Shown: positions 1 to 41,088 of the stretch, piece by piece
Numbering within the stretch: position 1 is the stretch's first letter
Layout: each line of letters starts with the position of its first letter
Assembly: GCA_021799495.1 (NCBI GenBank)
Contig: JAJZAI010000030.1
Coordinates: 1 to 41,088 of the forward strand
Origin: Deltaproteobacteria bacterium
Lineage (GTDB): Bacteria; Desulfobacterota; Binatia; Binatales; Binataceae
Direction: 5' to 3'
Length of the DNA stretch: 41,088 bases
Position numbers and translations under genes: made by a program
The notes under the pieces: model-generated
Databases searched by the model: none
Seen by the model: only the letters and a program-made list of their open reading frames with translations
Told to the model about the DNA's origin: nothing

Positions 1-148
1 CGCGGACCTCCGTTCGCGACCGCTGTCGGCGAAGGCAGCCGAACCGCAACTCTGAACCCGCCGCCGCCGCACCGCCGAGAACTATGAAACTGAGTAATCA
101 AACGCTTTCGTCAACAGCCTGCTAGGGAAGCTCTGCACAAGCCAGTTT
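1..148. other. Window start without a supported gene
   Basis: The first 338 bases hold no coding region I can support. A frame open from base 1 ends at a TGA near base 87 and could be the tail of a gene that begins outside the window, but its proline- and arginine-rich product is not recognisable. The rest of the spacer up to the ABC transporter holds the palindromic repeat and a -10 box listed separately. Confidence 0.4.
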
Positions 149-212
149 GTCATTCTGAACGGAGCGCAGCGGAGTGAAGAATCCCGGGATTCTTCGCTGC
201 GCTCAGAATGAC
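149..212. repeat. Palindromic dispersed repeat, copy 1
   Basis: An inverted repeat whose outer ends are GTCATTCTGA and TCAGAATGAC and whose arms meet at AATCCCGGGATT in the centre. The left arm carries a few extra or changed bases (GGAGCGCAGCGGAGTGAAG) compared with the right arm. The same arm sequence recurs at 23101-23214. A transcript could form a long hairpin. The arm resembles a short intergenic repeat that I recall from many bacterial genomes. No transposase gene is present, so this looks like a non-autonomous REP-like element. Confidence 0.75.
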
Positions 213-325
213 GGGATGGACCTTTTGCGGAGGTTCCCTGGATACAGAAGCTCGCCGGCGCCGGCGTCTTTTGGACGACTGGAGCCGCCCTGAAACCCGC
301 GTCGCGCTCCGCGCGGCCATCCGCC

Positions 326-331
326 TATAAT
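326..331 (+). promoter_or_regulatory. -10 box 7 nt before the ABC ATPase start
   Basis: A perfect TATAAT ends seven bases before the ATG at 339. No convincing -35 hexamer lies at 16-18 bases upstream, and no Shine-Dalgarno sequence fits between the box and the start codon. If the box is used, transcription would begin at or within a base or two of the ATG, giving a leaderless mRNA. Confidence 0.5.
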
Positions 332-338
332 CGTCGCG

Positions 339-1247
339 ATGAACGTTCTCGAGCTCGATCGCGCGAGCAAAGCCTACGACGGCCATATCGCCGTCGATGA
401 GGTCTCTCTCGCGATCGGGGAGGGAGCGATATTCGGCCTGCTCGGTCCCAACGGCGCCGGCAAGACCACGGCAATCCGCATGATGGTCGGAATCATCGCT
501 CCGGACAGCGGCGCGGTGCGGCTTTTCGGCGAACCGTTCGCGCGGCGTCATCTGCGCGCGGTCGGCTATATTCCGGAAGAACGCGGTCTTTATCGCAAAG
601 TCCGCCTGAATGAGCATCTGCGGTTCCTCGCCCGGCTGAATGGGCTTACGCGGCGCGCCGCGGACGAGGCCGCGCTGCAATGGTGCCGCCGGCTCGATCT
701 GGACGCATGGCTCGGGCGGCCGGTCGAGGAACTCTCCAAAGGGATGCAGCAAAAGGCGCAATTTATCGCCGCCGTGATGCATCGCCCGCGCCTGCTAATC
801 CTTGACGAACCGTTTTCGGGACTCGATCCGCTCAACGCGTCCGTGCTGATTGACGTGCTCGCGGAATTGCGCCGCGATGGCGCGACGATTCTGCTTTCGA
901 CGCATCGGATGGATCAGGTCGAACGGCTGTGCGATTCGATTTGCCTGATCGATCGCGGCCGCGCGGTGCTGGCGGGCGGTTTGCGCGAAATTCGCGAGCG
1001 CTTCTCCGGTAACTGGGTGGCTTTGGGATTCGACGGCGAAACGGATTTTCTCGGCGACGCGGCGTTGGTCGCCGACCGCGTCCGGCGCGACGGCCATATC
1101 GAGGTGCGGCTCAAGCCGGGGACCGATCCGCAAGACCTGCTGAGGCGCGCGCTGGCGGCGGGCCGCGTGACGCGCTTCGAGGCGATCGAACCGTCGCTGG
1201 AAGAGATATTTATCGCGTCGGTCGGAGGCTCCCGCGATGGCCGCTGA
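339..1247 (+). CDS. ABC transporter ATP-binding protein (NatA type)
   Basis: This 302-residue ATPase drives an ABC-2 type exporter and should sit on the cytoplasmic face of the inner membrane. The sequence shows a Walker A (GPNGAGKTT, about residue 36), an ABC signature of the LSKGMQQK form, a Walker B with catalytic glutamate (LLILDEPFSGLDP) and an H-loop (LLSTHRMDQVE). The last 80 residues match the C-terminal extension (DUF4162 type) found in NatA-like ATPases. The stop overlaps the start of the permease gene by 11 bases, so the two are translationally coupled. Members of this family export sodium, drugs or unknown substrates; nothing here decides the substrate. The ATG at 339 is preceded by a TATAAT box and no Shine-Dalgarno. 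Confidence 0.9.
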   Translation: MNVLELDRASKAYDGHIAVDEVSLAIGEGAIFGLLGPNGAGKTTAIRMMVGIIAPDSGAVRLFGEPFARRHLRAVGYIPEERGLYRKVRLNEHLRFLARLNGLTRRAADEAALQWCRRLDLDAWLGRPVEELSKGMQQKAQFIAAVMHRPRLLILDEPFSGLDPLNASVLIDVLAELRRDGATILLSTHRMDQVERLCDSICLIDRGRAVLAGGLREIRERFSGNWVALGFDGETDFLGDAALVADRVRRDGHIEVRLKPGTDPQDLLRRALAAGRVTRFEAIEPSLEEIFIASVGGSRDGR

Positions 1248-2511
1248 GAGTTTGCGCGCGACCGGCCTGATTCTCTGGCGCGAGTACGTGCAGCGGGCGC
1301 GCTCGCTCTCGTTCATTCTGAGCACCCTGATCACGCCGATATTTTTCATCGCGATCACCGTTATCCCGCCGCTTTTGGCCGCGCCCAATCTGATCGAGCG
1401 CCGCCATCTGACGATCGCCTGCGCCGATTCGGTGCTGGCCGGCGAACTGCGCGCGCAGCTTGCCGGCCGGGGCGGCGTGGGCCATTACCGGGTGACGGTC
1501 GATCCGCTGACCACCGCCGCCGAGAAGGCGCGGCTCGAAGCGTGGGCGCGCGCGGGGCTGATTGACGGCGCGATCTGGATAGACGACGCCGCGATCCGCA
1601 CCGGCCGGGTCGATTTCATTTCGCGCGGCGAGTCGGACTTTTTCGAGCGCGACTATCTGCAAAGCGCGATCGGATGGGCCGTCACGCGCGCGCGGCTGGC
1701 CCGCAGCGGCCTCGAAAACGATGAAATCAACCGCGCGCTCGCGCCAATCGAGCTGAACGCGATTACGCTCGGCGCGCCGCCGCGGAGCCGCGCACAGGCG
1801 TCGTCGGGATATATCGTCGGAATCGCCGTGGTTTTCGTCCTCGAAGTCACGCTGCTGTCGTACGGCCTGATGGTGATGCGGTCGGTGCTCGACGACAAGT
1901 CGTCGCGCGTGATGGAGGTGCTGCTGTGCGCGGCGACGCCGCGCCAACTGATGGCGGGCAAAATCCTCGGGATCGGCGCGCTCGCCGTGACCCAGCTTGC
2001 GATTTGGGCGGCGATGGGCGTGATGATCGTGACGCCGGCCGCATGGATCACGCGCAGTTCGCTTGGCGCGATGATGCCGGCGCAGGGACTGAACGCGGCG
2101 AGCATCGCGCTTTACTGCGCGTTCTTCGTTCTCGGCTTTTTGCTCTACGGCGCGGTTTACGCCGCCGTCGGCGCGGCCTTCAACTCGGTTGACGAGGCGC
2201 AGCAGTGGAATTTCCTGATCACGCTGCCGCTGGTGCTCTCCGGCGTCTTCGTTTTTTATCTCGCCGACCATCCGCGCTCGCCGCTGGCCGAAACGCTCTC
2301 GATGATTCCGCCGTTCACGCCCACCGTGATGAGCATGCGGGTGGCGGCGGGCGGCGCCACCGGATGGCAGGAGGTTGCCGCGGTCGCGATTCTCGCGCTG
2401 GCGGTCTTCGCGATGATCGCGTTTTCGTCGCGGGTCTATCGGGTTGGAATCCTGATGTACGGCAAGAAGCCGGCGCTTGCGGAAATTCTCCGCTGGCTCC
2501 GCTATAGTTGA
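1237..2511 (+). CDS. ABC-2 type permease (NatB type)
   Basis: This 424-residue membrane protein is the permease partner of the ATPase just upstream. A first membrane segment lies around residues 25-48. A long extracytoplasmic domain (about 50-185) follows, and then five or so hydrophobic segments occupy the C-terminal half. The conserved cytoplasmic loop SSRVMEVLLCAATPRQLMAGK, just after the second membrane segment, is typical of the ABC2_membrane_3/NatB family. The length is normal for the family. The start overlaps the ATPase stop, which together with the shared strand supports one operon. The gene ends 40 bases before the rimP promoter, so it is unlikely to belong functionally to the translation cluster. 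The substrate is unknown. Confidence 0.88.
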   Translation: MAAESLRATGLILWREYVQRARSLSFILSTLITPIFFIAITVIPPLLAAPNLIERRHLTIACADSVLAGELRAQLAGRGGVGHYRVTVDPLTTAAEKARLEAWARAGLIDGAIWIDDAAIRTGRVDFISRGESDFFERDYLQSAIGWAVTRARLARSGLENDEINRALAPIELNAITLGAPPRSRAQASSGYIVGIAVVFVLEVTLLSYGLMVMRSVLDDKSSRVMEVLLCAATPRQLMAGKILGIGALAVTQLAIWAAMGVMIVTPAAWITRSSLGAMMPAQGLNAASIALYCAFFVLGFLLYGAVYAAVGAAFNSVDEAQQWNFLITLPLVLSGVFVFYLADHPRSPLAETLSMIPPFTPTVMSMRVAAGGATGWQEVAAVAILALAVFAMIAFSSRVYRVGILMYGKKPALAEILRWLRYS

Positions 2512-2550
2512 TAACGCCGCGCCGCCAACCCGGCCCGCCTGTGCGCAGCC

Positions 2551-2579
2551 TTGTCGGGCCGGGCGAGAGGTGGTAGAGT
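2551..2579 (+). promoter_or_regulatory. rimP operon promoter
   Basis: TTGTCG at 2551-2556 and TAGAGT at 2574-2579 are separated by exactly 17 bases. The -10 is preceded by TGG, giving an extended -10 of TGGTAGAGT. The predicted start of transcription, about 2586, coincides with the first base of the leader hairpin. This is the likely entry point for transcription of the rimP-nusA-ylxR-infB cluster. Confidence 0.6.
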
Positions 2580-2585
2580 GCCGAC

Positions 2586-2607
2586 GTGGGCTGAGGCCCA
2601 CTTTTTT
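2586..2607 (+). promoter_or_regulatory. rimP-leader-type hairpin with U tract
   Basis: GTGGGC (2586-2591) pairs with GCCCAC (2596-2601) around a TGAG loop and is followed at once by six T. This looks like an intrinsic terminator placed at the very 5' end of the mRNA, about 80 bases before the rimP start. A short GTGGGC-loop-GCCCAC-T6 element upstream of rimP is a recurrent feature of bacterial genomes (a rimP-leader motif), here recognised from memory. Its role is not settled; attenuation or 5' end protection are both possible. Confidence 0.6.
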
Positions 2608-2688
2608 GTTGGTTCGCCGCTTGTTTCCGGGAACATTGCATCTCTTCGACTCGGTCCTGCGGGCGAACCGTTGGGGAAACGGCCGGTG

Positions 2689-3168
2689 ATGGCGCTGCAA
2701 CTGAATCCGGTGGCGAAAAAGGTCGTCGAATTGCTGGAGCCGCATATAGAGAAACAGGGCTACGAGCTGGTGAGCGTCGAGTACCGCAAGGGTTCGCGCG
2801 GCTCGCTGTTGCGCCTGCTGGTTGATCGGCCCGAAGGCGGCATCGCGCTGAGCGATCTCGAGAAGCTGAGTCCGATCCTTGGGGACTTGCTGGACGTTTA
2901 CGACCCGATCGAGGGTCGATACCTGCTCGAAGTGGCCTCGCCGGGCATCAACCGGCCGCTCACCAAGGTCGCGCATTTCGCGGCGCATCGCGGCCGGAGG
3001 ATCAAGGTGCGCACGCACGCGGCGCGTGACGGCCGCAAGGTTTTCTACGGCGAGTTGACCGAAATCGGTCCGGCGGGAATCGAACTGAAGGATGAGGAGA
3101 CTCACAACGCGCGACAATTCGATTTCGACGAGATTCAGGGAGCGAACTACGAGCATAAATTCGACTGA
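2689..3168 (+). CDS. Ribosome maturation factor RimP
   Basis: RimP (159 residues) assists maturation of the 30S subunit in the cytoplasm. The protein has the N-terminal RimP domain (about 1-85, with YELVSVEYRKG and LLRLLVDRPEGGIALSDLEKLS) and the C-terminal SH3-like domain (about 88-159). Between them is the characteristic YLLEVASPGINRPLTKVAHF segment. The frame stays open upstream to 2551, but the family begins at the ATG chosen here (MALQLNPVAKK). The upstream part covers the leader hairpin, so it should not be coding. The gene heads the nusA-infB cluster and lies 75 bases before nusA, the usual arrangement. Confidence 0.95.
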   Translation: MALQLNPVAKKVVELLEPHIEKQGYELVSVEYRKGSRGSLLRLLVDRPEGGIALSDLEKLSPILGDLLDVYDPIEGRYLLEVASPGINRPLTKVAHFAAHRGRRIKVRTHAARDGRKVFYGELTEIGPAGIELKDEETHNARQFDFDEIQGANYEHKFD

Positions 3169-3243
3169 ACGGACGCGAATCGCACGGCGCGCTTATGGAT
3201 TTTCGCGCGCGGTTTCGGGCGGGACGCGGCCGCGGGAGGCGGT

Positions 3244-4614
3244 ATGGCGGGCGATCTGAACCGGGTTATCGAATCGGTTTCCAAGGAAAAGGGAATCGAC
3301 AAATCGATCGTGATCAACGCGGTCGAGGAGATGATGCATTCGGCGGCTCGGCGCACGTTCGGCGCCGACTGCAACATCGAGTCGCGCTTCAACTCCGACC
3401 TGGGCGAAATCGAGCTGTTCGAAATCAAAACCGTGGTCGATTCGATCACGAATCCGGCCGCGCAGGTGCTCGTCGGCGAAGCGCGCTCCAAATACGATCC
3501 CGAGGCGCAGTCCGGCGACGAAATTCTGATCAAGCTCGACACCGCGACGATGGGCCGAATCGCGGCGCAGGCCGCCAAGCAGAACCTCATCCAGCATATC
3601 CGCGACGCCGAGCGCAAACAGATTTACAACGAGTTCAAGGATCGCAAGGGCGAAATCGTTTCGGGAATCGTGCAGCGCTTCGAGCGCAAGAACATGATCG
3701 TCAATCTCGGCCGCACCGAGGCGATTCTGCCCGAAAAGGAGCAGATTCCGCACGAGCGCTATCGCCAGGGCGATCGCATCCGCGCGCTGATCCTTGATGT
3801 CGATCTTTCCGAGAAAGGGCTTTCGATCGTCCTGTCGCGCACCTCGAACCTGTTCCTGATGAAGTTGTTCGAGCAGGAAGTGCCGGAAATCTACGAGGGT
3901 ATCGTCGAGATTCGCCAATCCGCGCGCGAGCCGGGCGGCCGCGCCAAGGTCGCCGTCTATTCCAAGGACAGCGACGTCGATCCGGTCGGCGCCTGCGTCG
4001 GGATGAAGGGCACGCGCGTGCAATCGGTGGTGCAGGAGCTGCGCGGCGAAAAAATCGATATCGTGCCGTGGACCGACGATCAGGCCGAGCTGGTCTGCCG
4101 CGCGCTCGCTCCGGCCAAGGTGTCCAAGGTGATCATCGACGAGGACGAGCATGCGATGGAAGTGATCGTGCCGGACGATCAGCTTTCGCTGGCGATCGGC
4201 AAGCGCGGCCAGAACGTCCGGCTGGCGCATCGGCTCTCCGGATGGAAGCTCGACGTGCGCAGCGACTCGGAGGCCGAGGAAGAGGCGCGCGCCGCGCGCG
4301 CGTCGCTCAACGCCATTCCGGGCATCGGCGACATCAACGCCGAATTGCTCTTCCAGTGGGGCTTCCGCACCGCCGAGCAACTGGCCGATGCCAACGAGGA
4401 TACGTTTGAAGTCGAGGGCATCAGCCCCGAGCGCGCGAAACAATTGATCCATGCGGCGCGCGAATGGGTCGCCACCAAGCGCCGGATCGAGGAAGAGCGG
4501 GCGCACGCCGCCGAAGCCGCGGCGCATGAGGGCGCGGCCAGCGGCGAGGAAACGATCGAGGAGACGGCCGGAGCATCGGCCGCGGAAGCGTCGGATGCCG
4601 AGGTCAAGCCATAG
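3244..4614 (+). CDS. Transcription termination/antitermination protein NusA
   Basis: NusA (456 residues) binds RNA polymerase and nascent RNA and modulates pausing, termination and antitermination. Visible domains in order are the polymerase-binding N-terminal domain (about 1-130), the S1 domain (about 136-200, starting GEIVSGIVQRFERKNMIVNLG), KH1 (DPVGACVGMKGTRVQSV, about 240-300) and KH2 (SLAIGKRGQNVRLAHRL, about 315-345). A C-terminal helix-hairpin-helix region (NAIPGIGDINAELLFQWGF, about 358-415) follows, and the protein ends in a Glu/Ala-rich tail. GGGAGG at 3234-3239 precedes the ATG with a short four-base spacer. The stop lies four bases before the ylxR start. Confidence 0.97.
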   Translation: MAGDLNRVIESVSKEKGIDKSIVINAVEEMMHSAARRTFGADCNIESRFNSDLGEIELFEIKTVVDSITNPAAQVLVGEARSKYDPEAQSGDEILIKLDTATMGRIAAQAAKQNLIQHIRDAERKQIYNEFKDRKGEIVSGIVQRFERKNMIVNLGRTEAILPEKEQIPHERYRQGDRIRALILDVDLSEKGLSIVLSRTSNLFLMKLFEQEVPEIYEGIVEIRQSAREPGGRAKVAVYSKDSDVDPVGACVGMKGTRVQSVVQELRGEKIDIVPWTDDQAELVCRALAPAKVSKVIIDEDEHAMEVIVPDDQLSLAIGKRGQNVRLAHRLSGWKLDVRSDSEAEEEARAARASLNAIPGIGDINAELLFQWGFRTAEQLADANEDTFEVEGISPERAKQLIHAAREWVATKRRIEEERAHAAEAAAHEGAASGEETIEETAGASAAEASDAEVKP

Positions 4615-4618
4615 GCCG

Positions 4619-4891
4619 ATGCGCACCTGCATGGGATGCATGCGGCGCGACGCGCAGGACGCGATGGCGCGCATCGTGAGCGGCGGCCGCGGCGCGCGCA
4701 TTGACGACGGCGCCCGCCGCGCGCCGGGACGCGGCGGCTATCTGCATCGGCGGGATGAATGCCTTGCGCGGTTCGAGCGGGGCAAAGAGCGTGAATTCCG
4801 ATCGCTCCGGCGGCGCGTCGGCCGGGCGGAGCGAATCGCATTGACCGCATCAATACGGGCGTTGCTGGTCAGCCGCACGCCGTTGGAATAA
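4619..4891 (+). CDS. YlxR/RnpM family RNA-binding protein
   Basis: This 90-residue basic protein lies between nusA and infB, exactly where ylxR is found across bacteria. In Bacillus the product binds and modulates RNase P RNA (RnpM). The N-terminal [19 protein letters not shown] motif and the [13 protein letters not shown] segment are the conserved parts of the DUF448 fold. The start is the ATG just after the nusA stop. An upstream extension of the frame exists, but it only reads through nusA in another frame. The stop codon overlaps the -10 box proposed for infB. Confidence 0.9.
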
Positions 4892-4894
4892 AAT
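4889..4894 (+). promoter_or_regulatory. -10 box 7 nt before infB
   Basis: TAAAAT overlaps the ylxR stop codon and ends seven bases before the infB ATG, the same spacing as TATAAT before the ABC ATPase. No Shine-Dalgarno is visible before infB (AGTTGAG is the whole gap). A separate, leaderless infB transcript is possible in addition to read-through from the rimP promoter. Confidence 0.4.
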
Positions 4895-4901
4895 AGTTGA
4901 G

Positions 4902-7900
4902 ATGGCGCGAAAGCGGATTAAAACATTGGCCAATGAATGGGGCGTCTCGCTCGAAGACGTGCTGGCGAGTTGCGCCCGTCTGAACCTGCCGCATGCCCAT
5001 TTGGAATCGAGCCTGCTGACGCAGGAGGAAACCGAACGGGTGCGCGCCGATCTCGACGAGCAGGCCCATCGCGAGGAAATTCTGCGGCGCGAGAAAGTCG
5101 TCGAGACCAGCGCGGGCCGCGCCGTCGAAAAGCGCTTGAACGCCACCGTCGTCCGCCGGCGCCATACGGAGCCCGAAGCGGGCGCCGCCGAAGCCGCCGC
5201 ACCCAGCGAGCCGTTTCATTTTGAAGTCGAGCCGGAAACGGTCGAAGAGGCGTTTGTCGCGCCGGTCTTCGAGCAGCCAGTTCTTGAGGAACCTGAATTG
5301 CCGCAGTTGGCGGTCGAATCCGAGCAGCCGGTGTCCGAGCCCATCATGCAGGAGGTGGCCGAGTCCGCCGCCGAAGGAATTGAGCCGACGCCCGGCGACG
5401 GCAGCGCCGAGGCGGCCGCTCCGGCGCCGGATTTGGAGCCCGAAGCTCCGGCGCCGTCGCCGCAGGCAGCCGCGCCATCCCGACCGCAGCCTCAGCGCAG
5501 ACCGATGCCGCCGCCGGGTCGCGGCGCGGAGGGGCGTCCGCCGCGTCAGGGCGGTCCGCGGGTTTCCGGTCCGACGACCGTCGCCGGACAGATTCGTCCG
5601 GGCGGGATGCCGCAGGGCGGTCCGCTGCGCGATAACAGCTCGATTCGCGTGCTTTCCTCAGGCGCGGGCGCGCCGCAATTGCGCCGTGCCGAGAAACCGG
5701 CCGCCGAAAGCGCCGAGTCAAGCCGCGCGATCAATCTGACCGGCGCGGCGCATGCCGCGGCGCCGAGCCTGGACGACGGCCAGCGCGGTCCGAAGGTGCT
5801 GGGCAAAATCGATCTGCGCAAGCCCGCGCCCGCGCCGCGTCCGACCGGAGCGCCGTCGCGCCCGGCGGGGCCGCCCCGTCCGGCGGGGCCGCGTTTTCCC
5901 GGCGCTCCCGCCGCGCAACCTCCGCAGGAGGGCTTCGGCCCGCCGCCTCCGGATTCCGGCAAGCCAGGAGCCGCGCGCACGATCAAGAAAAAGCGCGTGG
6001 TCAAAAAAGGCGCGCCCGATATCGCCGCCGAGCGCGAGATGCGCGGCCTCAGGGTGCCGAAGAAGCGCCGCGCGCTGCCGGGCAAGGAGCAGCGCAAAAC
6101 CGAAATCACGACGCCGAAGGCCTCCAAGCGCGTGGTGCGCGTGACCGAGGGCGTGACCGTCGCCGATCTGGCGCGCCAGATGGGCGTCAAGGCGACGGAG
6201 ATTATCCGCAAGCTGATGGATTTGGGCGTGATGTCCACGCTCAACCAGGTGCTCGACGTCGACACCGCGACGCTGGTCGCGAGCGATTTCGGCTACAGCG
6301 TCGAAAACGTCGCGTTCGACGTGGAATCGGCGATCGAAGAGAGCGAGGAAACGGTCGAGGGCGAAGCGCTGCCGCGTCCGCCGGTGGTGACCGTGATGGG
6401 CCACGTCGATCACGGCAAAACCTCGCTGCTCGACGCGATCCGGCATACCAACGTGACCGAGCGCGAGTTCGGCGGAATCACGCAGCATATCGGCGCCTAC
6501 ATGGTCGAGATCAACGGGCGCAAGATCAGCTTCGTCGATACTCCCGGCCATGAGGCGTTCACGGCGATGCGCGCGCGCGGCGCGAAGGTCACCGATATCG
6601 TGATTCTGGTGGTCGCCGCCGACGAGGGCGTGATGCCGCAGACGGTGGAAGCGCTCAATCACGCCAAAGCGGCGGGCGTGCCGATTCTCGTCGCGATCAA
6701 CAAAATCGACCGTCCCGAGGCGAACGTCGATCGGGTCAAGCAGCAGCTCACCGAACGCGGCCTGATTCCCGAAGACTACGGCGGCGACACGATCATCGTT
6801 CCGGTGTCGGCGCGCACCCGCGAGGGTATCGAGCGCCTGCTCGAAATGATTTTGCTGCAGGCGGACGTGATGGACCTGAAGGCGAATCCGAACCGCACGG
6901 CGCGGGGCACGGTGGTCGAATCGCAACTCGACCGCGGCCGCGGGCCGGTCGCGACGGTGCTCATCCAGGAGGGCACGCTCCATCAGGGCGACGCGTTCGT
7001 CTGCGGCGCGACCTACGGCCGCGTGCGCGCGATGCAGAACCATCTGGGGCAGCGCATCGCCGAGGCCGGCCCATCGACGCCGGTCGAAATTTTCGGCCTC
7101 TCCAGCGTGCCGGAACCGGGCACCGCGTTTACCGCCGTGCAGGAGGAAGCCAAGGCGCGCCAAGTCGCGGAATTCAGGGCGTCCAAGCTTCGCGAGGGCG
7201 TGCTGCAGAAGACCAGCCGCATCTCGCTTGAAGACCTGAGCGAGCGTCTGGCGGCGGGCGAGGTCAAGGAGCTGCGCGTAATCCTGAAAGGCGACGTCAA
7301 CGGCTCGGTCGAGGCGCTGGCGGATTCGCTGACGCGGCTTTCGACCAGCGAGGTCAAGCTCGAAATCCTGCACAAGTCGGTCGGCGCGATTTCCGAGACC
7401 GACGCGACGCTCGCTTCGGCGTCGCGCGCGATCATCATCGGCTTCAATGTGCGGCCCGAGCCGAAAGCTGCGCAACTGGCCGAGAAGGAAGGCGTCGAAA
7501 TCCGCCTCTACACGATCATTTACGAGGCGATTAACGACATGCGCGAAGCGCTCGAAGGCCTGCTCGCGCCGACCTTCCGCGAAAAGGCGCTGGGGCGCGC
7601 CGAAGTGCGCCAGACCTTTGTCGTCCAGGGCAATACGATCGCGGGCTCGATGGTGCTCGACGGCAAGGTGCTGCGTAACGCGCGCGCCCGCCTGGTGCGC
7701 GACGGACGCGTCGTATGGGAGGGCAAGCTCTCCTCGCTGCGCCGTTTCAAGGATGACGTGCGCGAGGTTCAGGCCGGTTACGAATGCGGTATCGGGCTTG
7801 AGAATTTCAACGACGTCAAGCCCGGCGACGTGGTCGAGAACTTCGAGCTCGAAACCGTGCTGCGCAAGCTCGAAACGCCGAAAGCCGAGCCGATGCGCGG

Positions 7901-7925
7901 CCAGGGCGCGCAGCTCCAGACCTGA
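4902..7925 (+). CDS. Translation initiation factor IF-2
   Basis: IF-2 (1007 residues) is the GTPase that places initiator tRNA on the 30S subunit and promotes subunit joining. An IF2 N-terminal helical domain (about 1-52) is followed by a very long Pro/Ala/Glu-rich and then Pro/Gly/Arg-rich linker (about 55-400). A second IF2_N domain (about 405-460) precedes the G domain. G1 is [11 protein letters not shown] (about residue 498), G2 [11 protein letters not shown]3 DTPGHEAF and G4 NKID. Domains II, III and IV follow to the C terminus. At just over 1000 residues it is longer than typical IF-2 because of the linker, as in other deltaproteobacteria-like lineages. It sits 10 bases after ylxR. Confidence 0.97.
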
Positions 7926-8041
7926 GCGCAGGGACGGGCCTGAGGCCGTCCGGATGCGGCGTTCGAATCGTCCGCCGGGCCTCCACCGGCGCGGGGCGAA
8001 AGCGGCGCAACCCGGCGCGGCGCAACTGGCGAATAATCACG

Positions 8042-8329
8042 ATGGTCGTCGGCGTCATGCGACTAACCCTGTTCCTGCCGGACAACCATTCGCTCAAGGG
8101 TAAACGGCAGGTTTTGCGCGCGATCAAGGCTCGCGTCCGCGCCAAGTTCAACGTCTCGATCGCCGAATCCGACGGTCACGACCTCTGGCAACGCGCCGAA
8201 CTGGGCATCTGCCAGGTCGGCAGCGATCGCGCGTTCGTCGATTCGGCGCTGCGCGAAGTCGTGAACTTTATCGACGGATTGGGACTCGCGCCGCTCGGCG
8301 GCGAACAACTGGAAATCCTGAACTACTGA
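8042..8329 (+). CDS. YlxP-like DUF503 protein
   Basis: A 95-residue protein of the DUF503 family, with the hallmark opening (MVVGVMRLTLFLPDNHSLK) followed by KGKRQVLRAIKARVRAKFNVS and the central DLWQRAELGICQVGSD. It lies between infB and rbfA, the same position as ylxP in Bacillus, which suggests a role in ribosome or RNA metabolism. No biochemical function is established that I can name. The ATG chosen matches the family start; a second ATG five codons later is less likely. A 116-base gap separates it from infB, unusually wide within this cluster. Confidence 0.85.
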   Translation: MVVGVMRLTLFLPDNHSLKGKRQVLRAIKARVRAKFNVSIAESDGHDLWQRAELGICQVGSDRAFVDSALREVVNFIDGLGLAPLGGEQLEILNY

Positions 8330-8416
8330 TTCGGGCCGCGCCCGCTGTTGATTCTTGAGCGGCGGCGGGCGGGTTCGCGCTTCGGCCGCGATCGGCGGCG
8401 TAATATGATCGCAAGC

Positions 8417-8773
8417 ATGGCTACTGGAGACGGAAGACGGCCCGAGCGGGTGGCGGAGATGGTGCTGCGGGAGCTTTCGACCATGCTGCTGCGGGACTTG
8501 CGGGATCCGCGGCTGCGCGGCGTTTCGCTGACTTCGGTCAAGATGGCCGACGATTTGCGCCATGGCCGCGTCCGTTTTTCCCATCTGGAGGGACGCGCCC
8601 ACGCGCCCGACGCGATCAAAGGGTTTCGCAGCGCCGAGGGTTTTATCCGCCGCGGCCTTGGCCGCGTGCTGGGTCTGCGCTACACGCCCGATTTCGAATT
8701 CGAATTCGACCCGGGGCTGGAAAGCGCCGCGCGGGTGGACGAGCTGCTGCGCGAAACCCGGCCGCGCGAATAA
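8417..8773 (+). CDS. Ribosome-binding factor A
   Basis: RbfA (118 residues) is a KH-fold factor needed for late 30S assembly and 16S 5' end maturation. The sequence has the family features RRPERVAEMVLRELSTML at the N terminus, LRDPRLRGVSLTSVKMADDLRHGRVRF in the middle and the LGRVLGLRYTPDFEFEFD strand with the following SAARVDELL helix near the C terminus. Two ATG codons, at 8405 and 8417, lie four codons apart; I chose the second by comparison with the family. Neither has a clear Shine-Dalgarno. A TAATAT -10-like hexamer at 8401-8406 would give a very short leader. Confidence 0.9.
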   Translation: MATGDGRRPERVAEMVLRELSTMLLRDLRDPRLRGVSLTSVKMADDLRHGRVRFSHLEGRAHAPDAIKGFRSAEGFIRRGLGRVLGLRYTPDFEFEFDPGLESAARVDELLRETRPRE

Positions 8774-8854
8774 ACTCCGCGCGAAGCGGGTTCCGCGGCG
8801 CGCGCCGGCGCGCTTAGCGCCGCCGTCCCAATCGGCTATTCTTGGCGGTTCGCC

Positions 8855-9739
8855 ATGAATGGAATAATCGTAATCGACAAACCGGCCGGAGCGTCTTCGG
8901 CCGAAGTGGTGCGGCTGGTGAAAGCGCGGGTCAAGCCGGCCCGCGTCGGCCATCTCGGCACGCTCGATCCGTTCGCGACCGGCGTGCTGCCGATTCTGAT
9001 CGGCGAGGCGACCAAGCTCGCGCCGTTTCTGCACGAAGGCGAAAAGCATTATACCGGCGCGATCGCGCTGGGCGCGGAGACCGACACGCTCGATCCGACC
9101 GGCGAAGTCACGCGCATCGCGCCGGTTCCTTCGATCCAGCCCGCGGCGCTGGACGAAATCGCGAAGAAATTTCACGGCGAAATCGAACAGACCCCTCCAG
9201 TTTATTCCGCGATCAAGCGCGCCGGCGTGCCGCTTTACAAACTGGCGCGCCGGGGCGGGGAAGTCGCGCCGCCGCCGCCTCGAAAGGTCGCGATCGCGCG
9301 CCTTGAATTGGCGATAGCCGCGCCGGATCGGTTGCGATTCGACCTTGTTTGCTCGCCCGGAACCTACGTTCGGGCGCTCGCGCGCGATATTGGCGCGGCG
9401 CTGGGCACGGCCGCGCATCTGGCGGAACTGCGGCGCCTGGGCAGCGGCCGGTTTTCGCTCGCGATAGCGCGTCCGCTGGCGGAGGCTCTTGCCGACCTCG
9501 AACAGGGGCGCGATGCGGGATCGATCGCGATGCGCGCGGCGCTCGGCGATTTGCCCGAGGCGCGCGCCGACGCCGCGATCGAAAAGCGGCTGCGCCACGG
9601 CGATTCGCGCGCGCTCGACGGTCTCGCGCCGCCGCACGCCAGATATTTCAAAGTGGTCGCCGATGGCCGGCTGATCGCGATCGCCGAGGCGACCTCGCGC
9701 GTCACCGCCGTGATCGTGCGGATCTTCGCCGAAGAATAG
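8855..9739 (+). CDS. tRNA pseudouridine(55) synthase TruB
   Basis: TruB (294 residues) converts U55 of the tRNA T-loop to pseudouridine. The opening GIIVIDKPAGASSAEVV and the catalytic motif GHLGTLDPFATGVLPI, with nucleophilic Asp38, are unmistakable. YSAIKRAGVPLYKLAR and the CSPGTYVRALARDIG segment complete the catalytic core. The C-terminal 60-80 residues form the RNA-binding tail, ending in a divergent PUA-like region. The gene follows rbfA as in most bacteria. A TATTCT at 8837-8842 could serve as a -10. There is no nrnA-type gene between rbfA and truB, which some lineages have. Confidence 0.95.
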   Translation: MNGIIVIDKPAGASSAEVVRLVKARVKPARVGHLGTLDPFATGVLPILIGEATKLAPFLHEGEKHYTGAIALGAETDTLDPTGEVTRIAPVPSIQPAALDEIAKKFHGEIEQTPPVYSAIKRAGVPLYKLARRGGEVAPPPPRKVAIARLELAIAAPDRLRFDLVCSPGTYVRALARDIGAALGTAAHLAELRRLGSGRFSLAIARPLAEALADLEQGRDAGSIAMRAALGDLPEARADAAIEKRLRHGDSRALDGLAPPHARYFKVVADGRLIAIAEATSRVTAVIVRIFAEE

Positions 9740-9755
9740 GCCGGACGCGCGCGGT

Positions 9756-9785
9756 TTGACAGCCAAAATCCCGCGGTGCTAGCCA
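9756..9785 (+). promoter_or_regulatory. Promoter of the NIPSNAP-like gene
   Basis: A perfect TTGACA at 9756-9761 is followed after 18 bases by TAGCCA (9780-9785), which is preceded by TGC and so makes TGCTAGCCA. The -35 is consensus; the -10 is weak but carries the extended TG. The following GGAGGG Shine-Dalgarno at 9793-9798 belongs to the gene at 9807. Confidence 0.5.
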
Positions 9786-9806
9786 AAGTCGCGGAGGGCG
9801 CGAAAA

Positions 9807-10097
9807 ATGGTTTACGTCCAGGCTTCGATCAAACTCCGGCCGGGGAAACTACAGGATTTCGTGGCGTTGCTGAATGAGTTGGCTCCGGTTCTCGCCAGGC
9901 ACGGCTGGAAGCTGCAAGGCAGCTACGCCAGCGTGATCGGCCGCGTCAACACCGTCACGGACCTGTGGGAAGTTACCGATCCGAACGCGGTCGGGGCTTT
10001 GATGGGAAGCGCCGATCTGCAGAAATACAGCCCCAGGATTGCCGAGATTATCGAGGACGAAGTTCTCACGGTCATGACTAAGCTGCCGATCGGCTGA
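9807..10097 (+). CDS. NIPSNAP-like small protein
   Basis: A 96-residue protein with one ferredoxin-like alpha-beta (dimeric barrel) domain. The pattern VQASIKLRPGKLQDFVALL, then HGWKLQGSYASVIGRVNTVTDLWEV resembles the NIPSNAP domain, in which the GR-N-V-LWEY-like block is conserved. NIPSNAP proteins have no firmly assigned enzymatic role; related folds act as monooxygenases or stress proteins. A GGAGGG Shine-Dalgarno lies eight bases before the ATG and a TTGACA promoter lies upstream. It is therefore an independent unit inserted between truB and rpsO, which are usually adjacent. Confidence 0.65.
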   Translation: MVYVQASIKLRPGKLQDFVALLNELAPVLARHGWKLQGSYASVIGRVNTVTDLWEVTDPNAVGALMGSADLQKYSPRIAEIIEDEVLTVMTKLPIG

Positions 10098-10289
10098 CAC
10101 TCAACACAGTATCGCGATCGGTCTCGTGGCGGCCTCAAGCGCGGCTGGAAAGCCCATTGCGAATGGCAACGGCGACCAGTGGATCGCCTAGCGCGCAATG
10201 TTTTGCATAATGCGAAACAGCGATGCGAGATCTAGAATTGCGCATTAGATAGCGCGTCGGCTCCCCATCGGACATTTGGGAAGGCCCGC

Positions 10290-10318
10290 TTTACCGGGCG
10301 GAATGGCTCTGGTATGCT
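10290..10318 (+). promoter_or_regulatory. rpsO promoter
   Basis: TTTACC (10290-10295) and TATGCT (10313-10318) are spaced by 17 bases, and TGG before the -10 gives TGGTATGCT. The -35 lies inside an inverted repeat, GCCCG (10284-10288) with CGGGC (10295-10299), which may be chance or an operator. The predicted start near 10325 gives a leader of about 35 bases containing purine-rich AAGGAAAAAGGGAAAG before the rpsO ATG. Confidence 0.6.
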
Positions 10319-10359
10319 TTGCGGATAAATCAAGGAAAAAGGGAAAGAAAGTAAGCCTG

Positions 10360-10629
10360 ATGCCCCTCGAGGCCACCCGTAAACGGGAAATAATCGGCGT
10401 CAACGCCCTGAAACCCAACGACACTGGCTCGTCCGAAGTTCAGATTGCGATCTTCAGCGCGCGTATCGAACAGCTCACAGAGCATCTGAAGACCCACGCG
10501 AAGGACCATCACTCGCGCCGTGGTCTGCTCCGTCTGGTGGGCAAGCGGCGGCGGTTGCTCGATTACCTGCACTCGCGGGATTACGACCGATACAAAGGTC
10601 TGATCGACCGGCTCGGAATCCGGCGTTAA
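10360..10629 (+). CDS. 30S ribosomal protein S15
   Basis: S15 (89 residues, the family length) binds the central domain of 16S rRNA early in 30S assembly. The family signature runs from [16 protein letters not shown] through [19 protein letters not shown] to [19 protein letters not shown] longer open frame begins at 10276 but crosses the promoter, so the ATG at 10360 is the true start. The gene precedes pnp as in most bacteria. S15 feeds back on its own mRNA in several species; the leader here is too short to judge. A perfect hairpin overlaps its stop codon. Confidence 0.97.
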
Positions 10630-10637
10630 GCCGGATT
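10617..10637 (+). promoter_or_regulatory. Hairpin across the rpsO stop codon
   Basis: AATCCGGC (10617-10624) is perfectly complementary to GCCGGATT (10630-10637) around the five-base loop GTTAA, which contains the rpsO stop. There is no T tract after it, so it is unlikely to be a strong intrinsic terminator. In Escherichia coli the rpsO-pnp junction holds a terminator and RNase processing sites; an analogous processing or partial termination element here is inference. Confidence 0.45.
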
Positions 10638-10759
10638 GTGAGCGCCCGCCGACGCCGTACGCGGCGGCCGGCTGAAGCCCGTGGCGGGGCAAATCAGGCG
10701 ACCAAGGGTTGCGCGGCTGGTCCGCGAAATCAAAGCCCCTCTCCCTCAAGCAGGATCCG

Positions 10760-12862
<2,103 letters not shown>

Positions 12863-12875
12863 GGCCGGCGCGAAG

Positions 12876-14138
12876 ATGGTTCGCAAGAGCGTATTGCCCA
12901 ACGGCGTGCGGGTGATGACCGAGGCGATGCCGCAGGTGGTGTCGGCCACGATCGGCATCTGGGTCGAAAACGGTTCCCGCTACGAAGGGCCGGGCGAAAG
13001 CGGCGTTTCGCACTTTATCGAGCATCTGCTCTTCAAAGGCACGAAAAAGCGCACCGCCGCCCAAATCGCGGAAACTTTCGATTCGGTCGGCGGCGTGCTC
13101 AACGCATTCACCGGCAAGGAATATACCTGCTACTACGCCAAGGTGCTCGGTGAAGACCTGGCGATGGCGACCGAGGTGCTGGCGGATCTGTTCCTGGAAT
13201 CGGTCTTCGACCCCGCCGAAATCGATCGCGAGCGGCAGGTCGTGTTGCAGGAAATCTCGCAGGCTGAAGACACGCCCGACGATTTCATACACGACCTGTT
13301 CAATCTTCATTTCTGGGAAGGCCATCCGCTGTCCCTGCCGATTTTCGGCTCGGTCGAATCGGTCAACGCGATTGATCGCGATTTGCTGGTCGATTTCATG
13401 GCCGCGCGCTATCGCGCCGGGCGCGTCTTTATCGCGGCCGCCGGCGCGGTCGATCATGACCGGCTGGCCGCCGACTGCGCCCGGCTCTTCAGCGGCATCG
13501 AGGGCGACGGCCGGGGCGAACCGATCGCGCCGCCGCGCGAGCGGGTGGTCGTGCTCAATTATCGCAAGGAACTGGAACAGGCGCATCTGTGCGTCGGCGG
13601 CCCCGGCGTGAGCCAGACTTCGCCGTCGCGTTACGCCGCGTATGTGATGAACACCGCGCTTGGCGGCGGAATGTCGTCGCGGCTGTTTCAGGAAGTGCGC
13701 GAAAAACGCGGCCGCGTCTATACGATTTACTCGTTCCTGTCGGCGTTCATCGATTGCGGTTATTTCGGAATCTATGCGGGCACCAACCCCGAGTGGATCG
13801 AAGAGGTGATCGAGGTCACGCTCGGCGAGATTCGCAAGGTGGTGCGCGAAGGCCTTAAGCCCGCCGAACTGGAACGCGCCAAGAGCCAGCTCAAAGGCAA
13901 CATGCTGCTGGGCATGGAATCCACCGACAGCCGGATGAACCGGCTCGCGCGCAACGAAATCTACTTCCGCCGGGATATTCCGCTCGAAGAGGTCGCGCGC
14001 GAGATCGAAAGCGTGACCAACGATCGGGTGGTCGAGCTCGCCGCGCAGTGCTTCCGCCCCGATCGGATGGGGATGGTCATGCTCGGCGACCTGAAGGGTC
14101 GCGAACTCGACAGTCAGGTCTGGGCGCCGCTCAATTGA
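12876..14138 (+). CDS. M16 family zinc peptidase (processing peptidase-like)
   Basis: This 420-residue protein is a pitrilysin/M16 metallopeptidase of the short, mitochondrial-processing-peptidase-like type. The inverted zinc motif HxxEH is intact (HFIEHLLFKGT: His46, Glu49, His50). The third ligand glutamate lies in the QVVLQEISQAEDTPDD helix. The second half contains the conserved LGGGMSSRLFQEVREKRGRVYTI block that shapes the substrate cavity. A gene of this type after pnp and before dut is a recurrent order in many bacteria. The natural substrate is unknown. It shares the pnp transcript by spacing and converges on the beta-helix gene 20 bases beyond its stop. Confidence 0.92.
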   Translation: MVRKSVLPNGVRVMTEAMPQVVSATIGIWVENGSRYEGPGESGVSHFIEHLLFKGTKKRTAAQIAETFDSVGGVLNAFTGKEYTCYYAKVLGEDLAMATEVLADLFLESVFDPAEIDRERQVVLQEISQAEDTPDDFIHDLFNLHFWEGHPLSLPIFGSVESVNAIDRDLLVDFMAARYRAGRVFIAAAGAVDHDRLAADCARLFSGIEGDGRGEPIAPPRERVVVLNYRKELEQAHLCVGGPGVSQTSPSRYAAYVMNTALGGGMSSRLFQEVREKRGRVYTIYSFLSAFIDCGYFGIYAGTNPEWIEEVIEVTLGEIRKVVREGLKPAELERAKSQLKGNMLLGMESTDSRMNRLARNEIYFRRDIPLEEVAREIESVTNDRVVELAAQCFRPDRMGMVMLGDLKGRELDSQVWAPLN

Positions 14139-14158
14139 GCGGCGTCGCGGGCGATTCC

Positions 14159-14755
14159 CTATTCCGGAGATCCGTTCACGAGATTGTGTCCAAGGCTCGT
14201 GCCGCCGGCGATCCCGCTGACATTGCCATTCAGGACATTGTTCTGGAAGCCGCTTGTGCTATCCGACAAGCTGATGCCCGCGCCGCCGTTGTCGGCGATG
14301 ACGTTGCCGGAGATTAGGCATCCGCTTGCGCAATCGACGCCGTCGCCGCTGTTGCCGACGATGTGCATGCCGGAAACCTCGCTGTTCGGGCCGAGGTTGA
14401 CCGCCGCGCCGGCGATTCCGGTAATAGTGCCGCCGACCACGGTGACGTTGGCGACGCCCGGATTCGCGAGAATGCCGAAGCTTGTTGTTCCGGAACTACC
14501 CGGCCCGATAATTGAATAGCCGTTCAGATTGAGCAATACGTTGGAAGCTTTAACCAGCACCACGGGTCCGGTGGTCAAGACGCTGACCAGATTGTTCCGC
14601 AGGTAATAGCTGCCGGGCTTGGAGATGAAGAGGGTTTTCTTCGTGCCGACCAGGGCCAGCGGCGCGCCAGATTCTCCGGCGGCGCCGCCGGACGCGAAAA
14701 ACGCGATCGCCGCGACGATCAACCCGCCGGCGACCGCGTGCTTTATACGCAGCAT
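14159..14755 (-). CDS. Secreted right-handed beta-helix protein
   Basis: A 198-residue protein with an N-terminal Sec signal ([20 protein letters not shown], ending near ASGGAAG at residue 27). A beta-helix repeat region follows: short strands with Asn and Gly turns such as [51 protein letters not shown] and [15 protein letters not shown]. These repeats match the parallel beta-helix (PbH1/NosD-like) pattern of about 22 residues per rung. Two cysteines (VDCASGC) could form a disulfide outside the cytoplasm. The start was chosen because GGGAGGA lies eight bases upstream (14764-14770 on the other strand). No catalytic residues can be assigned. It is divergent from dut and convergent with the M16 gene. 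Confidence 0.75.
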
Positions 14756-14890
14756 TGAAATGATCCTCCCTCGGCAGCGTTCCGTTGCTCGCGCGTTCAT
14801 CAACGAGCACGAAAACGCACGTATAGCATTAAATTATCGTTCGCCAGATCGCAAAACGCCGAAGCGAATGATCGGCGGCGGGGTTGATGA

Positions 14891-14896
14891 TAAAAT
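14891..14896 (+). promoter_or_regulatory. -10 box upstream of dut
   Basis: TAAAAT preceded by TGA gives TGATAAAAT. No good -35 is visible. The inferred start near 14903 would leave a short leader carrying GGAG (14910-14913) eight bases before the TTG chosen as dut start. It lies in the divergent spacer between the beta-helix gene and dut. Confidence 0.4.
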
Positions 14897-14921
14897 AGAC
14901 TCGCTGCGCGGAGCCCGTCGC

Positions 14922-15389
14922 TTGGATTCCAAGATAGCCGAAATCACGCCGCCACGAGTGAAAGTGACTCGCACGCGGTCCCATCGATGGCCGCTGCCGC
15001 AATATCACAGCGAGCATGCCGCCGGCGCCGATTTGACCGCCGATCTCGATGCGGCGCGGGAACTGCGGCCGCTGGAACGGGCGGCGATTCCGACCGGAAT
15101 CGCGATCGAGCTGCCCGCCGGCTTCGAAGCGCAGGTGCGGCCGCGCAGCGGGCGGGCGCTGAGCGAAGGCCTCGCGCTGGTCAACTCGCCCGGCACGATC
15201 GACGCGGACTATCGCGGTGAAATCCGGGTGATCGTGATCAATCTCGGCGATGCGCCGCTGACGATTCGGCCGGGCGACAGGATCGCGCAGTTGGTGATCG
15301 CGCCGGTCGCGCGCGCGGAATTCGCCGAGAGCGAAGCTCTGGATGGAAGCCGGCGCGGAGATGGCGGTTTCGGCCATACCGGCCGTTGA
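14922..15389 (+). CDS. dUTP diphosphatase
   Basis: The trimeric dUTPase (155 residues with this start) hydrolyses dUTP to dUMP and keeps uracil out of DNA. Its conserved motifs are present: [11 protein letters not shown] (motif 1), [12 protein letters not shown] (motif 2), [19 protein letters not shown] (motif 3), [12 protein letters not shown] (motif 4) and [11 protein letters not shown] at the C terminus (motif 5). The start is uncertain. TTG at 14922 has GGAG at a good distance and follows the TAAAAT box. GTG at 14958 matches the usual family length better but has no Shine-Dalgarno. ATG at 14868 lies before the -10. The stop is 15 bases before purB. Confidence 0.93.
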
Positions 15390-15404
15390 ATTTCCGGGCG
15401 GGAG

Positions 15405-16823
15405 ATGAGCGGGAAGAGCAAGGATAATTCGATCGCGGCGCACGAGGCGCTGATGGCGGTGACGCCGATCGACGGCCGCTACCGAGCGCGCACGCGCGCG
15501 CTCGCGCGGTATTTCAGCGAATATGCGCTGATTCGCTACCGGCTGCGGGCTGAGATCGAATGGTATGCCGGGCTTGCGGCGAATCCGTCGTTCGACGCGA
15601 TGCCCCCGCTCGCTCCGGCGACGGCGGAGCGGTTGCGCGATCTGTACCGCGAATTTCCGGTCGGCGACGCGGCGCGCGTCAAGGAACTCGAAGCTGAGAC
15701 GAACCACGACGTCAAGGCGCTCGAATATTATCTCAAGGAAAAATTCGCGGCGATCGATCCGGCCCTGCCGGTCGAGATGATTCATTTCGCCTGCACGTCC
15801 GAGGATATCAGCAACCTCGCGTGGGCGCTGATGCACAAGGAATTCGTCGCGGACGAGCTGCTGCCCGCGCTGGAGAAAATCGCCGCGCGAATCGGCGCGA
15901 TGGCGCGCGAGCATGCGGGCGCGCCGATGCTCGCGCGGACGCACGGCCAGGAAGCGTCGCCGACCACGGTGGGCAAGGAACTGGCGGTATTCGCATACCG
16001 GCTGAACCGCCAGCTTGGCCATCTGCGCCGCCAGGAATATCTGGGCAAGGCCAACGGCGCCGTCGGCAACTTCAACGCGCATCGCGCGGCCGCGCCCGAA
16101 GTCGATTGGATCGAACATTCGCGGCGGTTCGTGGAAGCGCTCGGTTTGACGTGGAATCCCCTGACCACGCAGATCGAAAGCCATGATTTTCTGGCCGAGC
16201 TTTATGACACGGTCGGCCGCGTCAGCGTGATTCTGATCGGCTTCTGCCGCGACGTGTGGGGATACGTGTCGCTCGGTTATTTCGGTCAAAAGACGGTCGC
16301 GGGCGAGGTCGGTTCGTCGGTGATGCCGCACAAGATCAATCCGATCGATTTTGAAAACGCCGAGGGCAATCTCGGTCTCGCGATCGCGATGTTTCAGCAT
16401 CTCGCGGCGAAACTGCCGATTTCGCGCTGGCAGCGCGATCTCAGCGACAGCACGGCGATGCGCGCGATCGGGACGGCGTTCGGCCACGTGATCGTGGCGA
16501 TCGCCTCGCTCGAGCGCGGAATCGGCAAGCTTACGCTTAACCGGGAACGAATCGCCGCCGATTTGGAGCTCGACAAGTCGTGGGAAGTGCTGGCCGAGGG
16601 CGTTCAGACGGTGATGCGGCGTCACGGCCTCGAACGGCCGTACGAGCGGCTCAAGGAGTTGACACGAGGGCGCGCGGCGGGCCGCGAGGCGATTCGCGAA
16701 TTTATCGCGTCGCTGGAGTTGCCGCCGGCGGCGCGCGAAGAACTGCTCGCGCTGGAGCCTAAAACCTATCTCGGATATGCGCGGGAGTTGGCCGAACGGT
16801 TCACGCCCGAGGGCGAAAAGTGA
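15405..16823 (+). CDS. Adenylosuccinate lyase
   Basis: PurB (472 residues) releases fumarate from SAICAR and from adenylosuccinate, acting twice in purine synthesis. It is of the long Escherichia coli type: VTPIDGRYRARTRALARYFSE at the N terminus, ARTHGQEASPTTVGKELA in the middle, and the fumarase-superfamily signature GSSVMPHKINPIDFENAEGN. The catalytic His in TSEDISN/THGQ context and the mobile Ser in SSVMPHK are in place. The ATG abuts GGGAG, which is a poor spacing. It starts the purine gene run and is 164 bases from purC. Confidence 0.96.
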   Translation: MSGKSKDNSIAAHEALMAVTPIDGRYRARTRALARYFSEYALIRYRLRAEIEWYAGLAANPSFDAMPPLAPATAERLRDLYREFPVGDAARVKELEAETNHDVKALEYYLKEKFAAIDPALPVEMIHFACTSEDISNLAWALMHKEFVADELLPALEKIAARIGAMAREHAGAPMLARTHGQEASPTTVGKELAVFAYRLNRQLGHLRRQEYLGKANGAVGNFNAHRAAAPEVDWIEHSRRFVEALGLTWNPLTTQIESHDFLAELYDTVGRVSVILIGFCRDVWGYVSLGYFGQKTVAGEVGSSVMPHKINPIDFENAEGNLGLAIAMFQHLAAKLPISRWQRDLSDSTAMRAIGTAFGHVIVAIASLERGIGKLTLNRERIAADLELDKSWEVLAEGVQTVMRRHGLERPYERLKELTRGRAAGREAIREFIASLELPPAAREELLALEPKTYLGYARELAERFTPEGEK

Positions 16824-16943
16824 ATTTTGACGCGCGCGGACGGCTTGTGCACAGGGCCGATCGCCGCGGCCGGTTTGTGGATATCGATCGCGGCGCGGGA
16901 GAATTGATGCGGCGCTCCGGTTTTCCCGTGCGCGCCGCCGCAG

Positions 16944-16949
16944 TAAAAT
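16944..16949 (+). promoter_or_regulatory. -10 box upstream of purC
   Basis: TAAAAT lies 38 bases before the purC GTG, in the only sizeable gap (164 bases) of the purine operon. TTTTCC at 16921-16926 stands 17 bases upstream and could be a poor -35. The gap also holds two DnaA-box-like 9-mers (see findings). A separate promoter for purC-S-Q-L-F is plausible. Confidence 0.4.
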
Positions 16950-16987
16950 CCTGATTACGCAAACTTAACCATACCAAGGTGACGAGC

Positions 16988-17704
16988 GTGAACGACATTC
17001 CAGACAAGCGCGAAATGTTTTACGAGGGCAAGGCGAAGAAGCTCTATGCGACTTCCAATCCGGATTTGGTGATCGCCTATTTCAAGGACGACGCCACGGC
17101 CTTCAACGCCAAGAAAAAAGGCACGATCGAAGACAAGGGCGTGATCAACAACCGCATGTCCGAGTTGTTCTTCACGCTGCTCGAGCGCGAGGGCGTGAAG
17201 ACCCATTTCGTGCGCCGCATCAACGACCGCGAAATGCTCTGCAAGCGGCTCGAAATCGTGCCGGCCGAGACCGTCGTGCGCAATATCGTGGCGGGTTCGA
17301 TGGCGAAGCGGCTCGGCCGCGAAGAGGGCGAGACGCTGCCGTTTCCGATCGTCGAGTTCTACTACAAATCCGACCCGCTCGACGATCCGCTGATCCTGCC
17401 CGAGCATGCGATCGCATTCGGATGGGCGACCGAGGCGGAACTGCGCGCGATTCGGGAAAGCGCGCTCAAGGTGAACCGCGTGCTGAGCGATTTTCTCGAC
17501 CAGCGCGGCGTGATCCTGGTCGATTTCAAGCTCGAATTCGGCCGCCACAAGGGTGAAATCCTGCTCGGCGACGAAATTTGCCCCGACACCTGCCGCTTCT
17601 GGGACAAGGCCACCCGCAAGAAGCTCGACAAAGACCGCTTCCGCCGCGACCTCGGCGACGTCGAAGGCGCTTATCAGGAGATGCTGCGGCGGGTGGAGAA
17701 TTAG
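16988..17704 (+). CDS. Phosphoribosylaminoimidazole-succinocarboxamide synthase
   Basis: PurC (238 residues) joins CAIR and aspartate to give SAICAR with ATP hydrolysis. The sequence has the family segments YEGKAKKLYATSNPDLVIAYFKDDATAFN, EIVPAETVVRNIVAGSMAKR and VDFKLEFGRHKGEILLGDEI. Two GTG codons are possible. The one at 16988 has AAGGTGA (16976-16982) five bases upstream. For the GTG at 16979 that element would overlap the start codon itself, so the second is preferred. The stop lies two bases before the purS start. Confidence 0.96.
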   Translation: MNDIPDKREMFYEGKAKKLYATSNPDLVIAYFKDDATAFNAKKKGTIEDKGVINNRMSELFFTLLEREGVKTHFVRRINDREMLCKRLEIVPAETVVRNIVAGSMAKRLGREEGETLPFPIVEFYYKSDPLDDPLILPEHAIAFGWATEAELRAIRESALKVNRVLSDFLDQRGVILVDFKLEFGRHKGEILLGDEICPDTCRFWDKATRKKLDKDRFRRDLGDVEGAYQEMLRRVEN

Positions 17705-17706
17705 AT

Positions 17707-17952
17707 TTGCGCGCGAAGGTTTTCGTCACGCCGCGCAAGGGAATCCTCGATCCGCAGGGCCGCGCGGTCGAGGGCGCGCTGAAAAGCCTCGGCTTCGGCG
17801 CGGTCGGCGACGTTCGCGTCGGACGCTTCGTCACGCTCGAGATCGACGCGCCGTCGCGCGCCGAGGCCGAGTCGGCCGTCCGCCAGATCTGCGAGCGGCT
17901 GCTGGCGAATCCCAATATCGAGGACTTCAGCTTCGAGGTTGACCCCGGATGA
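17707..17952 (+). CDS. FGAM synthase subunit PurS
   Basis: PurS (81 residues) is the small bridging subunit of the three-part formylglycinamidine ribonucleotide synthase, working with PurQ and PurL. It has the family opening RAKVFVTPRKGILDPQGRAVE, the LGFGAVGDVRVGRFVTLEID core and a C-terminal ANPNIEDFSFEVD strand. The start is a TTG just after the purC stop, with GGTGGAG ending eight bases upstream. No ATG or GTG in frame would keep the conserved first strand. Its stop overlaps the purQ start by four bases (ATGA). Confidence 0.93.
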   Translation: MRAKVFVTPRKGILDPQGRAVEGALKSLGFGAVGDVRVGRFVTLEIDAPSRAEAESAVRQICERLLANPNIEDFSFEVDPG

Positions 17953-18638
17953 AGTGGGGCGTGGTCAGCTTTCCCGGCTCGCTCGACGATCGCGACGCGC
18001 TCTGGGCGCTGCGCGACGTCCTCGGGCAGGACGCCGCGCTTCTTTGGCACAAGGACGAAGCGCTCGGCGGCGCCGAATGCGTCGTGCTGCCGGGCGGATT
18101 CAGCTACGGCGACTATCTGCGCTGCGGCGCGATCGCGCGCTTCTCGCCGATCATGAAATCGGTCGCGAGCTTCGCCGCCGACGGCGGGCTTGTGCTGGGC
18201 ATCTGCAACGGCTTCCAGATTCTCTGCGAGGCGCATCTGCTGCCCGGCGCCCTGACGCGCAACCGCTCGCTCGCCTTCGTCTGCGACTTCGTCAACCTGC
18301 GCGTCGAAAACGCGGCGACTCCCTTCACCCGCGCCGCGCATCGGGGCGAGATGCTGCGCTTGCCGATCAAGCACGGCGAGGGATGCTACGTCGCGCCCGA
18401 GGACGAATTGCGCCAGCTCGAAGAGCGCGGCCAAATCCTGCTGCGCTACGTCGATGAGCGCGGCGAGGCGGCCGACGCCGCCAATCCGAACGGCTCGATG
18501 CGCTCGATCGCGGGCGTCGCCAACGATCGTTTCAACGTTTTCGGCCTGATGCCGCATCCGGAACACGCCGTCGAAGCGATGCTCGGCGGCGTCGCCGGCC
18601 GGAAAATTTTCGAGTCGATCGCGGGAGCGGCGCGATGA
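17949..18638 (+). CDS. FGAM synthase glutaminase subunit PurQ
   Basis: PurQ (229 residues) is the class I glutamine amidotransferase that supplies ammonia to PurL. The nucleophile lies in the [10 protein letters not shown] motif, and the His-Glu pair is in [10 protein letters not shown] near the C terminus. [18 protein letters not shown] is the conserved oxyanion region. The size fits the small, separate PurQ that works with PurS rather than the fused large PurL. ATGA overlaps link it to both purS and purL, indicating coupled translation. Confidence 0.96.
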
Positions 18639-20866
18639 GCGAAGCGCCGGCGGCGGCGCCCGGCGAGCCGAAGGTCGATCTCGCCGCGGCCCGCGCGCAT
18701 GGATTGACCGAAGCGGAGTTCGCTGAAATCGCGCGCATCCTCGGCCGCGTTCCGACCTTCACCGAGCTCGGCGTTTTTTCCGTGATGTGGTCGGAGCACT
18801 GCTCCTACAAATCCTCGCGCAAACATCTCAAGACCCTTCCGCGCGAAGGACCGAATGTCGTTGGCGGTCCCGGCGAAAACGCCGGCGCGATCGACGTCGG
18901 CGACGGCTGGGTCGCCGTCTTCAAAATCGAAAGCCACAATCATCCGTCGTACGTCGAGCCGTACCAGGGCGCGGCGACCGGCGTCGGCGGCATCCTGCGC
19001 GACATCTTCACGATGGGCGCGCGGCCGATCGCGAGCATGGATTCGCTCAAGTTCGGCGCGATCGGCCATCCCCGCACGCGCTATCTCGTCAACGGCGTGG
19101 TCGGCGGAATCGGCGGCTACGGCAATTGCGTGGGCGTGCCGACCGTGGCCGGCGAAGTGATGTTCGATCCGGGCTATAACGGCAACATTCTCGTCAACGC
19201 CTTCGCGCTCGGCCTCGCGCGGCGCGAAGACTTGCAGAGCGCTCGTGCGCGCGGCGTCGGCAATCCCGTCCTCTATGTCGGCTCCGCGACCGGCCGCGAC
19301 GGAATCCACGGCGCGAGCCTGCTCGCTTCCGCCGAGTTCGATTCGGAAAGCGAGGCCAAGCGGCCGACCGTGCAGGTCGGCGACCCGTTCACCGAAAAGC
19401 TCCTGATCGAGGCCTGCCTCGAAGCGATCAAGACCGGCGCGATCGCGGCGATCCAGGACATGGGCGCCGCCGGCCTGACCTCGTCGTCCAGCGAGATGGC
19501 GGGAAGGGGCGGACTCGGCGTCGAACTCGATCTTGATCGCGTGCCGCTGCGCGAGCCGAATCTTTCGCCGTATGAAATCCTGCTCTCCGAATCGCAGGAA
19601 CGGATGCTGATCGTGGCCGAGCACGGCCGCGAAGCGGAGTTGGCCGCGGTCTTCGAGAAATGGGATTTGCACGCCGTCGTGATCGGGACGATCACCGGCG
19701 ACGGCCGCTGGCGCGCGCGCTTTCGGGGCAAAGTCGTCGCCGATATTCCGGTTTCGGCGCTCAGCGACGACGCTCCGCTCTACGACCGCCCCGCCGCGCC
19801 GCCCAAACGTCCGCCGATCGAGGCGCGGCCGTCCGCCGCCATCGCGCGGCCCGAACCGGCTGCCGCGCTGCGTGCATTGCTTTCAAGCCCCAACGTCGCG
19901 TCGCGCCGGATGGTTTTTCGCCAGTACGATTCGCTGGTCTTGAGCAATACCGTCGCCGGTCCGGGCGGCGACGCCGCCGTGCTGCGTATCAAGGGCTCCC
20001 GCCGCGGGCTCGCGCTCAAGGTCGATTCGAATCCGCGCGCGTGCGCGCTCGATCCCTATCTGGGCGCGATCGCGACTGTGTGCGAAGCGGCGCGCAACGT
20101 CGCCTGCACGGGCGCCCGTCCCGCCGCGATCACCAACTGTCTCAACTACGGCAATCCGGAGCGTCCCGAAATCATGTGGCAGTTCGCGCGCGGAGTCGCG
20201 GGACTGGGCGCCGCCGCACGCGCCTTCAATACACCGGTGATCAGCGGCAACGTCAGCTTCTACAACGAGACCGAGGGCCGCGCGATTCCGCCGACGCCGA
20301 CGATCGCGGTCGTTGGCGTCTTCGCCGACGTTTCGTTGAACATAAAGCATTACTTTAGTTTTCCCGGCGACCTGATCCTGCTCGTGCGCACCGCGCCGCC
20401 GTCGCTCGCCGCCAGCGAATACGCGGATCTCCACCGAATCCACGGCGGCGAACTCGCTGCGATCGACCTCGCGCGCGAACGCCGCCTGCTCGACGGGCTG
20501 GTTGAATGTGCCGAACGGCGATTGTTAAGATCGGCTCACGACGTGAGCGAAGGCGGGATGGCCGTGGCGCTCGCCGAGGCCTGCTTCAATCCGGAGCGGG
20601 ATCTCGGGGCCGAAATCGAACCGGTCGCCACGGACGCGGACGCCGAAGCGTGGTTCGGCGAAGGAGTTTCGAGCGTGATCTTGTCCGCGCCGGCGGAAAA
20701 TCTTAAAGCGACACATGATATTTTTGCGCCGCTCGAAGTCCGCCCGATCGGACGGGTCTCCGCCGCGGCGCGTCTCAAGCTCGGCCGCTGGTTCGACGAA
20801 GATGTCGCCGCGCTGCGCGGTCTTTATGAAGAGGCTCTGCCCGGGAGGCTCGGCCGCCATGACTGA
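18635..20866 (+). CDS. FGAM synthase subunit PurL (small type)
   Basis: PurL (743 residues) makes FGAM from FGAR, ATP and the ammonia passed from PurQ. It is the small, PurS-dependent type. The sequence shows [18 protein letters not shown] with the catalytic His, [28 protein letters not shown] and [21 protein letters not shown]. The second AIR-synthase-like half carries [18 protein letters not shown]. It overlaps purQ by four bases and purF by eight. The codon use and GC content look like the neighbours. Confidence 0.97.
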
Positions 20867-22331
20867 CAGTCCCGAATTGTCAGTTGTTCTCGACGCCGCC
20901 GAAACCAGGCTCGACGGCTTTCATGAAGAGTGCGGCGTCTTCGGCGTGTATGGCCATCCGGAGGCCGCCAACCTCGTCTATCTCGGCCTCTACGCCTTGC
21001 AGCATCGCGGGCAGGAGTCGGCCGGCATCGTCTCGTCCAACGGCAAGGCCCTGATCGCGCATCGCGGGATGGGCCTAGTGGCCGACATCTTCAACGGCGA
21101 GGTGCTGGGCCAGCTCGAAGGCACCGCCGCGATCGGCCACAACCGCTATTCCACCACCGGTTCGACGACGCTCAAGAACTGCCAGCCGCTGGTGGTCGAG
21201 TATGCGCACGGCGGGCTTGCGCTCGCGCACAACGGCAACCTCGTCAATTTTCAGGAATTGCGCGAGCGGCTCGAAGCGAACGGATCGATTTTTCAGTCGT
21301 CGTCGGACAGCGAGCTGGTGATTCATCTGATCGCGTCGTCGCACGCGCAGGATCTTCCCGGCCGCGTCGCCGACGCGCTCGCGCAGATTCGCGGCGCCTA
21401 TTCGGTCGTGGTGCTGACCGAGCGCGGCCTGATCGCGGCGCGCGACCCGCACGGTTTCCGCCCGCTTGTGCTCGGCCGCCTCAACGACGCGACGATCGTC
21501 GCGTCCGAAACCTGCGCGCTCGACCTGGTGCGCGCGGAATATATCCGCGAAATCGAGCCGGGCGAGATGGTCGTGATCAGCGACGACGGCGTGCGTTCGA
21601 TCTATCCGTTTCCGCCGGCGCCGGCCCGCCGCTGCATCTTCGAGTACGTCTATTTCGCGCGGCCCGACAGCCTGCTGTACGGCCGCAACGTCTATTCGGT
21701 GCGCAAGATGCAGGGGCGGGCGCTCGCGCGCGAATGTCCCGCCGACGCGGATCTGGTCGTGCCGGTGCCCGATTCCGGCAACTCCGCCGCGCTCGGCTAC
21801 GCCGAGGAGGCGGAGATTCCGTTCGAGATGGCGCTGGTGCGCAGCCACTATATCGGCCGGACCTTCATCGAGCCGCGCCAGTCGATCCGCCATTTCGGCG
21901 TCAAGATAAAATTCAACCCGGTCGCCGATCTGCTCAAGGGCAAGCGCATCGTGCTGGTCGAGGATTCGCTGGTGCGCGGCACCACGCTGCGCAAGGTGAT
22001 CCCGATGCTCCGGCAGGCGGGCGCGCGCGAAGTCCATATGCGGATCGCGGCGCCGCCGACGACCAATTCCTGCTTCTACGGAATCGACACGCCGACCCGC
22101 GAAGAGCTGCTCGCGGCGAGCCATTCGGTCGAACAAATCCGGCAGTACATCACGGCGGACTCGCTCGGCTATCTCAGTTGGGAAGGGCTCTACTCGTTCA
22201 TGGAGGGGCCGCGCGACGGCTATTGCGACGCCTGCTTCACCGGAAATTATCCGGTGGAGATTCCGCGCGACGCCCATCCCGCGCAGCTTCATCTGTTCGA
22301 CGCCGTCGAACACGCCTCCGCCCGCCGGTAA
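20859..22331 (+). CDS. Amidophosphoribosyltransferase PurF
   Basis: PurF (490 residues) catalyses the first committed step of purine synthesis: PRPP plus glutamine to phosphoribosylamine. The N terminus has a 24-residue propeptide before the nucleophile ([16 protein letters not shown], Cys25), as in the Bacillus-type enzyme that is self-processed. The four likely [4Fe-4S] ligands are visible: Cys in [15 protein letters not shown], Cys in [10 protein letters not shown] and the pair in GYCDACFTG. The PRPP loop is [18 protein letters not shown] at 20843-20848 is ten bases upstream. It overlaps the end of purL by eight bases and ends the operon. The cluster implies an oxygen-sensitive enzyme. Confidence 0.96.
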
Positions 22332-22400
22332 GAGCCGGCTTGCTGCCTATACCCGCGTACCCGATGCGGCGACAGCGTCCGTCTGGGTTTAGCGGAACAA

Positions 22401-22417
22401 TACGTGTATTATACGTA
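22401..22417 (+). promoter_or_regulatory. Palindromic operator over the antitoxin -10 box
   Basis: TACGTGTATTATACGTA is an imperfect palindrome (one mismatch in the half sites TACGTGTA/TATACGTA). It contains TATTAT at 22407-22412, six bases before the antitoxin ATG. A dimeric ribbon-helix-helix antitoxin bound here would occlude the promoter, the usual autoregulation of toxin-antitoxin pairs. The region is visibly AT-richer than its surroundings. Confidence 0.5.
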
Positions 22418-22418
22418 C

Positions 22419-22661
22419 ATGAAAGCCAAGCCGCGCAAAAAGCTGACGATCACGGTCGAAGACGCGGTCTATCGCGGCCTGCGCAAGGTGGTTGGTCCGC
22501 GTAATATCAGCCGGTTCCTCAACGACCTTGCCCGACCTCATGTCGTACGTGATCAGCTCGAAGACGCCTATCGGGCGATGGCCGCCGATGAGGAGCGGGA
22601 AGCCGAAGCGGAGGCATGGAGCGAAGGGCTGATCGCGGATGTAGCGGATGAGCCGCGCTGA
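22419..22661 (+). CDS. Antitoxin of a MazF-type module (ribbon-helix-helix)
   Basis: An 80-residue protein with a basic N terminus and a strand-helix-helix start (KKLTITVEDAVYRGLRKVVG, then ISRFLNDLARPHV). An acidic C-terminal region, EDAYRAMAADEEREAEAEAW, ends in a segment that would wrap and neutralise the toxin. This resembles antitoxins paired with PemK/MazF toxins, which bind their own operator. GTG at 22404 is in frame, but ATG at 22419 is preferred because the GTG falls inside the -10/operator. It overlaps the toxin gene by 14 bases. The pair lies just after purF and may have been acquired by transfer. Confidence 0.8.
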   Translation: MKAKPRKKLTITVEDAVYRGLRKVVGPRNISRFLNDLARPHVVRDQLEDAYRAMAADEEREAEAEAWSEGLIADVADEPR

Positions 22662-22995
22662 GGATCCGTCGCCGCGCCGCGGCGAAGTTTGGTGGGTGGC
22701 GTTCGATCCGGCGATTGGCGGCGAAATCAAAAAAACCAGACCGGCGATCGTGGTCAGCAACGACGCCGCCAACCGCGCCCTCAACCGCGTTCAGGTCGTT
22801 CCAGTGACCAGCAATGTTCGGCGGTTATATCCCGCGGAAGCCTATGTGACGGTGGGCGGCGCGCGCCGCAAGGGGATGGCCGATCAAATCGCGACCGCGA
22901 GCAAGCAGCGGTTGCGAGAAAAACTCGGCAAAATCGACCCTACCGAAATGGCCGCCGTCGAACGGGCAATCAAAATCCAACTCGGCCTTGAATGA
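22648..22995 (+). CDS. MazF/PemK family toxin (endoribonuclease)
   Basis: A 115-residue PemK/MazF-fold toxin; characterised relatives cleave mRNA and arrest growth. Family features are RRGEVWWVAFDPAIGGEIKKTRPAIVVSND, which contains the conserved Arg and the GxEI-KTRP-vVS block, then VQVVPVTSNVRRLYPAEAYV and MADQIATASKQRL. The residues normally tied to catalysis, the Arg of KKTRP and the Thr/Ser of PVTS, are both present, so the toxin looks intact. The start overlaps the antitoxin end. The cut-site specificity cannot be read from the sequence. Confidence 0.88.
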   Translation: MSRAEDPSPRRGEVWWVAFDPAIGGEIKKTRPAIVVSNDAANRALNRVQVVPVTSNVRRLYPAEAYVTVGGARRKGMADQIATASKQRLREKLGKIDPTEMAAVERAIKIQLGLE

Positions 22996-23100
22996 GATTA
23001 ACCGCTTTACAAATCAGGCGGGAATCAGCGCGGATTTGGACATCATTTTCGGCAAATTTGTAGCGTCGTATTCCGCAAGTAAGTTTGCTTTGTGGCGGCG

Positions 23101-23214
23101 GATCGGGATTCTTCGCTTCGTCCTTCGCTGCGCTCAGGACAAGCTCAGAATGACAAATGGTGCTGTTTTGCTGTCATTCTGAGCGGAGGCCGTCGAAGCG
23201 AAGAATCCCGGATC
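23101..23214. repeat. Palindromic dispersed repeat, copy 2
   Basis: Two inverted arms, 23101-23154 and 23173-23214, flank an 18-base spacer. GATCGGGATTCTTCGCTTCG begins the left arm and CGAAGCGAAGAATCCCGGAT lies at the end of the right. The TCAGAATGAC and GTCATTCTGAG ends face each other in the centre. The left arm carries an insertion of about 12 bases. It is the same arm sequence as at 149-212 but with the two arms in the opposite order. A short open frame crosses it but is not a credible gene. Confidence 0.75.
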
Positions 23215-23281
23215 AGCTAAATTAGCGCGCGAAACGGGACGCTAAAATTCCAGCATTGAGTGTAGCGACCGTACAGTCGGT

Positions 23282-24229
23282 TCAGCGGCTGATGCCGGAG
23301 GGGTCGGCGAACGCGACGTCGCGCATCAACTGCGTCACCGGCATCCGCGTGATCAATATCGAGATGAAATGCCCCGTCGGATAGAACGACAGGCAGATGC
23401 TGTAGCCCTTGTATTCGTAAAACGACCGCAGGCCGAGCCAGTTGAGCGCTCCGATCGGCGCCGCCATCGTCGGATCGTAAAAACACAGGCTCACGATCTC
23501 GCCCGCGGCGCCTTCATAAAGCGTGTACGCGATCGGTTGCCCGTCAGGGAGCTGATCGACCCGGCCGCCGGTAATCGTGTAACCCGCTTGCGCGAAATCG
23601 AACAGGTCGTCGGGCAGATTCGCGGAGCGGTACGAACGCGCGAGATCGTTGAAGGCGTCGGAATCGGCCTCGTCGGTCACGCGATGCACCGGGTCGCGGT
23701 TGATTACCCAGGCGTAAACCGCGCCGGTTTGATTTTCGTAAGCTTCCGCCGGAACGTTCGGAACGAAATCGTGCTGGAACTGCTGGAAGCGCGAGATCGC
23801 AAGTTCGAACTCGGGAACCGGCGGCGGCGTCGCAATCAAGCCGCGGCGCGGAACGGCGATCGCGGCCAAAATCGCGATCGCGATAACCGCCGCAAGTCCC
23901 GCCGGCGCCCATATCAGCGGTTCGCGGACACGGCTCGCGGCCGCGCGGAACGGCGCGAACAGTTCCGCCAGACGCGCCGTCCACGGCGCCGCGGCGCGGC
24001 GATCGGCTTCGTCGAGCGCGCCGCGGATGCGCGATTTAAGATCGGCCGGCGTTTTGACGATCGCGGCGCCTTGCCTGACCATTGCCTTGAGCGCGCGCGC
24101 TTCGATTAGCTGCGCCCGGCAGATGGGGCATCCGGAGACATGTTCGTCGGCGCCGCGGCGCGCCAGCGGCGCAAGTTCTCCGTCGGCATGCCCCGCAAGA
24201 TACTCACTTATGTACTCACGGCAATCCAA
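23282..24229 (-). CDS. Zinc-finger anti-sigma factor with periplasmic sensor domain
   Basis: A 315-residue protein with an N-terminal cytoplasmic anti-sigma zinc finger (CREYISEYLAGHADGELA, then HVSGCPIC, the H-x3-C-x2-C motif). One membrane span lies around residues 107-131 (WAPAGLAAVIAIAILAAIAV), followed by an extracytoplasmic C-terminal domain of about 180 residues. It should hold the ECF sigma factor encoded just upstream. The start is a TTG: an in-frame stop lies three codons before it and the next ATG would remove the zinc finger. The periplasmic part contains three conserved-looking aromatic blocks and two cysteines and matches no domain I can name. The signal sensed is unknown. Confidence 0.82.
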   Translation of the reverse strand: MDCREYISEYLAGHADGELAPLARRGADEHVSGCPICRAQLIEARALKAMVRQGAAIVKTPADLKSRIRGALDEADRRAAAPWTARLAELFAPFRAAASRVREPLIWAPAGLAAVIAIAILAAIAVPRRGLIATPPPVPEFELAISRFQQFQHDFVPNVPAEAYENQTGAVYAWVINRDPVHRVTDEADSDAFNDLARSYRSANLPDDLFDFAQAGYTITGGRVDQLPDGQPIAYTLYEGAAGEIVSLCFYDPTMAAPIGALNWLGLRSFYEYKGYSICLSFYPTGHFISILITRMPVTQLMRDVAFADPSGISR

Positions 24230-24327
24230 GGCGTATTACTCGCTATCGGCCTTGATATCGTCGCGCGCGGTCACGGATGGCGCCCGACGATATCTATTCG
24301 TCGGAGTATTTGCGCGGCGCGATCCTG

Positions 24328-24906
24328 TCAAGTACCTGTTTTTCCGCGCGCCTGGTCGAGCCTGCACAGCGCCTTGCGCATCAGCGCCCGCCCGCGCGAG
24401 ACGCGCGATTTGACCGTGCCGAGCGGCACGTCCAGCACGATCGCGACCTCCTGATAATTTAACTCCTGCACGTCCACGAAGATCAGCGCTTCGCGGAATT
24501 CCGCCGGCAGCGCGTTCAACGCCAGTTCGATCCGCCTGCCTGCGGTGCGGCTCAGAAGCAACGCTTCCGGATTGATCCGCGACTGGTCGGCGTCGCGGCT
24601 CTGCGCCTCGATTTCGCCGGCGAATTCTTCGGACGTGCTCGCAGGTTGTTCCCGTTCTCCGCGGCGCCATGCGTTGCGGAAGCTGTTGTAGAGAATCGTC
24701 AGCAGCCACGCCCGGCAATTGGTGCCGGGGCTGAACTGATCGAAGAACCGGTAGGCGCGAAGGATTGTCTCCTGCGTGAGGTCGTTGGCGTCGTCGGGAT
24801 TCCGCGCCAGCCGCAGCGCGGCCGAATAGACGGCGTCGAGATGAGGCAGCGCCTCCCGCTCGAAAGCGAGGCGCCTGTCCGCCGCCGTGCCGCTTTTGCG
24901 CGCCAT
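24328..24906 (-). CDS. ECF RNA polymerase sigma factor
   Basis: A 192-residue ECF (group 4) sigma factor. Region 2 runs from LDAVYSAALRLARNPDDANDLTQETILRAYRFFDQF to WLLTILYNSFRNAWRRGERE. A charged linker rich in Glu, Asp and Ser follows, then region 4 with ALPAEFREALIFVDVQELNYQE and the helix-turn-helix segment LDVPLGTVKSRVSRGRALMRK. The frame is open further upstream, but the family starts near the ATG at 24906. It lies 98 bases before the anti-sigma gene on the same strand. A GTATC-N17-CGTC pattern (24942 to 24917 on the minus strand) just before it could be its own target promoter. Confidence 0.9.
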   Translation of the reverse strand: MARKSGTAADRRLAFEREALPHLDAVYSAALRLARNPDDANDLTQETILRAYRFFDQFSPGTNCRAWLLTILYNSFRNAWRRGEREQPASTSEEFAGEIEAQSRDADQSRINPEALLLSRTAGRRIELALNALPAEFREALIFVDVQELNYQEVAIVLDVPLGTVKSRVSRGRALMRKALCRLDQARGKTGT

Positions 24907-25170
24907 ATGCAAGAAAGACGAACATAGCATCCACTTTGATACAAATCCTAATGAGCCGCGAAAGGTTCCCGCTCCGTCTGCGAAGCGTTCCAAAGGTCAT
25001 TCGCCGAAAATTCGCCCGGATCACGGCGGGATAAGCGCCTGATCGACAATTATCCCTTGGGTTCGGATCGGCGTGCGCAGTAATCTCGTCGAAAGCGGGC
25101 GGCGCGCGCGTCGCATGGATCGTTCGTGCACGGCCGGAGCGGGCAACCGATAAACAAAGGATGGAAGACG

Positions 25171-25437
25171 ATGAATCGAAAAGCGGCGACCGGCGCGATG
25201 CTGGCGACTCTGGTTGGCCTGATGTTCGCGGCGCAGCCGGTGCTGGCGGCTGACAGCAGCGGGCAGAACGCGTCGGCCGGCGTCAAATGCGTCGGTGGAA
25301 ACAGTTGCAAGGGCCAAAGCTCATGCATGAGCGCGAGCAATAGTTGCAAAGGCCAGAACTCCTGCAAGGGCAAAGGATGGGTTACCACGGCGAACGCCAA
25401 GGATTGCGTCGCCAAGGGCGGCCATCCGGCGAAATAG
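25171..25437 (+). CDS. Bufferin-type metallophore precursor (BufA2 family)
   Basis: An 88-residue secreted peptide precursor. A Sec signal (RKAATGAMLATLVGLMFAA, cleavage near A26) is followed by a mature part with six cysteines at 40, 46, 52, 59, 65 and 79 in CKGQ-type repeats (NSCKGQSSC, NSCKGQNSCKGKGW). That pattern is the signature of BufA2 bufferins, RiPP peptides whose cysteines are oxidised by the MNIO enzyme BufB with BufC to bind copper in the periplasm. No BufB- or BufC-like gene lies nearby. AAGGA is nine bases before the ATG. It is divergent from an ECF sigma gene, and bufferin operons are often under ECF control in known cases. Confidence 0.8.
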   Translation: MNRKAATGAMLATLVGLMFAAQPVLAADSSGQNASAGVKCVGGNSCKGQSSCMSASNSCKGQNSCKGKGWVTTANAKDCVAKGGHPAK

Positions 25438-25734
25438 CCCGGACTTTCGCGGCCGGGAATGATAGAGGCGCGTCGCGGCGGCGATTGGACCGTTGCGGAC
25501 GCCTCGGGACGGTCAGCGCGATGGCTGGCTGACGGATTGCTGGTAGCGCGCGATCGCTTGCCGTGAATGTCGCGAATTGGACTGATATAGACGATCGCTT
25601 CGACTGATTCCGTCCGCCCGCCAGTGGCGCGGCAGGTGCGAATTTGCCACTCTGAAACGCCTGCGAAGCGGACGTGGCGTATCCGGCGCGTCGCGCCCCG
25701 GACTTCGCCGGCGAGCTTCTGGCGTTAGCGAACG
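25438..25734. other. 297-base spacer without a supported gene
   Basis: No coding region with plausible start and composition is visible between the bufferin gene and the acetyltransferase-like gene. CCCGG (25438-25442) and CCGGG (25454-25458) could form a weak stem just after the bufferin stop, without a T tract. No promoter stands out. Confidence 0.4.
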
Positions 25735-26829
25735 ATGGCGTTGCGGCGAATCAGAATCGAGCGAATCGGCTCCCGCGAAGCCTTCAACCAATTCGCCCGG
25801 CTCCCCTATCTCGTCTATGCCGGGCGCGACGCATGGTGGCCGCCGGATATCCAGAACGAAATCGATTTGCTTTCGGGCCGGGCGCGCATCGCCGCGCATC
25901 TCGATCTCAGTCCTTTCGCCGCCTTCAGCGACGATCGGCTGGTGGCGAGGGTCAGCGCCGTCGTTAATTACCGCTACAACGAACATTGGAACGAAAAACT
26001 CGGCCAGTTGATTCATTTCGAAGCGATGCCGAACGAGGCCGACGCGGTCGCCGCGATGTTCGACGAGGCGTTGACGTGGCTGGCGCGGCGCGGGATGAAC
26101 GCGGCGCGCAGCGGCTTTGCCGCGTTTCTCGATTATCCCTACGCAATCGACAACTACGGCGAATTGCCGTCTTTCCTGCTGAGAGGAAATCCGGATTATT
26201 ACCATTCGTATCTGAAGAACGCGCGCTTCGAGACCGAAAAGGGACAGGTCGATTACACCGCGCCGCTCACCTCGGACTTGCAGGAGCGATACCGGCGGAT
26301 GGTCGCCGCGGCCGAGGCCGCCGGCGTGGTTATCCGCAGTTGGCGCGACTACGGCTTCCTCGCCGCGATCGATGCGTGGACCAACGTGACCAACGGGGCG
26401 TTCATCCGCCATTGGGGATGGAATCCGATTTCGCACGAAGAAGTCCGGCCGATGCTCGCGCCGCTGCAATCGACGCTGGTCGCCGATCTTTCGATGATCG
26501 CGGAAATCGATCGCGCGCCCGTCGGCGCGGTCTTTTCCACGCCCGACCTGAGCGGTTCGCTGGCGATGATCCGCGCCGGCGTCAAGCTTGCGCCCGAACG
26601 GGCCGGTGCGCGCGGCGCCCTGATCAATATCGGCGTGCTTGAGCCGGCGCGCGCGCGCGGCGTGGCGCGCGCGATGGCCGCGCAATCGTACCTTGCGATG
26701 GCGCGCAATAACATGCGCTTCGCCGGATACACGCTGGTGCTCGACGACAACTGGCCGTCGCGGCGGACGGCGGAAAGTCTCGGCGCGCGGGTCACCGGCA
26801 ATTTCGTCACCTATCGCCGTTCGCTTTGA
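25735..26829 (+). CDS. GNAT-like protein (YghO-related)
   Basis: A 364-residue cytoplasmic protein. The N-terminal third (PYLVYAGRDAWWPPDIQNEIDLL, then VARVSAVVNYRYNEHWNEKLGQLIHFEAM and a WLARRGMNAARSGFAAF segment) recalls the YghO family of acetyltransferase-fold proteins. The C-terminal third (about 255-360) has a second GNAT-like pattern, with INIGVLEPARARGVARAMA resembling the acyl-CoA-binding loop (R/Q-x-x-G-x-A/G) and DDNWPSRRTAESLGAR near the end. The acceptor is unknown. No Shine-Dalgarno precedes the ATG. It is transcribed toward the carotenoid oxygenase gene, 107 bases apart, and may share a transcript with it. Confidence 0.6.
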   Translation: MALRRIRIERIGSREAFNQFARLPYLVYAGRDAWWPPDIQNEIDLLSGRARIAAHLDLSPFAAFSDDRLVARVSAVVNYRYNEHWNEKLGQLIHFEAMPNEADAVAAMFDEALTWLARRGMNAARSGFAAFLDYPYAIDNYGELPSFLLRGNPDYYHSYLKNARFETEKGQVDYTAPLTSDLQERYRRMVAAAEAAGVVIRSWRDYGFLAAIDAWTNVTNGAFIRHWGWNPISHEEVRPMLAPLQSTLVADLSMIAEIDRAPVGAVFSTPDLSGSLAMIRAGVKLAPERAGARGALINIGVLEPARARGVARAMAAQSYLAMARNNMRFAGYTLVLDDNWPSRRTAESLGARVTGNFVTYRRSL

Positions 26830-26887
26830 ACGTTCGCGCCCGGGCCTTCCGGCGCGGCGATTTGGCCTTCGGAACGCCCCAGCCGCG

Positions 26888-26896
26888 TGCTAGCTT
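26888..26896 (+). promoter_or_regulatory. Possible extended -10 before the carotenoid oxygenase
   Basis: TGCTAGCTT fits the TGnTAnnnT form seen at other promoters in the window and repeats the TGCTAGC core found before the NIPSNAP-like gene. No convincing -35 is placed correctly. It lies 40 bases before the chosen start at 26937. Confidence 0.3.
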
Positions 26897-26936
26897 CGTC
26901 CTCGGCGGGATGGGGCCGCGCCCGCCGGAGCGCCGG

Positions 26937-28379
26937 ATGCTCAAAATCGAAAACGAAATTCCGATTCGGATCGAGCCCAGCGAAAATCCTTTTCTCAACG
27001 GGCTGTTCGCGCCGGTCGGCCGCGAAATCACGGCCGAGCGCCTGGAGGTCGAAGGTGAAATTCCACGCGATCTGTTCGGCGTATATCTGCGCAACGGGCC
27101 GAATCCAATTTTCAATCCGCGCGGCCGCTACCATTGGTTCGACGGCGACGGCATGGTCCACGCGCTCGAATTCCGCGAGGGGCGCGCGGCGTATCGCAAC
27201 CGCTGGATTCGCACGCGGGGATTTCTTGCCGAACAGGCCGCGGGCCGCGCGCTTTGGCCGGGCCTGATGGATCCGCCCGATCCGAACGCGCCCAATGGCG
27301 CGGGTTCCGACGGCTGGCTCAAGGACACCGCGAACACCGACGTCCTTTACCATCGCCAACAGGCGCTCGCGCTGTTTTATCAATGTGGAATGCCTTACGC
27401 GCTCGATCCGCGCACGCTCGAAACGCGCGGCGTCGAGGATTTTCATGGCGCGCTCAGGCGCGGCATGTCGGCCCATGCGAAAGTCGATCCGGTCACCGGC
27501 GAATTGCTGTTTTTCGACTACGCCACCACCGCGCCGTTTCTGACGTACAATGTCGTCAACGCCGAGGGCCTGCTGACGCATCACGCGCCGATCGATTTGC
27601 CGGGCCCCCGCCTGCCGCACGACATGGCGTTCACCGAGAACCACTCAATCCTGATGGATTTGCCGCTGTTCTGGGATCCAGACCTGCTCGCGCGCAAGGT
27701 TCACAAAGTAACTTTCCATCCGGAATTGCCGAGCCGCTTCGCTATCCTGCCGCGCCATGGCGGTGCGGTCGGCGTGCGCTGGTTCGAGGCCTCGCCCTGC
27801 TACATCTACCATGTCGTCAACGCCTGGGAGGATGGCGACGAAATCGTGATGGACGCTTGCCGCGTAGTCGATCCCGCGCCGTCGAGCGCGCGCGGCGCGG
27901 GAGAACTGGCGCGGATGCGCGCGTTCCTGCGGCTGGAGGCGCGGCTTTGGCGCTGGCGTTTCAATCTGAAAACCGGCGCGACCAGGGAACAGCAGCTTGA
28001 TGATTTGAAAACCGAATGGCCCACCGTCAACCGGCATCGGATGGGCCGCCGCGCGCGTTTCGCCTACAACTCGCGCGTGCCGCATTACGAGGGTCTGGTC
28101 AAATACGACCTGGAGAAGAACTCCACCGAAAGCTTCATGTTCGGACCCGGACGGACCGCGAACGAACTGCCGTTCGCGCCGCGTATCGGCGCCGTGGCCG
28201 AAGACGACGGCTATATCGTCGCGTTCGTCGCCGATGCGAACCGGCGGGATGCGGGCGAGGCGATCGTGCTTGACGCCCGCGCGATCGCGCGCGGCCCGAT
28301 CGCGCGCATCACGATTCCGCAGCGCGTGCCGATCGGCTTCCATTCCACTTGGATTCCCGGCGGCGAGCTGCCGCGCTGA
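26937..28379 (+). CDS. Carotenoid cleavage dioxygenase family protein
   Basis: A 480-residue member of the carotenoid oxygenase (RPE65/CCD) family, which use non-haem iron held by four histidines to cleave carotenoid, apocarotenoid or stilbene-like double bonds. The N-terminal block GEIPRDLFGVYLRNGPNPIF and HWFDGDGMVHALEF are typical. The four ligands appear in SAHAKVD, LPHDMAFTENH, YIYHVVNAWEDG and IGFHSTWIPG. The frame opens at a TTG at 26826, and an ATG lies at 26910. I chose 26937 because GGAG sits six bases before it and it leaves the usual short N-terminal tail. The substrate is not determined; no carotenoid biosynthesis gene is in the window. Confidence 0.9.
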   Translation: MLKIENEIPIRIEPSENPFLNGLFAPVGREITAERLEVEGEIPRDLFGVYLRNGPNPIFNPRGRYHWFDGDGMVHALEFREGRAAYRNRWIRTRGFLAEQAAGRALWPGLMDPPDPNAPNGAGSDGWLKDTANTDVLYHRQQALALFYQCGMPYALDPRTLETRGVEDFHGALRRGMSAHAKVDPVTGELLFFDYATTAPFLTYNVVNAEGLLTHHAPIDLPGPRLPHDMAFTENHSILMDLPLFWDPDLLARKVHKVTFHPELPSRFAILPRHGGAVGVRWFEASPCYIYHVVNAWEDGDEIVMDACRVVDPAPSSARGAGELARMRAFLRLEARLWRWRFNLKTGATREQQLDDLKTEWPTVNRHRMGRRARFAYNSRVPHYEGLVKYDLEKNSTESFMFGPGRTANELPFAPRIGAVAEDDGYIVAFVADANRRDAGEAIVLDARAIARGPIARITIPQRVPIGFHSTWIPGGELPR

Positions 28380-28436
28380 ATATGCGCGGGTTCGCGGCGG
28401 CGCGGGCGGCGATTTAGTCCGAGAGGCGATAGCGCG

Positions 28437-28904
28437 ATGCTCACGGCGCGAATCGCGGTGCTGTTCGTGCACGTGACAGCGGTAATCGTTGCGCTGGGCG
28501 GTTCGCTGTTCAGCACCTTCGCGCTGGCCCCGATTCTGGCGGAAGAACTCGAACCGGCCGCGCGAATCCGGGTTCTCCGCAGAGTGATTAGGCGCCTCGG
28601 CGCGATCGTGTTGACCGCGCTCGGCGTCCTGCTGCTGACCGGAATCGTCAACGTCGTCTATCTGGGCGCGATTCCGGCCGCGCTGATCGTGAAACTCGTG
28701 CTGGTCGCGGCCGTGTTCGTCCTCGCTCTTTACCAATACGGAAACCTGGGCGCCGAAATCTGGCGGCTTTCCGCCGCCGGTCCCAATCCGGAGTTGCTCG
28801 CGCTGCAGGCGCGCTTTCGCCGGGTCGGTTTGATGGTGGGCGGGCTGGTGCTGGCGATCGTTTATATCTCGCTCGGATTGACCCGCGGCGGAGCGCTTCG
28901 ATGA
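28437..28904 (+). CDS. Small four-helix membrane protein (CopD-like)
   Basis: A 155-residue integral membrane protein with about four hydrophobic helices (VLFVHVTAVIVALGGSLF, GAIVLTALGVLLLTGIVN, ALIVKLVLVAAVFVLALY and VGLMVGGLVLAIVYISLGL). The His in the first helix and the R-L-x-x-I-V-L-x-A-x-G spacing recall the CopD/DUF4149 superfamily of possible copper or haem-related membrane proteins, but the match is by general pattern only. An AGAGG lies ten bases upstream. Its stop overlaps the next start (ATGA), so the two membrane genes are co-translated. Confidence 0.55.
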   Translation: MLTARIAVLFVHVTAVIVALGGSLFSTFALAPILAEELEPAARIRVLRRVIRRLGAIVLTALGVLLLTGIVNVVYLGAIPAALIVKLVLVAAVFVLALYQYGNLGAEIWRLSAAGPNPELLALQARFRRVGLMVGGLVLAIVYISLGLTRGGALR

Positions 28905-29479
28905 GCGCCGGGACGGACGCTTCCTCGCGCGCCGGAGCGATCCGCGCACGTCCGCCGCGCATACGGGCGCTTGAACGGTTGACGTTTATCGCGCTGTTCG
29001 CCGGCCTGACGGCCGCCGCTGGCGAGGCGACCGGCGCCGCGACGGCGGTGCGGATCGCGAAACCCGCGATGGGCGCATGGCTGGACGATCATCTCTTCGA
29101 CCTGATGGCGGGCGGCGCCACCGGGTTCGGCCTGTTGATCGGAATCAGGGCGGCGCGGCGTTTCGCTGGACGGGCGTGCGCGCGGCCGCGCGCGGCGTGG
29201 ATCGCGCTGATCGCGGCGATCGTTGCGTTCCCGCCGCTGAGCAAGCTCTGCGCGGCGGCGGGGCGCGCCGGAACGGACGCGGGCGGCGCGGCGATCGAAA
29301 GCTGGCTGGTCGGCGGATTTGGCTATAACGGCGGCGAAACCGCTTTCAAAATTTATCTCTCCGCCGCGTATTTCGCGCGGATGGCGCTCTTCGCGGCGGT
29401 TGCGGGCGCGGCGATTTTCGCGATTGCGGCCGCGGCGGCGATTGCGAGCGGGCGCGGCTACTCTTCCGACGGCTCCTGA
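28901..29479 (+). CDS. Membrane protein of unknown function
   Basis: A 192-residue Ala/Gly-rich membrane protein with an Arg-rich cytoplasmic N terminus and about four hydrophobic segments (around residues 27-48, 64-85, 98-118 and 152-185). I recognise no family. It starts inside the stop codon of the preceding CopD-like gene, so the two probably act together. Its 3' end overlaps the end of the convergent TetR gene by 22 bases. No catalytic or metal-binding motif is visible. Confidence 0.6.
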   Translation: MSAGTDASSRAGAIRARPPRIRALERLTFIALFAGLTAAAGEATGAATAVRIAKPAMGAWLDDHLFDLMAGGATGFGLLIGIRAARRFAGRACARPRAAWIALIAAIVAFPPLSKLCAAAGRAGTDAGGAAIESWLVGGFGYNGGETAFKIYLSAAYFARMALFAAVAGAAIFAIAAAAAIASGRGYSSDGS

Positions 29480-30108
29480 GCGGCCGCCCCGATCGCGTCC
29501 CCGGCAAGCTTGGTAGGCTCAGGCGGAGGAAGAGAACCGTCCGCGCCGAAACTTCGGAATCCGTCGAGAAAGATCGCCACGATCTGGCGCGCGAGACTCT
29601 CCGGCCGGCTCTCTTCTCCGCGGTAGAGCAGCGCCGCGCGAAACATTCCGAGGAACAACTCGACCGCCATCCGCAGGTCGCCGGCGGCGAGCGTGCGGGC
29701 GGCGTCGGCGCGCCGCAGTTCGCTTTCCACGAGTCCCACCACCACTTCGCGCCGGCTGCGCCACTCCGGATGCTCCATGCTGTCGCGCAGCAAAGCGACG
29801 AATTGGCGGCGCGGCCAGAAGAACGCCAGCACCCGCACGGTCATCCTATAGAGGTTTTCCGCGGGCGGACGGCTTGCTTCGGCCGCCTCGACCAGTTCGT
29901 GATGCATCCGGTCCCACGCGTCGATCACGGTGGCGAAGTAGAGATCGTCCTTGGCCGGAAAATAGCGGTACAGCGTGCCCTTGCCGACGCGCGCGCGGGC
30001 GGCGACGTCGTCCATGTGGACGATGTGATAATCGCGTTCGCTGAAGAGCGCGGTCGCGGACTGCATGATCGCGGCGCGTTTGCGCTCCTTCTTGTGTTGT
30101 CGTTTCAT
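29458..30108 (-). CDS. TetR/AcrR family transcriptional regulator
   Basis: A 216-residue regulator. The N-terminal helix-turn-helix domain is complete: RAAIMQSATALFSERDYHIVHMDDVAARARVGKGTLYRYFPAKDDLY. The C-terminal ligand-binding part (about 70-200) is all-helical and divergent, as in the whole family. TTG at 30120 is also in frame, but ATG at 30108 is preferred. The gene is divergent from the aldehyde oxidoreductase operon, and a perfect 18-base palindrome lies between them. The simplest inference is that this protein represses that operon, and perhaps itself, in response to an aldehyde or aromatic ligand. Its 3' end overlaps the convergent membrane gene. Confidence 0.88.
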   Translation of the reverse strand: MKRQHKKERKRAAIMQSATALFSERDYHIVHMDDVAARARVGKGTLYRYFPAKDDLYFATVIDAWDRMHHELVEAAEASRPPAENLYRMTVRVLAFFWPRRQFVALLRDSMEHPEWRSRREVVVGLVESELRRADAARTLAAGDLRMAVELFLGMFRAALLYRGEESRPESLARQIVAIFLDGFRSFGADGSLPPPEPTKLAGDAIGAAAQEPSEE

Positions 30109-30181
30109 CGTGCGAGCCAACCGGCCGCGCTTGCGGCCGTCCCCATGGTTCGACGCCCCGCCGCAATTATTCTCAAGCGGG

Positions 30182-30199
30182 CGCGCTGGCGCCAGCGCG
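30182..30199. promoter_or_regulatory. Perfect palindrome, candidate TetR operator
   Basis: CGCGCTGGC (30182-30190) is followed directly by its reverse complement GCCAGCGCG (30191-30199). Eighteen bases without mismatch is in the range of TetR-family operators. It lies 73 bases upstream of the TetR start and 34 bases before the -35 of the oxidoreductase promoter. Confidence 0.4.
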
Positions 30200-30232
30200 A
30201 ACGCGATCTTTTTGCGCCGCGCCGGATGCGCC

Positions 30233-30262
30233 TTGACAGGCGAATCGCGCGGGGCGTTTACT
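30233..30262 (+). promoter_or_regulatory. Promoter of the aldehyde oxidoreductase operon
   Basis: TTGACA (30233-30238) and TTTACT (30257-30262) are separated by 18 bases. The predicted start near 30269 gives a leader of about 47 bases before the ATG at 30316. Confidence 0.5.
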
Positions 30263-30315
30263 TGCGCCGAGGCGCCGCGCCCGCCTGCGATTTCGGGCGA
30301 GCCGGCGTAATCGGG

Positions 30316-31010
<695 letters not shown>

Positions 31011-31011
<1 letters not shown>

Positions 31012-33212
31012 TGGCGCGCCGGGTCACATTGCGGCTGGGTTTCGAGGGCGGCCTGCGCGACGTGGTCGTGACGATTCCCGACGACGAGCCAGCGCCGTGG
31101 CAATGGGGCGAAAAGTTCTCGGTGGTCGGCGTCGATACGCCCCGGCTCGACGGTCCGCTGAAGGCGGCCGGGCGCGCGCCTTACACTTACGATATCCAAC
31201 TGCCGGGGATGCTCCACGGCGCGATCTTGCGCAGTCCGTATCCGCACGCGCGCATCCGCAGCGTTGACCTTGGCGTGGCGCGCAGGCTCGACGGGGTGCG
31301 CGCCGCGCTCGATCGTTCGGGCGCGGCCGTGCGCTTCGCCGGACAGGAAGTCGCCGCGGTCGCCGCAGTGACTTTGGAAATCGCCCGTGACGCACTGCGC
31401 CTCGTCAAAGTCGATTACGCGCCGATGCCGTTCGTGACCGCGATGGAAGACGCGATGCGGCCGGATGCGCCGGCGGTGTTTGAAAGCGGAGCGAACGTCG
31501 GCGCGCCGCACATCAACGAAATCGGCAATGTCGCGGCCGGCTTCGAGACCGCGGCGGCGTCGGTCGATGCGGTCTATACCACTCCCGTGCAGACGCACGT
31601 TTCGCTTGAGACACACGGCGCGGTTGCGAGCTGGAACGGCGACGAGCTGACGGTGTGGTGCTCGACGCAGGGAATCTTCGGCGTGCGCGACGATCTGGCG
31701 GTCCATTTCAGTCTGCCGCCGGAGAACGTGCGCGTGATTACCGCATATCTGGGCGGCGGCTTCGGCTCGAAATTCGGCGCCGGCCACGAAGTGATTATCG
31801 CGGCCGAACTCGCGCGGATGGCGCGCGCGCCGGTCAAGCTGATGCTGTCGCGCGCGGAGGAGCACGTCGCCACCGGAAATCGCCCATGCTCGCAACAGCA
31901 TGTGCGGATCGGCGCGGCGCGCGACGGCGCGCTGACCGCGATCGAGCTCGAGCAGCACGGCAGCGGCGGGATCGGCGGCGGCTCGGGCAGCGCGGTGCCG
32001 TATCTGGCGCTCTACCGATGCCCGAATCTGCGCACGCGCGAACGCAACGTCTATATAAATGCGGGGCCGGCGTCGCCGATGCGCGCGCCGGGCTGGCCGC
32101 AGGGATGTTTCGCGCTGGAACTGGCGATCGACGAACTGGCGCGCAAGTTGAATCTGGACCGGCTGGAGATGCGCCGGCGCAACAATCCGAGTCCGGTGCG
32201 CGCGCTCGAATACGACATTGGCGCGCGCGCCTTTGGCTGGGACCAACGCGCGCGTGCGCCCAAAGCGCGCGGCCCGATCCGGCGCGGAGTCGGCGTCGCG
32301 TCCGCCGCGTGGCATGGTATCGGCGCGTCGGGACCGCAGGCGCAATGCGTCGCTTTTCGCGACGGCCGCGTCGCCGTGCGGATCGGCACGCAGGATGTCG
32401 GCACCGGCACGCGCACGATTATCGCGATGGTCGCCGCGGAGGAACTAGGCGTTCCGCTGCAATCCGTCACGGCTGAAATCGGCGACACCCGCTACCTGTT
32501 TTCGCTGCCCTCGGGCGGCAGCATGACCGCGCCCTCGACTACGCCCGCCGTGCGTCAGGCCGCGGCGCATCTGAAGGGCAAACTGCTGCGGCTCGCTGCG
32601 CCCGCGCTCGGCGCCGCGCCGGAAGATCTCGTGATCAGCGATGGCGTGGTGCGCGTGCGCGCCGAACCGGATCGCGCGATCGAATTCGCCGACCTCTGTC
32701 GGCGGATTCCCGGCGATTCGCTCGCCGCCGATGGCGAGCACGTTCCCAACTACGGCGGCTACAGCACGGCGCAGGCGGGATGCCAGTTCGCCGGCGTCGA
32801 GGTCGATATCGAAACCGGAATCGTGCGCGTCACGGATTTCGTCGCCGTGCACGACGCGGGCGTGATCGTCGATCCGCTGACCGCGCGCAGCCAGGTCAAC
32901 GGCGGCATCATCATGGGCGTCGGCTTCGCCTTGTTCGAGGATCGCCTGATCGATCCGCAAACCGGCCTGATGGTGAATCCGACGATGGACGACTACAAGC
33001 TGCCGGGCGTTCTCGACACGCCCGAGATTCGCGCGTATTTCGTCGAGGTCGCCAACGGAATCACCAACACCGGCGTGCTCGGAATGGGCGAGGCGGTGCA
33101 TGTCGCCGCGACCGCCGCGATCGGATGCGCGGTCGCGGACGCGATCGGCGCGCCGGTCCGCGATCTGCCGCTCACGCCCGACCGCGTGCTCGCGGCCATC
33201 GGAGGGGTCTGA
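31011..33212 (+). CDS. Aldehyde oxidoreductase molybdopterin subunit (PaoC-like)
   Basis: The 733-residue catalytic subunit of the xanthine-oxidase family binds the molybdenum cofactor and hydroxylates an aldehyde or aromatic substrate. The length equals that of PaoC. The N-terminal domain includes RLDGPLKAAGRAPYTYDI and GAILRSPYPHARIRSVD. The molybdopterin domains include LGGGFGSKFGAGHE, MRAPGWPQG and GTQDVGTGTRTI. The proposed catalytic base is Glu694 in LGMGEAVHVA, near the C terminus where PaoC has its Glu. The GEAV form differs from the more common GEPP-like motif. No dedicated MocA/PaoD-type maturation chaperone lies nearby. It is translationally coupled to the FeS subunit. Confidence 0.92.
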
Positions 33213-33261
33213 TGACGCGGCTGCGCGCGCGATCGGCCGAATCGATCGGAGGCGCTTGCCG

Positions 33262-34257
33262 ATGAAGCAATTCGCGGTCGTCGCGCCCGCCGACCTTGCT
33301 TCCGCCACACGGATGCTGGCCGAGCCGAATCGATCCGCGCTGGCCGGCGGCGTCGATCTGCTCGATATGCTCAAGCAGGAACTCGCCGCGCCCGCCGAAC
33401 TGGTGAACCTCAAGGCGCTCGGCGGCCTCGACCGGATCGAAAGCGTTCCCGGCGGCGTATTGCGAATCGGTCCGCTGGTGACGCTGAACCAGCTTGCCGC
33501 GGCGCCGGCCGTGCGCGAACGCCATCCGGCGCTCGCCGACTCGGCCGCGCAAGCCGCGACGCCGCAGGTGCGCAATCTCGCGACGGTCGGCGGTAATCTC
33601 GCGCAGCGTCCGCGCTGCTGGTACTTCCGCAATCCAGATATCGTCTGCCTGAAAAAAGGCGGGACGAAATGCTACGCGGTCGCCGGCCTGAATCGCTACC
33701 ATGCGATCCTCGGCGGCGGCCCGTCGTTCATCGTCCATCCGTCGAATCTTGCGCCCGCGCTGATCGCCTGCGACGCGTCGCTCGCGCTGAACGGTCCGGA
33801 CGGCGAGCGCAAAATCGCCGTTGGCGATTTCTTCACGTCGCCGAAAGTCGATCCGCGGCGCGAGAACGTGCTCAAGCCGGGCGAGATAATCGCGGCGATC
33901 GAGGTTCCCGCGCCGCCCACGGGAGCACGATCGGCCTATCTTGAAGCGCGCGAGAAACAGTCGTTCGATTGGCCGCTGGCGGCCGCCGTCGCCATTCTCG
34001 CATTGAACCGCGCGGGCGAAGTCGTACACGCGCGGATCGTGATGGGCGCGGTCGCGCCGATCCCGTGGCGCGCGCCGTCCGCCGAAAAAATCCTGCTCGG
34101 CGCCAAACTCGATCGCGCGCTGGCGGACCGCGCGGCTGAGGCCGCATTGGCGGGCGCGGCGCCGCTCGCGCATAACGCTTACAAAATTCCGATCGCGCGC
34201 GCGATGGTGCGCCGCGCGATCTTGCGCGCGGGCGGAGTTGCGGACGAACCCGCGTGA
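33262..34257 (+). CDS. Aldehyde oxidoreductase FAD subunit (PaoB-like)
   Basis: The 331-residue FAD-binding subunit of the same enzyme, with the dinucleotide loops AGGVDLLDMLK (about 28-38) and ATVGGNLAQRP (about 107-117). It belongs to the subgroup with a cysteine-rich insert: Cys119, Cys129 and Cys137 in RPRCWYFRNPDIVCLKKGG and TKCYAV. In 4-hydroxybenzoyl-CoA reductase and PaoB a comparable insert binds a [4Fe-4S] cluster with four cysteines. Here the fourth position, which I would expect in the GGPS-FIVHPS segment, is Ser155. GGAGG lies nine bases upstream. The gene follows the molybdenum subunit, so the order is FeS-Mo-FAD, unlike paoABC. Confidence 0.9.
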   Translation: MKQFAVVAPADLASATRMLAEPNRSALAGGVDLLDMLKQELAAPAELVNLKALGGLDRIESVPGGVLRIGPLVTLNQLAAAPAVRERHPALADSAAQAATPQVRNLATVGGNLAQRPRCWYFRNPDIVCLKKGGTKCYAVAGLNRYHAILGGGPSFIVHPSNLAPALIACDASLALNGPDGERKIAVGDFFTSPKVDPRRENVLKPGEIIAAIEVPAPPTGARSAYLEAREKQSFDWPLAAAVAILALNRAGEVVHARIVMGAVAPIPWRAPSAEKILLGAKLDRALADRAAEAALAGAAPLAHNAYKIPIARAMVRRAILRAGGVADEPA

Positions 34258-34273
34258 GCGCGGAGGAATCGCG

Positions 34274-34513
34274 ATGGCCAACGAGCCGGCAAATCCGTCC
34301 GCGCGCGAACCCGCCGCGGGATTCTGCGCGATGCTGCGCACGAAATTCAGCTATTTCCGTGCGCCAGGCGGCGCCCGCCTGATCGATCCGGCGAGCGCCA
34401 CGGCTTGCTATTCATGCATGCGGACGCAGCGGCCCTTCGGCCCGGACGATCGGCCGGTCGGAGCCGATTCGTGCCGCGACGCCGATCGCGCCTGCTTCGT
34501 ACCTGAAGACTGA
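34274..34513 (+). CDS. Small cysteine-rich protein downstream of the oxidoreductase
   Basis: A 79-residue protein with five cysteines (18, 45, 48, 67, 74) in the arrangement C-x26-C-x2-C-x18-C-x6-C. The core is ATACYSCMRTQRPFGPDDRP followed by SCRDADRACF. No signal peptide or membrane segment is seen. The pattern suggests metal or FeS binding, but I can name no family; I recall similar short unnamed proteins with a CMRT-PFGPDD-like core. It has a strong GGAGGAA Shine-Dalgarno six bases upstream and starts 16 bases after the FAD subunit. It is therefore almost certainly real and part of that operon, perhaps in cofactor insertion or electron transfer. Confidence 0.72.
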   Translation: MANEPANPSAREPAAGFCAMLRTKFSYFRAPGGARLIDPASATACYSCMRTQRPFGPDDRPVGADSCRDADRACFVPED

Positions 34514-34616
34514 CGCCCCCGTCGCCGCCCTCCCGTCGCGGGCGTTGACATCGCGCGCGCGCCGCCGGACGATCTCATGGCGCATTCTGCATTCGCCGCC
34601 AGGGAGATTTCGTCCG

Positions 34617-36392
34617 ATGGCCACCGCAACAATCGACCGCCGCGCCGCGGCGGCTCCCGATCCTGCCGAGCTGATCGCGCCTGATTGCCGCGGCTTGAAT
34701 TTTTATCGGCTCGATCGCTCGCTGCGCGATCTTCTCGATCTGCACATGGAGCCGAAGTTGCGCGCCGCGATGGAGCCGCATCTCGACCGCCTCGGCGAAA
34801 TCGCCGGCGGCAAGCTTGACGAGCTTGCGGAAATCGCCGACAAGCATCCGCCCGTGCTGCATCCGCGCGACCGTTTCGGCCGCGAACGCGACTGGGTCGA
34901 ATTCCATCCCGCGTATCGCGAGATGGAGCGAATCGCCTTTGGGGACTTCGGGATGCACGCAATGGCGCATCGCGAGGGCGTGCTCGGATGGCCCGCGCCG
35001 CTCCCTTACATCGCCAAGTACGCCTTCCAGTATCTCTTCGCGCAGGCGGAGTTCGGCCTGATGTGCCCGATTAACGTCACCGACACGGGCGCCGTCCTGG
35101 TCGAACGCTACGCCGACGACGGCCTCAAGCGCCGCTATCTGCCGCGGATGCTTTCACAGAACCTCGAAGAGTTGCTCAAGGGCGCGCAGTTCATGACCGA
35201 ACGGGCGGGCGGTTCCGATCTCGCCGGCAGCGCGGTGTCCGCGCGGCGCGACGGCGATCTCTGGCGGCTGTACGGCGACAAGTGGTTTTGCTCGGCGGTT
35301 GACGGCGACGTCGTGCTCCTTCTCGCCCGGCCCGAGGAGGCGGCCGCGGGCTCCGGCGGGCTGGGCCTGTTCCTGATGCCGCGCCATCTGGAGAATGGCG
35401 AACGCAACGCCTATCGGGTCGCGCGCCTCAAGGACAAGCTCGGCACACGCGACATGGCCAGCGGCGAAGTGATCCTCGAAGGCGCCGTCGCCTACCATCT
35501 GGGCAAGATCGATCGCGGCCTCCGGCAAATGATGGAAATGGTCAATCTCAGCCGGATGTCGCACGGCGCGCGCGCGGCCGGAATGATGCGCCGTTGTCTG
35601 AACGAAGCGCTGGTCGTCGCGCGCCATCGCCGGGCCTTTGGCCGCGCGGTGATCGAACATCCGCTGATGCGCCGTCAATTGATGAAGCTGATGGTTCCGG
35701 CGGAGCAGGCGCTTTCGGTCTTCGCCTTCGACGCGGCGATGATGGACGCGGCGCGCGCCGGCGATGCGCCGGCGGAGCGCGTGATGCGCATTCTGACCGC
35801 GCTGCTGAAGTTCCGCGCCTGCCGCGACAATCTGCGCGTCGCGACCGGCGCGATGGAGGCGCGCGGCGGCAACGGCTATATCGAGGATTGGGTCAATTCC
35901 CGCCTCGTGCGCGACGCCCATATCGGCGTGCTCTGGGAGGGAACCAGCAATATCAACGCGCTCGACGTGATTGACCGCGCGGTCGCCAAAGCGCGCGGCC
36001 ATCTGGAACTCGCGCGCGCGCTCAAGGAACGGCTGAAGCTCGCGCCGGTCGCGCTGCGCGAGGAAATTTCCGCGTTAATCGATCGCGCGGTCGCGTTCGC
36101 CGAAGAGGCCGCCGCCGACCGCCGCAACGAGAAGTTCGACCGGATGGCCGCCGGCGCGCTCTATCATTGCGCCAGCGCCGCGTTGATGACGTGGGAGGGC
36201 GCGACGCTCGGCGCGCGCGGCGGCGATGCGCGCCGGATGCTGCTCGCGCGGATGACGATCGACCATCGCTTGCGTAGCTCCGACCCGCTGGCGCCGCGGC
36301 GCGACGATCGCGAGGAGGAGTCGATCTCGCTGCTGCTCGGCGACGCGCCGGTCGCGCTTGCCGACGCGGCGCGCCTTGCCGTGGCCGCCTGA
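34617..36392 (+). CDS. Acyl-CoA dehydrogenase family protein (AidB-like)
   Basis: A 591-residue flavoprotein with the acyl-CoA dehydrogenase fold: an N-terminal helical domain to about 150, the mid-domain with FMTERAGGSDLAGSAVSARR (TERxGGSD) and a C-terminal helical domain. The long form, the YGDKWFCSAVDGD segment and the VLWEGTSNINALDVI block resemble AidB. AidB-type proteins bind FAD and DNA, and some act as isovaleryl-CoA dehydrogenases; which applies here is not visible. AGGGAG lies about ten bases upstream of the ATG, which beats an earlier start at 34545. It follows the small cysteine protein by 103 bases and could be in the same transcript. Confidence 0.88.
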   Translation: MATATIDRRAAAAPDPAELIAPDCRGLNFYRLDRSLRDLLDLHMEPKLRAAMEPHLDRLGEIAGGKLDELAEIADKHPPVLHPRDRFGRERDWVEFHPAYREMERIAFGDFGMHAMAHREGVLGWPAPLPYIAKYAFQYLFAQAEFGLMCPINVTDTGAVLVERYADDGLKRRYLPRMLSQNLEELLKGAQFMTERAGGSDLAGSAVSARRDGDLWRLYGDKWFCSAVDGDVVLLLARPEEAAAGSGGLGLFLMPRHLENGERNAYRVARLKDKLGTRDMASGEVILEGAVAYHLGKIDRGLRQMMEMVNLSRMSHGARAAGMMRRCLNEALVVARHRRAFGRAVIEHPLMRRQLMKLMVPAEQALSVFAFDAAMMDAARAGDAPAERVMRILTALLKFRACRDNLRVATGAMEARGGNGYIEDWVNSRLVRDAHIGVLWEGTSNINALDVIDRAVAKARGHLELARALKERLKLAPVALREEISALIDRAVAFAEEAAADRRNEKFDRMAAGALYHCASAALMTWEGATLGARGGDARRMLLARMTIDHRLRSSDPLAPRRDDREEESISLLLGDAPVALADAARLAVAA

Positions 36393-36433
36393 GGCGGTTC
36401 CGGCCCGGGCCGCCGCCGCGCTTCGCTTCGATT

Positions 36434-37528
36434 ATGACGGCCTCGGATACGCGGTATTCCGGCGGCTCGTGGCGCGCGCCCGCGGAAGGCTTGAGCGCGG
36501 CGCTGCTATTCGGACTGAGCACTCCGTTCGCGAAAATTCTTTTGCCCTACAGCGACCCCCTGACGCTGGCCGCAATGCTCTATCTCGGCGCTGCGGCGGG
36601 TTTATTGATCGTTAACGCGTTCGGCCGTCTGACCGCCGCCGCGGCTGGACCCAAAGAGCCGGGACTGACGAGCGCCGATTTGCCGGTGATGGCCGGAGTC
36701 GCGCTCTTCGGCGGAGTCGTCGGCCCGATTCTGATGCTTGCCGGACTGGAACGTCTGTCCGCCGTCGCCGGATCGCTGCTGCTCAATCTTGAAACGCCAT
36801 TTACGATTCTGCTCGCGCTTGCCGTTTTCGGCGATCATATGGGGCGGCGCGAGGCGCTGGGCGCAGCCGCGATCGTCCTCGGCGCGATCGTGCTGGGCGC
36901 GAACGGCGCCGCCCCGCGCGATCTGAACGGCGACGCGATCGGCGCGATCGCGATCGCCGGCGCGTGCATGGCGTGGGCGATCGACAACAATCTCACCCAG
37001 CGGCTGGCGCTGCGCGATCCCGTCGCGGTGACGCGCTTCAAGACCGCGGCGGCGGGACTCGCGATGCTTGCGATCGCGATCGCGCGCGGCGGCCCGGCGC
37101 CGCACGCCGGCATTATCGCCGCCGCGGCGGCGCTTGGGGCGGTCAGCTACGGCTTCAGCCTGATTCTTAACCTCCGCGCTTTGCGGATGCTGGGCGCGGC
37201 GCGGCAGGCGGCCTATTTCGCCACCGCGCCGTTCGCCGGAGCGATCGCCGCGGCGATAATTTTTGGCGAGCGGCCCGGCGCGGCGACGCTCGCGGCGGGC
37301 CTGCTGATGGCGCTCGGCGCCGGCGCGATCGCGTTCGCCCCGCATCTCCATCGGCATCGCCACGAACCGCTGGAACACGAGCACCGGCACGTTCACGACG
37401 AACACCACGCGCATGCCCATCAGGCCGGAGTTTCGTCCGCCGCCGCGCATTCGCACTGGCATCGCCACGAGCCGCTCGAGCACGCCCATCCGCATTTCCC
37501 CGATCCGCACCATCGCCACGGCCACTGA
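36434..37528 (+). CDS. EamA-type DMT transporter with His-rich tail
   Basis: A 364-residue member of the drug/metabolite transporter superfamily with about ten membrane segments in two EamA halves (residues about 15-150 and 165-300). The first helix region SAALLFGLSTPFAKILLPYS and ETPFTILLALAVFGDHMGRRE are typical. The last 62 residues (303-364) contain 23 histidines, with the block HRHEPLEH occurring twice, and should lie in the cytoplasm or periplasm as a flexible metal-binding tail. The tail suggests nickel, zinc or cobalt handling, but the transporter core belongs to a family that moves organic metabolites. No Shine-Dalgarno precedes the ATG. Confidence 0.85.
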   Translation: MTASDTRYSGGSWRAPAEGLSAALLFGLSTPFAKILLPYSDPLTLAAMLYLGAAAGLLIVNAFGRLTAAAAGPKEPGLTSADLPVMAGVALFGGVVGPILMLAGLERLSAVAGSLLLNLETPFTILLALAVFGDHMGRREALGAAAIVLGAIVLGANGAAPRDLNGDAIGAIAIAGACMAWAIDNNLTQRLALRDPVAVTRFKTAAAGLAMLAIAIARGGPAPHAGIIAAAAALGAVSYGFSLILNLRALRMLGAARQAAYFATAPFAGAIAAAIIFGERPGAATLAAGLLMALGAGAIAFAPHLHRHRHEPLEHEHRHVHDEHHAHAHQAGVSSAAAHSHWHRHEPLEHAHPHFPDPHHRHGH

Positions 37529-37602
37529 ATGATCCAGCGGTCGCCAAGGAGATGAGGCGGCGAGATTCCCTTACCCGTGGAACGACAGTATCGTCTCATT
37601 GC

Positions 37603-39138
37603 ATGGCCACCGCGCCCGATTCGATCGCCGAAAGAGCATTCAATCCGCCGCGCGGCCCGGCGCCGCATGCGGATCGAAGCGCGCGGTATTTGCCGGTTCC
37701 GACGGCAGCGGCCGCGGTGGCGCTGATTTTCGTTCTGGACTATCTACTCGGCGGCGGCGCGAAATTCCCCAATGACGATGCCTATATCGCCCTCCACAAT
37801 GCGCAGGTGCTGTGGGCCGGCCGGGACTTCGCTTATCTCGGCACGCCGGCGTTGGTCGGAGCCACCAGCGGCGCGCAACTCGCGCTGCTGATGTTTTTTG
37901 AAAGCTTCATTCCCTCGGCGCCTGTCGCGCTGCTGGCGTTGTGCGGGGTCGCGACTTTCATTTACGTTCTGGGCGTCTATTTTTTGAGTTTGAATTCCGG
38001 ATTTTCCCGGGCCGTCGCGATCGCCATCGCGTTGGCGAGTTTGTTATTCGCCGGATGCCTGTTTCAGTTTCTCAATGGATTGGACACCGGAATGGCGATG
38101 GCCGCCGTAATCTGGTGTCTTGCGCTGTTGTCGTCCAGACGATACCGCCCCGCGCTTGGGGCGTTGTGCGGAGTGATGCCGTTCGTGCGTCCGGAACTGG
38201 CGGTGTTGAGCGCCGGCGCGATGCTAGTGATGGTGTGCGACGCGAAGATCGGCGGTCGCGAAAAAGCCGCTATCGTCGTGTTGGCCGCCGCATCCGCAGC
38301 CCCATTTCTTGCGTGGTGCTGGATCGACGCCGGCGGCGTCATTCCGACGACGATCGGCGCCAAAGCCTATTTTTTCGCAGAAGGAAATCTCCCGTTGAGC
38401 GAGAGATTGAATCTGCTCTCCGGCGGAGTTGGCATGGGATTAGTGTATGGCTTTCCCCTGATTTTTTGTCTGGCGATGGTCCGCGGTCAGCCGCTCAAAT
38501 TTTTGTGCTTCGGCTTTATCCTCATCGTTCTATTTGCCTATTTGCAAAGATTTCCCGGCGGATGGGAGGCGAATTCCGGCCGTTATTTTTTCATCTTCGC
38601 TCCGGTCGTCGTGTTCGCCGTGATCGACTCGTACGCTGCGGCTGACGCGCCGCGGCGCCGGTTTATCCGCGTATGCCTGATCGCCGCGATCGCGACTACC
38701 GGATACGCCTCGTACAAGCAGTTCCAGAGCTATCATTACTATCTGACAGTATTCACGCCAGCCGTGGTCGAGACCGTGGAGTGGGCCGATAAGCATCTTC
38801 CGGCGGGCGCGACGGTAATGGTTCACGACGCCGGCTACATTGGCTATGCGGGCGATTTTCATCTGGTGGATTTCACCGGACTCAAAACCCCCGCGTGCCT
38901 GGCGGTCAACCGCCGCCTGACGTATCCGTCTGGCGGAGCGATGCTTCCGCGGGCGATTCAGACGATCGCGAACCAATTTCAGCCGCAATATCTGATTACC
39001 GTGAAAGTCTGGAACGATAAATTACATATTGCCGATTCGCTCCGGCGCGGCGGCTGGCGGGTGACGAAGATCTTCGAGAGCCGCAAAGCGCCGCGTGATG
39101 CCGAAATTTACGAAATTTTCTCGCTCGCCAAAGACTAA
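37603..39138 (+). CDS. Polytopic membrane protein, probable GT-C-type glycosyltransferase
   Basis: A 511-residue membrane protein with about ten hydrophobic segments from residue 33 to 375 and a soluble C-terminal domain of about 120 residues (TVEWADKHLPAGATVMVHDAGYIGY onward). An acidic FPNDDAYI motif follows the first membrane helix, the position of the catalytic Asp in GT-C glycosyltransferases that use polyprenyl-linked sugars; the assignment is by architecture. ATG at 37552 is also in frame, but AAGGAG abuts it with no spacer, so I prefer 37603. The AT content is higher than its neighbours (many TTT and AAT codons), which may mark a different origin. It ends 65 bases before a hairpin terminator. 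Confidence 0.65.
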   Translation: MATAPDSIAERAFNPPRGPAPHADRSARYLPVPTAAAAVALIFVLDYLLGGGAKFPNDDAYIALHNAQVLWAGRDFAYLGTPALVGATSGAQLALLMFFESFIPSAPVALLALCGVATFIYVLGVYFLSLNSGFSRAVAIAIALASLLFAGCLFQFLNGLDTGMAMAAVIWCLALLSSRRYRPALGALCGVMPFVRPELAVLSAGAMLVMVCDAKIGGREKAAIVVLAAASAAPFLAWCWIDAGGVIPTTIGAKAYFFAEGNLPLSERLNLLSGGVGMGLVYGFPLIFCLAMVRGQPLKFLCFGFILIVLFAYLQRFPGGWEANSGRYFFIFAPVVVFAVIDSYAAADAPRRRFIRVCLIAAIATTGYASYKQFQSYHYYLTVFTPAVVETVEWADKHLPAGATVMVHDAGYIGYAGDFHLVDFTGLKTPACLAVNRRLTYPSGGAMLPRAIQTIANQFQPQYLITVKVWNDKLHIADSLRRGGWRVTKIFESRKAPRDAEIYEIFSLAKD

Positions 39139-39203
39139 CGCCCGCCGGCTGGAACCGTACGTAGCGCTTCAATCGGGAACGGCAGGCTCCCGCCGATAAA
39201 ATA

Positions 39204-39230
39204 CGGGCGGAACGAAGGCCGTTCCGCCCG
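39204..39230. terminator. Bidirectional hairpin terminator
   Basis: CGGGCGGAACG (39204-39214) pairs perfectly with CGTTCCGCCCG (39220-39230) around AAGGC. AAAATA lies before it and GGATTTT after it, so a short T run follows on both strands. It stands between two convergent genes, the GT-C-like protein and the cyclase. Confidence 0.7.
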
Positions 39231-39256
39231 CATACGGATTTTGCGATGGGTTCAGG

Positions 39257-40468
39257 CTATTTGATCGCGAGCGCGTTGGGCGGCGAACCGACGCCGCCCG
39301 GAATATTGAGAGGCGCCGACGTAAAGAAAAATTCATAACGTCCGTCGCGTGCGCAATCCTCGGCCAGTTCCTCGAGATTCCACATCTCGCCGATCGGCAT
39401 CCCGAAGAACGAGAGCATGTGGAAATGCAGCAAGTCGTTCGATTCGAGGAAATCCGCCGTCCGCGGCGGCGGCATCGCTTCCAGCGCGGGCGAATCCGAC
39501 GCGGCCGCCGCGATCCGGTTGTCCCACAGCCACTGCGCGACGCGCGGTGTGCCTTCGATTCCGGGACATCGCGTTTTGGCCGCAAGTTCGGCCTTCTCCT
39601 CGGGCGACATCGCCAGATACGCCTTGGTCCATCCGATGCGCACCAGCAAAACGTCGCCGGGCCGAATTTCGGTCTTTTGCTCGGCCAGCGTGGCCTGCAG
39701 ATCTTCAAAGGGAATCATGTCGTTGGTGGTGAAGTCGATCGTCCGGCCATGCCGTTCATTAAAACGCTCGATATCCGCCAACACGCCGCGTCCGGCGATG
39801 CCGCGCCGGGCGAGGTTGTCGATGCCGAGTTTGGCGCCGCCGTAGCCGGTCACTTCGGCGTCGGGGATGCCGTTGTAGGCGCCGAACCTGGGATGCTTGA
39901 CGTGGCATAGCGCGTCCCATTGCGACGACGCCTGCGGATAAAAATTATCCAGGTAATCGTCGAGGATGTAGGATGCGTACTGCTTGATGACGTGATTGTG
40001 CTTGCCGCGCGTGAACAGCGGCGGGTCGGGGATATTGATGGGCAGGTTCAGGGCGAAAACGCGCCCGCCGCGGATCGCGCCGGCGGCTTCGACCACCACC
40101 TCCGGCGTCATCAGATTGATCGTGCCAAGTTGATCGTCGTCGCCAAAGACGCCCCATGCGGCGCCGGCCGGCGCGCCGGGCCGGATCGGAAGCTCGTGAT
40201 GTCGCGGGAGGCGCGGTTCGGGCGCGCGCGGACGTGTCGGGACGGTCGCGGACCGGCTCGGGACGGCGGCGCGCGGCCGGGCTTTCGCCGCCGGATTCGC
40301 GCGTCGGCGCGTCGCTTTTTTCGCCGGAGCGGACTTCGGTGCGAGCGCACGAGCCTGCGCCTTGCCGATGGCGCGTTGCGGTTTCGCTGCGGATTTCTTG
40401 GTCTTGGGCTTCCCGCGGACAGCTTTAGCCGCTTTTTGCGCCTGTTTGCGAACGATTTTCTTGGCCAT
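39257..40468 (-). CDS. Cyclase-family metal hydrolase with H1-like basic N-terminal tail
   Basis: A 403-residue protein. Residues 1 to about 85 are a Lys/Arg/Ala/Pro-rich low-complexity tail (MAKKIVRKQAQKAAKAVRGK, then KPKTKKSAAKP) like histone H1 or bacterial H1-like proteins. From about residue 90 it is a cyclase (PF04199-type, kynurenine formamidase-related) domain: WGVFGDDDQLGTINLMTPE, GRVFALNLPIN, SSQWDALCHVKHP, GIAGRGVLADIERF and IRPGDVLLVRIGWT. The usual metal motif H-x-GTH-x-D-x-x-x-H reads SQWDALCHVKH, with Gln where His is expected; a known subfamily has this form. GAAGGG lies six bases before the ATG. Tail and enzyme are in one frame, so this is a fusion. The substrate is unknown. 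Confidence 0.85.
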   Translation of the reverse strand: MAKKIVRKQAQKAAKAVRGKPKTKKSAAKPQRAIGKAQARALAPKSAPAKKATRRRANPAAKARPRAAVPSRSATVPTRPRAPEPRLPRHHELPIRPGAPAGAAWGVFGDDDQLGTINLMTPEVVVEAAGAIRGGRVFALNLPINIPDPPLFTRGKHNHVIKQYASYILDDYLDNFYPQASSQWDALCHVKHPRFGAYNGIPDAEVTGYGGAKLGIDNLARRGIAGRGVLADIERFNERHGRTIDFTTNDMIPFEDLQATLAEQKTEIRPGDVLLVRIGWTKAYLAMSPEEKAELAAKTRCPGIEGTPRVAQWLWDNRIAAAASDSPALEAMPPPRTADFLESNDLLHFHMLSFFGMPIGEMWNLEELAEDCARDGRYEFFFTSAPLNIPGGVGSPPNALAIK

Positions 40469-40784
40469 CGTTTTCCCTTCTCAAGAATTGCTGAGAGCCG
40501 TTATCGATTTCTTTCGTTTCGCGACCGATTCGGCTGCGCGCCGCCAAGAGTTCATTTATCAATACTGTGGAAGCTTACAACAGTTGCGCGCGAGATCGTT
40601 GATAGGCACGTGGCGAAATGTTGATAAAATATTGTTTGAGGCGGATCAAACGCCGCATCTCGCGCGAGAGAATTGCGATTTTGCGGCAAAAACGCCTTGT
40701 TGAGCCGTCCGGCCACTGTTAGGATGGCGGTTTCGCTCCTTGCTCTTCCCGAAGAAGGGCTGGAAACCGAAAGGAGGAAGGCGC
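40469..40784. other. Divergent spacer between the cyclase gene and rpsF
   Basis: This 316-base region is AT-richer than the rest and holds no gene. It contains an inverted repeat GTTTGA (40634-40639) with TCAAAC (40646-40651), a TTGATA/TAAAAT pair too far apart (20 bases) to be a good promoter, and the rpsF promoter near its end. Confidence 0.5.
40697..40725 (+). promoter_or_regulatory. rpsF promoter
   Basis: TTGTTG (40697-40702) and TAGGAT (40720-40725) are separated by 17 bases, with TGT before the -10 giving TGTTAGGAT. Transcription would start near 40732, about 53 bases before the rpsF start. Confidence 0.5.
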
Positions 40785-41088
40785 TTGCGGCGCTACGAAA
40801 CGATTTTCATCTTACGCCCGGATTTGGGCGAAACAGCTCATAAAGAGGCGATTCAGCGCTTTACCGGAATCGTCGCGAATACCGGCGGCGATTTGGTCGA
40901 AACCGACGAGTGGGGCGCGCGCGAGCTTGCCTACCATATCAAGGGTGAGCGGCGCGGCTATTACGTCCGCTTCGATTACGGCGGCGCCGGCGCGACGATG
41001 AACGAGCTTGAGCGAAATCTCAAGCTATCGGACGGGGTGCTGCGTTATTTGTCGGTGCTGGTTGACGATTCCGCCGATATGGCCGCGG
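40785..41088 (+). CDS. 30S ribosomal protein S6 (partial, runs off the window)
   Basis: The first 101 residues of S6, which binds 16S rRNA with S18 on the platform. RRYETIFILRPDLGE, then ARELAYHIKGERRGYYVRFDY and the LSDGVLRYLSVLVD strand are the family signature. The start is TTG at 40785: AGGAGG (40772-40777) sits seven bases upstream and no ATG is available at the N terminus. The 3' end lies beyond 41088; rpsR and rplI would be expected after it by analogy with other bacteria. Confidence 0.93.
   Translation, partial: MRRYETIFILRPDLGETAHKEAIQRFTGIVANTGGDLVETDEWGARELAYHIKGERRGYYVRFDYGGAGATMNELERNLKLSDGVLRYLSVLVDDSADMAA

Follow-up and report, generated by a model that had tools for sequence, protein, structure and literature searches.

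How can a bufferin precursor serve a bacterium when the enzymes that would mature it are not encoded next to it? This question is raised by a 41,088-nucleotide stretch of DNA from an uncultured member of the Binataceae (the window), which is part of contig C87 of a 3.43 Mb genome (G000; 98% complete, 89 contigs) and which carries bufA2, a gene for a six-cysteine precursor, beside a divergent pair of sigma and anti-sigma genes. Stand-alone bufferin precursors are already known. In the available part of a 2025 survey of MNIO clusters, sizeable proportions of bufferin precursors are unlinked to MNIO genes, stand-alone precursors and modification in trans are named as possibilities for Buf2, and the survey leaves undecided whether stand-alone precursors are modified from another locus or work unmodified (PMC12452194). 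The original prediction for the window, made from its sequence, had offered three options for the orphan peptide: modification in trans, function without modification, or maturation by an unrelated enzyme.

The orphan peptide is a BufA2 precursor

The window peptide reached 75.1 bits (E 3.7e-21) against the NCBIfam model NF050166, Cu_RiPP_BufA2, and since the curated cut-off is 60 bits this match is not due to chance. Judged by it, the peptide is, as predicted, a true BufA2 precursor, which adds a member to a known family. Its six cysteines lie at positions 40, 46, 52, 59, 65 and 79; in an alignment of family members (30 of the 36 sequences extracted), cysteine occupies five of these columns in every sequence (30/30) and the column of C59 in 24 of 30. 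Only three of the six cysteines form a Cys-Lys pair. The N-terminus appears by eye to be hydrophobic and signal-like and ends with ...VLA-AD. In precursor family, six cysteines and signal-like leader the window system is like Buf2 (Buf_6/12Cys, BufA2) as described in the accessible text of the survey (PMC12452194), and the peptide probably binds metal. The features of the locus are listed in Table 1.

Table 1. Features of the bufA2 locus; positions are those of the window
Feature	Position	Strand	Basis
bufA2, six-Cys bufferin precursor, 88 aa	25171..25437	+	NF050166 score; Ka/Ks vs sister G011
ECF sigma factor, divergent from bufA2	24328..24906	-	Sigma70_r2 54.6 bits, r4_2 49.7 bits
Anti-sigma: N-terminal ZAS, one apparent membrane span, C-terminal domain	23282..24229	-	zf-HC2, profiles, model
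Likely promoter of the sigma gene, GGAACC -35 type	24943..24969	-	GGAAC in intergenic regions
Candidate bufA2 promoter, TTGGGT-N18-TAATCT, not GGAAC type	25057..25086	+	shared same-genus pattern
Joint region of the deletion, 64 nt	25452..25515	+	end points of the two blastn blocks with G013
Scar, C-terminal bufC remnant ARWLADGLLVARDRLP, stop	25516..25566	+	blastn with G013; tblastn of G013 BufC C-terminus
GNAT-like gene, old right border of the operon	25735..26829	+	PF00583; position in relatives

Loss of bufB and bufC from the operon by deletion

A bufBC pair directly behind bufA2 is usual for such precursors, though it does not define them. Neither an MNIO nor a DUF2063 gene adjoins the window bufA2, and two BufC queries gave no match in the window at E 1e-3, which agrees with the local absence of both enzyme genes stated in the original prediction. 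The usual gene order in the genus is purL-purF (where the contig permits), the anti-sigma and sigma genes on the opposite strand, bufA2, bufB, bufC and a GNAT-like gene, and the same order was also found in G003, G005 and G010, which belong to other genera. Five of the seven same-genus genomes (G012-G016) have bufB adjoining bufA2, and four of these five have bufC and the GNAT gene as well, the contig of G014 stopping inside bufC. The two remaining ones are the window genome and its sister G011, in which bufB and bufC are gone from the bufA2 locus. Outside the genus, there are also bufA2-bufB loci for which the fetched DNA contains no purF (L054-L056).

A blastn comparison of the window with G013 revealed two blocks, one covering bufA2 up to position 25451 (E 3e-70) and one from position 25516 on (E 3e-63), which begins within the 3'-terminal part of bufC and extends into the GNAT gene. 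Between the blocks, G013 has 1,731 nt, containing bufB and nearly all of bufC, where the window has the 64 nt of the joint, so that about 1.7 kb have been lost. With the search space restricted to the window stretch and its G011 counterpart, the remnant ARWLADGLLVARDR matched the C-terminus of G013 BufC with 78.6% over 14 aa (tblastn, E 2.5e-6), and the remnant in G011 matched the BufC C-terminus with 69% over 13 aa (E 0.001). G011 aligns to the window straight through the joint (85% over 736 columns), and the deletion is thus common to both genomes. We conclude from these alignments that bufBC was deleted from the bufA2 operon in the common ancestor of G000 and G011, which share the scar. An assembly artefact is an unlikely source of the gap, because the sister genome has the same gap and homologous joint sequence.

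The gene that now follows bufA2 is GNAT-like, as predicted, with a weak PF00583 match (18.5 bits, cut-off 20.7). Its location directly downstream would suit a scenario in which an unrelated enzyme, for instance this protein, has taken over BufA2 maturation. However, the GNAT-like gene is also the next gene after bufC in relatives with an intact bufABC operon, so its presence is no sign of a replacement, and the genome does encode a BufB (see below). This option of the original prediction is therefore unnecessary, and we have rejected it as extremely improbable.

A precursor gene left behind in a broken operon might be a decaying remnant that has lost its function, and bufA2 does adjoin a clear deletion scar. 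However, the gene is intact in both deletion-bearing genomes, G000 and G011, with all six cysteines present, and by eye it has retained a ribosome-site-like sequence and the signal-like N-terminus. The two bufA2 copies differ by five non-synonymous and seven synonymous changes, resulting in a Ka/Ks of 0.20 (p 0.009 against neutrality in a one-sided binomial test on only 12 substitutions). Provided that the deletion is common to both genomes, their split postdates it. With these few changes as a base, bufA2 seems to have stayed intact since the deletion and to be still under selection, and decay is a very improbable explanation.

A second bufABC set is present on another contig

One MNIO was found in the window genome; it is encoded on contig C16 (PF05114, 378.8 bits) and is a BufB according to NF050167, MNIO_BufB (385.5 bits, cut-off 310). 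A BufC follows it (DUF2063, 61.2 bits, cut-off 27.2), which scored 64.4 against the NCBIfam HvfC model, below the cut-off of 142, and it is preceded by a 72-aa peptide with five cysteines in SCKGHS hexads. No BufA2-like match other than this peptide and the window peptide was found in the genome. With 44.7 bits (first two residues left off) the C16 precursor stays below the BufA2 cut-off of 60 and is BufA2-like only. The original prediction had proposed to search the genome for DUF692/BufB and BufC homologues, and had named bufB and bufC elsewhere in an operon with a second bufA as an observation that would speak against it. One set was indeed found, and it has essentially this arrangement, albeit with a second precursor that is only BufA2-like. 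The description of the peptide as being without its MNIO maturation enzymes hence applies to the locus and fails for the genome as a whole.

By encoding both enzyme types, the window genome is like Buf2 systems with BufB-BufC (MNIO-DUF2063). It differs from them in that a deletion, which left a bufC remnant behind, accounts for the loss of bufBC and in that the enzymes available to it are those of a separate set, which is differently placed in two sister species.

This second set is a 2.15-kb block that is 88.9% identical between the sisters (L002 8161-10314, L045 5247-7390) and has different flanks in the two. In G000 it begins 0.26 kb past a tRNA-Ser gene; in G011 one end has an integrase-like gene at 0.7 kb and a tRNA-Ala gene at 1.45 kb, while transposase-type genes lie at most 0.4 kb from the other end, and a tRNA gene is located less than 1.5 kb from the block in both. 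The regions flanking the block in G000 are found on different contigs in G011, the left one (6098-7934) on C24 and the right one (10317-12254) on C48, and in G013 the block is missing from the tRNA-Ser region. Taken together, the second bufABC set looks mobile. The precursors of the second sets (L002 9992-10210, L045 7085-7285) contain SCKGHS hexads with five cysteines in G000 and four in G011, showing that the number of hexad repeats differs between close relatives.

Origin of the second BufB

The second set could be the old bufBC that was relocated, with no replacement having taken place, or it could have come from elsewhere. Of the 38 MNIO matches, 29 or 32 entered the BufB trees; six, including three partial ones, were not used. 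In the 29-sequence tree, the two C16-type enzymes fall outside the clade of G013, G014 and G016, and a tree in which they were forced together with the G013 BufB, the grouping expected for a moved copy, was rejected (p 0.005 with 29 sequences, 0.009 with 32). The 32-sequence quick tree groups them with G023, G029 and G035 from other genera, with an SH-aLRT of 94 that is under the tool's mark of 95. A deeper grouping, in which the second BufBs and all genus copies form one clade, was not rejected by the AU test (p 0.38 with five rows, 0.34 with seven) and would allow for a relocation. However, the second set also brings its own, very different precursor. We consider relocation improbable; the second set is an apparent replacement of the resident bufBC, and a deep origin within the genus is also compatible with the trees.

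A donor was searched for at three levels. No BufB above 75% was found outside the sister G011 in 41 genomes of the order, a thinned sample of 297 from the phylum yielded only G034 (67%) above the threshold, and all matches in 344 plasmid records were below 60%.

Probable maturation of BufA2 in trans

The window genome and its sister represent a natural experiment: the resident bufBC was deleted, the precursor was retained and one other bufBC was found. It is rather probable that the window peptide is a genuine BufA2 whose own enzymes were deleted in the G000/G011 ancestor and that the second bufABC set supplies the enzymes; modification in trans is most likely what happens to the window BufA2, and it is the best supported of the three options of the original prediction. 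According to this model, bufA2 would be expressed from the window locus, and the cytoplasmic BufB-BufC complex of the other locus would recognise the leader or signal peptide of the window BufA2 and oxidise its central cysteines, mainly those that precede a lysine. The modified product would then be exported by Sec and would bind excess copper or another soft metal in the periplasm.

Precursor and enzyme go together in the family. Across its 41 genomes, BufA2 and an MNIO are both present in 32, BufA2 alone in one, an MNIO alone in one and neither in seven (Fisher p 2.8e-6, relatedness ignored), and the sole genome with BufA2 only is 53% complete. The leaders of the window BufA2 and of the C16 precursor have the positions G8, L11, A12 and F19 in common. 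According to the accessible part of the survey, preliminary results for a Buf1 system make the signal peptide a part of the recognition sequence, and it has been suggested that one complex may serve several precursors (PMC12452194).

A further candidate signal was considered in the enzyme. In MNIOs that act on Cys-Lys, the site after the catalytic Asp is an Asp, for which a contact with the substrate Lys has been modelled (PMC12668002, as far as its available text goes). In the trans BufB an Asp follows the EWD motif, and likewise in 26 of the 29 extracted family BufBs; the two sites were equated by motif only. Since three of four plasmid MNIOs from outside the family have the same Asp, it is a feature of the class and no evidence for this particular pair.

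The model agrees with what the accessible parts of two papers describe for captophorins (fontiphorin, oxazolin, bufferins; PMC12668002, PMC13097082), in which an MNIO acts with a DUF2063-type partner, the two enzyme types that the window genome encodes. A 5-thiooxazole on cysteine is expected from such a pair, and the Cys-Lys class of captophorins has the Asp beside the catalytic Asp that is found by motif in the trans BufB. In contrast to captophorins, the window precursor is separated from the enzymes.

Against modification in trans speaks that just three of the six cysteines of the window peptide precede a lysine. The C16 precursor is strongly diverged (branch length 3.2, with 4-5 cysteines in hexad repeats), and the trans BufBC may therefore be tuned to its own precursor. 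It might then be that the orphan BufA2 works unmodified, being exported and binding metal or buffering redox with its free thiols, while the second set serves its own precursor. That the two precursors are very unlike fits this reading, the survey names the possibility for stand-alone precursors (PMC12452194, available part), and the purifying selection on bufA2 is compatible with either reading. However, a BufA2 without any MNIO was seen in just the one incomplete genome of the 41, the leader retains the family-conserved positions, and according to the accessible part of the published survey an MNIO is missing from 0 of 864 Buf_6-12Cys genomes (PMC12452194). Function without modification is thus unlikely in our view.

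If modification in trans is followed one step further, a mobile bufABC cassette may have displaced the resident enzymes, and one BufBC would mature both the six-cysteine BufA2 and the (SCKGHS)n hexad-repeat peptide of the cassette. This more specific scenario is tentative, and we would lean against it. If true, bufferin precursors and maturases would be exchangeable parts, and the role of BufA2 in this family may lie in the response to envelope stress and not in a dedicated copper regulon.

A sigma/anti-sigma pair adjoins bufA2

The original prediction had noted a divergent pair of ECF sigma and anti-sigma genes next to bufA2 and a zinc finger in the anti-sigma protein, and both observations hold. 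The anti-sigma contains an HxxxCxxC motif; zf-HC2 was matched by the window protein with 21.7 bits, 0.5 below the cut-off of 22.2, and at E 0.1 or better by 13 of 13 aligned members, the window protein included. In this alignment H30, C34 and C37 are invariant, as is C279 in the C-terminal domain. Profile matches in the PDB were RsiW and RsrA, and one membrane span can be recognised by eye. NrsF (PF06532) was matched neither by the window anti-sigma nor among the families listed for the 13-member alignment. From its motif and profiles, the window anti-sigma is of the ZAS type, with a domain like that of RsiW and RslA.

The structural model of the anti-sigma has a mean pLDDT of 73 overall and of 80-93 in residues 201-310. 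In Foldseek, ranks 1-10 for the modelled C-terminal domain were taken by RseB/MucB without exception (best E 8.7e-4); such a fold would be a pointer to envelope stress. VIA-align gave a Z of 7.3 (2.9 Å over 91 residues) for this comparison and warns that a Z under 8 may reflect a common arrangement; since unrelated proteins reached 6.4 and 5.9, the likeness is a lead, not a proof. Possibly, the C-terminal domain of the model has an RseB/MucB-like fold. The pair would then be like sigma-E with RseA/RseB in its single apparent membrane span, in this fold and in the GGAAC-type promoter of the sigma gene, with the differences that in the window the sensor-like domain and the anti-sigma are one polypeptide and that the fold match is modest.

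GGAAC-type promoters are the sigma-E consensus. Of the 15 intergenic regions, 13 contain GGAAC at a distance of 46-82 bp from the sigma end. The sigma-gene promoter motif has one perfect match in the genome; the four other matches, with three mismatches each, equal the four in the reversed control, and no target regulon of the window sigma was found by this genome-wide search. Toward bufA2, GGAAC is absent in 11 of the 15 intergenic regions, that of the window among them, and present in G010, G012, G015 and the G017 region. Before bufA2 we found instead the pattern TTGGGT-N18-TAATCT, which was picked after inspecting the sequences and which occurs in five of the 15 regions, all same-genus (shuffle mean 0.016, maximum 1). 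It is a candidate sigma-70-like box and differs from the box of the sigma gene.

A sigma homologue is divergent from and at most 1 kb away from a bufA2 in 21 of the 33 BufA2-bearing family genomes. The synteny that the original prediction had asked to be checked is thus conserved in most of these genomes, and the linkage of the sigma pair with bufA2 is firm; a lack of co-occurrence of the two, the other observation named as speaking against the prediction, was not what we found. The sigma factor may regulate bufA2, but the proposed control by metal stress finds no direct support, with GGAAC missing before the window bufA2 and the anti-sigma resembling RseB/MucB to a modest degree. While stand-alone precursors are known, the deletion scar, the apparent enzyme replacement and this sigma-E-like pair beside bufA2 are new.

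In Buf1 (DUF2282) operons with ECF sigma and NrsF genes, a sigma/anti-sigma pair also lies beside the bufferin gene. The window locus differs from these in having a BufA2 precursor, a divergent pair and a ZAS anti-sigma in place of NrsF, and thereby ties Buf2 to an ECF system of a different type. It has been stated in print that Buf2 clusters are without sigma/NrsF genes. The family of the window is an exception to this statement, and so is the Novosphingobium plasmid pABRDHK22 (L159 1-3083), in which sigma and DUF1109 genes precede a gene for a six-cysteine BufA2-like precursor, an MNIO gene and a DUF2063-type gene. We take this DUF1109 protein to be NrsF.

Stand-alone bufA2 genes in the family and beyond

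Counting neighbours by hand from the search tables, we found 42 BufA2-like places in 33 of the 41 family genomes. An MNIO is located within about 1 kb at 34 of them and not at the other eight (G000 C87, G011 C9, G027 C24, G030 C24, G032 C145, G035 C15, G036 C40 and G038 C242). G035 has bufA2 and bufC together (L038 9461-10594) and bufB on another contig (L039 4785-5696); this would be a second kind of split bufferin operon, to be viewed with caution in a binned genome with 6% contamination. The stand-alone bufA2 on C24 of G027 has the same place between purL-purF and the GNAT gene, with no sigma gene and no visible scar, and that of G038 adjoins the sigma pair; its next gene is accD-like by eye. 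In G030 a stand-alone bufA2 is followed by a DoxX-like gene (by eye), without bufB or bufC (L042 6687-7591).

Of 273 named relatives, the best 80 were inspected, and in 19 of them bufB is missing from the fetched stretch; in two of these cases (L109 and L126) the contig ends nearby. A tblastn search with the window sigma as the sole query, which may miss other sigma types, gave a match at 13 of the 17 family loci within these 80, and no strong match at the other 63 loci, three of which had weak ones (41-48 bits). Two of these three weak ECF sigma matches, in Gammaproteobacteria MAGs (L134 6385-7837, L136 5866-7620), lie at most 1.6 kb upstream of a stand-alone bufA2 and on the opposite strand. 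A Pseudoalteromonas plasmid (L157 942-1400) encodes a two-domain BufA2-like precursor with a duplicated Cys-rich unit before an MNIO. In the literature, as far as titles and abstract openings go, no Binataceae bufferin locus is named; for the Binatota, the available part of one report lists two NRPS clusters and one terpene cluster (PMC8692599).

Other features of the window

Positions 22404-22995 contain a two-gene unit encoding an 85-aa protein and a PemK/MazF-like protein (PF02452, 92 bits), which is likely a toxin-antitoxin pair. At 23100-23215, in the space that separates the PemK-like gene from the anti-sigma gene, a long imperfect inverted repeat (GGGATTCTTCGCTTCG... / ...CGAAGCGAAGAATCCC) was seen by eye. 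On the other side of the locus, 28437-28904 encodes a membrane protein with DUF4149 (26.8 bits) and a CopD match below threshold (20.9 bits, cut-off 32.1); its gene has the same neighbourhood in some relatives.
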